A stretch of 64,000 nucleotides of DNA from Caulobacter sp. FWC26 (GTDB lineage: Bacteria > Pseudomonadota > Alphaproteobacteria > Caulobacterales > Caulobacteraceae): contig NZ_CP033875.1 in NCBI RefSeq assembly GCF_002742645.2, positions 3,388,001 through 3,452,000 on the forward strand, read 5' to 3'. The notes under the pieces are model-generated. The model did not search any database, was not told the DNA's origin, and worked only from the letters and a program-made list of their open reading frames with translations. The position numbers were made by a program, and so were the translations under genes. The number at the start of each line of letters is the position of its first letter. Positions within the stretch are counted from its first letter, which is position 1. Below, one piece after another: positions 1 through 64,000 of this stretch.

Positions 1-86
1 TCGCCGGCCGCCACGGGCGTCGCCGCCAGCGAAATCGCGAGCGCCGTCGCCGAACAGCCGCCATAGATCGAAAGCCTGTTACGCAT
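1..86 (-). CDS. N-terminus of a secreted/outer-membrane protein (partial, runs off the window)
   Basis: An ATG at 86 on the minus strand opens a frame that continues to the window edge. The 28 visible residues begin MRNRLSIYGGCSATALAI, followed by a hydrophobic alanine-rich stretch ending near A-x-A. This is a typical Sec signal peptide of the kind seen on Caulobacter TonB receptors and periplasmic enzymes. The mature domain is outside the window, so no function can be given. It is the last apparently native gene before the mobile-element debris and probably marks the left flank of the accessory island. Confidence 0.5.
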   Translation of the reverse strand, partial: MRNRLSIYGGCSATALAISLAATPVAAG

Positions 87-502
87 GTTGCATCCCCGAT
101 AGCTGAGAGGCCCACGGCCTTTTCAATTCGGGGGACGCAGCACCGTCACAATCCCGCCAAAAAAAGATTCACGCGGGGCCCAACCGCGCCCGTCAGCCCC
201 CTCGGCGCCCATGACATAGGCGCCTATGCAAGACGTCTTGCCGCTCGCCAAACAGAGCTGGTCCGGGCGCTGACCAAGTTCACCCCACCCCTGCCCGGCT
301 ATCACCCCTACTACCCGAACCACCTCCAGGCCTCGCCGGCCTTCAAGCTATTGGTCGAGGCGCTAAGGGCGCAGGTGGCATGCGCCATTCGCCGCAATGC
401 GCGCACGTCAGGAATCGATAACCGTCGGGAAGAGCGCTGTCAGTCCAACGGTAACCGGTCTCCGCATCATGGTGCGGCCAAGCCCGTTGGCGGAGACTGA
501 GT
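87..502. other. Intergenic stretch with tandem palindromes
   Basis: I see no convincing gene here; the open frames lack recognisable protein character. Two perfect palindromes lie back to back: CATAGGCGCCTATG at 215-228 and CAAGACGTCTTG at 229-240. An inverted repeat, GTCTCCGC (458-465) with GCGGAGAC (490-497), lies just before the IS6-type transposase start and may be part of the insertion-sequence end. Confidence 0.4.
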
Positions 503-805
503 TTGAAACCGCTATCGTTTAAGCGCCACCGTTTTCCGGCCGACGTCATCAGATACGCCGTCTGGCTATATTTCCGATTTAGCTTGAGCCTCCGCGACGT
601 CGAAAGCCTCCTCGCCGAGCGCGGAATCGAGGTCAGCTACGAGACGATCCGGTGCTGGACCAAGAAGTTCGGCCCCGCCATCGCCAGGCGGTTGAAGAAA
701 CTTCGCCCCTCCCCTTCGCCCCGCTGGCATCTGGACGAAGTGGTCTGCCGGATCGGCGGACGGCACATGTACCTCTGGCGCGCGGTCGACGACGAAGGCG
801 AGTGA
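503..805 (+). pseudogene. IS6-family transposase, 5' fragment
   Basis: The 100 visible residues match the start of IS6/IS26-type transposases: an N-terminal helix-turn-helix (residues ~10-60, with LRDVESLLAERGIEVSYETI) and the first part of the DDE domain ending at MYLWRAVDDEGE. The first catalytic Asp is in WHLDEV (residue ~78). Intact relatives run to about 230-240 residues, so over half is missing. The frame ends at a TGA that seems to belong to the neighbouring IS3-type terminus (TGACGTGACCCCCA at about 803), suggesting that element inserted here. It is non-functional. The rest of the gene is not found on the other side, so a later deletion is likely. Confidence 0.75.
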
Positions 806-1382
806 CGTGACCCCCATTTCTCATCCAGCGATAACGAGAGTCCTGGGTTGATTTGACCTTGCCCCCAACCTTGGACCAGGTCGGGCCGGGATTTCTCGCC
901 GGTCAGGCGCCGGGCGGGCCATATGGCCCGGCGCCGTTCATCAGCTCGATCGGGCACTTGTCGCCAATCGCGCGGTGGGGACGATGTTCATTATAGTCCC
1001 TACGCCAAGCCTCGCATTTTGAACGGGCGTCGTCGAGGGACATGAACCAGGCGGTGTTCAGGCATTCGGCCCGGACCTTGCCGTTGAAGGATTCCGCGAA
1101 GGCGTTGTCCGTCGGCTTGCCAGGCCGGCTGAAGTCCAAGGTGACGCCGCGCTGATAGGCCCAAAGATCCAAGTCACGGGAGACAAATTCCGGGCCGTTG
1201 TCGACCCGTATGGTCTTGGGATAACCCACCACCTTGCCGGCCCGATCGAGGGTCTCGACAACGTCGTGAGCCTTGTAGGCGAAGCGGGGATCCAGGGCCG
1301 GCGAGAACCGGCTGAAGGTGTCGATGACCGCCAGAATGCGGATCTTGCGGCCATCGCGTTCCCCTCTCGGGCCACGTGATGA
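803..1382 (-). mobile_element. Remnant of an IS3-family element
   Basis: The left boundary is a probable terminal sequence, TGACGTGACCCCCATTT, at about 803. Inside is the C-terminal half of an OrfB transposase (stop at 903). No OrfA and no second terminus are seen, because the sequence passes directly into an integrase fragment at about 1376-1390. The element is therefore truncated and cannot move by itself. The terminus was judged by eye and not matched to a named insertion sequence. Confidence 0.55.
903..1382 (-). pseudogene. IS3-family transposase OrfB, C-terminal fragment
   Basis: The frame is open from about 1382 to the stop at 903. It shows the integrase-like core of IS3 OrfB: RILAVIDTFSR (first Asp), RVDNGPEFVSRDL (second Asp) and GKPTDNAFAESFNGKVR (catalytic Glu), ending in the usual WRRDYNEHRPH motif. 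All three DDE residues are present, but the N-terminal helix-turn-helix part and OrfA are gone. An in-frame TGA sits at the upstream limit. Intact OrfB proteins are about 270-290 residues; here about 155 remain. It is a decayed relic that marks recombination at the island edge. Confidence 0.75.
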
Positions 1383-1729
1383 ACATCATCGCGGAACGAC
1401 TTGAGGCTGGGTCGGTTGGTCATGTTTTCCCAGGCGCGACGTCCACGCCGGCGCTGTCCCACATGGCCATGGCGATGCTGCTGCGGAGAATGAAAAGCGA
1501 CATCACCGTCCACGGCTTCAGGTCAACGTTCCGCGATTGGGCCTCGGAAACGACGGGCTTCTCGCACGAGGTGTGCGAGATGGCCTTAGCCCATACAATC
1601 GCCAACAAGGCGGAGGCCGCCTACCGGCGCGGCGACCTGTTCGACAAGCGCCGCAAGCTGATGGAAGCGTGGGCTGGCTACTGCTCTACCCCGAAGAGCG
1701 GAAAGGTCGTGGCCTTGCGCCAGGGTTAG
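1376..1729 (+). pseudogene. Tyrosine recombinase/integrase, C-terminal fragment
   Basis: The fragment resembles the C-terminal catalytic domain of P4-type phage/island integrases. HVFPGATS is followed by the box II motif HGFRSTFRDWASE (His-x-x-Arg), a LAHT motif and the tyrosine region AEAAYRRGDLFDKRRKLMEAW. Full-length relatives are about 400 residues. Here only about 115 remain, and the first ten or so may be non-native sequence from the junction with the IS3 remnant. The element it served probably can no longer integrate or excise on its own. Its stop overlaps that of the convergent AlpA-like gene, an arrangement expected near an island end. Confidence 0.75.
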
Positions 1730-1926
1730 CCGACATCCGGCCGGTAGTTCGCCGGATCGGCAATCCAGCGATTGATCGCGGACTCCCGCCACCCCGCACC
1801 GTGAACGCTGATCGGGACCTGGCGAGGAAAGGTGCCCTCGCCGATCTTCCGATAGAGGGTCGAGCGGCTGAGGCCCGTGCGCGCCAGCACGGTCTTGAGG
1901 CGGACGATGCGGTCGAGATCGGCCAT
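1726..1926 (-). CDS. AlpA-family regulatory protein
   Basis: This is a 66-residue protein from ATG 1926. The sequence IVRLKTVLARTGLSRSTLYR followed by KIGEGTFPRQVPIS is the classic AlpA/MerR-like winged helix of prophage and island regulators, which often activate integrase or excision genes. An upstream in-frame ATG at 2109 would add 61 residues without AlpA character, so I prefer the short form. It is convergent with the integrase fragment and overlaps its end by a few bases. Such pairs are common at the integrase end of P4-like islands. Targets are unknown. Confidence 0.75.
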   Translation of the reverse strand: MADLDRIVRLKTVLARTGLSRSTLYRKIGEGTFPRQVPISVHGAGWRESAINRWIADPANYRPDVG

Positions 1927-2137
1927 CGTTTCAAGCTCCACAGACTGGGATCTGAAGGCATTCGATGAGCCAGAATTGGATTGCTCGCCGCTGGCGGCAA
2001 GACCTCGCGGAGCCAGATCGTACTCCAGGAAACAAAGACAGGCTCTAGGCGCCTCTAGCGAAGGTGAGAACGTACCTCCATGCGTCCTCTCGCACCCCGG
2101 CGTTGCCAATTTCGCCCTGCGAACCGGAATAGCTCCG

Positions 2138-2374
2138 CTATTTTTTCAGGCGCACGCCGGCGCCGAGGAAGTCATCCTCGGCCTGAAACACGATGCCCGC
2201 ATCTTCCAGCGCCCGCCTTACAGCCTGGGCGTTAGCCGCCGTACTGCGTTCAGGTCCCAGCGTTTCCATACGCCGGATGGTATGGAGGCTGAGTCCAGAA
2301 GCCTCGGCGAGCTTCGGCCCATTCCAATCGAGCAGGCCGCGAGCAGCCCTCATTTGGCCCGCGGAAATTTTCAA
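2138..2374 (-). CDS. XRE-family helix-turn-helix regulator
   Basis: This is a small Cro/CI-type DNA-binding protein. From the TTG at 2374 it reads as KISAGQMRAARGLLDWNGPK, then LAEASGLSLHTIRRMETLG and a C-terminal tail ending in FLGAGVRLKK. This is the compact 75-80-residue helix-turn-helix family common in alphaproteobacterial genomes. A frame continues upstream to an ATG at 2455, adding 27 unrelated-looking residues, so the start is uncertain. A short palindrome, AAGTG-G-CACTT (2393-2403), lies just upstream of the TTG and could be its own operator if the shorter form is right. It is transcribed away from the cluster starting at 2468. Confidence 0.65.
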   Translation of the reverse strand: MKISAGQMRAARGLLDWNGPKLAEASGLSLHTIRRMETLGPERSTAANAQAVRRALEDAGIVFQAEDDFLGAGVRLKK

Positions 2375-2392
2375 GTTGTCATCTTTAGTGTG

Positions 2393-2403
2393 AAGTGGCA
2401 CTT
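2393..2403. promoter_or_regulatory. Candidate operator upstream of the XRE gene
   Basis: The 11-base palindrome AAGTGGCACTT (5-base arms around one central base) lies 19 bases upstream of the TTG start at 2374, in the gap before the divergent gene at 2468. The position fits an autoregulatory site. There is no direct evidence of binding. Confidence 0.3.
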
Positions 2404-2467
2404 TTAGCTGGACTTGATGCTGTGAACACGGTACAAAGCGACTAATACACATCAAAGGTCAGAGGTC

Positions 2468-2965
2468 ATGAGTCCGCGTCGAAAGACGGGGCGCGAACCT
2501 GCGCGCCCACGTGAGCCCTCAAGGCGGGCTCTGCTAGCAAGCCTTTCGGCCGCGCCTCTGATTAGCGACGCTTCCGCGGCGCGCGCTCGGATCGATCCTG
2601 GAATCGATACCTGCCATCGCTGGCTCGACGTCGACGCAGAGCAGCGCCGTCTTCAGCTTGAATGGGGCACCCTGGAAGGCTGGCTGATCGCCCACCGCAA
2701 TTGGTACAAACTGTCGCCGGCCCAGCAATCCGCAGTCCCCGAAGGCGCCAGGCTCGCTGAAATTGACGCACGGCTCGATGTGCTGGAGGTCGAGGGACAC
2801 GCGCTCCTTAAGGCCATGCGGCCGAAGCCAGCCAAGAGCGTCGAGGCCGTCATCGCTAACCTGTCCGTGGCGGCGCGCCTGATCTTCGTGGAGGACCACC
2901 CCGAAGCGCACGGATTGATCACCCGCGCCGTCCGCGACCTCGCCGCCTTCTCCGGTGGAAAGTGA
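2468..2965 (+). CDS. Uncharacterised protein with RR-motif N-terminus (paralogue of the 3754 gene)
   Basis: The product is a 165-residue protein of unknown function. It starts with a basic segment and SRRALLASLSAAPL, a twin-arginine-like motif before a short hydrophobic stretch, which could be a weak export signal or anchor. The rest is helical, with a C-x2-W motif (CHRWLDVDAE, residues ~49-58), LEWGTLEGWL, LSPAQQ and EIDARLDVLE. The same order of motifs occurs in the gene at 3754-4248, so the two are homologues. Its stop overlaps the GTG start of the next gene (GTGA at 2962-2965), indicating translational coupling. I do not recognise a named family. Confidence 0.65.
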   Translation: MSPRRKTGREPARPREPSRRALLASLSAAPLISDASAARARIDPGIDTCHRWLDVDAEQRRLQLEWGTLEGWLIAHRNWYKLSPAQQSAVPEGARLAEIDARLDVLEVEGHALLKAMRPKPAKSVEAVIANLSVAARLIFVEDHPEAHGLITRAVRDLAAFSGGK

Positions 2966-3423
2966 CCCTCCGCGTCGCCCGGCGGCGCGATGGCGCCGAC
3001 CGCCCGCTGGCGGCGGCGTTCCGTCGTAACGCCACCGGCTTCCTTGAAGGCGCCGAGGCGGCGCTGCCGCGATACCCAGAGGCGACGCGCTACTTCCTAG
3101 CCATCGCCATCGAACTGGCGCTGAAGGCTTACCTGCTCGACCGAGGGATCAGCGACGACTGGAACCGCGTCTATCTCCGGCACGATCTGGCCAAGACGCT
3201 GAGGTTCACGCGACGCGCCGGCTTCAACGGCGCCCCTGCCGGGGTTGCCGAATTGGCCGCGCTCTTAGGCCCTTACTACCAAGTCCATGGCATCTCGCGG
3301 ATGCCGCCGGACGAGATTGCGTCCGTATGCTGGCGTCAGGCCTGCACGACGGTCCGCGACCTGATCGTCGCCGTTGGCGAGGCGGCCAGGCGGCGTGGCT
3401 CCAGTGGAGAGGACGCGGCGTGA
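2962..3423 (+). CDS. HEPN-like domain protein
   Basis: The product has 153 residues from a GTG overlapping the upstream stop. The central part, ATRYFLAIAIELALKAYLLDRG, then YLRHDLAKTLRF, resembles the helical core of HEPN domains (hydrophobic helix with E-x-x-L-K-A-x-L, then a conserved H-D-L). HEPN proteins are found in toxin-antitoxin, defence and RNA-processing systems. I do not see the catalytic R-x4-6-H motif of HEPN ribonucleases, so this may be a non-nucleolytic version. Tight coupling on both sides (GTGA before, TGATG after at 3421-3425) places it in one operon with 2468-4248. Function not assigned. Confidence 0.6.
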   Translation: MTLRVARRRDGADRPLAAAFRRNATGFLEGAEAALPRYPEATRYFLAIAIELALKAYLLDRGISDDWNRVYLRHDLAKTLRFTRRAGFNGAPAGVAELAALLGPYYQVHGISRMPPDEIASVCWRQACTTVRDLIVAVGEAARRRGSSGEDAA

Positions 3424-3527
3424 TGGCCCGTTTTCGCCTGCCTTGGCCGCTTGTCGCAAGCCACTGGTGGCGCTGGCGATATCCCCGTCTCTGGCGCGGC
3501 CGGATCTTCAATCCACACAACACCTAG
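3423..3527 (+). CDS. Very small tryptophan/arginine-rich protein
   Basis: A 34-residue frame starts at an ATG overlapping the upstream stop (TGATG). It is rich in Trp, Arg and Pro (SHWWRWRYPRLWRGRIFNP). The overlap and the position inside a tight operon support it as a real gene; its small size and lack of recognised relatives argue for caution. No function can be inferred. Confidence 0.35.
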   Translation: MARFRLPWPLVASHWWRWRYPRLWRGRIFNPHNT

Positions 3528-3533
3528 CAGGTT

Positions 3534-3761
3534 ATGTCCTACGCGGTGCTGCGCCTTCGCCAGGCGACGCGGGATGTCTTCCTGCTCAATCACATTCAGG
3601 CGCTCGACTACGCGCTGATCGCTCGCCACCTGGGGCTTTCCGTCGCCGACGTTCAGGCGGGCCTGGCCGACGCGCTCTGCGAGATTTCCCGCATGGTCGA
3701 CCTAATCGAGCGCGTCCGCCCTCCAACCAAACTGTCCAAAGCGGAGCATCCCGATGTCTGA
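3534..3761 (+). CDS. Sigma-70 region 4-like small protein
   Basis: The product has 75 residues. The segment LRQATRDVFLLNHIQALDYALIAR, followed by HLGLSVADVQAGLADALCEI, has the pattern of sigma factor region 4 (helix, then helix-turn-helix entered at 'Y..IA..L.LS...V'). There is no region 2, so it cannot be a complete sigma factor. It may be a stand-alone DNA-binding or anti-sigma-like adaptor. It starts 6 bases after the previous small frame and its end overlaps the next gene by 8 bases, so it belongs to the same operon. Confidence 0.6.
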   Translation: MSYAVLRLRQATRDVFLLNHIQALDYALIARHLGLSVADVQAGLADALCEISRMVDLIERVRPPTKLSKAEHPDV

Positions 3762-4248
3762 CGACAAGGGGCCATTCGCCGTATCGCGGCGTGTCGTGAT
3801 CGGCGCCGCCAGCGCGGTGCCCGTAGTCAGTGGCGCCGGCGGCGTCGCACCGGCCGACCCCGTCGTGGCGCGCTGCGCCGAGTGGACGGCGCTCGACGCC
3901 GAGATCGATCGCTTGGGCCTGCGCTGGTCGGACTTGGAGACCATCCTGGTCCGACAGAAGCGGTGGGAGCGCATGACGCCTGAAGAGCGCGGGGAGCTGT
4001 TGCCCTCAGAAGAGATGGACGCCATCGACAAGCAGCTTGAACCCCTGTTCGAGCAGCGAGAGGCGTGGCTGGAGGTTCTTCCTGCTATGCACGCCAGCGA
4101 CTTGCATGGCGTCGCTGCCAAGCTGGAAGTGGCGCTGAGAGTCATGGTTCACCAGCAGGGCGAGGGCTACGACCTCTTCAAGGCGACGATGGAGGAGCTA
4201 CGCACCGCGCGCTGTCCGAATTGCGGGGCGCCCGTTTGCAAGCGCTAG
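3754..4248 (+). CDS. Uncharacterised protein with RR-motif N-terminus (paralogue of the 2468 gene)
   Basis: The product has 164 residues. It begins with VSRRVVIGAASAVPVVSGAG, a twin-arginine motif plus hydrophobic segment that could act as a Tat-like signal or membrane anchor. It then shows C-x2-W (CAEWTALDAE), LRWSDLETIL, MTPEERGELL and AIDKQLEPLFEQ. These line up in order with the 165-residue protein at 2468. The C-terminus carries CPNCGAPVC, a possible zinc-ribbon-like Cys cluster absent from the other copy. It is the last gene of the tight plus-strand operon. Function unknown. Confidence 0.65.
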   Translation: MSDDKGPFAVSRRVVIGAASAVPVVSGAGGVAPADPVVARCAEWTALDAEIDRLGLRWSDLETILVRQKRWERMTPEERGELLPSEEMDAIDKQLEPLFEQREAWLEVLPAMHASDLHGVAAKLEVALRVMVHQQGEGYDLFKATMEELRTARCPNCGAPVCKR

Positions 4249-4538
4249 CCGCGCCACCCAAGGCAACCGCCTTGCCCACCCCAACCTGCGGGAGCCAGGA
4301 CCGGAACGGTCGGTGCTCGCCCTGGAGCGCTTGGGGAGCCTCTGCCGGGCGGGATGGTGCGGGTCAAGGGCGGCTTCGCCGTCGCTCCGCGATGCGCCCG
4401 TAGGGCGCACCCTTGACGCGCGCCAGCCCGTCCGGCCCTTGTTCCACCAAGCGATCCAGGGCGTCTTGTCTCCGAGCGAAGGTCAGGGATGACCGCAAGC
4501 ACTGGGGCCAGCCGGACAGGCCCAGCCTAGCGGGCGGG
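4249..4538. other. Intergenic gap without recognised content
   Basis: There are about 290 GC-rich bases between two convergent genes. I find no credible gene, RNA or clear terminator with a T-run. Confidence 0.4.
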
Positions 4539-4787
4539 TCAGCGCACGCGCTTGAAGCGGACGCGGTCCTTGCCGGCGATGAGAAAGGCGTCATAGCCAG
4601 CGTCGCCCCACGCCTTGCGCTGCACATGGCTCGTGTAGGGATCGGTGGTGTTGGCCCACCACTGTTGGCGGGCCGCGCTCTTGGGGAGCATGGCGCCCAG
4701 GATGCGTTCGATCTCGACGAAGGTCAGCTCGAGTTCGTCTTGACGCTGGCGGCGCAGATGACCCGACAGGGGATCGTATTTGGACAT
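4539..4787 (-). CDS. Small DUF7662-like protein
   Basis: The product has 82 residues from ATG 4787, starting MSKYDPLSGHLRRQRQDELE. The opening S-K-Y-D-P-L, the phrase LTFVEIERILGAMLPKSA, and the ARQQWWAN motif match small island-borne proteins that I remember as the DUF7662 group, found in many proteobacteria and phages, with no known activity. A much longer in-frame extension upstream runs antisense through the XRE gene and is rejected. It is divergent from the XRE regulator at 4944 and shares a 156-base promoter region with it. Confidence 0.65.
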   Translation of the reverse strand: MSKYDPLSGHLRRQRQDELELTFVEIERILGAMLPKSAARQQWWANTTDPYTSHVQRKAWGDAGYDAFLIAGKDRVRFKRVR

Positions 4788-4867
4788 TCCCGAGCATCGC
4801 CGATTGGTCCGGACACGTCGAATCCGCACGCGACGAGCGCGACTGGAGAACGACCTTGAAAAGCTAC

Positions 4868-4894
4868 GCTTGCGGGCGTTTCTGCGTCGCAAGC
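4868..4894. promoter_or_regulatory. Inverted repeat in the divergent promoter region of the 4944 XRE gene
   Basis: GCTTGCG (4868-4874) pairs with CGCAAGC (4888-4894) across 13 bases, 50-76 bases before the GTG start of the XRE regulator. A TTGAAA at 4856-4861 could be a -35 box. Such a site suits autoregulation by the adjacent helix-turn-helix protein. This is inference only. Confidence 0.35.
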
Positions 4895-4943
4895 ACTTTC
4901 CCGGATCGTCGGCGTTGCCGACGAACCGACCATGGAGACTTTC

Positions 4944-5372
4944 GTGACCGATACGCCTGAAGCCCGCACGCCCAACGTCGTCGACATCCACGTCGGAGGC
5001 CGCGTGCGCATGCGCCGCAAGATGCTGGGTATCAGCCAGGAAACGCTCGCTGACGCGCTGAAGCTCACCTTCCAGCAGGTTCAGAAGTACGAGCGCGGCG
5101 CCAACCGCGTCAGTGCCAGCAAGCTCTATGATATCGCCAAGACGCTCCAGGTCCCGGTGTCGTTCTTCTTCGACGGCCTCGCTGACCCGATGACCGACGA
5201 GGTCGACGAGGTCGGTGCCGCTGCCGAGCGCGTCATTACCGAGTTCCTGAACACGCCCGAAGGCCTGGAACTGGCCGAGATGTTCCCGAAGATCGGTCGG
5301 AGCCGCGTCCGTCGCCAGGTCCTCGATCTCGTGCGCGCCATGGCCGACGAGAAAGGCCGCGATAAGGCCTGA
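4944..5372 (+). CDS. XRE-family transcriptional regulator
   Basis: The product is a 142-residue Cro/CI-type regulator. Residues ~15-75 form the helix-turn-helix: RVRMRRKMLGISQETLADAL, LTFQQVQKYERGANRVSASK, then LYDIAKTLQVPVSFFFDGLA. The C-terminal ~60 residues are helical and charged. I chose the GTG at 4944 because GGAG lies 6-7 bases before it, inside the codons of an upstream ATG (4932). The domain is very close to regulators widespread in Caulobacter and relatives. It lies next to the tra genes and may control the element, but it has no proven target. Confidence 0.8.
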   Translation: MTDTPEARTPNVVDIHVGGRVRMRRKMLGISQETLADALKLTFQQVQKYERGANRVSASKLYDIAKTLQVPVSFFFDGLADPMTDEVDEVGAAAERVITEFLNTPEGLELAEMFPKIGRSRVRRQVLDLVRAMADEKGRDKA

Positions 5373-5381
5373 CAATACTCT

Positions 5382-5705
5382 TTAGCGGATCTCCGACGCC
5401 GGGCGGGATTCAGTCTCGAATGCCCGCTTTCCGCCACGCCGCCAGAGCGCCAGGGTGTGCTCGGCATCGTCGGCCTTGAGCATGTTCGCCAGGAACGTGA
5501 AGGCCCCGTAGAGCGCGGCGCGATCATCGCGGGTCAGTTCGACGAGGCCAGACTTCTGCACCAGGCCTCCCAGCTCGATCAGGTGGCGGGTTCGCTCGCG
5601 CCGCTTCACCACCCAGGCCCGCGTGTCCATGCGGGCTCGCCACGCTTCCAGGCGGTGGCGCGCGGCCCTCGTTCGGCGCTCGGCGTCATTGTTCGCCGCC
5701 AGCAC
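5382..5705 (-). CDS. traD: Conjugal transfer protein TraD-like (relaxosome accessory)
   Basis: The product has 107 residues from GTG 5705. The segment RTRHLIELGGLVQKSGLVEL, then TRDDRAALYGAFTFLA and ALWRRGGKRAFE, matches the small TraD proteins encoded beside traC in Ti-plasmid and alphaproteobacterial mobilisation regions (not the F-plasmid coupling ATPase of the same name). They are thought to help the relaxase process oriT. Its start overlaps the traC end by 20 bases, so the two are co-translated, transcribed away from oriT and traA. Confidence 0.75.
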   Translation of the reverse strand: MLAANNDAERRTRAARHRLEAWRARMDTRAWVVKRRERTRHLIELGGLVQKSGLVELTRDDRAALYGAFTFLANMLKADDAEHTLALWRRGGKRAFETESRPASEIR

Positions 5706-5952
5706 TTGCCGGAGCGCCGTCCTTGCCGCCGCGAAAGAACCCCGCGCCGCGCTTCCTCCAGCCTTCCTTGCGAGCGGCGTTCCCGGCGTCGGCCAGATCC
5801 AGCAGTCCGCCGGCCAGAGTATCGATGTCGAGGGCGTCGGCGCCCGTGGCGATCACCAGCTCGCCAAGCTGCCGAACCTTACGATCCTTCAGGATCCTGG
5901 CCTTGTCTTCGAGGCTCTTGAGTTCAGCGTCGAAGTCTCGTGGTTTTCGCAT
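5686..5952 (-). CDS. traC: Conjugal transfer protein TraC-like (relaxosome accessory)
   Basis: The product has 88 residues from ATG 5952, MRKPRDFDAELKSLEDKARI. A charged helical N-terminus is followed by RKVRQLGELVIATGADALD and a tail with EGWRKRGAGFFRGG. This is the pattern of small TraC/MobC-like proteins next to MOBQ relaxases. An upstream ATG at 6030 would put translation inside the oriT-proximal region and is less likely. It is the first gene of the traC-traD unit, divergent from traA with the oriT between them, as in Ti plasmids. Confidence 0.75.
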   Translation of the reverse strand: MRKPRDFDAELKSLEDKARILKDRKVRQLGELVIATGADALDIDTLAGGLLDLADAGNAARKEGWRKRGAGFFRGGKDGAPASAGGEQ

Positions 5953-6044
5953 CCCAAGTCTCCAGGTTTCGATGATGCGCTGATCGTAAAGCAGACGGTC
6001 CGGGAATGCTGTAAGGTCGCCGGAACACATTGGGACGGGCCGGT

Positions 6045-6095
6045 CCCTCCCGAGATTCTTTCTTGGGAGGGCGCGCTTATACGTCGTGCCGACGT
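6045..6095 (-). other. oriT: Origin of transfer (oriT) with a MOBQ/R1162-type nic region
   Basis: On the minus strand, the perfect inverted repeat ACGTCG-GCA-CGACGT (6095-6081) is followed by ATAAGCGCGCCCTCCC (6080-6065). As I recall the R1162/RSF1010 nic region (inverted repeat then GTAAATGCGCCCTCCC), 13 of 16 bases agree. The predicted nick lies after CCCT, between 6068 and 6067. A second inverted repeat, CCCTCCC (6045-6051) with GGGAGGG (6065-6071), spans the site. The location between divergent traC and traA is the Ti-plasmid arrangement. No biochemical evidence is available. Confidence 0.75.
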
Positions 6096-6124
6096 GCGCT
6101 CAGGGTAGTAGGTGGTCTGTCGCC

Positions 6125-8983
6125 ATGGCGATCTACCACCTCAGCGTCAAAGTCATCAGCCGCGCCACCGGGGCCAGCGCCGTGGCCTCGGCCGCCTATC
6201 GCTCCGCCAGCCGGCTGCACGACGAGCGGCTCGACCGCGACCACGACTTCACAAACAAGAGCGGTGTTGTCCATTCCGAGATCATGCTGCCGGACGGCGC
6301 GCCCGAGCAGCTTTCCGACCGCACGATGCTGTGGAACACGGTCGAGGCCGGCGAAAAGCGCAAGGACGCCCAGCTCTCCCGCGAGGTCGAATTCGCCATT
6401 CCGCGTGAGATGGACCAGGCCCAAGGCATCGCGCTGGCCCGCGACTTCGTCCAGCGCGAGATGGTCGATCGCGGCATGGTCGCCGACCTCAATGTGCATT
6501 GGGACATTGGCCCCGATGGTCTCGCCAAGCCCCACGCCCACGTCATGTTGTCGATGCGGGAGGTCGGCGAAGACGGCTTCGGCGCCAAGGTCCGCGACTG
6601 GAACCGCACCGAGCTGGTCGAGCACTGGCGCGAGGCCTGGGCCGACCACGTCAACGAGCGGCTGGCGCAACTCGATATCGACGCGCGGATCGATCACCGC
6701 AGCCTGGAAGAACAGGGCATCGACCTTGAGCCACAGCATAAAATAGGTCCGGCGGCCGGGCGCATGGCCGGCGAGGGTCTGGAGGCCGAGCGGTTCGAAG
6801 ATCATCACCGCATCGCGCGCGAGAATGGCGACAAGATCATCGCCGATCCGCGCATTGCCCTGGACGCCATCACCCACCAGCAGGCGACGTTTAAACAGCA
6901 GGATTTGGCGAAGTTCATCCACCGCCACTCGGACGGCAAGGATCAGTTCGACCGGGCCATGAGCGCGGTGCGGACCTCGCCCGAGTTGGTGGCGCTGGGC
7001 CAGGACGGGCGCGGCCAGGACCGTTTTACCAGCCGCGATATGATCGCTGTCGAGGATCGGCTGCATCGCGCTAGCGAAGTGATGGCGGAACGTCGGGCGC
7101 ACGGCGTCAGCGCGTCGCAGCAACGGCGCGCCCTGGCGCGCGCCGAGCAGCGTGGTCTCGTTCTGTCCGGCGAGCAGAAGGCCGGGTTCGAGCACGTCAC
7201 CGAGGGGCGCGATCTCGGCGTCGTCGTCGGCTATGCCGGCACCGGCAAGTCAGCGCTCCTGGGTGTCGCCCGCGAGGCCTGGGAGGACGCCGGCTATCGC
7301 GTTCAAGGCCTCGCGCTCTCGGGGATTGCCGCCGAGAACCTGGAAGGCGGATCGGGCATCGCTTCGCGCACGATCGCCAGCCTTGAACACCAGTGGGCGA
7401 AAGACCGCGAGTTGCTGGACGCCCGCGACGTGCTGGTGATCGACGAGGCCGGCATGATCGGCTCGCGGCAGATGGAGCGGCTGTTGTCGGCCGCCGAGAA
7501 GGCCGGCGCCAAGGTGGTGCTGGTCGGTGATCCTGAGCAGCTCCAGGCCATCGAGGCCGGCGCGGCCTTCCGGTCGATCGCCGAGCGCCATAGCCACGTC
7601 GAGATCACCCAGGTTCGTCGGCAGTACGAGGACTGGCAGCGCGACGCCACGCGGCATCTGGCCACCGGTCGGACGGGCGAGGCGCTGGACGCCTACGAGG
7701 CGCGCGGCATGGTCCACGCCGCCGAGACCCGCGACCAGGCGCGCGAGGATCTGGTCGAGCGCTGGGACCGTGAGCGTGTGGCCGAGCCGGGCAAGAGCCG
7801 GATCATCCTCACCCACACCAACGATGAGGTGCGCGAGCTGAACCTGACGGCCCGCGAGCGGCTGCGCCAGGCCGGCGCCTTGGGCGAGGACGTCACGATA
7901 AAAGCCGAGCGCGGCGAGCGTTCGTTCGCGACCGGGGATAGGCTGATGTTCCTGAAGAACGATCGCGGACTTGGCGTGAAGAACGGCATGCTCGGCGAGA
8001 TCGAGCAGGTCTCGCCGACCCAGATGACCGTGCGGCTCGACGCGGGGCGATCGGTGACCGTCGACCTGAAGGATTACGCCCAGGTCGATCATGGCTACGC
8101 GGCGACCATCCATAAGAGCCAGGGCGTCACGGTCGACCGGACCCATGTGCTGGCGACGCCGGGGATGGACCGCCACGGCGCCTATGTCGCCCTGTCGCGG
8201 CACCGCGACAGCGTGCAGGTCCACTACGGCCGCGACGAGTTCGAGGGTCTGGGCAAGCTGACCCGCGTGCTGTCGCGCGAACGGGCCAAGGACATGGCCA
8301 GCGATTTCGCCGAGCGGCGCGACATCCACGTGCCGGCGTCGATGCAGGCGAAGGAATCGCCGCAGCGCCAGCGCGGGATGTTCGACGGGTTCAAGCCGGC
8401 GAGTCCAGCGTGTCAACCGACGGCGCCGGCGCGAGAGGTCGGCCAGCTCTACCGGAACCGCGCGATCGAACGCCACGCCCGCGCTACGGCGGATGTCATG
8501 CGGATGAACGCCCGCGGGTTGCCCGTGCTAGCCCACCAGCGGCGAGCGTTGGAGGAGGCGCGCGAGGGTCTGGGGAAGATCGGTCCGCACGCGGCCAAGG
8601 ATCTGGAGCGAGCCTACATGCGTGAGCCCGGCTTGGCCGGTGAGGTCGCGTCGGGGCGGACGCAAATGGCGATCCGCGTCCTTCAGCTTGAGGCGGAGGT
8701 TCGGGCCGATCCGCGCCTACGGGCCGATCGGTTTGTCGAGCGCTGGCAGGGCCTGGAGCGGCAGCGCACCGCCTTCCACCGCGAGGGCGACATGACCGGC
8801 ACCCGGCAGGTCAAGGAGCGCATGGGCGCCATGGCCAAGAACTTGGAGCGCGATCCGCAGATAGAGTCGCTGCTGCGCGGGCGGCGGGCCGAGCTTGGTC
8901 TGCCGCCAGAGATAGGCCGCAGCATTGGACGGGGGCTCATCGAATACCTCGGCATTGGCCGTGGGCGCGGGCTTGGCGTTTAG
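6125..8983 (+). CDS. traA: TraA relaxase/helicase (MOBQ type)
   Basis: The product is a 952-residue conjugative relaxase fused to a helicase, like Ti-plasmid TraA. The N-terminal MobA/MobL domain has the nicking Tyr region SAAYRSASR (Tyr ~25) and the metal-binding His set HWDIGPDGLAKPHAHVML (His ~125, 137, 139). A superfamily I helicase follows: Walker A GYAGTGKSALL (~370), Walker B DEAGMIGSRQ (~438) and a C-terminal UvrD-like motif GYAATIHKSQGVTVD (~656). The tail is basic and helical. I chose the ATG at 6125 (MAIYHLSVK), the usual N-terminus of the family, over 6086, which overlaps oriT. It nicks oriT and unwinds the transferred strand. No coupling protein or mating-pair genes are visible, so transfer would need a helper. 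Confidence 0.9.
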   Translation: MAIYHLSVKVISRATGASAVASAAYRSASRLHDERLDRDHDFTNKSGVVHSEIMLPDGAPEQLSDRTMLWNTVEAGEKRKDAQLSREVEFAIPREMDQAQGIALARDFVQREMVDRGMVADLNVHWDIGPDGLAKPHAHVMLSMREVGEDGFGAKVRDWNRTELVEHWREAWADHVNERLAQLDIDARIDHRSLEEQGIDLEPQHKIGPAAGRMAGEGLEAERFEDHHRIARENGDKIIADPRIALDAITHQQATFKQQDLAKFIHRHSDGKDQFDRAMSAVRTSPELVALGQDGRGQDRFTSRDMIAVEDRLHRASEVMAERRAHGVSASQQRRALARAEQRGLVLSGEQKAGFEHVTEGRDLGVVVGYAGTGKSALLGVAREAWEDAGYRVQGLALSGIAAENLEGGSGIASRTIASLEHQWAKDRELLDARDVLVIDEAGMIGSRQMERLLSAAEKAGAKVVLVGDPEQLQAIEAGAAFRSIAERHSHVEITQVRRQYEDWQRDATRHLATGRTGEALDAYEARGMVHAAETRDQAREDLVERWDRERVAEPGKSRIILTHTNDEVRELNLTARERLRQAGALGEDVTIKAERGERSFATGDRLMFLKNDRGLGVKNGMLGEIEQVSPTQMTVRLDAGRSVTVDLKDYAQVDHGYAATIHKSQGVTVDRTHVLATPGMDRHGAYVALSRHRDSVQVHYGRDEFEGLGKLTRVLSRERAKDMASDFAERRDIHVPASMQAKESPQRQRGMFDGFKPASPACQPTAPAREVGQLYRNRAIERHARATADVMRMNARGLPVLAHQRRALEEAREGLGKIGPHAAKDLERAYMREPGLAGEVASGRTQMAIRVLQLEAEVRADPRLRADRFVERWQGLERQRTAFHREGDMTGTRQVKERMGAMAKNLERDPQIESLLRGRRAELGLPPEIGRSIGRGLIEYLGIGRGRGLGV

Positions 8984-8990
8984 GAGAAGA

Positions 8991-9587
8991 ATGATGGAGC
9001 ACGGTATTGCGCCGGAAGGGCCGGTCGATGCGGCGGCGGCGTTCGAGGCGCTGCGGCGGGAGGTGGCGTTGCTGAATGTCGCTGTCGCTGGACTTGCGGC
9101 CGAGCGAGCGCACGCGCCGGACTACAACGAGACGCTGGGCGAGATCGCCAAGGGCGTGTCGGTGGCAGTCGGACGGCTGGGCAAGGTGATGACCAGTCCC
9201 GCCTTTGCCCTGAGCCCGGCGGACCTGGCGCGACAGATCGCTGCGGCTGGCGACGAGGCCAGGCGGCAGGATCGCGTGGCTTTGCATCAGGCCCAGGAAG
9301 CGCTTCAGCGCTCCGGTCGTGATCTCGATGGGTGGATTGATCGGGCGCGGCTGGCCAGCTTGCAGAACTGGCGGCTGTTACAGGCGGCGGCTGTAGGCGT
9401 CGTTGCGGGAGCGATCCTCTATGCGAGCGTCCCGACCATAATCGTCAACGCCGCGCCGGCTAGTTGGGCGTGGCCGGAGAAGAGGGCGGCGCAAATGCTA
9501 CGCCGCGACATGTGGTCGGCCGGCGAGCGCTTGCTGTTGGTCGCCGATCCGGAGCGCTGGCAGAGGCTGGCGTTGCAAAAGGCCTGA
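8991..9587 (+). CDS. DUF6118-like protein (TraA-linked membrane protein)
   Basis: The product has 198 residues from the ATG at 8991, with AGGAG at 8982-8986. It sits 7 bases after traA, so it is almost certainly in the same operon. The N-terminal half is helical (PVDAAAAFEALRREVALLNV). A membrane segment, LLQAAAVGVVAGAILYASV, lies at ~143-165, and the C-terminus contains RDMWSAGERLLLVADPERW. Proteins of this kind regularly follow relaxase genes on alphaproteobacterial mobilisable elements and carry the name DUF6118. A role in transfer is plausible but unproven. Confidence 0.7.
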   Translation: MMEHGIAPEGPVDAAAAFEALRREVALLNVAVAGLAAERAHAPDYNETLGEIAKGVSVAVGRLGKVMTSPAFALSPADLARQIAAAGDEARRQDRVALHQAQEALQRSGRDLDGWIDRARLASLQNWRLLQAAAVGVVAGAILYASVPTIIVNAAPASWAWPEKRAAQMLRRDMWSAGERLLLVADPERWQRLALQKA

Positions 9588-9600
9588 CCGATTGGAGCGT

Positions 9601-10404
9601 CTATAGGGCCATCGCATCGGCAATAGTCGTATATTCGTCAGCGCCTATTGAAAAGCTGCCAGGCAACAGGTGACATTGCAGCATCAACAAATGGGGCATC
9701 AGCTCTTTAGCGCGGTAGTAAAGCTCGTCCGATGGATGATCGTCTGAGCGGAATCCGAAGTGGATTTCCCTGATCGCCTCTCTCGGCACAGCCACGAGAT
9801 ACAGCGGTCTTCCATTGATATCGATGACCGTGAATTTGCCACTGGGAGTTTCGCTCTCTCCGGGCGTGACGCCCTGAAGGCATTTCACCACGCGCACTTC
9901 CTCTTCATACGACCAGCACAGCGGCTTATGCAGGAACAACCGCTGAAGCTCTTCGTAGTGGTCTTGCGGGAAATGGTGCGTGCCGCCAACTTCAATCCCT
10001 GTCGTCGGCTTGCCGATGAAGGGCTGGTTTAGCCTGCGCGAGACATAGATCACGTTGCCATACTGAGCCGGGATCAAGTTGTGTGCTTCCCCGGTCAGCC
10101 CTGCCGCGACAACATCGATCCCTATTACTAAGCCGCGATGCTGCTCGGCGTAATGCGCCCACATGAGCGGATTGGTCGGTGTGCGCGTGAGCGAGAGCAC
10201 ACCCGTCCTCTGCCCCCATAAAAGCTGCTTGCCCATGACGTGAATGCGTTCCGGGATGCGATCTAACGCCATGCTTCCCGATTCATCCGGATAGACGGGC
10301 GTGTCGAACGGATCGTTGAAATGCTCTGGCCGCGAGAAGCCGATCGTCGCCGTTTCGATGATCTGCTGCCCAGCTTTAAAGGGCACGTATTTGTACAGGA
10401 TCAT
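9601..10404 (-). CDS. DUF2971 domain protein (possible defence cargo)
   Basis: The product has 267 residues. MILYKYVPFKAGQQIIETAT, then IGFSRPEHFNDPFDTPVYP, is the signature of DUF2971 (short strand, 'L.FS.P..FNDPFD'), followed by GVLSLTRTPTNPLMWAHYAE (the 'C/SF....N.LMW.HYA' motif) and GLVIGIDV. The family is frequent in genomic islands and near phage-defence genes; its biochemical activity is not known to me. It lies 61 bases downstream of the 570-residue gene on the same strand, so the two are probably one transcript. Codon use is less GC-rich than in the chromosomal genes. Confidence 0.75.
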   Translation of the reverse strand: MILYKYVPFKAGQQIIETATIGFSRPEHFNDPFDTPVYPDESGSMALDRIPERIHVMGKQLLWGQRTGVLSLTRTPTNPLMWAHYAEQHRGLVIGIDVVAAGLTGEAHNLIPAQYGNVIYVSRRLNQPFIGKPTTGIEVGGTHHFPQDHYEELQRLFLHKPLCWSYEEEVRVVKCLQGVTPGESETPSGKFTVIDINGRPLYLVAVPREAIREIHFGFRSDDHPSDELYYRAKELMPHLLMLQCHLLPGSFSIGADEYTTIADAMAL

Positions 10405-10465
10405 TGCAGTTCTTCAGGCACCCGGTAGAGGCGTTACGAGTTGGCCAGCATGTGAACGTTGAAAG

Positions 10466-12178
10466 CTATGTTTTGACCTGACGGTCGAATAGTCGCTCGA
10501 TATTTTCAAGTTCATTGGCAATCAGAGCGCACAGGTAGCGAAAATTTTCGGCCAAACTGCCATGGCGTGAGATGGCTTCTTGGACGATTTCGTTGGCTTC
10601 GCTACTTCCGGCGTGGCCTTTCACCTTCGACCTTATCCGCTGAATTGTACGCAAACCCACGAGCTGAACTGACGAGCCACTTGGGTGTTCGTGAGCGATC
10701 AGCTTTTCAAGCAGCGCAATGCTCTGTTCTTTTTCAGTGTAGGCAACACCCGCTTCATCCAGCTTCTTGCGAATGAATTTGGCTTCAAAGCCCTCCACGA
10801 GGAGCTTTGAAAGATCCATATTTGCTTCACTCCACTCATCCCGGCTTGTGGTCAGCGGCTGATTTGCGCGATTGAGCAATTCGACATCACGAAGTGTCCA
10901 CCATGGCGTGCGCTTATCTTTCCAGCGCCGCACGATAGACAGCACCTCTTCACGAGGCGGCATGAACGACACGAACTCACCTTTGAAGTCGTTGACAAAG
11001 GCGCGTTCGGAAATCGGGGATTTCGGCTCTTCGTTGTAAGAGAGCCAATGCAGTTGCTCAGAATACGGCAGATTTCTGAGATCACAGATATAAGCGTGAA
11101 TCTGTCCGGCCTCATTCACATCGAAGCCGCGTAAACTCCATGCCGCGCGGCACTGAACGTCTCTTTCCCCGACCGTGTATTTTTCACGATCCGTTTTATA
11201 CTTTGACAGCACCTCCGGGCGGAAAAATGCCGGAGAAAGCTCAAAAGGAAGAGAATTTCCGTCAGCTTCAAAATAGTTTGTAGTCGCTTTGGGATCGGTT
11301 GAGATTTCAGTTATCGTGTTATTTCGCCAGTCTTGGGCGACAAACTCGACATATCGCTTTTTCCTGCGCCCGCTCCATCCATCTTTGATGTCTTCCATGA
11401 CTTCAAGGGCCGGCCTGCGAAGGCCGATGATCTGATAGCCGCGCGTATAGGCGCAATTCCCGCCCACCTTCTGGCGGTAAACTAAGCCACCCTCTTCGAA
11501 AATCTCCTCGGGACCGTCCGGCCAGCCATTAAACGACCCACGGCGCAGCAACGTGAAATCGAACATGCGGACGAGCGACGAATTCGAGACTGCGAGATAT
11601 TCTTCAAGCGCAGGCCAAGAGAACGAGACGAGCAAAACCTCGTCCGAACCACGCGGGCGTATCGAGACCACATGATCTAAGTCGCCATTCTCATCAAATT
11701 TACAATAAGAATTATATTCTGGCCGCCAATGAATTCCTGCCAGATGAGTGTATTCTTGGTTCACCTCGAAATAGGTGCGGTCGTCTCCAGACCATCCTTC
11801 GAAGGTCCGACCGAAAACGAGATCCTTGCCTTGATTGAGCGCTTTGGAACCCTTGCCGTTAGCACCTCGCTCGATCCACATCTCCTCGCGCCCACCGCCA
11901 TAAACGTAGCTGGCGATGCTCGTGTACGGATTGCAGCTCCAAGCTAGAAGGTCGGTTTGATCTGGCGGCGACAGAAGCTCGTTGGGAACAACCATGGAGT
12001 GGATGAACGCATACGGCCCCGATCCATAGATGACGATCTCGTCGGTGGAGGCATTTGCTCGCAGGAAGGCCAGATGCTTTCCGGCCCTAATCCAATCCGA
12101 AAAGGCAGCAGGATCAGATGGCGGCGTGTCAAGGCGAGCTATCTGCTCGGCGATTTTCGTATGCGCAAAGCTAGGCAT
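10466..12178 (-). CDS. Large uncharacterised cargo protein
   Basis: This is a 570-residue protein I do not recognise. It has no signal peptide or membrane segments and no obvious nucleotide-binding or nuclease motif. The N-terminal ~230 residues look globular (aromatic-rich beta segments such as YGSGPYAFIHSMVV). The C-terminal ~100 residues are helical (FIRKKLDEAGVAYTEKEQSI; NFRYLCALIANELENIERLF). The DNA is visibly AT-richer than the flanks, consistent with recent acquisition. It is the first gene of a likely two-gene unit with the DUF2971 gene and sits between the tra module and the tRNA end of the island, a usual place for cargo. Defence is a guess from position alone. Confidence 0.75.
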   Translation of the reverse strand: MPSFAHTKIAEQIARLDTPPSDPAAFSDWIRAGKHLAFLRANASTDEIVIYGSGPYAFIHSMVVPNELLSPPDQTDLLAWSCNPYTSIASYVYGGGREEMWIERGANGKGSKALNQGKDLVFGRTFEGWSGDDRTYFEVNQEYTHLAGIHWRPEYNSYCKFDENGDLDHVVSIRPRGSDEVLLVSFSWPALEEYLAVSNSSLVRMFDFTLLRRGSFNGWPDGPEEIFEEGGLVYRQKVGGNCAYTRGYQIIGLRRPALEVMEDIKDGWSGRRKKRYVEFVAQDWRNNTITEISTDPKATTNYFEADGNSLPFELSPAFFRPEVLSKYKTDREKYTVGERDVQCRAAWSLRGFDVNEAGQIHAYICDLRNLPYSEQLHWLSYNEEPKSPISERAFVNDFKGEFVSFMPPREEVLSIVRRWKDKRTPWWTLRDVELLNRANQPLTTSRDEWSEANMDLSKLLVEGFEAKFIRKKLDEAGVAYTEKEQSIALLEKLIAHEHPSGSSVQLVGLRTIQRIRSKVKGHAGSSEANEIVQEAISRHGSLAENFRYLCALIANELENIERLFDRQVKT

Positions 12179-12274
12179 TCGCCATTTATAGCCTATTCGC
12201 GCCTACGTTTTATATGGCTTTTGATCGCTCTTTCATTGAGCCCCATGCCGAACATCTAAACGAGCGAGAACACC

Positions 12275-12529
12275 ATGTACGAGACCTTTGACCGCTTCCT
12301 TGCCACCGACACCTGGCACACCACCCACGACAACGACCAAGAGCGCTTCTACGTCGCCCTCAGTCAGGTGATCGATCACCCCGACTTCAACCCCGATCAA
12401 ATGGGGGAATACATGCGCCGAGCGAAGAATGTGGATCGTGCATCCGAGGACGGGTTCGGACCGCGCATTGATAGCCTGGTCACGGCAGCTTGGGCGATCC
12501 GTGACTACAAGGCCGCCACGAGCACCTAA
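12275..12529 (+). CDS. Small conserved island protein
   Basis: The product has 84 residues from ATG 12275. MYETFDRFLATDTWHTTHDN followed by DQERFYVALSQVIDHPDFNP is an acidic, aromatic-rich, probably helical domain. I have seen similar small proteins in sphingomonad and Caulobacter accessory regions, but they have no assigned function. It is divergent from the 570-residue gene, with 96 bases between starts. Weak evidence overall, but the coding character is good. Confidence 0.55.
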   Translation: MYETFDRFLATDTWHTTHDNDQERFYVALSQVIDHPDFNPDQMGEYMRRAKNVDRASEDGFGPRIDSLVTAAWAIRDYKAATST

Positions 12530-12938
12530 CGGCAGCGCCCGCTTGAATACGCGACATCCAATCGGCGCACGGCTGGTCAGGATTGCCGTCGCGCGGGGTC
12601 TAGCGATCCGGTCATCGACGCGACCGGGGCGAGCTGGAGACCAGAAGCGCTAGAGCCCCGGCGGCGTAGCGCCCTCCCTTAAGGGGAGCGAGCGGCCCCC
12701 GAGGCATCCGGCGCGCAGACGTCATAGGGGCGGCGCCTTCATCGCACTCCCCGGATAGGGTTTCGTAGAAAAGCGTAGGTGCGCCTAGCGCGATTCTAGC
12801 CTTCGATCTTCACCTGCACCAAAGGCACTGGCAGCCGCCCATAGGGCTCGGCAGCGCCGAGGAAAGTAGGACCCATAGTGGGACCCTCACAATCAAATGC
12901 GAAAATAACTATTTAATACAATGGATTGAGAGAAGGCG
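12530..12938. other. Island right-end intergenic region
   Basis: There are about 409 bases with no credible gene. It includes a palindrome CTCCCTTAAGGGGAG near 12674-12688. An AT-rich stretch (about 12890-12935, AATCAAATGCGAAAATAACT and onward) lies directly against the 3' end of the tRNA-Ser gene, as is typical of the inner side of an island attachment site. I could not find a second copy of the tRNA 3' end elsewhere in the window. Confidence 0.4.
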
Positions 12939-13028
12939 TGGCGGTGAGAGAGGGATTCGAACCCTCGATAGAGTTTCCCCTATACACGCGTTCCAGGCGT
13001 GCGCCTTCAACCACTCGGCCACCTCACC
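12939..13028 (-). tRNA. tRNA-Ser (anticodon GGA)
   Basis: The minus-strand sequence folds as a class II tRNA. The acceptor GGTGAGG (13028-13022) pairs with TCTCACC (one G-U pair), followed by discriminator G and an encoded CCA ending at 12939. The anticodon loop reads CTGGAAC (GGA at 12994-12992), the long variable arm is ATAGGGGAAACTCTAT, and the T-arm is GAGGGTTCGAATCCCTC. It decodes UCC/UCU serine codons. Its 3' end faces the accessory island, so it is the likely integration site. Confidence 0.95.
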
Positions 13029-13183
13029 AGCGCACTCGGGTCGGGGGTGGTTGAGACCCCCGGCGCGGGAAGGCGCGCAATATACTCAGGGGCTCGCCGG
13101 TAGCAAGCGCGTTGCGGGATGAAACCGTCGACGACCACGCCTATATCTGTCGCCGAAGTGTTTTCCGCCGCGAAAGGCCCGTC

Positions 13184-13837
13184 ATGCTGTCGCTCCAAAA
13201 GACCCTCGAGCTGCCCTCCGCCGCCACCGCCCTGCCCGGTCGCGCGGCCCCGATCCCGACAGCCGACGTCCATTTCATCAACGGCCACGCGCTGAAGGGG
13301 CCCTATCCCGAGGGCCTGGAGACCGCCATCTTCGCCATGGGGTGCTTCTGGGGCGTGGAACGCGTGTTCTGGAAGGTCCCGGGCGTCTATGTGACCGCCG
13401 CCGGCTACGCCGCCGGGATCACCCCCAACCCGACCTATGAAGAGGTGTGCACCGGCCGCACCGGCCACACCGAGGTGGTGCTGGTGGTGGTCGATCCGAA
13501 GATCGTCACCTACGAGGCGCTGCTGAAAACCTTCTGGGAAAACCACGACCCGACCCAGGGGATGCGCCAGGGCAACGACATCGGCACCCAGTATCGCTCG
13601 GGGATCTATGTGACCAGCGACGCCCAGGCCGCCGCGGCTGCGGCGTCCAAGGACGCCTATCAGCAGGCTCTGTCGGCGCGGGGTCTTGGGACGATCACCA
13701 CTGAAATCGAAGCCGCCGGCCCGTTCTATTTCGCCGAGGACTATCACCAGCAGTACCTGGCCAAGAACCCGAACGGCTATTGCGGCATCGGCGGCACTGG
13801 CGTGGTCTGCCCCATCGGCCTGGGCGTAGAGGGCTGA
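13184..13837 (+). CDS. msrA: Peptide methionine (S)-S-oxide reductase MsrA
   Basis: The product is a 217-residue enzyme that reduces methionine-S-sulfoxide in proteins using thioredoxin. The catalytic motif GCFWG (Cys ~54) is followed by the family blocks [52 protein letters not shown] and YRSGIY, and the C-terminal [12 protein letters not shown] carries the resolving Cys. An N-terminal ~45-residue extension precedes the core, as in many alphaproteobacterial MsrA proteins. The ATG at 13184 ([10 protein letters not shown]) is preferred over 13112. Its stop overlaps the next ATG (TGATG), so it is co-translated with the YjbR-like gene. Confidence 0.93.
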
Positions 13838-14181
13838 TGACGCCCGAGGCGTTCGACAAGGCGTGCCTGGCCCTGCCGGGCGCGAGCCTGTCGATCCAAT
13901 GGGGCGACAATCACGTGTTCAAGGTCGGCGACAAGATGTTCGCCGTGCGTGGCGCCGCGGGCGACAGCTTCTCGTTCAAGGCCTCGGACGTCGCCTTCGA
14001 GGTCCTGACCGAACCGGGGCGAGCGCGGCCCGCGCCCTATCTGGCCCGAGCCCGGTGGGTCTGGTTCGCCGATATGGCGACCGAGGACGATGCCGAGGTC
14101 GGCGACTGGCTGGCGACCGCGCATGGTCTGGTCGCCGCCAAGCTGACGCGCAAGGCGCGCGCCGCGCTGGGCCTCACCTGA
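13837..14181 (+). CDS. MmcQ/YjbR-family protein
   Basis: The product is a 114-residue protein of the MmcQ/YjbR DNA-binding-like fold. The phrases [36 protein letters not shown] and the C-terminal ARWVWF and SYxLV-like region match the family. It overlaps msrA by one base and ends 8 bases into the convergent TetR gene. The function of the family in Caulobacter is not known; the msrA linkage may hint at a stress role, but that is speculation. Confidence 0.8.
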
Positions 14182-14806
14182 CCCGGGCGAGGCCAGACAA
14201 CGCCGTCGTCTCCATGGCCTCCAGCAGGCGCTCGTTGGTGAGACCGGGCGTGGTCGGCGTCCACTTGGTCAGCCAGATGAGCATGCCGACCAGGAGCTGG
14301 ACCACCAGGCGCGGTTCGCAGTCGGCGATCGTGCCGTCGGCCATGCCCTCCTCCAGGAAGCGCTCCAATTTCTTGGCCAGCCTTCCGGTCCAGGTGTCTA
14401 TGGCCCGCTGCTGGGCCGGCTCCAGATAGGAATGGTCGCCGAAATAGAGCTGAGGTCCGTTGATCACGCCGTCTTCCAGCACGGCGCGCAGGAAACGCCG
14501 CAGCTTGCACAGGCCCGTGCCGCCGTCGGCCTCGATCGTGATCAGGATGGCCTCGAAACGCTCGAGGGAGCGTTGGTGGCCGGCATAGGCCAGCGCCTGC
14601 TTGTTGGGGAAGTAGTAGTAGAGCGCGGCATCTCGCAGATCGAGCGCCGCGGCGATGTCGGTCATCGTGGCGGCGGCGAAGCCCTTGGTGTTGATGATTT
14701 CGATGGCCGCGCGGAGGATCGCCTCGCGCTTCTTCATCGACTTCTGGCTTTGCGCCAAGGGCCTGACCTCTTCGGTCAGGACGCCAGGGTCCTCGCCCTT
14801 CGACAA
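14174..14806 (-). CDS. TetR-family transcriptional regulator
   Basis: The product is a 210-residue repressor-type protein. The DNA-binding domain is near the N-terminus: [41 protein letters not shown], then [19 protein letters not shown]. The C-terminal ligand domain is helical. I chose the TTG at 14806 because GGAGGAG lies seven bases upstream; longer frames start inside the operator region. The perfect repeat at 14899-14918 is the probable operator. The divergent TonB receptor (15169) is the likely target. The ligand is unknown. Confidence 0.85.
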
Positions 14807-15168
14807 CCGAGTTCTCCTCCGCGACGCCGCCGGTTCTGTCGCCGGCCGAACGTCGATCGCCAACCTCCGCCGTAATGCGGCGGCGATCAATCGGATAAAT
14901 TCTAACTTGCGTTAGAATATCGAGACCATGTTAAGTTCGGATCTGCAACGCTCGGGATGCAAGACCGCGCGTGCTGGGGCGATAACATGACGCAAAGCGT
15001 CCTCATCCACGGCCAGGCCACGGCGACCGTCCTCAACGGTCGGTCGGATCGGTCAGGATCGCCCTTCCCCAACGTCAACATGTCCGCCCTTCCCCAAAAG
15101 AAACCCGCGATTGCTCGAGGCGGGATGGGAAGGCGCGCGGCGCATAATAAAAAATCAGGGAGTATCTC
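14807..15168. other. Divergent control region between tetR-like gene and TonB receptor
   Basis: This 362-base region holds the operator at 14899-14918 and a ribosome binding site AGGGAG at 15155-15165 for the receptor. CATAATAAAAAATC (about 15141-15154) could contain a -10 box or an AT-rich leader. A short frame (14957-15172) overlaps the receptor start but lacks coding character. Confidence 0.4.
14899..14918. promoter_or_regulatory. Probable TetR operator
   Basis: ATTCTAAC-TTGC-GTTAGAAT is a perfect 8-base inverted repeat with a 4-base spacer, 93 bases upstream of the TetR start and 251 bases before the divergent receptor. Length and symmetry are typical of TetR dimer sites, and TAGAAT inside it could serve as a -10 box toward the receptor. 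Binding is inferred, not shown. Confidence 0.7.
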
Positions 15169-17661
15169 ATGAGAAACGTCCACCTGCTGGGGGTGTCGGC
15201 CCTGGCGCTCGCCATCGCTTCCCCCGCCCTGGCCCAAAGCCAGTCCAACGACAACTCGATCTCCGAGATCGTGGTCACCGCCACCAAGCGCGAACAGACG
15301 CTGCAGGACGTGCCGATCTCGGTCGCCGTCACCGGCCAACAAACGATTGAACGCGCCCAGGTGCGCGACCTGATCGACCTGCAGTCCGTCGTTCCGTCGC
15401 TGAAGGTCTCGCAGTTCAACGCGACCGGTCAGACCAACTTCGTGATCCGCGGCTTCGGTAACGGTAACGGCAACGACGGCATCGAAAGCTCGGTGGGCGT
15501 GTTCATCGACGGCGTCTACCGCTCGCGCTCGGCCGCGGCCCTGGATGACCTGCCCGAAGTCGAGCGCATCGAAGTGCTGCGCGGCCCGCAGTCGACCCTG
15601 TTCGGCAAGAACGTGTCGGCCGGCGCCATCAGCATCGTGACCAAGAAGCCGCAGTACGAGTTCGGCGGCAAGATCGAAGGCACGTACGGCAACTACAACG
15701 CCCAGCAGGTCAAGGGCACGATCACCGGCCCGCTCAGCGACACCGTCGCCGTCCGCGTCTCGGGCAGCTACAACAAGCGCGACGGCCTGTTCACCAATCT
15801 GACGACCGGCAACGACGTCAACAACCGCAACCGCTGGTCCATCCGCGGCGACGTGCTGGTCGAGCCCACCGACAAGCTGTCGATGCGCTTCATCGCCGAC
15901 TACAACAAGATCAACGAGCGCTGCTGCGGCGTGTCCTCGATCCTGAACGGTCCGGCCACCCTGGCCATCGGCGCGGTGCTGCGCAAGCCGATAAGCGACA
16001 CGACCAAGGTCTTCGAGCGCAATGTGATCTTCAACACCGATCCGGAGAACAACCTCTCGGGTCGCGGCTTCTCGGGCCAGATCGACTATGATCTCAGCTT
16101 CGCCAAGCTGACCTCGATCACCGCTTACCGGAACCAGAAGAACGCGTCCTTCCAGGACATCGACTTCACCGGCGCCGACATCTCCAACAACCGCACCGCC
16201 AACGAGATCAAGACGTTCACCCAGGAAATCCGCCTGGCCTCGAACAGCGAAGGTCCGTTCAACTGGCTGGTCGGCGGCTTCTTCCAGGACGAGCGTCTCG
16301 ATACCGGCCGCACCGTCAGCTACGGCACGGACATCCGCTCTTATGCCGACGTGCTGTCCGGCGCGGTTCCGGCCACCCTGCTGGGCGCCCTGCCGCCGGC
16401 CCTGCGCCCGGCCCTGACCGGTCGCTCGAACCTCTACGCGATCGAGTTCCTGCAAAGCCTCGTCACGCCGTCGATCCGTCCGGGCGCCACCTACTTCCAG
16501 GCCGGCCAAGGCATCGACGACTACTACAAGATGAAGCAGCGCTCGCTCTCGCTGTTCAGCCAGTTCGACTACAAGGTCACCGAGAAGCTGACCCTGACGG
16601 GCGGTCTGGCCTATCTGAAGGACACCAAGAAGGCCCAGTCGTTCGTGACCATGAACGACCCCTTCTCGGCCCTGAACCTCGGCGCCGTGCCGCAGTTCAC
16701 CGCCCTGGGCCTGCCGGGCAACATCTACAGCGCCCTGGGCGCGCTGCAGTTCTTCTACGGCAACACCACCAACCACGGCCCGGTGAACTACCCGAACGCC
16801 AACGAGTCGGGTCAGCTGAAGGGTGACAAGATCACCTACGCGATCCGCGCGGCCTATGACTTCGGCGCCATCAACGCCTATGTCAGCTACTCGACGGGCT
16901 GGAAGGCCGGCGCCTACAACCTGTCGTCCGACAGCCGTCCGCCGAACGCCAACGGCGTCGGCCGCAGCGCCAATCCGGAAGACGTCGACGTTCTGGAAGC
17001 GGGCGTGAAGGCCAACTTCCCGGGCGGCTACGCCAACGTCGCGGTGTTCCAGCAGTCGATCAAGGGCTTCCAGTCGAACGCCTTCACGGGCCTGGGCTAC
17101 AGCCTGGTCAACGCCGGTGAAGAGTCGGTGCGCGGCTTCGAAATCGACAGCGCCTGGCGCCCGACCGGCTGGCTGAACCTGGGGGCTGCGGTCACCTACC
17201 TCGATCCGAAGTACGACAGCTTCACGGGCGCGGCCTGCGTGGCCTACGACACCGTGCGCTGCCCGGTCGATCCGGCCACCGGCCGCCGTCCGAACTTCCG
17301 CGATCTGACGGGTGACGCCCCGGCCGGTATTCCGAAGTGGACGTTCTCGACCTCGGCGACCGTCAACCACGAGTTCGGCGACTATCAGGCCTATGCCCGC
17401 GTCGAGTACGACTACACCAGCAAGACGCACCTGACGGAAACCACGCCGCCGAACATCGCGACCTTCGGTCAGAACCTGGTCAACGCCAGCGTCGGCGTGA
17501 CCAACACGGCCAAGCAGATCGAAGTGATGCTGTGGGCCCGCAACCTGACCAAGGACGACGGTCTGATCTCGACCTTCCCGACCGTGGCCCAGGACGGCAG
17601 CTACAGCGGCTATCCGAACGCCCCGCGCACCTACGGCGTGACGGTCCGCAAGACCTTCTAA
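15169..17661 (+). CDS. TonB-dependent receptor
   Basis: This is an 830-residue outer-membrane active transporter. A signal peptide (residues 1-22, ending ALAQ) is followed by the TonB-box-like SEIVVTATKREQTLQDVPIS, the plug domain (to ~150, with VERIEVLRGPQSTLFGKNVS and GAISIVTKKP) and the 22-strand barrel ending in VRKTF with terminal Phe. It resembles the large Caulobacter receptor class with LQDVPISV, many of which import plant-derived oligosaccharides or aromatic compounds. It is probably controlled by the divergent TetR gene and lies upstream of the glycoside hydrolase genes, so glycan import is a reasonable guess. A strong terminator separates it from them. Confidence 0.92.
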   Translation: MRNVHLLGVSALALAIASPALAQSQSNDNSISEIVVTATKREQTLQDVPISVAVTGQQTIERAQVRDLIDLQSVVPSLKVSQFNATGQTNFVIRGFGNGNGNDGIESSVGVFIDGVYRSRSAAALDDLPEVERIEVLRGPQSTLFGKNVSAGAISIVTKKPQYEFGGKIEGTYGNYNAQQVKGTITGPLSDTVAVRVSGSYNKRDGLFTNLTTGNDVNNRNRWSIRGDVLVEPTDKLSMRFIADYNKINERCCGVSSILNGPATLAIGAVLRKPISDTTKVFERNVIFNTDPENNLSGRGFSGQIDYDLSFAKLTSITAYRNQKNASFQDIDFTGADISNNRTANEIKTFTQEIRLASNSEGPFNWLVGGFFQDERLDTGRTVSYGTDIRSYADVLSGAVPATLLGALPPALRPALTGRSNLYAIEFLQSLVTPSIRPGATYFQAGQGIDDYYKMKQRSLSLFSQFDYKVTEKLTLTGGLAYLKDTKKAQSFVTMNDPFSALNLGAVPQFTALGLPGNIYSALGALQFFYGNTTNHGPVNYPNANESGQLKGDKITYAIRAAYDFGAINAYVSYSTGWKAGAYNLSSDSRPPNANGVGRSANPEDVDVLEAGVKANFPGGYANVAVFQQSIKGFQSNAFTGLGYSLVNAGEESVRGFEIDSAWRPTGWLNLGAAVTYLDPKYDSFTGAACVAYDTVRCPVDPATGRRPNFRDLTGDAPAGIPKWTFSTSATVNHEFGDYQAYARVEYDYTSKTHLTETTPPNIATFGQNLVNASVGVTNTAKQIEVMLWARNLTKDDGLISTFPTVAQDGSYSGYPNAPRTYGVTVRKTF

Positions 17662-17686
17662 GGTCTGGCGACACCGTGAAGACCAG

Positions 17687-17715
17687 CGGCCCGGTCCTGC
17701 GACCGGGCCGTTTTT
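17687..17715 (+). terminator. Rho-independent terminator after the TonB receptor
   Basis: CGGCCCGGTC (17687-17696), loop CTGC, GACCGGGCCG (17701-17710), then TTTTTC. The 10-base perfect stem with a T-run lies 26 bases after the receptor stop. Confidence 0.92.
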
Positions 17716-17809
17716 CTTTGCGGCGAGTGGCCTGACCACTTTCAGTTGCGCCCTGACCGCCCCGCGTGCTTCATCAGCGTGAAACGCCGAACGGCGGCTG
17801 GAGGACGCG

Positions 17810-19669
17810 ATGGGGATGGCCAAGAAAACCCTGGCGGGCGTGATCGGCGCCTTGGCGCTCCTGGCGCCATCCCTCGGACTGACCGCGCCCCCTACCCTGA
17901 CCCGCGCCGACACGCGCGCCGGCGTCGATCTCTCCGGAACCTGGCGCTATTCGGTTGATCCCTATCGGGATGGGCTGGCCGGCTTCCACCGGGGGCCGGC
18001 GGGCGAAGGCCACCGGCGCTATGACGATGTCGATGTCGACGCCGTCACCCGTGCGCGGCCGAACGCGCTCTATGAGTACGACATGGATCGCAGCCCCATG
18101 GCCACGCTGCCGCAGGGCTGGATAGGCCATGATCCCACGCTGCGCTACTATCAGGGCCTGATGTGGTACCAGCGCCGCTTTGACGCCCCCGCCCTAAAGC
18201 CGGGCCAGCGCGCGTTCCTGCGGTTCGAGGCCGTCAACTACACCGCCAAGGTCTATCTGAACGGCAAGGCGGTCGGCGAGCACGAGGGCGGCTTCACGCC
18301 GTTCTCGATGGAGGTCACCGACGTCCTGCGCGCCAGCAACAACCAGCTCACCGTGGGGGTCGACTCCACGCCCCAGGCCGATGGCGTCCCCCCGCCCGTG
18401 ACCGACTGGGAGAACTATGGCGGCATCACCCGGCCGATGCGCCTGGTGATCACGCCCGCGACCTTCGTGGATGAGGCGTGGGTCCGTCTGTCCAAGGACG
18501 GGAAGATCGCCGTCACGATCCGGCTCGACGGCCCCGAGGCGGCAGGCCGCGAGGTGCGCGTGCGGATCGGCGAGTTGGGCGTTGCGCTGGTGGGCAGGAC
18601 AGACGCGAACGGCGTGCTGAACGCGGCCGTGGCCGCGCCGCGGAGCCTGGTGCGCTGGTCGCCCGAAACGCCCCGGCTGTACGATGTCGTGGTCGAGACG
18701 GGCGAGGATCGCCTGACCGACCGGGTCGGCTTGCGCACCATCGAGACCCGGGGCTCGGAGATCCTTCTGAACGGCAAGCCGATCTTCCTGCGCGGAATCT
18801 CGGTGCACGAGGAAGAGTTCGGCGAGAACCCGACCCGAACGATCAGCGAAGCCAGCGCCCGGGCCCTGCTGTCCGAGGTCAAGCAGGGCCTGCATGGCAA
18901 CTTCGTACGGCTGGCCCACTATCCGCACAGCGAGATCATGACCCGTGTCGCCGACGAGATGGGCCTCCTGGTCTGGAGTGAGATCCCGGTCTACTGGCTG
19001 GTCGATTTCGGCAATCCGCGCACCCTGGCGCTGGCGCGCGGTATGCTGGCCGACAACATCCGCCGCGACCGTAACCGCGCCTCGATCATTCTGTGGAGCG
19101 TGGCCAACGAGACGCCGATCAGCGCGCCGCGCAACCGCTTCCTCTATCAACTGATCGACGACGTCCGCGCTCTGGATGATAGCCGGCTGGTGACCGCCGC
19201 CCTGCTCACTGATCGCAAGACCGTCGACGGCCAGGTGGTGATGAGCCTCAACGACCCGCTGGCCGACAGGCTGGATGTGCTGGCGGCCAACACCTACAAC
19301 GGCTGGTACAGCAATGACGCGCTCGACGCCCTGCCGGCCATGACCTGGCGCGCGACCGACAAGCCGATGGTCTTCTCGGAGTTCGGAGCCGACGCCCTGG
19401 CCGGCTTCGCCGACCCTGCGCTGATGCGGAAGTTCTCCGAGGACTTCCAGAAGACCTACTACGAGAAGACCTTGGCCATGGCCGACAAGGCGTCGACCTT
19501 ACGCGGGATTTCGCCCTGGATTCTCAAGGACTTCCGCGCTCCCCGCCGACAGCACCCGATCTATCAGCAGGGCTGGAACCGAAAGGGTCTCTTGTCGCCG
19601 ACCGGTCGCCGCAAGCCCGCCTTCTACGTGCTGCGTGACTACTTCAAGGCGCGGGAAGCGGCCCGGTAG
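17810..19669 (+). CDS. Glycoside hydrolase family 2, probable beta-glucuronidase
   Basis: The product is a 619-residue secreted GH2 enzyme. A signal peptide (~1-25) is followed by the jelly-roll domain (QGLMWYQRRFDAP; NYTAKVYLNGKAVGEHEGGF), the immunoglobulin-like domain and the TIM barrel. The acid/base Glu is in LWSVANETP (~434) and the nucleophile Glu in PMVFSEFGAD (~524). Near the end, GWNRKGLLS carries N-x-K (Asn ~590, Lys ~592), the pair that recognises the uronate carboxylate in beta-glucuronidases and is not expected in beta-galactosidases. A start at 17816 (MAKKTL) is equally possible. It would remove uronate caps from oligosaccharides, consistent with the hexuronate carrier and uronyl hydrolase nearby. 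Confidence 0.85.
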   Translation: MGMAKKTLAGVIGALALLAPSLGLTAPPTLTRADTRAGVDLSGTWRYSVDPYRDGLAGFHRGPAGEGHRRYDDVDVDAVTRARPNALYEYDMDRSPMATLPQGWIGHDPTLRYYQGLMWYQRRFDAPALKPGQRAFLRFEAVNYTAKVYLNGKAVGEHEGGFTPFSMEVTDVLRASNNQLTVGVDSTPQADGVPPPVTDWENYGGITRPMRLVITPATFVDEAWVRLSKDGKIAVTIRLDGPEAAGREVRVRIGELGVALVGRTDANGVLNAAVAAPRSLVRWSPETPRLYDVVVETGEDRLTDRVGLRTIETRGSEILLNGKPIFLRGISVHEEEFGENPTRTISEASARALLSEVKQGLHGNFVRLAHYPHSEIMTRVADEMGLLVWSEIPVYWLVDFGNPRTLALARGMLADNIRRDRNRASIILWSVANETPISAPRNRFLYQLIDDVRALDDSRLVTAALLTDRKTVDGQVVMSLNDPLADRLDVLAANTYNGWYSNDALDALPAMTWRATDKPMVFSEFGADALAGFADPALMRKFSEDFQKTYYEKTLAMADKASTLRGISPWILKDFRAPRRQHPIYQQGWNRKGLLSPTGRRKPAFYVLRDYFKAREAAR

Positions 19670-19769
19670 CCCCGCAACCCTAGACCAAGGTCGCAGTGGT
19701 GGCGGAGCGATGACAGCGTTATCATTTCGCCGTCTCCAGAGACGCAGGCTCAAGAACGGCGGGGATCGC

Positions 19770-22055
19770 ATGACGACGCGGCGCGATATGATGGCGGGCG
19801 GCCTCGCCCTGGCGACAAGCCTTCTGGCCCCGCGCGCCGGCCAAGCCCAGCCCTTGAGCGCCGCCCACGTCCGACAGGTCAAGGACCTGTTGTCGCGGAT
19901 GACCCTGGACGAGAAGATCGGCCAGATGCACCAGCCGCCCGGCGGGCGGCAGAAGGCGCTGAATTCCCGCATCGACGCGGCGGCGCTGGATCTCGTCCGT
20001 CGGGGCGGCGTCGGCTCCTATCTGCACGTGGCCGGCGCCCAGTTCCTTCGGGACCTGCAGAAGGTGGCCGTCGAAGAGTCGCGGCTGAAAATCCCGCTGC
20101 TGTTCGCCATCGACGTCGTCCATGGCTACCGCACGCTCTATCCGGTCCCGCTGGCCATGGCGGCCACCTTTGATCCCGAGGCGTACCGCGCCTGCGCCCG
20201 CATGGCGGCGATCGAGACCAGCGTCGCGGGCCTGCACTGGACCTTCGCGCCGATGGTCGACGTGGCCCGCGATCCCCGCTGGGGTCGGGTGGTCGAAGGC
20301 GCGGGCGAGGATCCGTATCTCGGCGCGGTCATGGGCGTGGCCCAGACCGAGGGCTTCCAGACCCGAAACCTCGCCGGCCGCGACACCGTGTTGGCCTGCG
20401 TCAAGCACTTCGGGGCCTATGGCGCGGTGGCGGGCGGCCGCGACTACGACAGCGCCGACATCTCGGAGCGCACGTTGCACGAGGTGATCCTGCCGCCCTT
20501 CGCCGCTGGCAAGGCGGCGGGCGCGGGGTCGTTCATGACCGCCTTCAACGATATCGGCGGCGTGCCGACCACCGCCAATGCGGTCCTGGTGCGCGGCCTG
20601 CTGCGCGACAAGTGGGGCTTTGACGGGATCGTCGTCAGCGACTGGAACGCCATCGCAGAGCTGATCGCCCACGGCGTGGCCGAGACGCCGGCCCAGGCTG
20701 CGGCCCTGGCCCTGAAGGCCGGCGTCGACATGGACATGGCCGGCGGCGTCTACGCCGCGCATCTGAAGACCGCCGTCGCCGAAGACCCCAGCCTGCTGCC
20801 GCTGATCGACCAGGCGGTAACCCACATCCTGATGACCAAGGCGCGCCTGGGGCTGTTCGACGATCCCTACCGCTTTGGCGATGTCGCCCGCGAGAAGACC
20901 GTGATGGTCTCGGCCCCGCACCGAGCCATCGCCCGCGACGCGGCGCGCAAGTCGGTGGTGCTGCTGAAGAACGACGGCGACGTCCTGCCCCTGGCCAAGG
21001 GCGCCAAGGTCGCCGTGGTCGGCGCCTTGGCCGACGACGCCCGCAGCGCCATCGGGTCTTGGAAGGCGCGCGGCGAGGAAACCGACGCTGTCACGCTGGT
21101 CACGGCGCTCAGGGCCCGCCTTCCAGACCTCGTCTACGCGCCCGGCGCCGCGCCCCGCGCCGACGATCTGGCGGGCGTCGCGGCGGCCGTCGCGGCGGCC
21201 AAGGCCGCTGACGTCACCGTGCTGGTGGTCGGCGAGGATTTCGACCACAGCGCCGAGTCCCGCAGCCGCTCGGATCTGTCCCTCCCCGGCGGGCAGAAGG
21301 CGTTGGCGGATGCGATCCTGGCCACCGGCAAGCCGGTCGTGCTGCTGATCATGGGCGGTCGGCCGCTGGCCATCCCCGACCTGCTGGCCAAGGCGCCGGC
21401 GGCGCTGATGACGTGGCTGTTGGGCGTGGAGAGCGGCACGGCCCTCGCCGACATCCTGCTGGGCGAGGTGTCCCCGGCAGGCCGCCTGCCGATGGGCCTG
21501 CCACGTACGGCGGGCGCCCTCCCGGAGACCTACGCCCACTACCCCACCGGTCGCCCCGCCGACCCCGATCTGGCCAAGGACACTACGCGCTATCACGACC
21601 TGGACGTCGGGCCCGTCTACCCGTTCGGACACGGCCTTTCCTACGCCCGCTTCGACTATTCCGGGCTTGCGCTCGACAAGGCGGCGATCAGCGACGGCGA
21701 AACCCTTTCCGCTACGTTGACCGTCACCAACACCGGCAAGGTCACCGCCGACGAGGTCGTACAGCTTTACATGCGCGATCCGGTCGCGGCCGTGGCGCGG
21801 CCGGTGATGGCGCTGCGGGGCTTCCGCCGCCTGACGCTGAAGCCTGGCGAGACCCGGCGCCTGACCTTCACCCTCTCGGCGCGACAGTGCGCGTTCTGGG
21901 ACGCGGGGCGTTGGCGGATCGAGAAGGGTCGGATCGACCTGATGGTCGGCGCCTCGTCCGCCGACATCCGCGCGCGCGCCGCCTTCATGATCGACCAGGA
22001 GGGATGGAGCGACACCTCGCCCGCCGCGATCCTGACGCCCGTGACGGTGACCTGA
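19770..22055 (+). CDS. Glycoside hydrolase family 3, beta-glucosidase/beta-xylosidase
   Basis: The product is a 761-residue GH3 enzyme with a twin-arginine signal (MTTRRDMMAGGLALATSLLA, residues 1-20). The N-terminal TIM barrel contains RWGRVVEGAGEDPYLGAVMG, KHFGAYGAVAGGRDYDSADI and the nucleophile motif GIVVSDWNAI (Asp ~291). The alpha/beta sandwich and a C-terminal fibronectin III-like domain (YPFGHGLSYARF; VQLYMRDP) follow, as in BglX-type enzymes. The ATG at 19770 is chosen for the signal peptide; an upstream frame overlaps the GH2 gene. Substrate is likely a beta-glucoside or beta-xyloside. It is convergent with the GH43 gene, with stops 8 bases apart. Confidence 0.9.
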   Translation: MTTRRDMMAGGLALATSLLAPRAGQAQPLSAAHVRQVKDLLSRMTLDEKIGQMHQPPGGRQKALNSRIDAAALDLVRRGGVGSYLHVAGAQFLRDLQKVAVEESRLKIPLLFAIDVVHGYRTLYPVPLAMAATFDPEAYRACARMAAIETSVAGLHWTFAPMVDVARDPRWGRVVEGAGEDPYLGAVMGVAQTEGFQTRNLAGRDTVLACVKHFGAYGAVAGGRDYDSADISERTLHEVILPPFAAGKAAGAGSFMTAFNDIGGVPTTANAVLVRGLLRDKWGFDGIVVSDWNAIAELIAHGVAETPAQAAALALKAGVDMDMAGGVYAAHLKTAVAEDPSLLPLIDQAVTHILMTKARLGLFDDPYRFGDVAREKTVMVSAPHRAIARDAARKSVVLLKNDGDVLPLAKGAKVAVVGALADDARSAIGSWKARGEETDAVTLVTALRARLPDLVYAPGAAPRADDLAGVAAAVAAAKAADVTVLVVGEDFDHSAESRSRSDLSLPGGQKALADAILATGKPVVLLIMGGRPLAIPDLLAKAPAALMTWLLGVESGTALADILLGEVSPAGRLPMGLPRTAGALPETYAHYPTGRPADPDLAKDTTRYHDLDVGPVYPFGHGLSYARFDYSGLALDKAAISDGETLSATLTVTNTGKVTADEVVQLYMRDPVAAVARPVMALRGFRRLTLKPGETRRLTFTLSARQCAFWDAGRWRIEKGRIDLMVGASSADIRARAAFMIDQEGWSDTSPAAILTPVTVT

Positions 22056-22063
22056 AGGAGACG

Positions 22064-23701
22064 CTACGCGATCTCACGGCGGTAGGGCCGTTCCTCGTAG
22101 TCGAACCAGTCGAAGTCCGCCGGGGCGCCCATTCCAGAGCCGTCCTGGCAGGCCATGCCGACGAAGGCGCCGGTGAAGTTCGGCGCGCCCGGCGTGGTCG
22201 CCTCGTCCGACAGGATCGACGCGTCGAACACCTCGGGCAGCCAGCGCCACGCGCCGCCATCCTGCCGGTAACCGAAGCGCAGCCGCTCGAAATCGACCTC
22301 GACCCGCAGCTCGACCGGGCCAGCCGCCAGCGGCGTCGGCGCGGTGAAGCTGTCGGTCTGCGGACTGTCGGGCGAGCAGGTCATGACCCGCAGATGCTTG
22401 CCGTCCTCGGCGTCGTGGGTGACGTGCAGATAGTGAAGCTTGGCGCCGTTGTAGTAGCAGACCAGCCCGGCCGCCTGCTGGAAATGGGCGGGTTCGAAGT
22501 CCAGAGCCGTGGCGGCGGAGAAGCAGTGCGCCTGCTGGCGTCGCGCGACCAAGGCCTGGGTGAACAAGCTGCCCAGGCTCTCGCGTCCGTGGAGCCGCAG
22601 AAAGCCCGGTCGCGCCGTCAGGCTGAAGATCGTCTCCGGATAGGGCGTTCGCAGCCACTGGAAGTCGATCGGCAACGCTGCGGCGTCGAAATGTTCCCGC
22701 ACCGGAGCGGCGGGCCAGGCGTGATCCGTAAGGCCGGCGCCGGGCGTATCGAGCGTCGGGTCGCCCGAACCGTCCAGCGTGCGCGGCCAGCCGTCGGCGT
22801 CCCAGGTCAGCTTCTGGATGGCGGTCTCACGGCCCAGCACGCACCGGCCCCGGCCCGGCAAAGGGCGCCCACAAAGATAGACGATATAGGTCTCGCCATC
22901 GGCGGTCTCGACCAGGTCGCCATGGCCGGCGCGCTGCAGCGGCGCATGGGGGCGGTCCCGCGCGGTGATCAGATAGGTGTCGGGGTGCAACTCATACGGG
23001 CCGTCGATCGCGCGGGACCGGGCCAGTGTCGCGGCGTGACCCCAGCCGGTGCCGCCCTCGGCCGTGATCAGGTAGTACCAGCCGTCGCGCTTGTAGAGGT
23101 GCGGCGCTTCAGTGAGGCCGATCGGCGTCCCCTCGAAGATCACCTTACGCTCGCCCACCAGCCGCTGCTCGACGACGGAGAACTCCTGCAGGACGATGCC
23201 GGCGAAGCGATTGCGGCCAGGTCGATGATCCCACAGCTGATTGACCAGCCATTTGCGGCCGTCGTCATCATGGAACAGCGACGGATCGAAGCCGGAGCTG
23301 TTCAGGTGGATCGGGTCGGACCACGCCCCGTCGATCGTTTCGCAGGTGACGAGGTAGTTGTGGAAGTCGCGCAGTGAGGCGCCCGAGGCGCCGCCGACCG
23401 TGGTGCGGCCATAGCGCTTCACATCGGTGAAGATCAGCCAGAAGCGGCCGTCGGCGTGCGTCAGGCACGGCGCCCAGACTCCGCAGCCGTCCGGATCGCC
23501 CATCATGTTCAGTTGGCTGGGGCGCTGCAGCGGCCGGCTCAGCAGGCGCCAGTTCCGCAGGTCGCGCGAATGGTGGATCTGCACGCCGGGGAACCACTCG
23601 AAGGTCGAGGTGGCGATGTAGTAGTCCTCGCCGACCCGAACGATCGACGGATCGGGATTGAAGCCGCGCAGGATCGGGTTGCGGATCAGGTCGTTGTTCA
23701 T
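22064..23701 (-). CDS. Glycoside hydrolase family 43, beta-xylosidase-like
   Basis: The product is a 545-residue cytoplasmic-type GH43 enzyme with no signal peptide. The five-bladed propeller shows the catalytic base in GFNPDPSIVR (Asp17), the pKa-modulating Asp in SSGFDPSLFHDDDG (Asp139) and the acid Glu in GLTEAPHLYK (Glu198). A C-terminal beta-sandwich (RREIA end) matches XynB-type beta-xylosidases. Its start overlaps the stop of the upstream MFS gene (ATGA at 23701-23698), so imported sugars are probably cleaved immediately in the cytoplasm. Activity could also be alpha-L-arabinofuranosidase; the subfamily cannot be fixed by eye. Confidence 0.88.
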   Translation of the reverse strand: MNNDLIRNPILRGFNPDPSIVRVGEDYYIATSTFEWFPGVQIHHSRDLRNWRLLSRPLQRPSQLNMMGDPDGCGVWAPCLTHADGRFWLIFTDVKRYGRTTVGGASGASLRDFHNYLVTCETIDGAWSDPIHLNSSGFDPSLFHDDDGRKWLVNQLWDHRPGRNRFAGIVLQEFSVVEQRLVGERKVIFEGTPIGLTEAPHLYKRDGWYYLITAEGGTGWGHAATLARSRAIDGPYELHPDTYLITARDRPHAPLQRAGHGDLVETADGETYIVYLCGRPLPGRGRCVLGRETAIQKLTWDADGWPRTLDGSGDPTLDTPGAGLTDHAWPAAPVREHFDAAALPIDFQWLRTPYPETIFSLTARPGFLRLHGRESLGSLFTQALVARRQQAHCFSAATALDFEPAHFQQAAGLVCYYNGAKLHYLHVTHDAEDGKHLRVMTCSPDSPQTDSFTAPTPLAAGPVELRVEVDFERLRFGYRQDGGAWRWLPEVFDASILSDEATTPGAPNFTGAFVGMACQDGSGMGAPADFDWFDYEERPYRREIA

Positions 23702-24960
23702 GCGGCGGCCTTGGCGGGGGCGGCGCGGTCCTTGACCAGCGTCCAGAGCAGCACGGCGCCGGCGATGTCTAGCACGCCCAGGGCGATGAAGAACGGGTCA
23801 TAGCCGATCTTGGTCACCAGGCCGCCGATCAGCAGCGAGAACAGCAGCAGGCCCAGATTGCCCATCATGCCGGCCAGCCCCGCGACGGTCGCCACCTCGT
23901 TTCGCCGGAACAGGTCCGAGGCCATGGTGATCACGGTCACCGACAGCGTCTGGTGCGCGAAACCGCCCAGGCACAGCAGAGCGATGGCGGCGTAGGCGCT
24001 TTCGACCTTGCCCACGAACATCATGCCCGTCATCAGCACCGCCCCCAGGGTGAAGGCGATGCGACGGGCGTTGATCAGCGACACGCCCCGCTTTTGCAGC
24101 ACCATCGCAATGACCGGCCCGGCCATGCAGCCGAGGTCCGCCGCGACGAAAGGCATCCAGGCGAAAAGCGCGATCTGCTTCAGGTCGAAGCCCCGCGTCT
24201 GGGAGAGATAGAGCGGCACCCAGAACGACAGCGTGCCCCAGGTGGGGTCGGCCAGGAAGCGCGGCAGGGCGATGCCCCAGAACTGCCCCTGCTTGAGAAT
24301 CGACAGGACGGAGGGGCGGCCCGCGACGGCGTCCAGGTGCGCCTCCTGCCCCGCCGCGATCAGCGCCCGCTCCTCTTCGGTCATCGACGGATGCTTGTCG
24401 GGCGCGCGATAGCAGACCAGCCAGAGCACCACCCAGGCCAGGCCCATCACGCCGGTCAGCACGAAGGCCGCGCGCCAGTTCCAGGTGAGAACCGCCCAGA
24501 CGACCAGTGGCGGCGCGAGCACCGAGCCGATCGAGGCGCCAATGTTGAACACCCCGCCGGCGAAGCCGCGTTCCTTGGCGGGGAACCATGTGGCCACGGC
24601 CTTCATCCCCGCCGGCTGCGCGGAGCCCTCGGCCAGACCGAGGAACCCTCGCAGCACCGCGAAGCCTTGCCAGTTGTTGGCCAGGCCGTGCGCCATGGCG
24701 ATCAGCGACCAGGCGGCGGCGAAGACGGCGAAGCCGGTGCGCAGGCCCAGCGTGTCCAGAATATAGCCGCAGACCGGCTGCAGCATGATCCCCAGCTGAA
24801 AGGCGCTGGTGATCCAGGAGTACTCGGTCACCGTGATGCCGAGATCCTTCATGAGCGTCGGCGCCGCGACCCCCATGGTCGAGCGCGTCAGGTAGTTGAC
24901 GATCGCGCCCAGCATCACCAGGCCGATGATCCACCAGCGCAGGGCTTTGAGTTTCGGCAA
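23698..24960 (-). CDS. MFS transporter, hexuronate (ExuT)-type
   Basis: The product is a 420-residue 12-helix carrier of the anion:cation symporter family. WWIIGLVMLGAIVNYLTRST opens helix 1, GYILDTLGLRTGFAVFAAAW and GLAEGSAQPAGMKAVATWFP are the family motifs, and a central loop (~195-225) separates the halves. It is close in pattern to ExuT galacturonate/glucuronate carriers. The start is a TTG (24960) with GGGGGAG five bases before it. It is coupled to the GH43 gene by ATGA. With the uronidase and unsaturated-uronyl hydrolase nearby, import of uronates or short acidic oligosaccharides is likely. Confidence 0.85.
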   Translation of the reverse strand: MPKLKALRWWIIGLVMLGAIVNYLTRSTMGVAAPTLMKDLGITVTEYSWITSAFQLGIMLQPVCGYILDTLGLRTGFAVFAAAWSLIAMAHGLANNWQGFAVLRGFLGLAEGSAQPAGMKAVATWFPAKERGFAGGVFNIGASIGSVLAPPLVVWAVLTWNWRAAFVLTGVMGLAWVVLWLVCYRAPDKHPSMTEEERALIAAGQEAHLDAVAGRPSVLSILKQGQFWGIALPRFLADPTWGTLSFWVPLYLSQTRGFDLKQIALFAWMPFVAADLGCMAGPVIAMVLQKRGVSLINARRIAFTLGAVLMTGMMFVGKVESAYAAIALLCLGGFAHQTLSVTVITMASDLFRRNEVATVAGLAGMMGNLGLLLFSLLIGGLVTKIGYDPFFIALGVLDIAGAVLLWTLVKDRAAPAKAAA

Positions 24961-24996
24961 GGCGGCTCCCCCTCCGGGCCTCGGCGGACCCGCTCC

Positions 24997-25007
24997 TGGT
25001 ACCGCTA
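24997..25007. promoter_or_regulatory. Weak candidate FadR/GntR-type operator before the MFS-GH43 operon
   Basis: TGGTACCGCTA fits the FadR-subfamily pattern TNGTNNNACNA with one mismatch, 37 bases upstream of the TTG start. The regulator at 28787 is of this subfamily. On its own the match is weak. Confidence 0.2.
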
Positions 25008-25059
25008 ACGCCGAAGCGCGTGACCGTCCACTCCCGACCGGTCAAGATAGACTGAAGTC

Positions 25060-25560
25060 TTAGTCGGCGGCTTGGCGGCTCGCCGCCACCGCCTTGCGCC
25101 GACGAGACGTGGGCTGGCGTCGCGTCGCCGTCCTGCCGCCGCCCTTAACGCCCTTTCGCCGCGCCCTGGCGTCCTTCTCGGCGGCGACCTTCTCGAGGAC
25201 CTGCTGGTGTCGCTTCGCCCGCGCCTTGCAGCGGCTGTGCATGGCCTCCAGCTCCTTATCGGTCAGTTTTTCGATGCCCATGAAGGCGTCCTCCGCCTCG
25301 GTGGACGCACGGATCAGCTCGTCGAGCTTGGTCTGAAGCGCCACGCCGTCGCGGTTCTGGGTGTTCTGGATCAGGAACACCATCAGGAAGGTGACGATGG
25401 TGGTGCCGGTGTTGATGACCAGCTGCCAGGTCTCGGAAAACCGGAATAGCGGGCCCGAGATCGCCCAGACCAGCACCATTCCAACGCAGATCAGAAACGC
25501 CGGCGGACTGCCGGTGGCCTTGGCGGTGATATTGGCGAACTTGGCGAAGAGCTTGTCCAC
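25060..25560 (-). CDS. Low-affinity iron permease family protein
   Basis: The product has 166 residues from GTG 25560, with GGGAGG seven bases upstream. Residues ~8-75 hold two membrane segments in the family pattern: KATGSPPAFLICVGMVLVWA, GPLFRFSETWQLVINTGTTI, VTFLMVFLIQNTQNRDG. Then QTKLDELIRASTEAEDAFMG leads to a basic C-terminal tail rich in Lys and Arg. The family is named for a yeast Fe2+/Cu permease, but the bacterial members are short and their transport role is not well supported. It is separate from the sugar genes, with its own start region. Confidence 0.85.
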   Translation of the reverse strand: MDKLFAKFANITAKATGSPPAFLICVGMVLVWAISGPLFRFSETWQLVINTGTTIVTFLMVFLIQNTQNRDGVALQTKLDELIRASTEAEDAFMGIEKLTDKELEAMHSRCKARAKRHQQVLEKVAAEKDARARRKGVKGGGRTATRRQPTSRRRKAVAASRQAAD

Positions 25561-25588
25561 GGCGACCTCCCTGTCGCTCCGCCAACGC

Positions 25589-25840
25589 TCAGGTTTCGAG
25601 GGAGGCTCCCGCCTGTTCGGCCCGGCGCCGGCCAACGCCGTCCTGGCGCCGCACTTCGCCGACGAAACGGTCATGCCGCTGCTCGGTCGCCGGCTCCCAG
25701 ATGAAGACTCCCGAGCAGTCGTGCGCTGTCGCGATCTCGGACGCCAGGATCAAGGCTTCTTTGTCGGACTCGGCCGCCTCAGCGATGAAGGTCAGCGAAA
25801 CACCGTCGGCGCGATGCGGGTAGAAAAGGTAGGTCGGCAT
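25589..25840 (-). CDS. Small conserved hypothetical protein
   Basis: The product has 83 residues from ATG 25840, with GGAG seven bases upstream. MPTYLFYPHRADGVSLTFIA, then EAAESDKEALILASEIATAH and SGVFIWE, looks like a small alpha/beta protein often seen in Caulobacter as a hypothetical. It ends 28 bases before the iron-permease-like start, so both may share a transcript. Function unknown. Confidence 0.6.
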   Translation of the reverse strand: MPTYLFYPHRADGVSLTFIAEAAESDKEALILASEIATAHDCSGVFIWEPATEQRHDRFVGEVRRQDGVGRRRAEQAGASLET

Positions 25841-26187
25841 GAGCATACTCCGGCCAGACGAGCGGGAGCGGAAAGCGCCACCTTCCTTCTCTCAGCCACC
25901 GACGCTCGAAGAAACCGTGCCGGTGATGCGGACAGTATAGTCACTCAGATTGGGCTTTGCGAACGAATATTCCCATTATCGCCCGCAGACCTTTGTCGAA
26001 TACCCGACATAGGGAAAATTATAGATCAAAATTCCACATATCGCTGCCGACCGACTGATGTTCGTCTCGAACATGGATCCACGTGCCGCCCCTTGTTCCC
26101 TTCGCCCCAACCCTTGAGTGGCCTGAATATCTGCTGGTCCCTCCGCAGCGTCTCGGCCACTCTGGCGCTGAAGCGTAGGAGGACGCG
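25841..26187. other. Divergent promoter region, AT-rich centre
   Basis: There are 347 bases between divergent genes. The part around 25980-26050 is AT-rich compared with the surroundings. TTGTCG (about 25993) followed by AAATTATAGAT makes a possible sigma-70-type promoter toward the VOC gene. No coding sequence or RNA is evident. Confidence 0.35.
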
Positions 26188-26577
26188 ATGATCGGATACA
26201 CCCTGGTGGGCGCCAACGACCTGGACAAGGCCAAGGGGTTCTACGACGACCTCTTCGGCGCGATCGGCGTCAAGCGCCTGATGGAGTTCCCGACGGGCGG
26301 CTGCGCCTGGGGGGCGGACTGGACCAAGCCGATGTTCGGGGTCGGTAAGCCCTACAACGGCGAGGCCGCGACGTTCGGCAACGGCACGATGATCGCCTTG
26401 GTGCTCGACGAACGCGCCAAGGTCGACAGCCTGTATGAGAAGGCGATCAGCCTGGGCGCTCAGTGCGAGGGCAAGCCGGGCGTGCGCGGCGACGAGGGCC
26501 CGCAGGCCTTCTATGCCGCCTATTTCCGCGACCTGGACGGCAACAAGCTTTGCGCGTTCCGCGTCGGCCCGGCCTAG
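26188..26577 (+). CDS. VOC/glyoxalase-family protein
   Basis: This is a 129-residue single-unit vicinal-oxygen-chelate protein. MIGYTLVGANDLDKAKGFYD opens the first beta-alpha-beta unit and AYFRDLDGNKLCAFRVG closes the second (the 'D.DGN...' motif). Proteins of this size act as dimers in metal-dependent lyase, dioxygenase or resistance roles; the substrate cannot be judged. GGAGG lies just before the ATG. It is followed by a palindromic repeat. Confidence 0.88.
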   Translation: MIGYTLVGANDLDKAKGFYDDLFGAIGVKRLMEFPTGGCAWGADWTKPMFGVGKPYNGEAATFGNGTMIALVLDERAKVDSLYEKAISLGAQCEGKPGVRGDEGPQAFYAAYFRDLDGNKLCAFRVGPA

Positions 26578-26593
26578 AGCCCTTTGGCTCTAG
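26574..26593. terminator. Hairpin at the end of the VOC gene
   Basis: CTAGAGCC (26574-26581), loop CTTT, GGCTCTAG (26586-26593). The stem is perfect but has no T-run, so termination is uncertain. The left arm includes the VOC stop codon. Confidence 0.45.
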
Positions 26594-26614
26594 AGGGCCC
26601 TGAATGTCTGACTT

Positions 26615-26665
26615 TAGAGCCTGTTCATCTGGTCTGGATGGCTCCATCTAAACCAGAACGCTCTA
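26615..26665. repeat. REP-like palindrome between convergent genes
   Basis: A long imperfect inverted repeat: TAGAGCctGTTC...CTGGT, inner GATGG-CT-CCATC, then ACCAG...GAACgCTCTA. The right arm contains the stop codon of the lyase-like gene (26663-26665). It may act as a bidirectional terminator or be a copy of a dispersed repeat. Confidence 0.55.
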
Positions 26666-28552
26666 GCGGTAGCGGAGCGTCCAGCGCACCGTGATCGTCC
26701 CCTGAGCATCCTGCGCGCCCGTGCAGGTCGTCAGGGCGGTCATCGGCCCGGTGACGGAGCGGTAGGCGGGCTCGTTGTCCAGATCGCGCGTCGCGCAGGT
26801 CAGGCCTTGCACGTCGAACGTCCTCACCGCGCCGCGCGCGAAGCGAGTCGCGCCGCCCCGGCTGACGCCGCCACGCGAGAAGCTGGCGAAGGCGAGGTCC
26901 ACGGCCTTCGCCGAAACGCCGGGCTTTAGCGTGAACACGTCGGTCCGGCGGATCAGGCCAGGCTCCAGCACATAGGTCGTGTGCGCGCTGACCCGATCGT
27001 CGGGCACGGGCGCTTTCTGGCCCAGGCGGTCCAGTTGGTCCTGACGATAGGTGACGACGGTCCGCGCCCCCTGCTCGACCACCTTGGCGCCCTTGGCGTA
27101 GGCCAGCGGCGCCAGGGCCGCGCCGTCAGCCAGGGTGATGCGCGGCAGGAGCTGAGGAAACGCGGCGTCGGCCACATGTTGCAGCAGCCCGGGCGACGAT
27201 GGGATCGGGTAGTAGGGCGAGTTCATGTGCTGGCCCTCCCCGCCATTGATGAGGGGCAGACCGATCACCCGCGTCTCGCCGGTAGGTCGACGATCACGGA
27301 TCGTCACCAGCAGCCGGTCGTACTGACCCTTGGCGAACCATGTGACCGTCCGGCGCGGCAGGCGGTCCAGCCAGGCGCCGTAACCCGGATCGGCGGCCTG
27401 ATCCTTGAAGCCCAAATCGTTCCAGATGGCGTTGGTGTAGATGTACTGGCGACCAAGGCTGAGGTTCTCGCCGAGGATCCGGTGCTTGCCGCGATAGGCG
27501 TCGGTGCGACGGCCGTGCTCCCAGAGGTTCACCGAGCCCATCGCCGGGTCGAACCAGAAGTCCATGTAGCGCGCAGCCACCCGCGAACTGAACGCATAGG
27601 CCATGCGCTTCTCCTCGGGCGTCAACACGTCCAGCTTGGCCGCCGCCGTCAGCACCTCCAGGAAGGCGGTCTCGCCATAGGTCCCGATGCTGCGGCCATA
27701 CTCGAAGCCCTCGCCGCGCGGGTTTAGGCGCGGCAGCATCAGGTCGACGGATCGGCGCAGCCACGTCCGCACCTCGGGCGTCGCGGGCATGCCCGCCTCG
27801 ATCAGACGGTGGGCGATCTCGCCGATCAGCAGCACGCTGTAGCGGTCGAACCGCCCCTGCCCATCGGTTTCGTCCGCAAAGCCATATTCGCCCGAATACT
27901 TGCGATAATGGTCGAGCGTCTTGTCCAGCAGAGCTTCGCTGGCCGAGACGTCTTCCCAACCCAGCCGGTAGCGCAGCCGCGCCACGCTGAAGGCGACGCC
28001 GTAGTAGTTGTTGGGCAGGTTGATCAGCGTCAGATCGTCGGCGCGGACAAAGCGTCGCCAGTCCAGCTTGGCCTTCAGCGCCGCCATCGTCGCCGGGGAC
28101 ACGGCCTGATCCAGCAGCCCCGCCTCCTGAAGCATCACCAAGGCCTGGCAGTAGTAGTAGACACCCCAGGTGTCATTGGGGTCGGCCACCGTCATGTCGG
28201 CGATCTCGCGATAGGCGGACAGATACCGGACAAGGCGTGGATCATCGCGCGGCGTGTCGACGATCAGATATGCCAGGCCAATGGCGATCTTGCCGGGCAG
28301 GAACTTGTCATCGGCCTCGAAGACCTTGACCCCGTCCAGCGTCATGCCGCGCTTCTCGACCATCAGCTTGTCGAGCAGCACGGCCATACGCGGCAGGATG
28401 CGGGCCTCGACCGTCTGGTTCATCGGCGCGACTGTGGCGTAGCCGGGACCGCGCGGGTCCGGCGCGGCTGCGGGCTTGGCCGCCAAGGCGAGGGACGCTG
28501 TCGCCGAGCTCAGGGCGGCCACGGACAGGAACAGGCAGGGACGCAGTCGCAT
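26663..28552 (-). CDS. Secreted uncharacterised protein, possible polysaccharide lyase
   Basis: The product is a 629-residue exported protein. The signal peptide is MRLRPCLFLSVAALSSATAS; the ATG at 28552 is chosen because it begins the signal. Residues ~60-400 are helical with repeated aromatic motifs (NLPNNYYGVAFSVARLRYRL; EGFEYGRSIGTYGETAFLEV), as in alpha/alpha-toroid lyases. The C-terminal third looks like beta-sandwich (HTTYVLEPGLIRRTDVFTLK). This two-part design is common in heparinase-, alginate- and ulvan-type lyases, but I do not recognise the family. The divergent GntR gene and the nearby uronate genes support a role in acidic polysaccharide breakdown. Confidence 0.65.
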   Translation of the reverse strand: MRLRPCLFLSVAALSSATASLALAAKPAAAPDPRGPGYATVAPMNQTVEARILPRMAVLLDKLMVEKRGMTLDGVKVFEADDKFLPGKIAIGLAYLIVDTPRDDPRLVRYLSAYREIADMTVADPNDTWGVYYYCQALVMLQEAGLLDQAVSPATMAALKAKLDWRRFVRADDLTLINLPNNYYGVAFSVARLRYRLGWEDVSASEALLDKTLDHYRKYSGEYGFADETDGQGRFDRYSVLLIGEIAHRLIEAGMPATPEVRTWLRRSVDLMLPRLNPRGEGFEYGRSIGTYGETAFLEVLTAAAKLDVLTPEEKRMAYAFSSRVAARYMDFWFDPAMGSVNLWEHGRRTDAYRGKHRILGENLSLGRQYIYTNAIWNDLGFKDQAADPGYGAWLDRLPRRTVTWFAKGQYDRLLVTIRDRRPTGETRVIGLPLINGGEGQHMNSPYYPIPSSPGLLQHVADAAFPQLLPRITLADGAALAPLAYAKGAKVVEQGARTVVTYRQDQLDRLGQKAPVPDDRVSAHTTYVLEPGLIRRTDVFTLKPGVSAKAVDLAFASFSRGGVSRGGATRFARGAVRTFDVQGLTCATRDLDNEPAYRSVTGPMTALTTCTGAQDAQGTITVRWTLRYR

Positions 28553-28662
28553 CAGAGGCTCGCGGGCCCGCCATCGCGGGTCTTCTGGGTGGCCGCGCCG
28601 CCCAAGAAAAGGTGGCGACGCGCTTGGCATGACCAATTTCGCCACGCCCACTAAGATGTCAA

Positions 28663-28683
28663 GCCAATTTGGCCTTACCAGTT
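28663..28683. promoter_or_regulatory. Candidate GntR operator in the divergent lyase/gntR promoter
   Basis: Palindrome GCCAA-T-TTGGC (28663-28673) overlaps TGGCCTTACCA (28670-28680), which fits the FadR-type pattern TNGTNNNACNA with one mismatch. TTACCAGTT (28675-28683) follows. It lies about 110 bases upstream of both divergent genes. A similar pair (TTGGC-TAG-GCCAA and AACTGGT) occurs at 30873-30902. Confidence 0.45.
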
Positions 28684-28786
28684 ACACCTCGCAGGCCCCA
28701 CGGCACGCTCGCCGAACGGTAGCGTCGCGCCTTGTCATGCAATAGGATTCCCGCCGCCGACGCGACGTCGGCGGGATCGCAGACAC

Positions 28787-29548
28787 ATGACCACTTCGAC
28801 GGCGGAAACGCGTAAACTCTATCAGCAGGTCGCCAACTCGATCGCCGATGCGATCCGTGACGGCGTCCACAAGCCCGGCCAGCGGTTGCCTTCCGAGCGC
28901 GATCTGGCCGAGGACTACAAGGTCAGCCGTCCCACGGTGCGCGAGGCGATGATCGCCCTTGAGATTCGCGGGCTTGTCGAGGCCCGCCATGGCTCGGGCG
29001 TCTATGTCACCGATACCCCCCGCCCGGAGAGCCCCGCACCCGAACTGGACATCGGCGCCTTTGAGCTGACTGAAGCCCGTCGCCTGATCGAAGGCGAAGT
29101 CGCCGCCCTGGCGGCCGCCACCATCACCGACGAGGAACTGGCCGAACTGGCCGCGATCATGGACGACATGGTCGTGGAGAACGACAATAACGTGCGTGGC
29201 GAGCGGGCCGACCGCCGCTTCCACGTCACCATCGCTCAGGCCAGCCGCAACAGCGCCCTGGTCACCGTGGTCGAGAACCTTTGGGACCTGCGCTACAAGT
29301 CGCCGCTGTGCCGGGCGATGCTGGAGCGCGCGCGTCAGGTCGGCGTGCGCCCGCTGATCGACGACCACCAGGAAATCCTGCTGGCCCTGAAGGAGCGCAA
29401 CCCCACCAGCGCCCGCAACGCGATGCGCGAACACCTGGGCCGGGTCATCGACAACCTGCTGACCGCCACCGAGATCGACGCCTTGGAGCGCGCCCGGAGC
29501 GAAGTGGCCGCGCGCCGCACCGAGCTGGCGCGCCGCTCGGCGATCTGA
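28787..29548 (+). CDS. GntR/FadR-subfamily transcriptional regulator
   Basis: The product has 253 residues. The winged helix-turn-helix occupies ~8-75 (KLYQQVANSIADAIRDGVHK; PGQRLPSERDLAEDYKVSRP; TVREAMIALEIRGLVEARHG). The helical FCD ligand domain follows (~85-230), with ADRRFHVTIAQASRN and LIDDHQEILLALKERNPTSA giving the metal-site Asp and His residues. It is similar in layout to UxuR/ExuR-type regulators of hexuronate catabolism, so uronate derivatives are likely effectors. It is divergent from the lyase-like gene and convergent with the alginate-lyase-family gene. It probably controls several genes in this region. Confidence 0.88.
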   Translation: MTTSTAETRKLYQQVANSIADAIRDGVHKPGQRLPSERDLAEDYKVSRPTVREAMIALEIRGLVEARHGSGVYVTDTPRPESPAPELDIGAFELTEARRLIEGEVAALAAATITDEELAELAAIMDDMVVENDNNVRGERADRRFHVTIAQASRNSALVTVVENLWDLRYKSPLCRAMLERARQVGVRPLIDDHQEILLALKERNPTSARNAMREHLGRVIDNLLTATEIDALERARSEVAARRTELARRSAI

Positions 29549-29558
29549 ACGCTTCGCC

Positions 29559-30815
29559 TCAATTCCTGAAGGGCGCGATCGTCAGACGGCTTTGAGCCGC
29601 CGGCGACTGGCCCGCGATGCTCTCGGCCTTGGCCGCCAAGCCTGCGTCCCCATACGCTGCGGCGGCGAGGTCGTAGAGCGGCAGGGCTTCGCGCGTGGCG
29701 TCCTCCGGTTTGAGGTCCCTGTAGGGGAAGGCCGCCGCGTCGCCGACGAACTGGGCCAGGTACGTCAGCGCCGCCCGGATCCCCTGCCCCTGCGGACCGC
29801 GATAACCCCACAGATCGACGCCGACGCAGGGACCGAGCTCGGCCATGCCGATCAGCGGTTCCAGCGCAAAGTAGCTGTAGTGCAGAGCCTTGGTGCGCGA
29901 CAGCTCCTCGGGCATCCTGCCGTCGGGCGCGATCTCCGGATCGATGCGGTTGGAGCCCACGCTGGCGAGCACCTCGCGGGCCAGGTCTGGCCGACGTGCG
30001 AACAGGGCAAATGTCGCCAACTGGTAGTCGTACCAGAGGCCATGGTTGTTCCTGGCCGCCCGTTCTTCCTTCCCGGTCGGCGCGGTCTGCATCCAGTCGG
30101 CATAGGCGCCGAACCAGGCTTCAAGGCCCGCCTGCTCCGACGCGGTCAGGGCGTCGGACGGGGCCAGCACGCCGACCGCTTCGATCACCCGCAACAGGCG
30201 ATAGGTGTCCAGCACGCCCTCGGCGCGCCCGAGGGTGCGGCCCGGCACGCCTTGCGCATAGGTCATGGCCGGGTTCATCCGCGTGGCCGGATCGAGAAAC
30301 CAGGCCCGCAACAGCTGAGCCGCCTTGGTCGCGTAGCGGGTGTCGCCAGTGAAATAGTAGGCCAGGGCCAAAGCCTCGACGGCGCCGGCCATGGTCTCCA
30401 TGCGATTGGCGTCGAAGGCGTTGGTGTTCCGCTCGGGATTCACTTCGCCGTCCTTGCGGATATAGGGCTCGCCGTTGGGCTGGGCCGGGTCGGGCCACCA
30501 GTACGGCCCCATCGAGATGTAGTCGCGCTTATCGCCGCTGGGCGGTGTGCGGCTCTTGTCGACCACACTATAGACGGGGCCGGCCAGAGCCTTGTCAGCG
30601 CGGGCGAGCAGAGCCTTGTAAGCCGGCGCAAGTTCCGGATCGGCGAGTCGGGCCTTGGCGGCGCGCAACGCCCTAGGCTTCCAGCGGAAGGTGCGGCGCC
30701 CGTCGAAGTCGGCGGCGTAGCCCTGCTCAGCCCGGCACACCGGCGCGGCGGTTACCGGCGCCGCCACCAGAAGAGCGAGGCAGCTCGCCGCCATCGCCAT
30801 CGAACACCGGACCAT
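29559..30815 (-). CDS. Alginate lyase-family secreted protein
   Basis: The product is a 418-residue exported protein with a signal peptide ending at about VTAAP. The alginate lyase (PL5-type) alpha/alpha barrel is recognised from DYISMGPYWWPDP, VNPERNTNAFDANRMETMAG, LRAWFLDPATRMNPAMTYAQ and especially ERAARNNHGLWYDYQ. Its Asn-Asn-His-Gly block carries the catalytic His. The start ATG at 30815 has GGGGAGG six bases upstream. Members attack uronic-acid polymers by beta-elimination; the substrate need not be alginate. The unsaturated products would feed the GH88/105 enzyme encoded divergently at 30982. Confidence 0.85.
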   Translation of the reverse strand: MVRCSMAMAASCLALLVAAPVTAAPVCRAEQGYAADFDGRRTFRWKPRALRAAKARLADPELAPAYKALLARADKALAGPVYSVVDKSRTPPSGDKRDYISMGPYWWPDPAQPNGEPYIRKDGEVNPERNTNAFDANRMETMAGAVEALALAYYFTGDTRYATKAAQLLRAWFLDPATRMNPAMTYAQGVPGRTLGRAEGVLDTYRLLRVIEAVGVLAPSDALTASEQAGLEAWFGAYADWMQTAPTGKEERAARNNHGLWYDYQLATFALFARRPDLAREVLASVGSNRIDPEIAPDGRMPEELSRTKALHYSYFALEPLIGMAELGPCVGVDLWGYRGPQGQGIRAALTYLAQFVGDAAAFPYRDLKPEDATREALPLYDLAAAAYGDAGLAAKAESIAGQSPAAQSRLTIAPFRN

Positions 30816-30872
30816 TCAAAGCCTCCCCGCCGTCAAGCGCGGCCTGCGGCGACCATAGCGCCGGGCGCGAGA

Positions 30873-30902
30873 TTGGCTAGGCCAAACTCGCGAAACTGGT
30901 CT
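30873..30902. promoter_or_regulatory. Candidate GntR operator in the divergent alginate-lyase/GH105 promoter
   Basis: TTGGC-TAG-GCCAA (30873-30885) is followed by AACTGGTCT (30894-30902). The same two elements, in other spacing, occur before the lyase-like gene (28663-28683). A further inverted repeat GGTCTT...AAGACC lies around 30919-30937. Shared control by the GntR protein is inferred. Confidence 0.4.
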
Positions 30903-30981
30903 TCGCGATTGCCTAGAACAGGTCTTGTCCGTTAAGACCATCGCGAAGCGCTCGCAGCTAGCGCACGGGAGGGGACGACGC

Positions 30982-32142
30982 ATGCGCGCCACCATCACCG
31001 CGATCCTGGTCGGTCTCAGCCTAGCCACGCCCCCCGCCATGGCGGCCCCGGCGCCCGGCCCCTCGATCAAGGAGCAGGCGGAGGTCGCCGCCTCTGCGCT
31101 AACCCTGGGCCGCGCGGTCGCCGACTGGCAGCTGCGCCACATGGACGGCCGGTTCGACTACGTCCAAACCCATCGTCCCGGCACACAGAACCCGCGCGGC
31201 TGGATCCAGGGGGCCTTCTATGTGGGCCTGACCGCCTTCGCCGAGCGGACCGGCGATGCAGGCTACCTTCAGGCCCTCCGCGCCCACGGCGAGGCGCAGG
31301 CCTGGGGCCTTGGCAAGCGCCCCCTGCACGCCGACGACCATGTCATCGCCCAAAGCTGGCTTTGGCTGCACGCCCGCGACCAAGACCCCGCCCAGTTGGC
31401 GCCGGTCAAGGCGCGGTTCGACGCCATCCTGGCCGATCCGCCCCGCGCGGACCTGACCTTCATCGACGGTACCGAGGACCAGCCGTGCCAGGCCCGCTGG
31501 TGCTGGAGCGACGCCCTGTTCATGGCCCCGCCGACCTGGACCGCCCTGTCGGCCGCGACCGGCGATCCGCGCTACGCCGCTTACGGCGACCACGAGTTCT
31601 GGGCGGCGACGGACTGGCTGCTCGACCGGGAGCACGGCCTCTATTTCCGCGACAGCCGCTACTTTGATCGCCGCGACGATCAGGGCCGCAAGATCTTCTG
31701 GAGCCGGGGCAACGGCTGGGCCTACGCCGGGATCGTCAACATCCTGAAGACCCTGCCCGCGAACCATCCTTCGCGCCCGCGCTATGTCGCCCTGTTCAAG
31801 CGGATGTCGGCCAAGCTGGTCGCGCTGCAAAAGGCTGACGGCTACTGGTCGGTGTCGCTTCTGGCGCCCGAGAACAGCCCGCCCGAGACCAGCGGCACCG
31901 GGTTCTTCGTCTATGGCCTGGCCTGGGGCGTGAACCAGGGCCTGCTGCAGGAGTCCCGCTACGCACGGTCGGCGCGGCTGGGCTGGAACGCCTTGGCGCG
32001 CGCGGTTGGGCCGGACGGCAAGCTCGGCTGGGTGCAGCAGGTCGGCTATGCGCCAGACCATGTCGCGGCCGGCGACACCCAACTCTATGGCGCCGGCGCC
32101 TTCCTCCTGGCGGCGTCTGAGGCGTCGCGCGGACGCTTCTAA
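30982..32142 (+). CDS. GH88/GH105 unsaturated uronyl hydrolase
   Basis: The product has 386 residues with a signal peptide MRATITAILVGLSLATPPAM. The (alpha/alpha)6 barrel of YteR/RhiN-type unsaturated glucuronyl or rhamnogalacturonyl hydrolases is seen in GWIQGAFYVGLTAFAERTGD, HADDHVIAQSWLWLH, CWSDALFMAPPTWTALSAAT (catalytic Asp in WSDALFM), FWSRGNGWAYAGIVNILKTL and ETSGTGFFVYGLAWGVNQG. The enzyme hydrates the 4,5-unsaturated uronate left by a lyase, releasing it as a keto sugar acid. ATG 30982 is chosen because GGGAGGGG precedes it. Its export is notable, since several relatives are cytoplasmic. Confidence 0.9.
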   Translation: MRATITAILVGLSLATPPAMAAPAPGPSIKEQAEVAASALTLGRAVADWQLRHMDGRFDYVQTHRPGTQNPRGWIQGAFYVGLTAFAERTGDAGYLQALRAHGEAQAWGLGKRPLHADDHVIAQSWLWLHARDQDPAQLAPVKARFDAILADPPRADLTFIDGTEDQPCQARWCWSDALFMAPPTWTALSAATGDPRYAAYGDHEFWAATDWLLDREHGLYFRDSRYFDRRDDQGRKIFWSRGNGWAYAGIVNILKTLPANHPSRPRYVALFKRMSAKLVALQKADGYWSVSLLAPENSPPETSGTGFFVYGLAWGVNQGLLQESRYARSARLGWNALARAVGPDGKLGWVQQVGYAPDHVAAGDTQLYGAGAFLLAASEASRGRF

Positions 32143-32264
32143 GGCCCGATGAAAAAATGGGCTGGCCCTCCCGTTGCTCCGGGGGCGGAAATCCGGTCCT
32201 CCTTCGTCATCCAGGGACAAGGCGCGCGCGTAAGGTCGCGCCACAGGCTGATGGGGCGAGATCG

Positions 32265-35024
32265 ATGAAACGAAGTGCGGTGATGGCCGGAGCGGCCCTT
32301 GGCGTGGTGCTGGCCTTTGGCGCGATGGGCGGCGCCACGGCGTCCGACCTGCCCTCGCCGGCGACGGCCTTCGCCCAGCCGGTCGGCAGCGACTACTTCC
32401 TGGCCGACTACACCGCCTATGAAGCCTATCTGAAGGCGCTGGCCGCCAAGTCCGACCGCATGAAACTGGTCGACATCGGCAAGACCGAGGAAGGCCGCAC
32501 CCAATGGATGGCGATCGTCTCCTCGCCCGCCAACCTGGCCAAGCTGGACCAGTACCGGACCATCGCCCGCAAGCTGGCAAAGGCCGAGGGCGTCAGCGAG
32601 GCCGAGGCCCGCAAGCTGGCCGCCGAGGGCAAGGCCGTGGTGTGGATCGACGCAGGCCTGCACGCCAACGAGACTGTGACCTCACAAGGCCAGATCCAGG
32701 TCATCCACCAGATGCTGACGGGGACCGATCCTGAGACCCTGCGGTTCCTGGACGACTGCATCATCCTGTTCGCGCACGACAATCCCGACGGGATGGAGAT
32801 GATCTCCGACTGGTACATGCGCAACGAGGACCCCAAGAAGCGGGAGTTCGGCTCGTTGCCGCGCCTGTATCACAAGTACATCGGCCACGATAACAACCGC
32901 GACAGCTTCATGTCGGCCATGGCCGAGACGACCAACGTCAACCGCCAGCTGTTCCGCGAGTGGTTCCCCCAGATCGTCTACAACCAGCACCAGACCGCGC
33001 CCAACGGCATGGTCGTGTTCGTGCCGCCGTTCCGCGATCCGGCCAACCACAACTACGACCCGCTGGTCATGACCATGCTGCAGGAAGTTGGCATGGCCAT
33101 GCACAGCCGCCTGGTGGCCGAGGACAAGCCCGGCACCGGCGCGCGCAGCGCCGCCCCCTACTCCACTTGGCACAACGGGATGGAGCGCTCCATCGCCTAC
33201 TTCCACAATTCGATCGGCCTGCTGACCGAGATCACCGGCGGCCCGACCCCGTCGCCGATCAACCTGGTCCCCGAGGTGCAGTTGCCCAGCAACGACCGGC
33301 CGGTTCCGATCGCGCCCCAGATGTGGCGCCTGCAGCAGACGCTAGATTACCAGGCCAGCCTGAACCGCTCGGTGCTGGACTACGCCTCGCGCAACCGCGA
33401 GCGCCTGCTCTTCAACATCTGGAAGATGGGCGACAACAGCATCAAGCGTGGCAGCCGCGACACCTGGACCATCACCCCGACCAAGGTCGACGCGCTGATC
33501 GCGGCCGGCAAGGAAAAGCCCCTGGCCGGCGGGCGCGGCGGTTCGGCGGATCCTTCGCTCTACAAGACGATCATGCAGGCGCCCGAGCAGCGCGACCCGC
33601 GCGGCTTCATCCTGCCCGCCGATCAGGCCGACCTGCCGACCGTGGTCGCCTTCCTGAACGCCCTGATTAAGGCGGGCGTCGACGTCGATGTCGCCGACAA
33701 GGCCTTCACCGTGGCCGGCAAGACGTACCCCGCCGGCTCCTACGTGGTCCGCACGGCCCAAGCCTATCGTCCGCACGTGATGGACATGTTCGAGCCGCAG
33801 GACCACCCGCACGACACCGAGTATCCGGGCGGCCCGCCCAAGGCGCCGTACGACGTCACCGGCTACACCCTGGCCTACCAGATGGGGATCAAGTTCGACC
33901 GCGTGCTGGACGCCTTCGAGGCGCCCACCAAGCGGGTGCCCGACCTGATCAAGGTCGCGCCGGGTTCGGTGAAGGGCTCGGGAAGCGCAGGCTGGCTGAT
34001 CCGCCACGAGACCAACGCCAGCTTCACCCTGACCAACCGCCTGCTGAAGGCCGGCGCCAAGGTCCAGTGGCTCAAGGACGGCGCCAAGGCCGGCGGCAAG
34101 ACCTTCGGAGCCGGCGCGATCTGGGTCCCTGCCTCCCCCGCCGCCAAGGCGGTGATCGACAAGGGCGTGAAAGACCTGGGGATCGACGCCTGGGCCGTCG
34201 CCGCCAAGCCGGCGGGCGCCGCCATCGCGCTGAAGCCGATCCGCGTGGGCCTGGTCGACGTCTACGGCGGCTCGATGCCTTCGGGCTGGAACCGCTGGAT
34301 GTTCGAGCAGTTCGAGGCGCCCTTCCAGGTCGTCTATCCGCAGCGCCTGGACGCCGGCGACATCGGCAAGGACTTCGACGTGCTGGTCTTCGCCGACGGC
34401 GTGGTGCCCGCCCCGGCGGACGGTCCGTTCCGCGCCGGCCGCGGCGGGGCCCAGCCCAAGCCCGAGGACATTCCGGCCGAGTACCGGTCGTGGCTTGGCC
34501 GCGTGACCGATGAGAAGACCGTCCCCAAGATCGCCGAGTTCGTGAAGGGCGGCGGCACGGTCGTGGCCATCGGCGCCTCGACGCGCCTGGCCACGGCGCT
34601 CGGCGCGCCGGTCGAGGTGGCCACGGCCAAGACCGAGAACGGCCAGCTCAAGGCCCTGTCGAACCGCGAGCTCTACATCCCTGGCGCAGTCCTGCGGGCC
34701 AAGGTCGATCCGAAACAGCCGCTGGCCTACGGGGCGGGTGAGGAGGTCGACGTGTTCTTCGACCGCAGCCCGGCCTTCACCGTGAAGCCCGACGTCAAGG
34801 GCGTCTCGCGCGTGGCCTGGTTCGACAGCGACAAGCCGCTGCGCAGCGGCTGGGCCGTGGGCCAGGAGAAGCTGAAGGGCTCGACGGCGATGCTCGACAT
34901 CACCGTGGGCAAGGGCAAGGTCTTCGCCTTCGGCCCCGAGATCACCCAGCGCGCCCAGTCGTGGGGCACGTTCAAGTTCCTGTTCAACGGCCTGCTCTAC
35001 GGGCCGGCGGTGAGCGGAAAGTAG
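32265..35024 (+). CDS. M14-family zinc carboxypeptidase (secreted, large)
   Basis: This is a 919-residue exported peptidase. After a signal peptide (~1-27), residues 45-350 form the M14 domain. Zinc ligands are in DAGLHANET (His ~133, Glu ~136) and VYNQHQTAP (His ~242), and the catalytic Glu is in GLLTEITGG (~322). A C-terminal part of about 550 residues, with VGLVDVYGGSMPSGWNRWMF and FVKGGGTVVAIGAST, resembles a glutamine-amidotransferase-like fold seen in other long bacterial M14 proteins. The ATG at 32265 begins the signal peptide. It likely trims peptides in the periplasm or outside. Convergent with the gamma-glutamyltransferase gene. Confidence 0.88.
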   Translation: MKRSAVMAGAALGVVLAFGAMGGATASDLPSPATAFAQPVGSDYFLADYTAYEAYLKALAAKSDRMKLVDIGKTEEGRTQWMAIVSSPANLAKLDQYRTIARKLAKAEGVSEAEARKLAAEGKAVVWIDAGLHANETVTSQGQIQVIHQMLTGTDPETLRFLDDCIILFAHDNPDGMEMISDWYMRNEDPKKREFGSLPRLYHKYIGHDNNRDSFMSAMAETTNVNRQLFREWFPQIVYNQHQTAPNGMVVFVPPFRDPANHNYDPLVMTMLQEVGMAMHSRLVAEDKPGTGARSAAPYSTWHNGMERSIAYFHNSIGLLTEITGGPTPSPINLVPEVQLPSNDRPVPIAPQMWRLQQTLDYQASLNRSVLDYASRNRERLLFNIWKMGDNSIKRGSRDTWTITPTKVDALIAAGKEKPLAGGRGGSADPSLYKTIMQAPEQRDPRGFILPADQADLPTVVAFLNALIKAGVDVDVADKAFTVAGKTYPAGSYVVRTAQAYRPHVMDMFEPQDHPHDTEYPGGPPKAPYDVTGYTLAYQMGIKFDRVLDAFEAPTKRVPDLIKVAPGSVKGSGSAGWLIRHETNASFTLTNRLLKAGAKVQWLKDGAKAGGKTFGAGAIWVPASPAAKAVIDKGVKDLGIDAWAVAAKPAGAAIALKPIRVGLVDVYGGSMPSGWNRWMFEQFEAPFQVVYPQRLDAGDIGKDFDVLVFADGVVPAPADGPFRAGRGGAQPKPEDIPAEYRSWLGRVTDEKTVPKIAEFVKGGGTVVAIGASTRLATALGAPVEVATAKTENGQLKALSNRELYIPGAVLRAKVDPKQPLAYGAGEEVDVFFDRSPAFTVKPDVKGVSRVAWFDSDKPLRSGWAVGQEKLKGSTAMLDITVGKGKVFAFGPEITQRAQSWGTFKFLFNGLLYGPAVSGK

Positions 35025-35038
35025 GGCTGAAAATAAGA

Positions 35039-35077
35039 TCGGCGCCGGACGGGGAAGTCCGGCGCCGAGTTCGTCTC
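35039..35077 (+). terminator. Hairpin after the M14 peptidase gene
   Basis: TCGGCGCCGGAC (35039-35050), loop GGGGAA, GTCCGGCGCCGA (35057-35068), then GTTCGTCTC. A perfect 12-base stem but only a weak T-rich tail. It is nearly an inverted copy of the hairpin at 35244-35275. Confidence 0.65.
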
Positions 35078-35235
35078 GGGACGGTTGGAGACATCCGCGA
35101 GGCGGTTACCGCTCCGGGGGTTGGCGTGAACCGGAGCGGCCTGGAGTCGCCGGGAGCTGGACCGGCGTCGGCGACGACCAAGGCGAAGGTGCGCCCGCCC
35201 CCGCGCCCGGACATTGAGACAAATCAAACAGTCTA

Positions 35236-35275
35236 GAAACGAAGTCGGCGCCGGAGGGGCAGCTCCGGCGCCGAC
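35236..35275 (-). terminator. Hairpin after the gamma-glutamyltransferase gene
   Basis: Read on the minus strand, GTCGGCGCCGGAG, loop of six, CTCCGGCGCCGAC (35275-35244) is followed by TTCGTTTC. A perfect 13-base stem, placed about 40 bases after the stop of the minus-strand gene. Together with 35039-35068 it forms an inverted pair bracketing 175 bases. Confidence 0.65.
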
Positions 35276-35314
35276 AGATCGCGTCCCCTTAGATCAAGGG
35301 GGGGAGGTAGACCC

Positions 35315-37051
35315 TCAGGGCGCGATCGCCTCGGCCCCCGGGCGACGCGGATCGGCGCCGCCGAGATAGAGACCCTGCTCGATCATGATCGACTGGGCCG
35401 AGCCCATGGTCTCGTCGGAGGTTATCGGATGACCCATCGCCTTCAGGATGGCGACGGTGTCGGGATTGAAGTTTGGCTCGACGCGCAGGGTGTCGCTGGC
35501 GTCCTGGAAGATGCGCGGCTGGTGGGTGGCCTCGGCCACGTTCAGCTTGAAGTCTACGACGTTGACGATGACCTGCAGCACCGTGTCGATGATGGTGCTG
35601 CCGCCCGGCGTGCCGGTGATCAGCCACGGCTTGCCGTCCTTGAAGATCATGGTCGGCATCATGGTCGAGAGCACGCGCTTGCCCGGCTGCAGGGCGTTGG
35701 GCGGGGCCGGCTTGCCGCTCTTCTGCGCGCGCCAGGCGGCCTCGTGGGCGTAGTTGTTCATCTGGTTGTTCAGCACGAAGCCCGCGCCGGCCACCATCAC
35801 GCCCGAGCCGAAATCGGCCCCCAGCGTATAGGTGTTGGACACCGCGTTGCCCTCGGCGTCGGCGACCGAGAAGTGCGTCGTGTTCGGGCTTTCGAACGCC
35901 CACGGATCGCCGGCGCCCAGGTCCTTGGCGGGCGTGGCCTTGTCGGGATTGATCAGCTTGGCGCGCTGGGCGCCATAGGCCTTGGACGTGAAGCCCTGCA
36001 GCGGGACCTTCACGAAATCGGTGTCGCCCAGATACTTGTAGCGGTCGGCATAGGCCATCTTCATGGCCTCGGCCTGAAGGTGCAGGGTCTTGGCCGAGCC
36101 CAGGCCCGTGGCCTTCAGGTCGAAGCTCTCCAGGATGTTGAGCATCTCCAGCAGGGTCGCGCCGCCGGCGCTGGCGGGCGGCGAGGTCTTGACCGTCAGG
36201 CCGCGATAGCTCCCGACCAGGGGCTGACGGATCTCGGCCTTGTAGGCGGCCAGGTCCTCCAGGGTGATCAGGCCACCATGGGCCTTCATGTCGGCGGCGA
36301 AGCGCTGGGCGATCTCGCCGCGATAGAAGGCGTCGGCGCCCTTGTCGGCGATCTGGCGCAGCGACCAGGCCAGCTCGGGCTGCTTGAGGACCTCGCCGGC
36401 GCGATAGAGCTCGCCGCCGGGCTTGTAGAAGGTCTGCTTGCCGGCCTCGCTCTCGGACAGGCGCTGCTTGCCCCAGCTGAAGACAAAGGCTTCGTCGGGC
36501 GACAGGGCCACGCCGTCGGCGGCCAGGCGATAGGCCGGCTCGACCACCTGCTTCCAGGCCAGGCGACCATATTTCTGATGCGCCAGGTAGAGGCCCGCGA
36601 CCGTGCCCGGAACGGTGGGCGCGCGATAGCCGCGCGAGGCCACGTCGTCCATTTCCTTGCCATTCTCGTCGACGAAGGTCTCGAGCTTGGCGGCCTTGGG
36701 CGCGACGCCGCGATAGTCGATGAAGATCGTCTCGCCCGTCTTAGCCAGGTGGACCATCATGAAGCCGTCGCCGCCGATATTGCCGGCGCGCGGCAGGGTC
36801 ACGGCCAGGGCGAAGGCGGTGGCGACGGCGGCGTCCACGGCGTTGCCGCCCTGACGCAGGATGTCGGCGCCGACCTTGGTGGCGATGGCGTTCTGGCTGA
36901 CCACCATGCCCCGCTCGCCCACCACCGGCGAGTGGATGCTGGGATACTCCAGCAGCTGCTTCTTCTGGGCCAGCGCCTCGGACGAGACGATGGGCGAAAG
37001 CGCCAGGGCGAAGGCGGCTAGGCCGGTGGAAATAAGGCGGAAAGGCTTCAC
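35315..37051 (-). CDS. ggt: Gamma-glutamyltransferase
   Basis: The product is a 578-residue periplasmic enzyme that cleaves gamma-glutamyl bonds, such as in glutathione, and autoprocesses into two subunits. The start is the GTG at 37051, with GAGG five bases upstream, opening a signal peptide (KPFRLISTGLAAFALALSPI). Large-subunit motifs include GMVVSQNAIATKVGADILRQ, GGNAVDAAVATAFALAV and PRAGNIGGDGFMMVH. The small subunit begins at the catalytic Thr of NTTHFSVAD (Thr ~391 by this numbering). GTPGGSTIIDTVLQVIVNVV supplies the oxyanion and glycine loop. It lies downstream of the TonB receptor, with a REP-like element between. Confidence 0.93.
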   Translation of the reverse strand: MKPFRLISTGLAAFALALSPIVSSEALAQKKQLLEYPSIHSPVVGERGMVVSQNAIATKVGADILRQGGNAVDAAVATAFALAVTLPRAGNIGGDGFMMVHLAKTGETIFIDYRGVAPKAAKLETFVDENGKEMDDVASRGYRAPTVPGTVAGLYLAHQKYGRLAWKQVVEPAYRLAADGVALSPDEAFVFSWGKQRLSESEAGKQTFYKPGGELYRAGEVLKQPELAWSLRQIADKGADAFYRGEIAQRFAADMKAHGGLITLEDLAAYKAEIRQPLVGSYRGLTVKTSPPASAGGATLLEMLNILESFDLKATGLGSAKTLHLQAEAMKMAYADRYKYLGDTDFVKVPLQGFTSKAYGAQRAKLINPDKATPAKDLGAGDPWAFESPNTTHFSVADAEGNAVSNTYTLGADFGSGVMVAGAGFVLNNQMNNYAHEAAWRAQKSGKPAPPNALQPGKRVLSTMMPTMIFKDGKPWLITGTPGGSTIIDTVLQVIVNVVDFKLNVAEATHQPRIFQDASDTLRVEPNFNPDTVAILKAMGHPITSDETMGSAQSIMIEQGLYLGGADPRRPGAEAIAP

Positions 37052-37084
37052 GACGCCCTCGTTGGATAAACGCGTATCTTCAAT

Positions 37085-37192
37085 CCGACCTTCCCGGCGA
37101 ATGCCGGGACCCAGATCATAAGGCTGTGCTTGAGCCGTACTGGACCCTCGGAGCCCTACAATCTGGGCCCCGGCATTCGCCGGGGAGATCGG
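37085..37192. repeat. REP/BIME-like repeat between ggt and the TonB receptor
   Basis: CCGACCTTCCCGGCGAATGC (37085-37104) and CCGGGACCCAGAT are mirrored at the right end by ATCTGGGCCCCGGCATTCGC and CGGGGAGATCGG. The pair forms a large imperfect cruciform of about 108 bases. The same arms recur at 46339-46466. It could fold in mRNA and stabilise or end the upstream transcript. Confidence 0.75.
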
Positions 37193-37206
37193 ACTGGTGG
37201 AGCAAA

Positions 37207-40200
37207 CTAGAACCGCTTGGAGAGGTTCATGTACCAGTAGCGCCCCGTCGCGTTGTGCAGCGCGCCCGAGTAGCCGAAGTTCGAGGCCGACAGCGGCGGG
37301 TCCTTGTCGAAGGCGTTGCGCACGCCCACGCGGACCGTGGAGCCGTCGAACATGCCGTCCTTGAACGCGTACTGGCCGTAGAAGCTGACGGTCGTCCATT
37401 CCTTGATCGGGAAGTACTGGCCGTTCACCTGCGCCGGGCCGGTGTCATAGACCTCGCCGACATAGTTCACGAACGCGCCCGCGCCCCAGCCGTCCTTGCG
37501 CCAGGAGACGCTGGCCGTGCCGCGGAACTCGGGGAAGCCGTCGAACTGGATCTGGTTGCCGGCGCTGGCGATCGTGATGCCCGGCAGCTTGCCGGCCGCG
37601 ACCGCCTGCAGAAGGATGCTCTCCGTCTGGCCAGGAGCCTGGTCATACTTCAGGAGCTTGGCGACATTGATCGACAGGCCGAAGTCGCCCCAGGGGGTGT
37701 CGTCCAGGTCGTAGTCCAGGCTGAAGTCGGCGCCCTGCACCATGCGCGGCTGCAGGTTCGAGTAGGTGTCGCTGATGTAGGCGATGTTGCCGACCGTGGC
37801 CGTGCCCACCGGCGCGTCGCGCACGACGTTCGGGTTGGACGAGCCGCTCTGGCGCAGCAACCAGTCGTAGGCGATCTGGTTATAGCCGCCCAGGATACCC
37901 ACGATGTTCTTCTCGCGGATCGACCAGAAGTCGCTGGTCAGGGTCAGCTTGCCATATTGGCGCGGAATGAAGGTGGGCTGATAGACGAAGCCGATCGTGG
38001 CGTTGTCGGCCTCTTCCGGCTTCAGGTTCTTGTTGCCGCTGCGCACTTCGATCGTGCTGGCGCTGGGGCAGGTGGTGACGGTCGGCGTGTTGATCCGGCA
38101 GGCCGCGAAGTCGGTGCGGGTGTTCGAGACCGTCGTGCCGTCGCTGTAGAACTGCGGCAGGTTCGGGGCGCGGAAGCTCTGCGAGACCGAACCGCGGATC
38201 GCGAAGCCCTGGCCGACCTTCCAGTAGATCGCGCCCTTGGGCTTCAGCACGTTGCCAAAGTCCGAATACTCTTCGTCGCGCGCGGCGATCTGCAGGCTGA
38301 TCTCCTCGACGAACGGGATGTTCATCTCGGGCGAAACGATCGGCACGGCCAGTTCGAAGAAGGCCGAGGCGACCGACCGGTGCGCGTTGACGTCCGGCGC
38401 GCCCGAGGCGCCCATGACGTCCGTGCCGTAGGTCACGCCGGTGACGCTGTTGGTGTACTTGATCGTGCCGTCCAGGCGCTTGTCGCGGTCGTCCTTGTAC
38501 GTCTCGCGACGCCACTCGACGCCCGCCGCGATCCCGACATCGCCGCCCGGCAGGGTGAAGAGGTCCTTCTTGGAGATCTTGAAGTCGGCCAGGGTCAGCG
38601 AGGTCTCGCTGATGCGATAGACGTTGATCAGGAACGAGTTGATCGTCGCGCGATCGTTGGGCGTGCCATCGCCCAGCGAGTAGTTGGGCTGGCTGCCGCC
38701 GTTGAACGGATTGTACGCCGTCGCATCCGTGCGGTTCAGGGCCGCCTGGAACGCGGTGTTGCTGATCGCGTCGTGCGTCATGTCCTTGGTGCGGGCCTTG
38801 GAATACAGCAGCGCCGAATCCCACTTCCAGCCCTTCCAGCCGCCCTTCAGCCCGCCCAGCAGGCGGTAGCTGTCGTCCGTCACCGTATAGGTGCGCGGGC
38901 CGGTGTCGACCGGGCGATAGGTGGTGATGTTCATGGCGAGGCCGGTGGTCGGCACGCCGGTCAGATTGGCCAGACGGTTGGGGCTGGTCGTCGGACCGAA
39001 GGGGTTCCAGTAGGCGTTCGCGGCGATGCTAATCGGCGCGGTGCTGAGCGGCGCCGACTGTTCGCGGCTGCCGGTGAACAGGGCGTGGTAGTAGCCCACT
39101 TCGCCATAGCCGGTGATGTCGCCGAAGTCGTGCTCGACCGTCGAGAACAGGTTGGTGCGCTCGACGCCGCCCTTCAGGGTGCGATCGGGGTTTTCGTCAT
39201 AGCGCAGAACGCGGCTGTTGGCGCCGGTGATCGTGCCCGAGCGGATGCAGAGGTTGCCGGTCAGCACGGTGCTGGAGCAGCCAGCGGCGGTGTTGGCGGT
39301 CGGCTCGATGTGGAACACGCCCGAGGTCGTCAGCGTCGCCGTGCCTTGGCGGACCGTGGTGGTCGCCGGGATGAGGGTGAACGAACCCCAGGGGCTGGAG
39401 GTCGAGCGGCTGTCGAAGGTGGTGTTGTCCACCCACGGCGTGTTGGCCACCTGCGCCCGGTGATCCTCGCTGGCCGAATAGTCGCGCTCCGACGCCATCA
39501 GACGGCTGCGGCCGGTGTAGTTGCCGAAGAAGGTCAGGCGCGTGCCGTCTGCCAGACGGGTGCCGGCCTTCACGTTGAACGAGCCTTCGCGGTAGCTGGT
39601 GCCTTCCGAGCCGCCGTACTGGGCTTCCATCTTCAGGCCACGGAACTTGGTGTCGAGGACCGTGTTGACCACGCCGGCCACCGCGTCGGCCCCGTAGATG
39701 GCCGCAGCGCCGTCGCGCAGCACTTCCACCCGCTTGATACCCGCCACGGGGAAGGCGTTGGTATTGACGGTCTGAACCGGAACCAGGTTTTCGGTCTGAG
39801 TGCCCGGCGCCAGCACGGCGCGACGACCGTTCAGCAGGGCCAGGGTATTGCCAGTGCCGAGGCTGCGCAGGTTCAGCGAGGCCACGTCGCCGCGCGCGTC
39901 GTTCAGGTTGCCGGTGGTGCGGGCTTCCTGGAACTGGACGTCGCCAGCTTGCGGGATCGAGCGGAACAGTTCGTCGCCCGAAACAGCGCCCGTGGCGATG
40001 ATCTCTTTCTCGCCGACCACCGTGACCGGCAGGGCCTCGGTCGTGCGGGCGCCTTCGATCTGCGAGCCGACGACCACGACCGCTTCGACGACCTGGGCCT
40101 CTTCACTGGTCGCGCCGGCCCCCGCGCGCGAGGACTGGGGGGATTGGGACTGGGCGCCTTCGGCCGGCGCCTGGCGCAGCGTGATGGTCTTGCCGTCGTC

Positions 40201-40488
40201 CGACTGGACGACCAGTCCGGCGGCCTTCGCCAGACGCGCCAAGGCGTCGGCGTCGGCGACGTCGCCGGTCACCGCCGGGGTGCGCTTGCCCGAGGCGGCC
40301 TCGAACGGGAACAGAACCTGCTTGCCCGACTGCTTGGCGAAGGCTTGCAACGCGGTCACCGCATCGCCGGCCGGAATGTTGAACGTGTGCCGCGCCTCTT
40401 GCGCGAGCGCCGGGCCGGCCAGCACCAGGACGGCGGCCGACGCCATCAGGAAGCCGCGAACCGCGCGGCGACGGGTGTTGATGGTCAT
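37207..40488 (-). CDS. TonB-dependent receptor with STN signalling domain
   Basis: This is a 1,093-residue outer-membrane receptor. A signal peptide (ends ALAQE) is followed by the secretin/TonB STN domain (~35-100: FNIPAGDAVTALQAFAKQSG; GDVADADALARLAKAAGLVV), which contacts FecR-type proteins in transducing receptors. A TonB-box-like EAVVVVGSQIEG, a plug (KRVEVLRDGAAAIYGADAVA) and a large barrel ending in YMNLSKRF complete it. ATG 40488 (MTINTRRR) is preferred over an upstream GTG/ATG. The gene follows fecI-fecR on the same strand, so its expression is probably induced by its own ligand. Linkage to ggt suggests peptide-like substrates, but siderophores are possible. Confidence 0.92.
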   Translation of the reverse strand: MTINTRRRAVRGFLMASAAVLVLAGPALAQEARHTFNIPAGDAVTALQAFAKQSGKQVLFPFEAASGKRTPAVTGDVADADALARLAKAAGLVVQSDDGKTITLRQAPAEGAQSQSPQSSRAGAGATSEEAQVVEAVVVVGSQIEGARTTEALPVTVVGEKEIIATGAVSGDELFRSIPQAGDVQFQEARTTGNLNDARGDVASLNLRSLGTGNTLALLNGRRAVLAPGTQTENLVPVQTVNTNAFPVAGIKRVEVLRDGAAAIYGADAVAGVVNTVLDTKFRGLKMEAQYGGSEGTSYREGSFNVKAGTRLADGTRLTFFGNYTGRSRLMASERDYSASEDHRAQVANTPWVDNTTFDSRSTSSPWGSFTLIPATTTVRQGTATLTTSGVFHIEPTANTAAGCSSTVLTGNLCIRSGTITGANSRVLRYDENPDRTLKGGVERTNLFSTVEHDFGDITGYGEVGYYHALFTGSREQSAPLSTAPISIAANAYWNPFGPTTSPNRLANLTGVPTTGLAMNITTYRPVDTGPRTYTVTDDSYRLLGGLKGGWKGWKWDSALLYSKARTKDMTHDAISNTAFQAALNRTDATAYNPFNGGSQPNYSLGDGTPNDRATINSFLINVYRISETSLTLADFKISKKDLFTLPGGDVGIAAGVEWRRETYKDDRDKRLDGTIKYTNSVTGVTYGTDVMGASGAPDVNAHRSVASAFFELAVPIVSPEMNIPFVEEISLQIAARDEEYSDFGNVLKPKGAIYWKVGQGFAIRGSVSQSFRAPNLPQFYSDGTTVSNTRTDFAACRINTPTVTTCPSASTIEVRSGNKNLKPEEADNATIGFVYQPTFIPRQYGKLTLTSDFWSIREKNIVGILGGYNQIAYDWLLRQSGSSNPNVVRDAPVGTATVGNIAYISDTYSNLQPRMVQGADFSLDYDLDDTPWGDFGLSINVAKLLKYDQAPGQTESILLQAVAAGKLPGITIASAGNQIQFDGFPEFRGTASVSWRKDGWGAGAFVNYVGEVYDTGPAQVNGQYFPIKEWTTVSFYGQYAFKDGMFDGSTVRVGVRNAFDKDPPLSASNFGYSGALHNATGRYWYMNLSKRF

Positions 40489-40606
40489 TTTCTTGTTTAC
40501 CCCTCGAAGCGCCCTCCATCCCCATGGAGGACCGCCTTTGAAGGATCGACGCACGCGTGTCGGGTTTCCGCCAGTGGCGAAGGGACTTTTTTAGCCTCAA
40601 TTCCAA

Positions 40607-40728
40607 GTGTCATCCCGGCCGGACCCCGGCGAAAGCCGGGGGTAGAGCCGGGACCCAGGGGCGGCGCGCGAGGCGTTCTGTCACTCCCTGGTTCCCGGAT
40701 AGCCTCTTCGAGGCTTCCGGGATGACAC
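40607..40728. repeat. REP-like repeat between fecR and the TonB receptor
   Basis: GTGTCATCCCGG (40607-40618) is mirrored by CCGGGATGACAC (40717-40728). An internal stem CCCCGGCGAAAGCCGGGG and a second one around GATAGCCTCTTCGAGGC lie inside. It is an intergenic palindromic element of a different type from those at 37085 and 46339. It separates the regulatory pair from the receptor. Confidence 0.75.
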
Positions 40729-40748
40729 CCAGTTGTGATGGAAGCTAT

Positions 40749-41744
40749 CTATCCCTTGCGCCACAACCGGATGTCGCCGTCGTCATCCTCGGACGCCTGC
40801 ACCGGGAACGTGCTGGTGACCGCGTCGACAAAGCTGCGCGGCTCGGTGGTCTGGAAGTAGCCAGCCAGACGCAGGCCATTGATAGACGGATCGACGATGC
40901 GCACCTGCTGCCTGTTGTAGCGATTGAACTCGGCCACGGCCTGTTCCAGCGACTGGCCGTTTAGCGCGATCGCGCCCTGGCGCCAGGCCAGGACGCGGTC
41001 GATCTCGCCTTCGGAGATGGCGCGAGCTCGGCTTCCGGCGGCGGTGTAGACCGCTGCGACGCCGGCCTTCAGGCGCATCTCGTCCTTGGGCTGGGCGGGT
41101 TCGGGGTCAAGCGCGACGGCGCCCTTCTTGACCGTCACGGTCGCCCCGTCGGCGCGCAGACGCACCGCCAGCTCCGAAACGCCGTCGGCCCGCATCACCG
41201 CGTCTTCGGCGCGCACCACGAAGGGACGGGAGTCGCTGGCCGCCTCGAACACCGCCTCGCCGCGCACCAGGCGCACCTCACGCACGCCGCGCCGGTAGCG
41301 GACCACCACCTTGCTGTCGGTGTTCAGTTCGATTCGGCTGTTGTCGCTGAGCACGACGACCCGACGCTCGCCGATCGCGGTGGCGTAGGCCGTGCCGCCG
41401 CCGAAGGTGGTGACCCCCGCCACAGAGAGGGCCAGCACTGCCGCCGCGGCCATGCCGCGCGCCCAGACCGACCGGCTCAGACGCGGCAGAACCGGGCGGC
41501 GCTCGGCCGCCAGCAGGTCCCGGTCAGGCCGCTCGGCCGCCGGACGCATGGCGCGCAGGCGCTCCAGCCGCGCCCAGGCGGCGGCTTCGCGTTCAAAGGC
41601 GGCTTCGTGTTCGTGGCTTTCGTCGCGCCAGGCCTCGAAGGCGGCGCGGTCGGCGGCGGAACACGAAGCGTCATCAAGCCGAACCACCCAGAGGGCGGCC
41701 GCCTGCCTCACCGCTTCGCGTCGTGATCCCGTCTCGCGCTCCAT
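40749..41744 (-). CDS. fecR: FecR-family anti-sigma/sigma regulator
   Basis: This is a 331-residue inner-membrane signal transducer. The cytoplasmic N-terminus carries AAALWVVRLDDASCSAADRA and FEAWRDESHEHEAAFERE (the DUF4880 segment). A single membrane helix lies at ~95-116 (ARGMAAAAVLALSVAGVTTF). The periplasmic FecR domain contains GERRVVVLSDNSRIELNTDS and RLVRGEAVFEAASDSRPFVV, and the C-terminal DUF4974-like domain includes INGLRLAGYFQTTEPRSFVD. It holds or activates the sigma factor encoded just upstream until the TonB receptor is engaged. It overlaps the sigma gene by 37 bases. Confidence 0.93.
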   Translation of the reverse strand: MERETGSRREAVRQAAALWVVRLDDASCSAADRAAFEAWRDESHEHEAAFEREAAAWARLERLRAMRPAAERPDRDLLAAERRPVLPRLSRSVWARGMAAAAVLALSVAGVTTFGGGTAYATAIGERRVVVLSDNSRIELNTDSKVVVRYRRGVREVRLVRGEAVFEAASDSRPFVVRAEDAVMRADGVSELAVRLRADGATVTVKKGAVALDPEPAQPKDEMRLKAGVAAVYTAAGSRARAISEGEIDRVLAWRQGAIALNGQSLEQAVAEFNRYNRQQVRIVDPSINGLRLAGYFQTTEPRSFVDAVTSTFPVQASEDDDGDIRLWRKG

Positions 41745-42298
41745 GAGCGTCCTTCGTCGACCTTACTCTTACGCCCGATACGACGTCCCAACTTGTCGGA
41801 ACAGTACCGAAGACCCTTCACCAGATGCTTCTCGACAGTAGAGACGGACAAGCCGAGCCTAACCGCTATCTCGTCGGGCGAGAGGCTGTAAACTTTTCTC
41901 AACGTGAAGACGCGACGGCACTGCGTGGGCAACTCCGCGATGGCGTCCGCCAGCAGCCGCAGCTCTTCGCGTGATTCGATGACGGCATGAGGGCTGGGCG
42001 CCTCGTCCAACGGCTCGATCCGGTCGAAGTCGGCGACGGCGGTGATGGTCAGCACCTTGCGCCGGCGCAGCGCGTCCAGGGCGCAATTGCGAAGGACGCG
42101 GTTGGCGAACGCGCCCGGATTTCCGATCTCGCGCCAGGTCTTGCAGGCGATCGCGCGCGCGAAGGCCTCGTGCACCAGATCCTCCGGATCGGTCTGACCA
42201 TCGCGGCAGAACCGCCGCGCATAGGCCAGAAGATCTGCCTCCAGCGGCAGGATCTCACGCCGAAACCAGGCGCGCCTGTCGTCGTCTTCTTGAGCCAT
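41708..42298 (-). CDS. fecI: FecI-type ECF sigma factor
   Basis: The product is a 196-residue ECF sigma factor. Region 2 is at ~20-90 (LLAYARRFCRDGQTDPEDLV; HEAFARAIACKTW; NRVLRNCALDALRRRK), and region 4 at ~125-180 (LPTQCRRVFTLRKVYSLSPD; EIAVRLGLSVSTVEKHLVKG). It is of the FecI/iron-starvation class paired with FecR. ATG 42298, with GGGGAG five bases upstream, is preferred to the TTG one codon earlier. It probably drives transcription of the receptor gene at 40488, and perhaps ggt. Confidence 0.92.
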   Translation of the reverse strand: MAQEDDDRRAWFRREILPLEADLLAYARRFCRDGQTDPEDLVHEAFARAIACKTWREIGNPGAFANRVLRNCALDALRRRKVLTITAVADFDRIEPLDEAPSPHAVIESREELRLLADAIAELPTQCRRVFTLRKVYSLSPDEIAVRLGLSVSTVEKHLVKGLRYCSDKLGRRIGRKSKVDEGRSWSARRDHDAKR

Positions 42299-42347
42299 CA
42301 ACGCTCCCCTCGAGCTTCAGCGAAGCCGAAAGGGCGCCCGAACGCAA

Positions 42348-42378
42348 CCCGGCGATGACCCATCGCCGGGCGCGGAGC
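42348..42378 (-). terminator. Terminator after the MHS transporter
   Basis: CCCGGCGATG and CATCGCCGGG form a perfect 10-base stem with loop of three (42348-42370), just past the transporter stop on the minus strand. The downstream tail (TTGCGTT on the minus strand) is only moderately T-rich. Confidence 0.6.
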
Positions 42379-42387
42379 GAATTTTGC

Positions 42388-44040
42388 CTAGTCTTCGATC
42401 GGGTTGTGGCGCGTATCCTTCAGGAAGAAGCCACCGACCACCGCCGTGATCCCGGCGATGATGACCGGGTACCAGAGGCCCGAATAGATATCGCCGGTCG
42501 CCGCCACGATCGCGAAGGCCGTGGTGGGCAGGAACCCACCGAACCAGCCGTTGCCGATGTGGTAGGGCAGCGACATCGCCGTATAGCGGATCCGGGTCGG
42601 GAACAGCTCGACCAGCATCGCCGCGATCGGGCCGTAGACCATGGTCACATAGATCACCAGCAGCGCCAGAAGGCCGATCACCGCCGGCTTGTTCACGAGC
42701 GCCGGATCGGCCTTGGCCGGATAGCCGGCCGCCTTAAGCTGGTCGCCAAGGTCGGCCTCCCAGGCCTTGCGGGCGTCGGCGAAGGCCTTGCCGCTTGCGC
42801 CCTTGGCGTCGAGCCCGTCCAGCGTCACGCCCCCGACCTGAACCGTGGTCGGCGTTCCGACCGGCGCGGCCTGGACGCTGTAGCTGACGCCGGCCTTGGC
42901 CAGATAGGCCTTGGCCACGTCGCAGGGGGTGTTGAACTTGGCCTTGCCGATCAGGTCGAACTGGAAGGCGCAGGTGGCCGGGTCGGCGGTGACCACCAGG
43001 GGCGCGGTCGCCTCGGCCTTGGCCAGCACGGGGTTGGCGTAGGTGGTGATCGCCTTGAAGATCGGGAAATAGGTCAGCGCCGCCAGCAGGCAGCCCAGGA
43101 CGATGATCGGCTTGCGTCCGATCTTGTCCGACAGCCAGCCGCAGATGACGAAGAACGGCGTGCCGATCAGCAGCGCCACGGCCACCAGCGTGTTGGCCAG
43201 CGCCCCGTCCAGCTTCAGCGTCTTTTCCAGGAAGAACAGGGCGTAGAACTGGCCGGTGTACCAGACCACCGCCTGGCCCATGGTCAAGCCCACCAGCGCC
43301 AGCAGCACGATCTTCAGGTTGGGCCAGTTGCCGAAGGCCTCGGCCAGCGGCTTCTTGCTGCCCTTGCCCTCGGCGATCATGCGCTCGAAGGTCGGGCTCT
43401 CGTGCAGCTTCAGGCGAATCCACAGCGACACGCCCAAGAGCAGCAGCGAGACCAGGAACGGAATGCGCCAGCCCCAGGCCTTGAACGCCTCTTCGCCCAA
43501 CTGGATGCGGGCGGCCAGGATCACCGCCAGCGACAGGAACAGACCGATCGTCGCCGTCGTCTGGATCCAGCTGGTATAGAAGCCGCGCTTACCGGCCGGA
43601 GCGTGCTCGGCCACATAGGTCGCCGCGCCGCCGTACTCGCCGCCCAGGGCCAGGCCCTGAACGAGGCGCATCAGCACCAGGGCGATCGGCGCGGCCACGC
43701 CGATTTGGGCGTAGGACGGCAGAAGGCCGACGACGAAGGTCGAGACCCCCATCAAGAGCATGGTGATCAGGAAGGTGTTCTTGCGGCCCCACAGGTCGCC
43801 CAACCGGCCGAAGATCAGCGCGCCCAGCGGCCGGATCGCAAAACCGGCGGCGAAGGCCAGCAGGGCCAGGATGAAGCCTGTGGTCTCGTTGACGCCTGAG
43901 AAGAAATGGCTGGTGATGATCGGCGCCAGCGAGCCGTAAAGATAGAAATCGTACCACTCGAACACGGTGCCGAGCGACGACGCCCCCACGACCATCGTGT
44001 CGCGCCCCTTGCCCGGAGCGGCCTGGCTTTCAGCCCCCAT
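42388..44040 (-). CDS. MHS-family MFS transporter
   Basis: The product is a 550-residue 12-helix carrier of the metabolite:H+ symporter group (KgtP/ProP/ShiA relatives). SSLGTVFEWYDFYLYGSLAP opens it; RPLGALIFGRLGDLWGRKNT is the MFS loop 2-3 motif and GLALGGEYGGAATYVAEHAP the MHS motif. WLSDKIGRKPIIVLGCLLAA marks the second half. An insertion of about 100 residues (~335-435, ANPVLAKAEATAPLVV to YPAKADPALVNKP) lies between two late helices, longer than usual, and is probably extracytoplasmic. Likely substrates are organic acids, betaines or amino acids; none can be chosen. Start 44040 has GGAAGG before it. Confidence 0.88.
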   Translation of the reverse strand: MGAESQAAPGKGRDTMVVGASSLGTVFEWYDFYLYGSLAPIITSHFFSGVNETTGFILALLAFAAGFAIRPLGALIFGRLGDLWGRKNTFLITMLLMGVSTFVVGLLPSYAQIGVAAPIALVLMRLVQGLALGGEYGGAATYVAEHAPAGKRGFYTSWIQTTATIGLFLSLAVILAARIQLGEEAFKAWGWRIPFLVSLLLLGVSLWIRLKLHESPTFERMIAEGKGSKKPLAEAFGNWPNLKIVLLALVGLTMGQAVVWYTGQFYALFFLEKTLKLDGALANTLVAVALLIGTPFFVICGWLSDKIGRKPIIVLGCLLAALTYFPIFKAITTYANPVLAKAEATAPLVVTADPATCAFQFDLIGKAKFNTPCDVAKAYLAKAGVSYSVQAAPVGTPTTVQVGGVTLDGLDAKGASGKAFADARKAWEADLGDQLKAAGYPAKADPALVNKPAVIGLLALLVIYVTMVYGPIAAMLVELFPTRIRYTAMSLPYHIGNGWFGGFLPTTAFAIVAATGDIYSGLWYPVIIAGITAVVGGFFLKDTRHNPIED

Positions 44041-44239
44041 GCGCCTTCCCTTCCCTCATCACCGCCGCATGTGATCTGCGGTCGTCCCCAACACCGGGAC
44101 CCTAGCTCAGCGAACAGCAGTCTTGCGATGGAGAATTATGGTAGCGGTCACTTTTTTCTGCGCCGCCCTTCCCCCGTGATGGGGAGCGAGACAAATTTCC
44201 TCCCTCGTGCGATCACCCGTCGACACCAAGGGAGCCGCC

Positions 44240-44857
44240 ATGACCGCTTCGAAGATCGTCCGCCGCGCCCTGATCGGCGCCCTGGCCGCCGCGCCGCTTC
44301 TGGTCGGGGCCGCCTCCCCCGCCCTCGCCGCCGGCAAGCCGCGCGTGGCGATCCAGACCGACAAGGGGACCATCGTCGTCGAGCTGGAGGACAAGAAGGC
44401 TCCCATCACCTCGGAGAACTTCCTGCGCTATGTCGACAAGCATCGCTTCGACGGCGGGCAGTTCTTCCGCGCCAACCGGGCCAAGGGCGCGCCCGGCCAG
44501 GGCTCGATCCAGGGCCAGCCCAAGCCCTATTCGCGCCGCGCGCCGCCGATCGCTCACGAGAGCACGCTGAAGACCGGCCTCAAGCACAAGGCCGGCGCCA
44601 TCTCGATGGGCCGCGACGCCCCCGGCAGCGCCACCGCCGACTTCTTCATCTGCGCCAGCCCCCAGCCCTATCTCGACGCCAAGCCCGGCAAAAGCGACGC
44701 CGCCCAAGGCTACGCCGTGTTCGGCTATGTCGTCGAAGGCATGGACGTCGTGAAGAAGATCCTCAGCGGTCGCACGGACGGCCCGACCAACGTGCCGTCG
44801 ATGAAGGGCCAGATCCTGAACCCGCCGGTGAAGATCATCAGCATGAAGCGGATCTAG
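44240..44857 (+). CDS. Periplasmic cyclophilin-type peptidyl-prolyl isomerase
   Basis: The product is a 205-residue exported foldase. The signal peptide (KIVRRALIGALAAAPLLVGA) ends near ALAAGK. The cyclophilin core shows VAIQTDKGTIVVELEDKKAP, SENFLRYVDKHRFDGGQFF, AGAISMGRDAPGSATADFFI and YAVFGYVVEGMDVVKKI. It catalyses cis-trans isomerisation of proline bonds in exported proteins. GGGAG lies five bases before ATG 44240. It is convergent with the kinase gene, with 12 bases between stops, and lies close to degP, another protein-quality gene. Confidence 0.9.
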   Translation: MTASKIVRRALIGALAAAPLLVGAASPALAAGKPRVAIQTDKGTIVVELEDKKAPITSENFLRYVDKHRFDGGQFFRANRAKGAPGQGSIQGQPKPYSRRAPPIAHESTLKTGLKHKAGAISMGRDAPGSATADFFICASPQPYLDAKPGKSDAAQGYAVFGYVVEGMDVVKKILSGRTDGPTNVPSMKGQILNPPVKIISMKRI

Positions 44858-44869
44858 ATCGTTCCGTAA

Positions 44870-46276
44870 CTACTCGACGCGCGGCAATACCAGCGCCACG
44901 CGCAGGCCGGGGCCCGAGCCGTTGTACTCGCCGGGACCTTCCGACAGCTCCAGACGACCGCCGTGCGAGGCGGCCACGGCGCTGACGAGCGACAGGCCCA
45001 GGCCCGCGCCGGGTTCGCTGCGGCTGTTCTCCAGGCGCACGAAGCGCTGCACCACGCGGGCTCGGTCGGCTTCCGGCACGCCCGGCCCGGTGTCGGTGAC
45101 CGAGAACTCCAGCTCGCCCGACGAGGTCCGGCGCGCGCGCAGCATGATGGCCCCGCCCTCGGGCGTGTACTTGATGGCGTTGTCCAGGATGTTGGCCAGG
45201 GCCTGGGCCAGGAATTCGCGATTGCCCTTGATGGTCAGGGCGGGCGTGATCTCGGCCTTGAAGTCCAGGCCCTTGTCCTCGCACGAGAGCTCGTAGAGCT
45301 CGGCCATGTCGCCAGCCAGCTCCGAGGCGTCGAACTGCCGCTGGTCCGGCGCCGAACCGGCGGCCTGCAGACGGGCGATGGCCAGCACGGCGTTGAAGGT
45401 CTTCAACACCCCGTCGGCGTCCTGCAGCGCCGTCTCCAGGGCTGCGACCGGGTCGCCCTTGCCGTTTTCGGCGTCGATCAGGGCCACCTCCATGCGGGCG
45501 CGCAGGCGGGTCAGCGGCGAGCGCAGATCGTGGGCGATGGCGTCGCCGGCATGGCGCAGGCCGCCCATCAGGCGCTCGATCCGGTCGAGCATGTCGTTCA
45601 GGCCCTCGGCCAGCTCGTCATACTCGTCGCGTGTTCCCCGCACCCGGGCGCGGGCGTGCAGATCGCCGCCGCGCACCGCGTTGACCACGTCCACCAGCCC
45701 CTGCATCGAGCGGCTGACATTGCGGCTGATCAGCACCCCGCCGGCCATGCCCAGCAGGATGACCAGCGCCCCCGCGCCCCACAGCGCCCGCACGATCTTG
45801 CGGACGTAGGCCTCCGAAGCGTCGACATCGGCGCCGACGAACAGGATCTCGCCGTTTTCCAGGCGCTGCTGCACGCCACGCGCGGCAGCCTTGACCTCGG
45901 CGCCGTCCAGATCAGTCTCGGTGACCTTGAAGCTGGCCCATTCCGGCCCGTCGCCGGTGAAGCCCGAGATCGGCGACTCTTCGATCGAGCCGGAAATCCG
46001 CTTGCCGGTCTTGTCGGCCAGGAAATAGAGGAACGGCCGCTCGCCGGCGGCCCGCTCGACGATGGTCTGGTTCAGCGCGTCGACGCCGCCCTGGCGATAG
46101 GCGGCCTCCAGGCTCTCGAACTCGCGGCTGATCTCGGCCTGGGCGCGGCGGTTCACCTCGCCGGCCGTGGCCACATAGATATAGCCCAGGAAGGCGCTGG
46201 CGGCCGCCGCGAACAGGGCCAGGAACAGCAGGGTCAGCCGGAACGGCGTGGTGCGGAGAAGGCGCGGCAGACGCAT
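44870..46276 (-). CDS. Sensor histidine kinase
   Basis: This is a 468-residue membrane kinase. Two membrane helices (~12-36 and ~165-184) bracket a periplasmic sensor of about 125 residues. A HAMP domain (~185-240, SRNVSRSMQGLVDVVNAVRG), the phospho-acceptor box AGDAIAHDLRSPLTRLRARM (His ~249) and the ATPase domain with N-box NILDNAIKYTPEGG, G1 VTDTGPGVPEAD and G2 GAGLGLSLVSAVAASHGG follow. It pairs with the response regulator at 46474 on the same strand, although 197 bases including a palindromic repeat lie between. Neighbouring degP suggests sensing of envelope stress; the signal is unknown. Confidence 0.93.
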   Translation of the reverse strand: MRLPRLLRTTPFRLTLLFLALFAAAASAFLGYIYVATAGEVNRRAQAEISREFESLEAAYRQGGVDALNQTIVERAAGERPFLYFLADKTGKRISGSIEESPISGFTGDGPEWASFKVTETDLDGAEVKAAARGVQQRLENGEILFVGADVDASEAYVRKIVRALWGAGALVILLGMAGGVLISRNVSRSMQGLVDVVNAVRGGDLHARARVRGTRDEYDELAEGLNDMLDRIERLMGGLRHAGDAIAHDLRSPLTRLRARMEVALIDAENGKGDPVAALETALQDADGVLKTFNAVLAIARLQAAGSAPDQRQFDASELAGDMAELYELSCEDKGLDFKAEITPALTIKGNREFLAQALANILDNAIKYTPEGGAIMLRARRTSSGELEFSVTDTGPGVPEADRARVVQRFVRLENSRSEPGAGLGLSLVSAVAASHGGRLELSEGPGEYNGSGPGLRVALVLPRVE

Positions 46277-46338
46277 GGTTTGGTAGGCGCTAAGGCCCCC
46301 TCGAATCCGACCTCATTGGAGTTCGGAGCATTGAATTC

Positions 46339-46466
46339 CCGACCTTCCCGGCGACACGTCAGTGCGGCGAAGCCAATGCCGGGACCCAGATTCAGCCTGA
46401 GCGACGATCCAGTCCGGCGCCGCTTGGCCCTTCGATCTGGGCCCCGGCATTCGCCGGGGAGGTCGG
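46339..46466. repeat. REP/BIME-like repeat inside a two-component operon
   Basis: The left arm CCGACCTTCCCGGCGA and AATGCCGGGACCCAGATT is mirrored by ATCTGGGCCCCGGCATTCGC and CGGGGAGGTCGG. It is the same family as 37085-37192 but has extra sequence in the left half. It fills most of the gap between regulator and kinase genes, ending 8 bases from the regulator stop. Confidence 0.75.
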
Positions 46467-46473
46467 ATGAAGG

Positions 46474-47145
46474 TTACGGATCCAGCCGGTAGCCGGCGCC
46501 GCGCACCGTCTGCAACATGGCCCGGTCAAAGCCCTTGTCGATCTTGCTGCGCAGGCGCGAGATGTGAACGTCGATGACGTTGGTCTGCGGGTCGAAGTGG
46601 TATTCCCAGACCTTTTCCAGCAGCATGGTGCGGGTCACCGACTGGCCGGCGTGGCGCATCATGAACTCCAGCAGCTGGAACTCGCGCGGCTGCAGATCGA
46701 TCTCCTTGCCCTGGCGATGGACCGTCCGGTTGATCAGGTTCATCTCAAGCTCGCCGACCTTCAGGGTCGTTGCCACCGCGCCGGTCTCGCGGCGGCGAGA
46801 CAGGGCCTCGACGCGGGCCATCAGCTCGGGGAAGGCGTAGGGCTTGACCAGATAGTCGTCGGCGCCGGCCTTCAGGCCGACCACGCGGTCATTGACCTCG
46901 CCCAGGGCCGACAGGAACAGGACCGGCGTCTGGTCGCCCTCGCGACGCAGGGTCTCGACCACGGTGACGCCGTCCATCTTGGGCATCATCCGGTCGACGA
47001 CCAGCACGTCGTAGCCGCCCTTCTGGGCCTCGGCCAGGCCGGCCTCGCCGTCCGGCGCGTGCTCAACGTCGTAGCCGGCCTCCTTCAGCCCGTGCGCCAT
47101 GGCGCCGGCGGCTTCCAGGTCGTCCTCGATAATCAGAATACGCAT
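46474..47145 (-). CDS. OmpR/PhoB-family response regulator
   Basis: The product has 223 residues. The receiver domain (1-118) has the acidic pocket in IIEDDLE and the phosphorylated Asp in VLVVDRMMPKMDG (Asp ~51), Lys in YLVKPYAFPEL. The winged-helix domain (~130-223) has LQPREFQLLEFMMRHAGQSV, TRTMLLEKVWEYHFDPQTNV and IDVHISRLRSKI. It partners with the kinase at 44870 and lies downstream of degP on the same strand, with 187 bases and a terminator between, so it may have its own promoter. Targets are unknown. Confidence 0.94.
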   Translation of the reverse strand: MRILIIEDDLEAAGAMAHGLKEAGYDVEHAPDGEAGLAEAQKGGYDVLVVDRMMPKMDGVTVVETLRREGDQTPVLFLSALGEVNDRVVGLKAGADDYLVKPYAFPELMARVEALSRRRETGAVATTLKVGELEMNLINRTVHRQGKEIDLQPREFQLLEFMMRHAGQSVTRTMLLEKVWEYHFDPQTNVIDVHISRLRSKIDKGFDRAMLQTVRGAGYRLDP

Positions 47146-47277
47146 CGTATAGCCCCTCAGGCGCCAGACACGGTGGTGGAACCTTGGACGTTCCCCCGAT
47201 TCCGCGCATCACGCGATAGTCGTCAGGGTTGATAGCGTTTTCGACGACCGCCGTAACTTAAACCTTGGACAGATACG

Positions 47278-47310
47278 AAAAAGCCCCGCCCAGGGGGTCC
47301 TGGACGGGGC
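47278..47310 (-). terminator. Rho-independent terminator after degP
   Basis: On the minus strand, GCCCCG and CGGGGC close a stem (47310-47283) with an inner CCAGG/CCTGG part, one C-A mismatch and a 4-base loop, followed by TTTTTC. It lies 23 bases past the degP stop. Confidence 0.9.
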
Positions 47311-47332
47311 GATTGGTTCGAGAGCGGATCGC

Positions 47333-48919
47333 TTACGGCGCGATCTTCAGCGGCACGAAGACCGAGCGGTTCTGGCGAACCACCTTGGCCAGAACGCTGG
47401 TGCGGCCGGCCTTTCGGGCGGTCTCGACCGCACTCGCCACGTCGGCCGCGCTGGCGACCGCCGCGCCGTTGATGCTGGCCAGCACATCGCCCTTGGCCAG
47501 GCCCTTCTCGCCCGCGTCGCTGTCGCCCTTCACGCCGGTGATCAGCAGGCCCTTGATCTCGGGATCGATCTTGTAGGTCTGACGCGCGGCCGCATCGATC
47601 TGCGACAGGGTCAGGCCCAGCGCGTCGACCTTCTGGCTGGCGGGCTTATCCGGCGTCGCCGAGTCGCTGTTCTGGTCCTGATCGTCGCCGTTCACGGCCA
47701 GGCTGCTTTCCGACGGACGCGTGCCCGACTTGATCTCCACCACACGCGGCTTGCGGTCGCGGATGATCGAGATCTTGATCGTCTCGCCCGGACGCGCCTT
47801 CGAGACTTCACGAGTCAGTTCGCTGCTGTCGGCGATCTTGACGCCGTTGACGGCCACCAGGATGTCGTCCGGCAGCAGGCCGGCCTTGGCGGCGGGGCCG
47901 CCCGGCACGACGTCGGAGACGATCGCGCCCTTGACGTCGGGCAAGCCGAGCGCCTCGCCCATCTCGCTGCTGAAGGCCAGGATGCTGACGCCGATATAGC
48001 CGCGAACGACCTTGCCGTTGGCGATCAGCTGCTTGGCCACGCCCTCGGCGACCTCGGCCGGGATAGCGAAGCCGATGCCGACCGAACCACCCGACGGCGA
48101 GTAGATGGCGCTGTTGACGCCGATCACCCGACCATAGATGTCGAAGCTGGGACCGCCCGAGTTGCCGCGATTGATCGGCGCGTCGATCTGGATGTAGGGC
48201 ACGAAGGACGAGGTGTTGTCCTGCAGGTTGCGGTCATAGGCCGAAATGATGCCGGCCGTGGCCGTACCGCCCAGACCGAACGGGTTGCCGATGGTGATGA
48301 CCCAGTCGCCGACGCGCGGCTTGGCCTGGTTCTCGAAGTTCACATAGGTGAAGTCCTTACCCTTGGCCTTCGGGTCGACCACCTTGATCACGGCCAGATC
48401 GGTGCTTTCGTCGCGGCCGACCAGCGTCGCCTTCAGCTCTCGACCGTCCTTCAACACCACTTGGATGTCGTCGGCGTCGGCCACGACGTGGTTGTTCGTG
48501 ACGATGTAGCCATCAGCCGAGATGAAGAAGCCCGAGCCGGCCGATTGCTGCTTCGGCGTCGCCGGCGTGTCGCCGTCCTCGTCCTGCTGGTCCTGGCCCG
48601 GCTGTCCCGGACGGCGCTGACCACGCGGCACGATGTCGAACCCTTCCAGGCCCGGAATGCGCAGCGACGGCGCCTTGGCCTTCGAGGTCACATTGATCTG
48701 GACGACGGCGGGCGAGACCTTCTCGAAGATGTCAGCGAACGACATCGGCGCGCCCGGCGGCGGCGCGAAGGTCGGCGCGCTGGCCACGGACGCGCGGGTC
48801 ACCGGGGCCTGGGCGGCGTCGGCCGTCCCCATCCGCATGCCCATTCCGGCCAGGGCCGCACAAGCGACGCCCGCGCCCGCGACGGCGCCCACAATGAAAC
48901 CCGACTTCCTAGCGGTCAT
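47333..48919 (-). CDS. degP: Do-family periplasmic serine protease DegP/HtrA
   Basis: The product has 528 residues. A signal/anchor segment (~8-35) leads to the trypsin-like domain. His144 is in VTNNHVVADA, Asp174 in ESTDLAVIKV, and Ser254 in INRGNSGGPSFD. A Gln/Pro-rich loop (~100-125) precedes it. Two PDZ domains follow (~290-385, GYIGVSILAFSSEMGEALGL; and ~430-520, GLLITGVKGDSDAGEKGLAK). It degrades or refolds damaged exported proteins. The two-component pair downstream may regulate or be regulated with it. The gene has its own terminator. Confidence 0.95.
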   Translation of the reverse strand: MTARKSGFIVGAVAGAGVACAALAGMGMRMGTADAAQAPVTRASVASAPTFAPPPGAPMSFADIFEKVSPAVVQINVTSKAKAPSLRIPGLEGFDIVPRGQRRPGQPGQDQQDEDGDTPATPKQQSAGSGFFISADGYIVTNNHVVADADDIQVVLKDGRELKATLVGRDESTDLAVIKVVDPKAKGKDFTYVNFENQAKPRVGDWVITIGNPFGLGGTATAGIISAYDRNLQDNTSSFVPYIQIDAPINRGNSGGPSFDIYGRVIGVNSAIYSPSGGSVGIGFAIPAEVAEGVAKQLIANGKVVRGYIGVSILAFSSEMGEALGLPDVKGAIVSDVVPGGPAAKAGLLPDDILVAVNGVKIADSSELTREVSKARPGETIKISIIRDRKPRVVEIKSGTRPSESSLAVNGDDQDQNSDSATPDKPASQKVDALGLTLSQIDAAARQTYKIDPEIKGLLITGVKGDSDAGEKGLAKGDVLASINGAAVASAADVASAVETARKAGRTSVLAKVVRQNRSVFVPLKIAP

Positions 48920-49098
48920 TCTCGTCTTTCCTCACCCACGTCCCACGGACGCGGTCCCTTAACGTCACCCGCGCGCCCGGCGCGCGGCCCCGATCTCTTT
49001 GAGAACCTAGTCGCGGCATTGAAAGGTGCAATGGTTCTCGCACTATCTTTCCGTCATCCGGAAGGCGCTTCTTGCGGCGCTATTTCGGCGCAATCGTG

Positions 49099-49551
49099 TC
49101 AATCGCCTTCGAGCAGACGCCGAACACGCTCTTCCTCGTCCTGTGAAAGCGCCGGTTCGGGCGTCTCGCGGCGACGCAGGAGGCCCGCCATCAGAACACC
49201 ACCCACCAGCAGGACCCCCACGGGCGCCAGCCAGAGCACCGCATTTCCTCCAGAGAAACGGGGCTTTAGCAGAACGAACTCGCCGTAGCGCTCGACCAGA
49301 AAGTCGCGGATTTGCGCATCGCTGCGGCCGGCCTTGACCTGCTCGCGGACAATTCGCCGCAGGTCGCCAGCCAGTTGGGCCTCGGAGTCGTCGATCGACT
49401 CGTTCTGGCAGACCAGGCAACGCACTTCCTTGAAAAGCGTCCGCGCGCGCGCTTCCTGCGCTTGGTCGGGCAAACGCTCTGACGGGTCCGACGCGCCGGC
49501 CGTCAGCGCAACCGCCGCCGCCGCGATCAAAAGCGCGCGCACCCGCCTCAC
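49099..49551 (-). CDS. ccmH: Cytochrome c maturation protein CcmH (CycL)
   Basis: The product is a 150-residue periplasmic, membrane-anchored thiol reductant for apocytochrome c. A signal sequence (VRRVRALLIAAAAVALTAGA) is followed by the CcmH domain with the redox pair in FKEVRCLVCQNESIDDSEAQ (Cys ~45, 48), LAGDLRRIVREQVKAGRSDA, FLVERYGEFVLLKPRF, and a C-terminal membrane helix (AVLWLAPVGVLLVGGVLMAG). GTG 49551 overlaps the ccmF stop (GTGA), so it is co-translated. It is the last gene of the operon. Confidence 0.93.
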   Translation of the reverse strand: MRRVRALLIAAAAVALTAGASDPSERLPDQAQEARARTLFKEVRCLVCQNESIDDSEAQLAGDLRRIVREQVKAGRSDAQIRDFLVERYGEFVLLKPRFSGGNAVLWLAPVGVLLVGGVLMAGLLRRRETPEPALSQDEEERVRRLLEGD

Positions 49552-51530
49552 GACGTCGCCTCCCCGGTCCGCCGGCCCACGCCCAGGCGCACCCGGCGGT
49601 CCGACAGCGAGACGATCCCGCCGATCGCCATCAGCAGCGGCCCCAGGAAGATCAGTCGCACCCAGGGGTTCACATAGGCGCGCACCAGCCAGGCCGGCTT
49701 GCCGCCCTCGCCCGCGCGGCGCTCGCCCATCACGACATAGATGTCGTCCAGGCCCTTGGCGCAGATCGCCACCTCGGATGTGGTCTGCGCGCCGGTCGGA
49801 TAGAAGCGGCGCTCGGGCGCGGCGCGGCAGACCTCTGCGCCCGACTTGTCGGTGACCTTCACGATCCCGCGTTCGGCCAGGAAGTTTGGCCCCTCGACCG
49901 TGACCACGTCGGCCAGGGTCACGGTGTAGGCGCCCAACGGCTGGCTGCCATTGAGGCTGAGGGCCTGGGCCGCCTCGACCCGCCAGGCGGTCTCGAACGA
50001 CGCGCCCAGCACGAAAACGCCCAGACCGGCATGGGCCAGGGTCGTGCCCCAGGCGCCGCGCGGCAGGCCCCGGGCGCGGCGGAGACTTTCGGCGACCGGG
50101 GCGCGGAACAGCTTCAGGCGCTCGCCCATCTCCAGCAGCGCGCCACCGATCAGCCAGAAGCCGACAACCAGGCCGCCGCTGGCCAGGGCCTTGCGCGGCT
50201 GGACCATGGCGTAGGCGATCAGGCCCAGCAGAGCCGCCAGGGCCAGGACGATCCACAGCTTGCGCGCCACGCCCTTGGCGTCGCCGCGCTTCCAGGCCAG
50301 CAGCGGCCCGGCCGGCAGCACGGCGAAGGCCAGGATCATCAGCGGCGTGAAGGTCAGGTTGAAGAACGGCGCGCCCACCGACACCGCCTCGCCGTCCATC
50401 GCCTCGCGGATCAGCGGATAGAGCGTGCCGAGCAGCACCACCGCCGTCGCCGTCGACAGCAGGATATTGTTGAGGACGATCGCGCTTTCGCGGCTGATGG
50501 GGCGGAACTGGCCGCCGCGGTTCAGGCTGGGCGCGCGGATGCCGAACAGCAGGAAGCCCGCGCCGGCCGCCACGCCCATCATGATCAGCAGCAGGACGCC
50601 GCGCGTCGGATCGACGGCGAAGGCGTGGACGCTGGTCAGCACGCCCGAGCGGACCAGGAACGCGCCCAGCATCGAGAAGGTGTAGGCCGCCAGGGCCAGG
50701 AACGCCGTCCAGCCCGGCAAAGCGCCGCGCCGTTCGGTGACGATGGCCGAATGCAGCAGGGCCGCGCCGATCAGCCAGGGCATGAAGCTGGCGTTCTCGA
50801 CGGGGTCCCAGAACCACCAGCCGCCCCAGCCGAGCTCGTAATACGCCCAGAAGGCGCCCAGCGTGATGCCGACAGTCAGCATGCTCCAGGCCGCCAGGGT
50901 CCAGGGCCGCACCCAGCGCGCCCAGGCCGCGTCGATCCGGCCCTCGATCAGCGCGGCCAGCGACAGCGAATAGACGACCGAGAAACCGACATAGCCCGCG
51001 TAGAGGAACGGCGGATGGAAGGCCAGGGCCGGGTCCTGCAGCAGCGGGTTCAGCGAACGCCCCTCGATCGGCGCGTCCAGCAGGCGCGCCAGCGGATTCG
51101 AGGCGAAGACCGTATAGGCCAGGAACAGCACGCCCAACGCGCCCTGCACCGCGATGGCGTAGGCGCGCAGGCGCGGCGGCAGGCTGTCGCCGAAGAAGGC
51201 CATCGCCGCGCCGTAGCCGGTCAGCACCAGGCACCACAGCAGCATCGAGCCCTCGTGGCTGCCCCAGGCGCCGGCCACCTTGTAGAGCATCGGCTTGTCG
51301 GTGTGCGAGTTGGCGGCGACGTTGGCGACCGAGAAGTCCGAGGTCACGAAGGCGTAGATCAGCGCCGCGAAGGCGACCAGCACCGCCAGGAAGGTCGCCA
51401 GCGCCGCGCCGCGTCCCGCGCCCGCCAGCACCGGCGAACGCCGCGCGCCGCCGACGGCCGACAGCCCCGTCTGCGCGACCGACAGCAGCAGCGAGAGGAT
51501 CAGCGCGAAGGCGCCAAGTTCGACGATCAT
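49548..51530 (-). CDS. ccmF: Haem lyase subunit CcmF (CycK)
   Basis: This is a 660-residue polytopic protein with about 15 membrane helices that attaches haem to apocytochrome c with CcmH and CcmI. The tryptophan-rich haem-handling motif is GWGGWWFWDPVENASFMPWL (nucleotides ~50,780-50,840), with conserved His residues in the flanking loops (AFHPPFLYAGYVG). ATG 51530 (MIVELGAFAL) overlaps the ccmE stop as ATGA. Length and order match the alphaproteobacterial cycK. No ccmG is encoded between ccmF and ccmH here. Confidence 0.95.
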   Translation of the reverse strand: MIVELGAFALILSLLLSVAQTGLSAVGGARRSPVLAGAGRGAALATFLAVLVAFAALIYAFVTSDFSVANVAANSHTDKPMLYKVAGAWGSHEGSMLLWCLVLTGYGAAMAFFGDSLPPRLRAYAIAVQGALGVLFLAYTVFASNPLARLLDAPIEGRSLNPLLQDPALAFHPPFLYAGYVGFSVVYSLSLAALIEGRIDAAWARWVRPWTLAAWSMLTVGITLGAFWAYYELGWGGWWFWDPVENASFMPWLIGAALLHSAIVTERRGALPGWTAFLALAAYTFSMLGAFLVRSGVLTSVHAFAVDPTRGVLLLIMMGVAAGAGFLLFGIRAPSLNRGGQFRPISRESAIVLNNILLSTATAVVLLGTLYPLIREAMDGEAVSVGAPFFNLTFTPLMILAFAVLPAGPLLAWKRGDAKGVARKLWIVLALAALLGLIAYAMVQPRKALASGGLVVGFWLIGGALLEMGERLKLFRAPVAESLRRARGLPRGAWGTTLAHAGLGVFVLGASFETAWRVEAAQALSLNGSQPLGAYTVTLADVVTVEGPNFLAERGIVKVTDKSGAEVCRAAPERRFYPTGAQTTSEVAICAKGLDDIYVVMGERRAGEGGKPAWLVRAYVNPWVRLIFLGPLLMAIGGIVSLSDRRVRLGVGRRTGEATS

Positions 51531-52015
51531 GGCGCGGGCTTCCCATAGGCCGGCGCACCGGCGCCCTCGCCGCGCCACTCGCCCTGCTTCTTCAGCGCCT
51601 TGGCCACGTCGCGCGGCATATAGCGCTCGTCGTGCTTGGCCAGCACCTGCTTGGCGACGAAGACGCCCTGGTCATTGAAGCTGCCCTCGGCGACGATGCC
51701 CTGCCCCTCGCGGAACAGGTCGGGCAGGTCGCCGTGATAAACGACCTTGGCGGTAGCCTTCTGGTCGGCGACGACGAACTCGACATTGCCGTCCGGGTGC
51801 TTGACCACGCTGCCGTGCTGCACGAGGCCGCCCAGTTGCACCTTGCGGCCGGCGGAGACCTTGGCCTCTTGGGCTTGGGCGGGCGTGTAGAACAGCGAGA
51901 TGCTGTCGCGCAGGCCATAGAGCGCCAGGCCGACCGCCAGGGCCAGCACCGGCGCGATGGCCAGCAGGATGGTCAGGCGTCGGCGCGCCTTACGGGATTG
52001 GGGCCAGAAGCTCAT
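51527..52015 (-). CDS. ccmE: Haem chaperone CcmE (CycJ)
   Basis: The product is a 162-residue periplasmic haem carrier anchored by one N-terminal helix (RRRLTILLAIAPVLALAVGL, ~11-35). The beta-barrel shows RKVQLGGLVQHGSVVKHPDG, TAKVVYHGDLPDLFREGQGI and VLAKHDERYMP, in which His128 binds haem covalently and Tyr132 is the usual axial ligand. A flexible C-terminal tail follows. It overlaps ccmI (4 bases) and ccmF (4 bases). Confidence 0.95.
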   Translation of the reverse strand: MSFWPQSRKARRRLTILLAIAPVLALAVGLALYGLRDSISLFYTPAQAQEAKVSAGRKVQLGGLVQHGSVVKHPDGNVEFVVADQKATAKVVYHGDLPDLFREGQGIVAEGSFNDQGVFVAKQVLAKHDERYMPRDVAKALKKQGEWRGEGAGAPAYGKPAP

Positions 52016-53121
52016 GGGGTCGTCGTCTTGGCTTGAGCCGGGGTGTCGGCGGCCTGGCGAAGGGCCGACATGACCTTGGGCTGGTCCTTGAAGAGGGCCG
52101 TGGCCGTGGCCAGGGCCGCATCGCGCTTGGCCGTCTCGCCCAGCACCGCATAGGCGCGCACCAGGCGCACCCAGCCGTCGGGGTCATCGGGCGACTGCTT
52201 CAGGCGCTGAGCCAGGCCATCGACCATGCCCGCGATCATGCCCTGAACCTGCGGATTGGCCTCGGCGGCGGGCTCAGCACCCGGCAGCTTGCCCGACGCC
52301 TGCACCAGGGCGATCTCGGCGGCGAGCGACTCGCGGCCAGGCGCGTTCGGCGCCAGACCGGCCAGCAAACCGCGCCAGTCCGCCAGGCCGCCGACGACAT
52401 CGCCCTCGGCGATCCGGGCGCGCGCCAGGTAGTAGCGGGCCCGGACATCGGCCGGATCGGCCTTCAGCGCCTCGCCGAAGGCCAGCTTGGCGTCCGGACC
52501 GATCTGGCCCTTGGCCTCGATCACGAAGGTCTCGCCCAGCAGGCTCCAGATGTCCGCGCGCTTGGGGGCGATGCGAACCGCCTTGCGCAAAGCCTGCTCG
52601 GCCCCGGCCATGTCGCCTGCGGCGGCGCGAGCCTTGGCCATGAACACCAGCGGCTCGGGATCGTTGGGACGCTCGGCGGCGACGCCCTCCAGCACGGCGG
52701 CGATCTTGCCCGGGTCGAGCGTCGCCGGATCGGCGGCGCGCCACGCGGCGACGCGCTGGGCGAAGGGTTGGTCGGGCAGACCGGGACGGCCGATCATGAT
52801 GTAGAGGCCGGCTGCGGCGGCGCAGGCCACACCGACGGCGGCGACGGCGACCTTGCGCGGTCCGGCGCCGTCACGGCGCCAGGTTTCCGACTGCTCGGCG
52901 GCGGCCAGCAGGCTGCGCCCCGCCTCGGCGCGGGCGGCCTTCAGCTCATCTTCGGCCAGCAAGCCATCCTGGGCCAGGCGCTCGACCTCGGCCAGGCGGC
53001 GACGATGCGGCTCCAGCCGGGTCTCGGCGTCGTCGACGGGCCGGGCGCGCGCGGCCTCGCGCAACACCAGTCCAGCCGTCACGACCGACAAGCCCGCCGC
53101 GGCGATCCAGAAAGCGATCAT
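52012..53121 (-). CDS. ccmI: Apocytochrome c chaperone CcmI (CycH)
   Basis: The product has 369 residues: an N-terminal membrane helix (FWIAAAGLSVVTAGLVL), a cytoplasmic loop with leucine-rich character (RLEPHRRRLAEVERLAQDGL), a second helix (~93-112) and a periplasmic tetratricopeptide-repeat domain (~150-360: PEPLVFMAKARAAAGDMAGA; DIWSLLGETFVIEAKGQIGP). The TPR domain presents apocytochrome c to CcmF/CcmH. It is the first gene of the ccmI-E-F-H operon. The gene starts at ATG 53121; the divergent hydrolase starts 100 bases away. Confidence 0.92.
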   Translation of the reverse strand: MIAFWIAAAGLSVVTAGLVLREAARARPVDDAETRLEPHRRRLAEVERLAQDGLLAEDELKAARAEAGRSLLAAAEQSETWRRDGAGPRKVAVAAVGVACAAAAGLYIMIGRPGLPDQPFAQRVAAWRAADPATLDPGKIAAVLEGVAAERPNDPEPLVFMAKARAAAGDMAGAEQALRKAVRIAPKRADIWSLLGETFVIEAKGQIGPDAKLAFGEALKADPADVRARYYLARARIAEGDVVGGLADWRGLLAGLAPNAPGRESLAAEIALVQASGKLPGAEPAAEANPQVQGMIAGMVDGLAQRLKQSPDDPDGWVRLVRAYAVLGETAKRDAALATATALFKDQPKVMSALRQAADTPAQAKTTTP

Positions 53122-53220
53122 GGTCGCGTGTTAGCTTGTTCCGGCTGTCGCCGTTAGAGGAAAAAGCGCTTAAGGACGCCTCGCCCCCGTCATTCTGGGG
53201 CGCCCGCCGACGGAGGTCTC

Positions 53221-53913
53221 ATGACGCCGACCCTGCTGGTCCCTGGCCTGCTGTGCTCCGAGGAAATCTTCGGACCGCAGCTCCCCGTGCTGTGGCCGCG
53301 TGGCCCGGTCATGATCGCCAACACCCTTCACGGCGACACCCTGGCCCAGATGGCCGCCCAGATTCTCGCGACCGCGCCGCCGACCTTCGCCCTGGCCGGC
53401 GTTTCGATGGGCGGTTACCTGGCTTTCGAGATCCTTCGCCAGGCCCCGCAGCGGGTGTCACGGCTGGCGCTGATCTGCACCTCGGCCAGGCCCGACACCC
53501 CCGAACAAAGCGCCGGGCGACGCAAGATGGTCGCCCAAGCGCGCGCCGTGGGCTTCGAGCGGTTCTGCGCCCTGGGCGCGGACGCCCTGACCCACCCCAG
53601 CCGGAAGGGCGATCCCGAGTTGAATGCGATCAGTGCACGGATGGGTCTGGCTGTGGGGATGGAGGGTTTCGCCCGCCAGACCGAGGCGGTGATCGCCCGT
53701 CCCGACAGCCGCGCTCTGCTGTCGGCGATCGACGTGCCGACCGCCATCATCGTCGGCGAGTCCGATCCGCTCACGCCGGCGGCCTTGTCAGAAGAGATGG
53801 CGGGTCTGATCCCACAGGCGCGCCTCACGATCGCGAAGGATTGCGGGCACGTCGTCACCCTGGAGCGTCCTGCGGAGGTCAATGCGGCGCTAGCGGCTTG
53901 GCTGGACGGTTAG
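53221..53913 (+). CDS. Alpha/beta hydrolase
   Basis: The product is a 230-residue alpha/beta-fold hydrolase. The nucleophile elbow is GVSMGG (Ser ~62), with the acid in GESDPLTP and His in DCGHVVTLERP. The N-terminal strand TLLVPGLLCS carries the oxyanion hole. GGAGG lies seven bases before ATG 53221. There is no signal peptide. The substrate (ester, lactone or similar) cannot be assigned. It is convergent with the next gene, with the stops directly abutting. Confidence 0.9.
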   Translation: MTPTLLVPGLLCSEEIFGPQLPVLWPRGPVMIANTLHGDTLAQMAAQILATAPPTFALAGVSMGGYLAFEILRQAPQRVSRLALICTSARPDTPEQSAGRRKMVAQARAVGFERFCALGADALTHPSRKGDPELNAISARMGLAVGMEGFARQTEAVIARPDSRALLSAIDVPTAIIVGESDPLTPAALSEEMAGLIPQARLTIAKDCGHVVTLERPAEVNAALAAWLDG

Positions 53914-55245
53914 CTATGCCGCGATCGCGGCTGCGGCGCGGCGGCGGACGATCTCGGCGGTCTTTTCGTCGCGGGTGTAGGCGATGAAGCCCGCCGCCAC
54001 GTCGAGATACTTGATCGCCAGGGCGGAGTCGCCGCCCTCGCCCGTTCGGGCCACGTGCAGGACGTCCTCGATATAGGGATCCAGACGCGTGTTCAGCTTT
54101 TCCAGGACCTTGGCGCGCGAGCTGCCATAGCCGGCCTTGTCGGCGCAGGCGCGCAGCTCGGCCACGAAGATCAGGGCCGACTGGGCGCGCTGGATCAGGT
54201 CGGGATCGGGCTCATCAACTAGCTTGGCGACGCCCCGGGCGCCCTTCTTGGCCATCATTGAGATCGGCCGGGTCGGAAGGGCCTTTTCCAACTCCTTGTC
54301 GGCCTGATCCATCCGGTGCTCGCAGGCCTTGGCCACCGCCTGCTTCTGGCGAGCCAGCCGTTTACCCCACGGACCGTCCTTGGCGATCTCGACAGACTGC
54401 TGGATCTCGGCCATCTGTAGCTGGGCCTTTTGCGCGGCCAGGGCGGCCTCGCGTCCAGCCTTTTCGCCGCCGGCGAAACTGAACGTCTCGATCAGCGCGA
54501 TCGCGTCATCGATCTGACCCAGCAGGCGCTCGCCGAACTGCGCCACCTCGGAGCTCGCCAGGTAACGGTCGGTCGGCCGATCCATCACGGCGGAGATCAC
54601 GCGCATGATCCGCCAGTCGTCAGGCAGGTGCGCCGACAGGATGTCTAGCAACAGCGGGCCCGCGTCTTCGCTGATCCGGCAGGCGTCGCGATAGGTCAGA
54701 CGCGCGGCGGCGGCGCGCTCCTCGGACATCCGGCTGACCCACTCGGCCAGCTTGGGTAGGCAGCTTCGCGTCAGGGCCGAAAGCTGCAGGCAAAGCGCCA
54801 GTTGTTCCGGATCGCAGAGTGAGCGAACGCCATCGAAGGCCGCGTTCTCCGGATCGCGCAGGCCAGCCGCAGCCAGCCGGCACAGCTCATCGAACACCTC
54901 GGGGACGCCGTTCTCGAGATCCCACGGGTTGCAGCGGGCGGCCGCCTCTTCCATCCGGCCAGGCGCCTCCGACTTCAGCGCCCGCCAAAGACGCGGCAGC
55001 ACGGGCGAGGGAAAGGCGATCTGCCCCGGCGCGCGCGTCGCGCATAGCGGCACGATCGGGGCCAGGATGGTGTTGCGAACATAACGATCGGCTGTCTCGT
55101 CCTCGACGAGACCGCGCACCGAGGCCAGCGCGCTCTGCGATCCGACGCTCGACAGCGCCAGTTCGAGGCTGCGCAACGCCGCATCAGGCGCGGTTTCCAC
55201 CAGCGTCTGGATGATCTGCAGTTTATGCGCGGCGATGGCGGCCAT
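53914..55245 (-). CDS. Conserved helical protein of unknown function
   Basis: The product has 443 residues from ATG 55245, with GGGGG just upstream; a longer frame to 55356 is unlikely. It is almost entirely helical (DAALRSLELALSSVGSQSAL; DDAIALIETFSFAGGEKAGR), with charged stretches that may form coiled coil (~260-330), and no signal peptide, membrane segment or catalytic motif. Similar proteins appear to be confined to Caulobacter relatives. It stands alone between a hydrolase and a two-component operon. I cannot give a role. Confidence 0.75.
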   Translation of the reverse strand: MAAIAAHKLQIIQTLVETAPDAALRSLELALSSVGSQSALASVRGLVEDETADRYVRNTILAPIVPLCATRAPGQIAFPSPVLPRLWRALKSEAPGRMEEAAARCNPWDLENGVPEVFDELCRLAAAGLRDPENAAFDGVRSLCDPEQLALCLQLSALTRSCLPKLAEWVSRMSEERAAAARLTYRDACRISEDAGPLLLDILSAHLPDDWRIMRVISAVMDRPTDRYLASSEVAQFGERLLGQIDDAIALIETFSFAGGEKAGREAALAAQKAQLQMAEIQQSVEIAKDGPWGKRLARQKQAVAKACEHRMDQADKELEKALPTRPISMMAKKGARGVAKLVDEPDPDLIQRAQSALIFVAELRACADKAGYGSSRAKVLEKLNTRLDPYIEDVLHVARTGEGGDSALAIKYLDVAAGFIAYTRDEKTAEIVRRRAAAAIAA

Positions 55246-55437
55246 GATCCCCCGTGCCGGAGCGAGTCTTCCGACAAGCAACCATGTTCGAAACGAGGTT
55301 AAGGATTTCCGAAACGTAACAAGAATCTTGCGGTCCGGCGCTCCGCCTATACCCAAAAAGCGTGTTCAGCCTGCGGCTTAGCTTATGAATACCGCGTTAT
55401 CCGAAATGTTGCGCGACGGTTGGTCGCGCACGCCTGG

Positions 55438-56829
55438 TCAGGACACCGCGCGCGGCAGATCAAGCGTCACACGCAATCCGCCCAGCGGCGCTTCGCCCAG
55501 CTGGACCGAGCCGCCATAGGCCCGCGCCAGTTCGTCGACGATGGAAAGTCCCAGGCCCGAGCCGGGCGCGTTCTCGTCCAGCCTTTGTCCGCGTTTGAGC
55601 GCCTGGGCGCGCTCCTCCGGCGGCAGGCCCGGGCCATCGTCGTCGACGGTCAGGCTCATTCGCGCCTCGCCCACCGGGACGGCGTCCACGCGGATCTTGC
55701 CCCGGCACCACTTGCCGGCGTTTTCCATCACGTTGCCGGCCAGCTCCATCAGGTCCTGCTTCTCGCCCTGGAAACACAGGTCCTCAGGGCAGCGCCAGTC
55801 GATCTCGACGCCGGCGCCGTTCGCCTTGTCCTGGAAGATGCGTTCCAGGGTCACGGCCAGCTCATCCAGGATCGGCTCAACCGGGGTTCGTTCGCCGCTG
55901 GTCTGCGAGCGGGCGGCGGCGCGGGCGCGGCGCAGGTGGTGATCGACCTGCTCGCGCATGGTCTGGGCCTGACGAGTCACCACCTCGGCCAGCTGCCCCG
56001 GCTGCTGACTGGCTTCGGTCAGCATCACCGACAGCGGAGTCTTCAGGGCGTGAGCCAGGTTGCCGACGTGGGTGCGCTGACGCTCGACCACTTCCTGGTT
56101 GTGCGCCAGGAGGGCGTTCAGCTCGGCGGCCAGGGGCTCGAGCTCCTCGGGATAGCGGCCGTCCACGCGCTCGGCCTTGCCGCGGCGGACATGGGCGACC
56201 TCGCGGCGCAGCTGAAACAGCGGCTGCAGGCCAAACCGCACCTGCACCACCACCGCCAGGATCAGGCCGCCGCTCAGGATCAGCAGGGCGAAGGCGGTGA
56301 TCCCCGCGAAGCGATCGGCGTCGGCGTCGATCGGCGAGCGGTCCTCGGCGGCCAGGAACACCACCGGATCGGGATAGCCGGGCAGCCGAGCCTGCACCGC
56401 AGCCGCCCGCAGCGGCTTATCCTGCGGCCCGCGCATGTCGAAGTACTGGGTCTTGCCCGGCGCCGCATCCAGCTGATCGATCTGGGCCGAGGACAGCATC
56501 AGGTCGCTGTCGAACAGTGAGCGCGAGCGCTCGATCGCCTTCATCGACCCGTCGGGTCGCTTGTCGAGGATCACCCAGTAGCGGCCGGAATAGGCGCGCG
56601 TGGCGCGGATATCGGTCAGGAACGGCGCGCGCAGCTGGCCATTGTCGACGCTTGACCCCGCGTAGAGGTCGTCGGTCAGCACCGCCAGCGACTGGTCGAA
56701 GCGTCGGATGGCCGCGTCGCGGAACTGGGCGGTCAGGAACACGCCTGCGATCAGCACGACCAGCAGGGTCCAGATCCCGGCGATCAGGACCAGACGACGG
56801 ACCAGCGAACGGCGACGCAGGTCCAGCAA
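55438..56829 (-). CDS. PhoQ-like sensor histidine kinase
   Basis: The product is a 463-residue membrane kinase. Helices at ~12-34 and ~177-197 flank a periplasmic sensor of about 140 residues. HAMP-like segment, then H-box THVGNLAHALKTPLSVMLTE (His ~260, with the 'HALKTP' form typical of PhoQ relatives), and the ATPase domain with NVMENAGKWC, DDDGPGLPPEERA and GSGLGLSIVDELARAYGG. The start is a TTG 4 bases after the regulator stop. Signals could be cations or envelope damage, judged only from the family. Last gene of the pepSY-regulator-kinase operon. Confidence 0.92.
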   Translation of the reverse strand: MLDLRRRSLVRRLVLIAGIWTLLVVLIAGVFLTAQFRDAAIRRFDQSLAVLTDDLYAGSSVDNGQLRAPFLTDIRATRAYSGRYWVILDKRPDGSMKAIERSRSLFDSDLMLSSAQIDQLDAAPGKTQYFDMRGPQDKPLRAAAVQARLPGYPDPVVFLAAEDRSPIDADADRFAGITAFALLILSGGLILAVVVQVRFGLQPLFQLRREVAHVRRGKAERVDGRYPEELEPLAAELNALLAHNQEVVERQRTHVGNLAHALKTPLSVMLTEASQQPGQLAEVVTRQAQTMREQVDHHLRRARAAARSQTSGERTPVEPILDELAVTLERIFQDKANGAGVEIDWRCPEDLCFQGEKQDLMELAGNVMENAGKWCRGKIRVDAVPVGEARMSLTVDDDGPGLPPEERAQALKRGQRLDENAPGSGLGLSIVDELARAYGGSVQLGEAPLGGLRVTLDLPRAVS

Positions 56830-56833
56830 AGGA

Positions 56834-57511
56834 CTAGGCAGTTTCTTCGCCCGGCAGCGCCGCCAGGCGATAGCCCAGGCCGCGCACGGTCTCGATCCGG
56901 TCGGCGCCCAGCTTCTTGCGCAGGCGGCCGATGAACACCTCGATGGTGTTGGAGTCGCGGTCGAAGTCCTGGTCGTACAGGTGCTCCACCAGCTCGGTGC
57001 GACCGATCACCCGCCCCTGGTGCATCATCATGTAATGCAGCAGGCGGTATTCCAGCGAGGTCAGGCGCAGCGGCTCGCCATTGACGCTGGCGCGGGCCGC
57101 GCGCGGGTCCAGGCGCAGGGCCCCGCACGACAGCGACGGCGCGGCGTGGCCAGCCGAGCGGCGCAGGAGCGCCCGAAGACGGGCCAGCAGCTCCTCGGTG
57201 TGGAACGGCTTGGCAAGGTAGTCGTCGGCGCCCGCGTCGAAGCCGGCGACCTTGTCGCTCCAGGCGCCGCGCGCGGTCAGGATCAGCACCGGCGTCGTGA
57301 CATTGCCGCGCCGCCAGCGCTCCAGCACCGACACGCCATCCACCTTGGGCAGGCCCAAGTCCAGGATCACCGCGTCGTAGGGCTCGTTCTCGCCCAGATA
57401 CTGGGCTTCCTCGCCGTCGGGCGCGTGGTCGACGGCGTAGCCGGCGTCGGCCAGGGCCAGCTTCAGCTGGCGCGTCAGGTCGGGATCGTCCTCGACGAGC
57501 AGGATGCGCAT
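56834..57511 (-). CDS. PhoP-like OmpR-family response regulator
   Basis: The product has 225 residues. The receiver has MRILLVEDDPDLTRQLKLAL and the phospho-Asp in DAVILDLGLPKVDG (Asp ~51), with DDYLAKPFHTEELLARLRAL. The winged-helix domain (~128-218) has LTSLEYRLLHYMMMHQGRVI, RTELVEHLYDQDFDRDSNTI and EVFIGRLRKKLGADRIETVR. It is coupled to the kinase 4 bases downstream and 15 bases after the PepSY gene. Targets are not visible. Confidence 0.94.
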   Translation of the reverse strand: MRILLVEDDPDLTRQLKLALADAGYAVDHAPDGEEAQYLGENEPYDAVILDLGLPKVDGVSVLERWRRGNVTTPVLILTARGAWSDKVAGFDAGADDYLAKPFHTEELLARLRALLRRSAGHAAPSLSCGALRLDPRAARASVNGEPLRLTSLEYRLLHYMMMHQGRVIGRTELVEHLYDQDFDRDSNTIEVFIGRLRKKLGADRIETVRGLGYRLAALPGEETA

Positions 57512-57526
57512 GACGTGAAGTCCTTA

Positions 57527-57844
57527 TTAGCCGCCGCTGAGGATCTGGCCGGTCTGGGCGTCGACGATGAAGTCGATGCGGCGACCGTCGGCCGCAGCCC
57601 AGCGAACCCGGTAGTTGCCGCCTTCGAGGCCGGCGTCCAGCACCCGTCCCGGCGTGCGGCGGCTGATCATCTCGATCACCCGCGACAGCGGCACGAGGCG
57701 TCCCGACTGCACGCCACCACGCGCCTGGTCCTGCTGCTGACGCCAGTCGGCCCCCAGCGAGTCCGGACGGCGTTGCGCGAAGGCGGCGTCCGGAAGGACG
57801 GCGGCCAGCGCGGCGGCGACGATGAGGGCGCGGATCGGTTTCAT
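57527..57844 (-). CDS. Exported PepSY-domain protein
   Basis: The product is a 105-residue protein with a signal peptide (MKPIRALIVAAALAAVLPDA, cleavage near AFAQ). The PepSY fold is seen in VPLSRVIEMISRRTPGRVLD, then YRVRWAAADGRRIDFIVDAQ and TGQIL. PepSY proteins in front of two-component genes are usually periplasmic and may tune the sensor or inhibit peptidases. It is the first gene of the operon with the regulator and kinase. Confidence 0.88.
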   Translation of the reverse strand: MKPIRALIVAAALAAVLPDAAFAQRRPDSLGADWRQQQDQARGGVQSGRLVPLSRVIEMISRRTPGRVLDAGLEGGNYRVRWAAADGRRIDFIVDAQTGQILSGG

Positions 57845-57970
57845 GCTCTCGGGTCTACAGGACCTCGGCTGAATGGAGGCTGAACGTCCGGGTTATGAAC
57901 GGCGCGCGGCGTTCTGTCACGGCCGCACACGTCGCGAACGAACGGCGTGACGAAACGCCCCGCACAGACG

Positions 57971-58909
57971 CTACTTCCGTTTCGGCGTGTAGGGCTTCTG
58001 GGCGCGCCAGGCCTCGGCGAACTTTTCGAGGTCCTGGTCGACGGTCTCGGGCAGGGTGACCACCAGGCGCGCCAGGAGGTCGCCGCGCTTGCCCTTGCCG
58101 TCGGGCATGCCCCGGCCCTTCAGGCGCAGGGTCTGGCCGCTGTTGCTGCCCTTGGGCACGGCCAGCATGACATTGCCGTCAGGCGTTGGGGCTTCGACCT
58201 TGCCGCCCAGCACCGCGTCGGGGATCGAGACCGGCAGGTCCATGACCAGGGCCTCGCCTTCGCGGCGATAGATCGGGTGCGGCTTGATGGCCAGCTCGAT
58301 CAGGGCGTCGCCCTGACCGCCACGCCCCGGGGAGCCCTGGCCTTTCAGGCGCAGGGTCTGGCCCTCCTGGGCGCCCGCCGGGATCGTGACGTCGATCGTG
58401 CGGCCGTCCGAGAAGGCCACGCGCTTCTTGCCGCCCTTGATGGCGTCTTCCAGGTCGATGTCGAGGCGCGCCTTGACGTCAGCGCCCTTGGCCGAGAAGC
58501 CGCCGCCCGCGCCGCCCCCGAAGGGGCCGCGTCCCGCGCCGGCCCCGCCGCCGAACATGCCACCGAACAGTTCGGACAGGTCAATCTCGGGACCTTCGCT
58601 GGAACGGTGGAAGCCGCCCTGGCCAAAGCCGCCGGCGTTGAACGGACCGTTGCCGGGCTGTCCGCCGAAGCCGCGCATCGTCTCGCGCCCGTCGGCGTCG
58701 ATCTGGCCCAAGTCGAACTTCTTGCGCTTTTCGGGATCGCCGACGATGTCGAACGCGGCGCTGACCTGCTTGAAGCGCTCCTCGGCCTTCTTGTCGCCCG
58801 GATTGGTGTCCGGGTGATACTGCTTGGCGAGCTTGCGGAACGCCTTGCGGATCTCGTCCGCGGTGGCGGTGCGGGAAACGCCGAGTTCCTGATACGGGTC
58901 GCGCGCCAA
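57971..58909 (-). CDS. DnaJ/CbpA-type co-chaperone
   Basis: The product is a 312-residue Hsp40 protein. The J domain has DPYQELGVSRTATADEIRKA and FRKLAKQYHPDTNPGDKKAE (HPD at 32-34). A Gly/Phe-rich linker (~80-150) and two beta-sandwich substrate domains (VKARLDIDLEDAIKGGKKRV; VPKGSNSGQTLRLKGRGMPD) follow. The zinc-finger Cys repeats are absent, so it is of the CbpA class. Start TTG 58909, with AGAGGA seven bases upstream. It lies directly downstream of the GTA operon on the same strand but is separated by 87 bases; functional linkage is unlikely. Confidence 0.93.
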   Translation of the reverse strand: MARDPYQELGVSRTATADEIRKAFRKLAKQYHPDTNPGDKKAEERFKQVSAAFDIVGDPEKRKKFDLGQIDADGRETMRGFGGQPGNGPFNAGGFGQGGFHRSSEGPEIDLSELFGGMFGGGAGAGRGPFGGGAGGGFSAKGADVKARLDIDLEDAIKGGKKRVAFSDGRTIDVTIPAGAQEGQTLRLKGQGSPGRGGQGDALIELAIKPHPIYRREGEALVMDLPVSIPDAVLGGKVEAPTPDGNVMLAVPKGSNSGQTLRLKGRGMPDGKGKRGDLLARLVVTLPETVDQDLEKFAEAWRAQKPYTPKRK

Positions 58910-58996
58910 GGAAGGTCCTCTGAGTTAAGCTGCGGGTTGGGTAGCCCCCTCCATCTAGAACGTCCAGCCCGGCGCGCAAGGGCGGATGTGATAAAT

Positions 58997-61900
58997 TTAC
59001 CACAGACTTGTGATCGCGGGCGCGCCCCAGCCGTAGAGGGCCGAGCCCTGGGTCACCTCCAAGCGTGCGCCGGCCGGGGGCGCGTCGGCCGCGCGCAGAG
59101 CCGCAGCGTAGGTGAAGGCGGGTGTTTCCACCTCGATTTCGCGGAGAACCGCACCCCCGTCCAGCACCCGGACACGATAGCGCTCGACGCCCTCGCCCAG
59201 CGGAACCTCGCCGTCCCACACATCCCCGCCGACGCGGGCGCGGCGGATCCAGGACACCAGGAGGTCCCCGCCGATCATGCGCTTGCGAAGATGGGCCGGC
59301 GCCAGGGGCCGCAGGGCGCGGCCGCTCCAGACGGCGCTGATCTGGGTCATGCCGGGTCCAGACGGCGGTCCGCCCGAGGGCGCGGCGCGGATCATCAGCG
59401 GCGCGCCCCGTTCGAAGGCGGCGACGCTCATCGGAACCAACGCCTCATCCAGCCGCACCACGGCCGCACCCGCCGGGATCACCGCTCCGCTCGCCGCGCC
59501 GTCACGTTGGCCCCGCAGCAGGCCCGACAGCCGCCAGACGTCCGGCGCGATCAACGCGGCGGCCTGGAAGGCGATCACCTCCCAGTCACCGGATGGCGCA
59601 CGAACCGCCAGGGCGTTCTCGCCCGCCAGAACCGCGGCCAGCGGGGCGGAGGTCAGACCCGCGCCCTCCATCCGCACGGTGAGAAAGCCCGAGCGGTCCA
59701 GCCGGTGCGGCGAGGCGGGCGGCAGATCGGTCAGGGTGACGCCCAGCGTGGCGGGCGAGAACGCCCGCGCGCGGAGCTTCAAGGTCTCGACGCCGGCGCC
59801 CGCATGGATGTCGAGCGGCCGCCAAGGCTCGGCGGCTGCGGCCACCAGCGGCCGCGCCTCGTCGGAGAGGTCGCCGGCGCTGGGCAGGTCCAGCAGGTGC
59901 AGCACCGGCGGCGAGGCCGGCTCGCGCGGCGGGCTGGGCGTCCAGTCGATCACCGCCGCCACCCCGCGCGACCGCAGCACCGGAACCAGCGTGGCGCGCG
60001 GCCGCTCGTCGAGGTCCAGGCGCTGCACCCGCCAGACCTGACCGTCGAGCGTCAGGCGGTCGCCGGGCTGGAACCGCAAAGCGTCGGAGGGCGACAGCCG
60101 CACGATCCGCGAACGCCGCGCGGCCTCGTCGGCGTCCAGCATCCGGCGGACCACGGCCCCGGCTTCGGCCGCCGACAGCACGATCGGCGCATCGACATCG
60201 CGCGTTCCCTGCCCCGCCTCGCGGCGGACGATCAGCGCGCCAACCTGGTAGTCGCGCCCGGCGTCGACGAACCGCAGGCGCAGGGCCTCGACGGCGGGGT
60301 CCAGGGTGCGGGTCTCGCGCTCGGCCGCGCCGTCCTCGGGCAGAACCAGCGCCTGCGCCGCCAGGGACGCGGCCGCCCGTCCCGTCCGCGACACCATCCG
60401 GACATGGTCGCCGCGCTCGACCGGATCCAGCGCGAAGGCCTCGGTGAGGGGCCAAAGCGCCTCGCGCAGCCGCATCGGGCGGTCGACGACATAGCCATCC
60501 ACCGCCCCGCCCGCTTCGCCGGGATCGATGGCCACCCCGCCCCGCGCGCCCAGAGCCATGATCAGTTCGGGCAAGGGTGCGATCCCGGTCCTGCCGGTCA
60601 GCCAGTGACCCAGGAGCCAGTTGCCGCCGTCGGTCCAGACATCGGCGCGGGCGGGAAAGTCCGGGAACGGCCGCGCGTCCCAGCACCAGGCGCTGGCCGC
60701 CTCGACCATCGGCCCGCCATACAGCGGCGAGATCGGATTGGCGCCCGGCTCGTCCAGCCAGGCCAGCACCGCCTCCAGATAGCGCCGCTGGCCAAAGTCG
60801 TCACGCTCGCCGCTCGAATAGGGCGGTAGGTAGCTTTCCGAGCTCTTGGGGTCGATGAAGAGGTTCGGCGAGTTGGCGCCCTTGTCCACGGCCGGGCAGC
60901 CGAACTCGGTCAGGCGGATCGGCTTGGACATGGGAATCCACGCCGTCGGCGTCGCGGAGCGGACACCGCCAGGGCGGTCGTGATGCGGCTGGCTCCACCA
61001 GGACAGCAGGTCCTTGGCCCGGAACATCCAGGCCTCGCCGTGGGCGCCGTCGGTGATCGGGGTGCGGCGCTGGGCGTCGCGGTCGGCGGCACTGGCGTAG
61101 TACCAGTCGAAATCCGCCCCGCCGGTCAGGCCGGCGCGCAGATAGGCCGGGTCGTGCGGTCCGAGAAAGCCGGCCTCGGCGTCGCGGTGATCCTCGCCGT
61201 CGCGCCAGTCGGTGACGGGCGGATACCAGTCGACGCCGACGAAATCGATGTTCGGATCGGCCCACAGCGGGTCGAGGTGGAACACCGCGTGACCCGAGCC
61301 GTCGGCCGGCTGATGTCCGAAATACTCGCTCCAGTCGGCGGCGTAGCCGAGCTTGGTCGACGCCCCCAGCACAGCGCGCACGTCGGTGGCGAGGCTTTTG
61401 AGCTTGTCGACGGCCGGATAGGTCCCGCCGGCGCCGCGCGTGGTGGTCAGGCCGCGCAGCTCCGAGCCGATGATGAAGCTGTCCACCCCGCCGGCCTGGA
61501 CCGCCAGGGCCGCCTGATGCAGCACCATGCGGCGCAGGCCCCATTCGCCGTCGAAGAAGGCGTCCACCTGCGCCGTCGCGGCGGCTGTACCGTCGGCGCC
61601 GGCCTCGCAGACGATCCGGCCGCGCCAGGGATAGGCCGGCTGACCCGGCGGGTTGTCCATCAGGATGAACGGATAGAGCGTCACCTTCAGCCCGCGCCGC
61701 TTCAGCTCGGCGATAGCCTGGAGCACCACAGCGTCGGCGGGCGTGCCGCCATAGGCCGGCGCACCGTCCTTCAGCGAAATCAGATGCGCGTCGGCGCGCT
61801 CGACCCCGGCGACGCTCCAGCTCAGCGGCAGGGTGTCCTTGGCCGCGCCCTCGACGCCCGGCTTGATCTGGCACCGGCCGCAGCGCAGGTCTGTTCCGAA

Positions 61901-62704
61901 CCAGGCGACCACCAGCGTCACATGATCGACGTTGGGCAGCTGCGCCTGCAACTGGTCCAACGCCACCATCAGGTCGGGGCGCCCCTCGGCGTTGTGCACG
62001 CTCTCGCTGGCGGTTCGGGTCAGGCCCTCGCGGCGCAGCACGGCCTCGGTCGCATAGACGAACTCACCCGCCCCCGGGATCAGGCACACGCCCTTCAGCC
62101 GCTCCTCCAGCCCCAGGGTTCCAGGCGGACGCGGACGGCGAAAGACCTCGAAGGACAGCTGCGGCGGGCGATTGCCGAACGGCTCCAGCGGCAGATCCTC
62201 GAACACCACATAGGCCACGCCGCGATAGGCCGGCGCGTCGCCTTCGATCGCCGCGATCAGCGGGTCGGGAAGCTGGTCCTCGGTTCCGCGATGCACGCGC
62301 ATCGTCGCGCCTGACAGATCCATGACCCGGCCGTCGGCCCAGACCCGGCCGATCCCGTCGATCGGTCCCTCGGCCACCGCGACGGCGAACGACAGGCTGT
62401 AGGCGTAGGCGGTCGTCTTCTGGCCCTTGGAGCCGCCGACCCGGCCCTCGATCCGCCGCTCTCGAAAGCGCGCGGCCCAGATCACTTGGCCGCCGACGCG
62501 GGCCCGGCCGAACACGCACGGCAGGGCTGCGCCCTCGGCCGCGCCCGTCAGGCGCAGCTCGGGGATACGCGGGCCGACCTGCCGCGCGGGCGACAGCGCC
62601 GACAGCGCCGCCTGATCGACCATGCCGCCCACGACCGCGCCGACCACCGCCCCGATCGGACCGCCGATCGCCGAGCCGACGCTGGAAAGGATGACTTGAG
62701 CCAT
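58997..62704 (-). CDS. Gene transfer agent tail/baseplate protein (gp15, TIM-barrel type)
   Basis: This is a 1,235-residue phage-tail-like protein homologous to the last large gene of the Rhodobacter capsulatus GTA. MAQVILSSVGSAIGGPIGAV opens it. The N-terminal part matches phage host-specificity proteins (PCVFGRARVGGQVIWAARFR). The middle is the GTA-specific TIM-barrel domain (~230-590: DHVTLVVAWFGTDLRCGRCQ; DFVGVDWYPPVTDWRDG; RLTEFGCPAVDKGANSPNLF), and the C-terminal region is beta-rich. Such proteins form the tail tip hub and may bind or digest surface glycans. AGGAGG precedes ATG 62704. It is the last gene of the operon, after the NlpC/P60 gene. Confidence 0.92.
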   Translation of the reverse strand: MAQVILSSVGSAIGGPIGAVVGAVVGGMVDQAALSALSPARQVGPRIPELRLTGAAEGAALPCVFGRARVGGQVIWAARFRERRIEGRVGGSKGQKTTAYAYSLSFAVAVAEGPIDGIGRVWADGRVMDLSGATMRVHRGTEDQLPDPLIAAIEGDAPAYRGVAYVVFEDLPLEPFGNRPPQLSFEVFRRPRPPGTLGLEERLKGVCLIPGAGEFVYATEAVLRREGLTRTASESVHNAEGRPDLMVALDQLQAQLPNVDHVTLVVAWFGTDLRCGRCQIKPGVEGAAKDTLPLSWSVAGVERADAHLISLKDGAPAYGGTPADAVVLQAIAELKRRGLKVTLYPFILMDNPPGQPAYPWRGRIVCEAGADGTAAATAQVDAFFDGEWGLRRMVLHQAALAVQAGGVDSFIIGSELRGLTTTRGAGGTYPAVDKLKSLATDVRAVLGASTKLGYAADWSEYFGHQPADGSGHAVFHLDPLWADPNIDFVGVDWYPPVTDWRDGEDHRDAEAGFLGPHDPAYLRAGLTGGADFDWYYASAADRDAQRRTPITDGAHGEAWMFRAKDLLSWWSQPHHDRPGGVRSATPTAWIPMSKPIRLTEFGCPAVDKGANSPNLFIDPKSSESYLPPYSSGERDDFGQRRYLEAVLAWLDEPGANPISPLYGGPMVEAASAWCWDARPFPDFPARADVWTDGGNWLLGHWLTGRTGIAPLPELIMALGARGGVAIDPGEAGGAVDGYVVDRPMRLREALWPLTEAFALDPVERGDHVRMVSRTGRAAASLAAQALVLPEDGAAERETRTLDPAVEALRLRFVDAGRDYQVGALIVRREAGQGTRDVDAPIVLSAAEAGAVVRRMLDADEAARRSRIVRLSPSDALRFQPGDRLTLDGQVWRVQRLDLDERPRATLVPVLRSRGVAAVIDWTPSPPREPASPPVLHLLDLPSAGDLSDEARPLVAAAAEPWRPLDIHAGAGVETLKLRARAFSPATLGVTLTDLPPASPHRLDRSGFLTVRMEGAGLTSAPLAAVLAGENALAVRAPSGDWEVIAFQAAALIAPDVWRLSGLLRGQRDGAASGAVIPAGAAVVRLDEALVPMSVAAFERGAPLMIRAAPSGGPPSGPGMTQISAVWSGRALRPLAPAHLRKRMIGGDLLVSWIRRARVGGDVWDGEVPLGEGVERYRVRVLDGGAVLREIEVETPAFTYAAALRAADAPPAGARLEVTQGSALYGWGAPAITSLW

Positions 62705-62716
62705 GCGGCCTCCTGC

Positions 62717-63247
62717 TCAGAAGGGAAATCGAAACGCCGCGACCACCCGCTCGCGCCACCAGCGGCCCAGGGCGCTCTCGACGCAGGCGCGGCCCCAATA
62801 GGCGTGGATCATCCGGTCGGGCGCGGACTGGATCGCGCAGTGCTTGGCCGCCGCGCCGGGGGCCATGCGGAAGACCAGCACGTCGCCGGGCCGGGTCTGG
62901 GACAAGGGAATGGCGACCAGCCAGCGGCTGAACGCCTCCAGCAGCGGCTCGCCGACGCCGAGCTCGGCCCAGTCGGGACGATAGGGCGGCGGCGCTTCGG
63001 GCTCCTCGCCGTACAGTCCCCGCCAGACCCCGCGCACGAGGCCCAGGCAGTCGCAGCCGGCGCCGAGGGTCGAGGCCTGATGACGATAGGGGGTGCCGAG
63101 CCAGAGGCGGGTTTCCTCCAGCACGCGGCAAGCCCCCTCCACCGCCGTTCGGCGGTCCCCCTGCCCCGATGGGGGAGGAAGGTGGAAATCCTTCCGCCCC
63201 CTCTGGGGGCGGACGGTCGCGCGCAGCGCGGCCCGGTGGGGGCTCAC
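62717..63247 (-). CDS. GTA NlpC/P60 tail peptidase (gp14), N-terminus altered by a repeat
   Basis: The product is the GTA cell-wall peptidase. The family core starts at RVLEETRLWLGTPYRHQAST; the catalytic Cys is in GAGCDCLGLVRGVW, with AKHCAIQSAPDRMIHAYWGR supplying the His region. Homologues begin only a few residues before this core. Here the GTG at 63247 (overlapping the upstream stop as GTGA) opens about 40 extra residues (SPHRAALRATVRPQRGRKDF and on) encoded by an intergenic-type repeat (63130-63243) with no stop. Alternatively, translation starts at GTG 63124, with GGAGGGGG from the repeat as the ribosome site, giving 135 residues, closer to family length. The true start is undecided. 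Confidence 0.85.
   Translation of the reverse strand: MSPHRAALRATVRPQRGRKDFHLPPPSGQGDRRTAVEGACRVLEETRLWLGTPYRHQASTLGAGCDCLGLVRGVWRGLYGEEPEAPPPYRPDWAELGVGEPLLEAFSRWLVAIPLSQTRPGDVLVFRMAPGAAAKHCAIQSAPDRMIHAYWGRACVESALGRWWRERVVAAFRFPF
63130..63243. repeat. Palindromic repeat embedded in the GTA peptidase gene
   Basis: The segment holds three stems: CCGCCCCC-TCT-type pairing around 63197-63215 (CCGCCCCCTCTGGGGGCGG), CCCC-GAT-GGGG near 63165-63176, and CCGCCG-TT-CGGCGG around 63142-63155. This style (strings of C/G blocks with 'CCACCTTCCTCCCCC' and 'GGTGGAGGGGGC') is typical of dispersed intergenic repeats in Caulobacter and Brevundimonas, not of phage genes. Confidence 0.6.
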
Positions 63248-63870
63248 CGCCGCCCGCCGTCGTTGCGCTCGCCCTCGACGGGGTACAGCGTCAGGAAGTC
63301 CTCACCCGGCGCGGTGGGGAAGCCTCGGAAGTTGACGCCGTTGTCGAACGTCGTAACGCAGGTGGCCCAGCGCTTGTCGCAGGTCGCGCCGGGCGCGGGC
63401 GTGATCCCGCAGCGGGCGTCGCCCAGCCGCGCGTCGCACAGCCGGGTGAAGGTGCGTCCGGCCACCCGCTCCAGCGCCGCCAAGGGCCCGGCCAGGGTGG
63501 CGGTGAAGGCCTCGCCCTCGCGGGTGATCGAGGCGATGGTGGCCGTCCACAACGACACGCGACGAGAGGGCTCGCTCCAGTCGACCCGCAGCGCCTCGAT
63601 CCGCGCGCCGTCATAGAGGCCGGCGGCGAGGTCACCCGCGTCGACGCCCGCGTCGTCCAGAACGCCCAGCACCGCCGCTTGTCCCGGCGCGTAACCGGCG
63701 GCGCTCTCGACGGCGCCGGGACTGAGGCCCGCGCGCGCTTTGCAATCGACGTCATCGACGACCAGCGGCTGGTCATGGTCGGTAAAGCCCAGCTGCGTCC
63801 CGTCGGCGCGGGTCAGGATCCAGGCATGGCAAAGACGGGTCTCGTCCAGGCCTTCAGGCAAGGCGCGCAT
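63244..63870 (-). CDS. GTA DUF2163 / BR0599-type tail protein (gp13)
   Basis: The product has 208 residues. MRALPEGLDETRLCHAWILT, then RADGTQLGFTDHDQPLVVDD and LYDGARIEALRVDW are the DUF2163 N-terminal half. The C-terminal BR0599-like half has RTFTRLCDARLGDARCGITP, CDKRWATCVTTFDNGVNFRG and FPTAPGEDF, with several Cys residues that may bind metal. It corresponds to the hub-associated protein preceding the NlpC peptidase in GTA clusters. It overlaps both neighbours (TGATG upstream at 63872-63868, GTGA downstream), confirming a coupled operon. Confidence 0.92.
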   Translation of the reverse strand: MRALPEGLDETRLCHAWILTRADGTQLGFTDHDQPLVVDDVDCKARAGLSPGAVESAAGYAPGQAAVLGVLDDAGVDAGDLAAGLYDGARIEALRVDWSEPSRRVSLWTATIASITREGEAFTATLAGPLAALERVAGRTFTRLCDARLGDARCGITPAPGATCDKRWATCVTTFDNGVNFRGFPTAPGEDFLTLYPVEGERNDGGRR

Positions 63871-64000
63871 CAGACCAGCACCTCGACCAGGGCGCAGGCC
63901 GTGACCCGGGCGGCGGCGAAACCCTCCAAGGTCACGTCCAGCCGATCGAGATCAAAACGCACCGGCGTGTCGAACGCGAACCCGGCCGTCACCGCCGCCC
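63870..64000 (-). CDS. GTA DUF2460-type tail protein (gp12), C-terminal end (partial)
   Basis: The last 42 complete codons before the stop at 63870 read AAVTAGFAFDTPVRFDLDRL and continue to VTACALVEVLV. 'TAGF.FD.PVRFD.DRLDV.LE' is the C-terminal signature of DUF2460 GTA/phage tail proteins. The gene continues beyond the window. It overlaps the next start by one base and confirms the gp12-gp13-gp14-gp15 order. Confidence 0.85.
   Translation of the reverse strand, partial: AAVTAGFAFDTPVRFDLDRLDVTLEGFAAARVTACALVEVLV

What the first reader, a model, noticed from the sequence alone, without database searches (positions are those of the whole stretch)
6045..6095. A Ti/R1162-like oriT with a predicted nick site between traC and traA
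The minus strand shows a short inverted repeat, ACGTCG-GCA-CGACGT, directly followed by ATAAGCGCGCCCTCCC. This matches 13 of 16 bases of the R1162/RSF1010 nic region as I remember it, and a second inverted repeat (CCCTCCC/GGGAGGG) spans the expected nick between 6068 and 6067. Location between divergent traC and traA is the Ti-plasmid design. A chromosomal island with an apparently complete relaxase and oriT but no mating apparatus would be mobilisable in trans.
Basis: partly seen in the sequence, partly recalled or inferred. Interest (0 to 1): 0.7.

Follow-up and report, generated by a model that had tools for sequence, protein, structure and literature searches.

The report
Conserved DNA-transfer start site beside traA
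The short hairpin-plus-box in front of traA is very probably the start site for conjugative DNA transfer, kept almost unchanged in related islands and plasmids of alpha-proteobacteria; it is a new example of a known kind, and the island that carries it here looks partly broken.

Summary
On the minus strand ACGTCG-GCA-CGACGT is followed by ATAAGCGCGCCCTCCC, matching 14 of 16 bases of an IncQ1/MOBQ plasmid oriT, between traA and divergent traD-family genes. As a motif alone it is modest (0.12 expected per 64 kb shuffle); conservation decides. Of 21 TraA loci found by protein, all 19 with upstream DNA carry the exact 24-base core 29 bp before traA. In 390 family genomes the exact core occurs 45 times, 45 of 45 within 24-48 bp of a TraA match. 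In more distant relatives other letters still pair. TraA has the three MOBQ catalytic motifs. So this is very probably TraA's oriT; the nick bond is untested. The second repeat is common, not universal (11 of 50 fold weakly). VirB4 and coupling proteins are far away in this genome. Three sibling copies have tRNA-Ser att repeats; the window copy has a truncated integrase and no left repeat found within 32 kb, so it looks decayed. Ti-like traACD islands are already described in Mesorhizobium (PMC8627217): a new member of a known kind.

The parts
6081..6095 (-). oriT inverted repeat ACGTCG-GCA-CGACGT, predicted TraA binding hairpin, 5' of the nick on the transferred strand
   Evidence: invariant in 19 of 19 protein-first loci; other arm letters still pair in L091 and IncQ1, and p42d adds a pair
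6065..6080 (-). nic box ATAAGCGCGCCCTCCC; nick predicted within CCCTC, exact bond untested
   Evidence: 14 of 16 to IncQ1 pCCK1900; TAAGCGCGCCCTC fits 12 of 13 positions of TAAGTGCGCCCTY in the MOBQ consensus quoted by PMC3832669 (passages)
6045..6071 (-). second inverted repeat overlapping the nic box; common but not universal, role unproven
   Evidence: mean folding z -0.66 over 48 sequences; 11 of 50 weaker than -3 kcal/mol
6125..8983 (+). traA: MOBQ (Ti-type) relaxase plus helicase, 952 aa
   Evidence: PF03389, TIGR02768, NF041496; Y25, E87/E89, H125/H137/H139
5686..6030 (-). gene in the traC position, PF06412 family, probable relaxosome accessory protein (inferred); start codon uncertain
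   Evidence: relatives in 31 of 32 loci
5382..5705 (-). gene in the traD position, PF06412 family
   Evidence: relatives in 31 of 32 loci
4932..5372 (+). HTH_3 regulator, island gene
   Evidence: relatives in 14 of 32 loci
8925..9587 (+). DUF6118 protein after traA
   Evidence: relatives in 29 of 32 loci
1726..2109 (-). AlpA-like regulator, possible excision factor (inferred)
   Evidence: PF05930; relatives in 25 of 32 loci
1376..1729 (+). C-terminal remnant of a tyrosine integrase (aligns to residues 281-383 of a 395-residue relative)
   Evidence: full-length relatives
903..1232 (-). IS3-type transposase fragment at the damaged left end
12939..13028 (-). tRNA-Ser(GGA): right border of the island (inferred; its 3' end faces the island)
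   Evidence: the same tRNA 3' end is repeated at the far end of two sibling islands

Best explanation
This is the oriT of a MOBQ (Ti-type TraA) relaxase on an integrative mobilisable island of a Caulobacteraceae bacterium (probably Caulobacter, inferred from its nearest relatives). TraA would bind the ACGTCG/CGACGT hairpin as single-stranded DNA, cut the minus strand inside GCGCCCTC through Tyr25, stay attached to the 5' end, and lead the strand out with traC/traD first and traA last. The coupling protein and channel must come from another system in the cell. Shown here: the site, its conservation, the pairing with changed letters, the relaxase motifs, and the distance of VirB4 and coupling-protein genes. 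Inferred: binding, cutting, the exact bond, the accessory role of traC/traD, transfer. This copy looks decayed: it can probably be nicked but may not excise, because its integrase is truncated and no left attachment repeat was found.
For: Core exact in 19 of 19 protein-first loci with upstream DNA, of 21 loci found; L018 and L019 lacked upstream DNA. 45 exact places in 30 of 390 family genomes, reversed-pattern control 0 in every row; 45 of 45 lie 24-48 bp from a TraA match. Some of these places are the same loci as, so the two sets overlap. Other arm letters still pair in L091 and IncQ1; p42d keeps the arms, adds a pair and changes the loop. Same gene layout on pWSM1497 and a Blastomonas plasmid. 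TraA catalytic residues present (MobA residues as named in PMC6856555, passages). The window's genome has seven T4CP-family and seven VirB4-family matches, the nearest VirB4 683 kb from this island. No terminator or sigma-70 pattern in 5900-6200. Att repeats of 14-15 nt at tRNA-Ser 3' ends in three siblings, 30.0, 19.2 and 17.2 kb apart, with full-length integrases seen in two of them.
Against: No nicking or transfer experiment. From the hairpin to GCGCCCTC the distance is 6 bases here, 5 in p42d and 8 in IncQ1. The nick position is recalled analogy only. No left att repeat within 32 kb (13-base exact words, 14 bases with up to 2 mismatches), so this copy may be immobile. Coupling proteins were sought only in the window's own genome, and VirB4 by one Pfam model; one of 15 chromosomal copies in nine near-complete genomes has a VirB4 match 33 kb away. 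The Mesorhizobium study filed its TraA relaxases under MOBF by HMM score, so the class name is not undisputed.
Confidence: 0.92

Rival explanations
1. The inverted repeat is mainly an operator for the divergent traC/traA promoters, bound by TraA or a regulator, rather than a nicking site.
For: It lies between divergent genes, 29 bp from the traA start. In pIP501 the relaxase TraA binds the tra promoter at oriT repeats (PMC4981023, passages), so both roles can coexist.
Against: An operator would not need the 3' box that matches IncQ1 and the published MOBQ consensus; box columns 24, 26, 27 and 28 lie outside the search pattern and are 48, 48, 47 and 47 of 48.
Confidence: 0.06
2. The site in this copy is a relic: oriT and traA persist by descent but the island no longer transfers. 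This does not exclude the best explanation; it concerns present activity.
For: Integrase cut down to about its last 113 residues, IS fragments at the left end, no left att repeat found within 32 kb.
Against: oriT core and full-length traA are intact; TraA is 89% identical to the second copy in the same genome, which has att repeats and a 399-residue integrase.
Confidence: 0.5

Closest known systems
Mesorhizobium IMEs of the IMEMl-R88B type (Ti-plasmid-like traACD)
   Same: [quoted passage not shown] pWSM1497, called a mobilizable plasmid in that study, carries a site 88.1% identical over 59 bp beside traA and two traD genes.
   Different: Other host order; there an RDF gene lies downstream of traA, here DUF6118 follows traA and the AlpA gene is on the other side; the study typed its relaxases as MOBF. 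No letters of the R88B oriT were compared.
oriT of Rhizobium etli p42d (MOBQ2)
   Same: Hairpin ACGTCGC/GCGACGT then ATATTGCGCCCTC, same gene order.
   Different: Longer arm and loop, one base shorter spacing; p42d is typed conjugative; its nick-mapping paper is not held.
RSF1010/R1162 (IncQ1) oriT
   Same: Hairpin then TAAGTGCGCCCTCCC in an IncQ1 plasmid; 14 of 16 box bases shared.
   Different: Other arm sequence; MobA there has a primase part (PMC4981023, passages), TraA here a helicase part.
Sphingomonad mobilizable plasmids with Ti-type TraA
   Same: traD-traD-traA genes at the match in many listed records; the site itself in listed rows; DUF6118 after traA on one plasmid read.
   Different: Replicons rather than chromosomal islands; MOB-suite types some as conjugative.

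Membership tests
MOBQ relaxase (Ti-type TraA) | MobA/MobL relaxase domain with Tyr, Glu and His motifs | tested here: met
   PF03389 3.7e-72, MobQ NF041496 252.6 bits over cut-off 200, TraA_Ti 934.7 over 590.45; motifs by alignment to 2ns6
MOBQ oriT | Inverted repeat 5' of a TAAGTGCGCCCTY-like box | tested here: met
MOBQ oriT | Relaxase nicks in the box and the site supports transfer | not testable with these tools
   needs protein or mating assay
Ti-type traACD locus | Divergent traC/traD and traA flanking oriT | tested here: met
Canonical IME (own relaxase, no coupling protein, no channel; definition in PMC5704250, passages) | No T4CP or VirB4 in the element | tested here: met
   none of seven T4CP or seven VirB4 matches in the window's genome lies in the island; nearest VirB4 683 kb away
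Canonical IME (own relaxase, no coupling protein, no channel; definition in PMC5704250, passages) | Integrase and flanking att repeats | tested here: not met
   window copy: truncated integrase, no left repeat found. Met in sibling copies G000b and G233a

The most novel reading that the evidence does not exclude
A family of canonical MOBQ mobilisable islands has spread through Caulobacteraceae, with up to five oriT copies in one genome. Most keep one identical oriT core while their relaxases diverge to about 60% identity. Each exact oriT found stays beside its own traA, as expected if these relaxases act in cis, and a copy that has lost its integrase, as here, may serve as a fixed Hfr-like origin that exports neighbouring chromosome.
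Probability: 0.3. Interest if true: 0.5.

Novelty: new member of a known kind. Interest (0 to 1): 0.3.

Why it matters
It gives a sequence handle (a 24-base core) for finding transfer-competent islands and plasmids in Caulobacteraceae and sphingomonads, and names a testable nick site. A 2017 review said that none of the IMEs described in Proteobacteria was canonical (PMC5704250, passages); the Mesorhizobium survey of 2021 (PMC8627217, passages) and this family bear on that gap.

Tried and rejected
Second hairpin as a conserved structure: over 48 distinct sequences mean z was -0.66 against -0.17 for the next 40 bases (paired Wilcoxon p 0.015). On a recount with two plasmid loci added, 11 of 50 fold more weakly than -3 kcal/mol and 21 of 50 at -6.5 or stronger. 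I treat it as common but unproven. Orphan oriTs without a relaxase: none among 45 exact places; inexact ones were not sought genome-wide, and three inexact sites beside TraA were seen (L080, L083, L091). Viral contigs: 0 exact matches to the core. Terminator reading: none found. A paper on these Caulobacter islands: none recognised in the listings (20 titles shown of 77, 45 and 22 papers); one search returned no paper. Nick-mapping papers for p42d and pTiC58 are not held. RSF1010 record NC_001740 is not held, so an IncQ1 plasmid stood in for it.

Full report
What is there. The minus strand at 6095-6065 reads ACGTCG-GCA-CGACGT then ATAAGCGCGCCCTCCC. To the left are two PF06412 (TraD-family) ORFs in the traC and traD positions; to the right is traA, whose product scores as Ti-type TraA and MobQ relaxase with a helicase part. 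Its Tyr25, Glu87/Glu89 and His125/His137/His139 align with the catalytic residues of R1162 MobA (residues named in PMC6856555, passages).

Is it more than chance. The relaxed motif is expected 2.5 times per 64 kb shuffle, so it is not impressive alone. With the exact 8-base box it is 0.12 per window, and 2 of 20000 shuffles of the 95-bp gap. Conservation is the real test. Starting from TraA protein, 21 loci were found in named genomes; 19 have upstream DNA and 19 of 19 carry the exact 24-base core 29 bp before traA. Starting from the core, 30 of 390 genomes of the family hold 45 places, with 0 for the reversed control, and 45 of 45 lie 24-48 bp from a TraA match. The two sets overlap for the same reason. 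The core search is exact, so its columns are invariant by construction; the 19 protein-first loci are the unbiased set, though they are mostly Caulobacter.

Hairpin rather than mere sequence. L080 and L083 change the loop to GAA; L091, a more distant TraA locus (66% identity), has CGTTGT-GCA-ACAACG; p42d has ACGTCGC-GACA-GCGACGT; IncQ1 has GTTTCTC-GAA-GAGAAAC. In all six, the window included, a GCGC[AC]CTC box begins 5-8 bases after the right arm. This is what a MOBQ relaxase recognition hairpin would look like (RSF1010 MobA, recalled). The MOBQ consensus NWACCNNTAAGTGCGCCCTYNN is quoted in PMC3832669 (passages).

The second repeat. It is real in the window and folds well in many Caulobacter copies, but 11 of 50 sequences fold weakly and the mean z is only -0.66, so I claim no role.

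The island. Of 32 loci compared (the window included), 31 have relatives of traC and of traD, 29 of DUF6118, 25 of AlpA and 14 of the HTH gene. The two ORFs right of DUF6118 (9601-12178) have relatives in none of the other 31. In the window's genome no T4CP or VirB4 match lies near the island; the nearest VirB4 is 683 kb away. For relatives only VirB4 was sought: among 15 chromosomal copies in nine genomes of three or fewer contigs the nearest is 33 kb to 3.5 Mb away, one of 15 under 100 kb, and two further copies lie on a small contig without one. A tRNA gene was found in 10 of 25 stretches scanned. Of nine tRNA-adjacent copies examined, three have a 14-15 nt tRNA 3'-end repeat at the far end (30.0, 19.2 and 17.2 kb), one has a 19-nt repeat of the tRNA 5' end, one a 13-nt internal match, and four, the window included, none in the flank that I had. 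The window copy borders a tRNA-Ser(GGA) of the same sequence as two siblings with repeats (G211b, G233a) but has only the integrase C-terminus, next to IS fragments. It is best read as a decayed copy of an integrative mobilisable element.

Known or new. Ti-like traACD IMEs with divergent traA and traC are described for Mesorhizobium (PMC8627217, passages; typed MOBF there). A search with the 61-base site matched 105 plasmid records at E up to 10, 75 of them in six sphingomonad genera; the 60 listed rows have E of 0.03 or better, the other 45 were not seen and may include chance matches. [quoted passage not shown] so a cis preference here is possible, not shown. The finding is sound and ordinary: a new member of a known kind.

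Noticed in passing
window 6110-6141: The traA start codon sits in the middle of a palindrome (AGGTGGT-CTGT-CGCCATGGCG-ATCT-ACCACCT) that could fold the start of the traA message; an overlapping 40-base stretch folds better than shuffles on average (mean z -1.72 over 48 sequences), but several relatives break outer pairs.
   Followed up: partly
G000:C3:1516001-1554000 (L061, L102): A second island of the same family in the same genome, about 30 kb, with 14-nt tRNA-Ser(GCT) repeats, a full-length 399-aa integrase and an identical oriT core.
   Followed up: partly
   Followed up: no
L108, pWSM1497 7001-7059: This plasmid is typed non-mobilizable by MOB-suite although it carries traA, two traD genes and this site; eleven of 105 matching plasmid records are typed so.
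   Followed up: no
window 503-1232: Truncated IS240-type and IS3-type transposase fragments at the island's damaged left end.
   Followed up: partly
window 9601-12178: A DUF2971 ORF and a 570-aa ORF without Pfam match lie between DUF6118 and the tRNA and have no relatives in the other 31 island loci: probable cargo.
   Followed up: no
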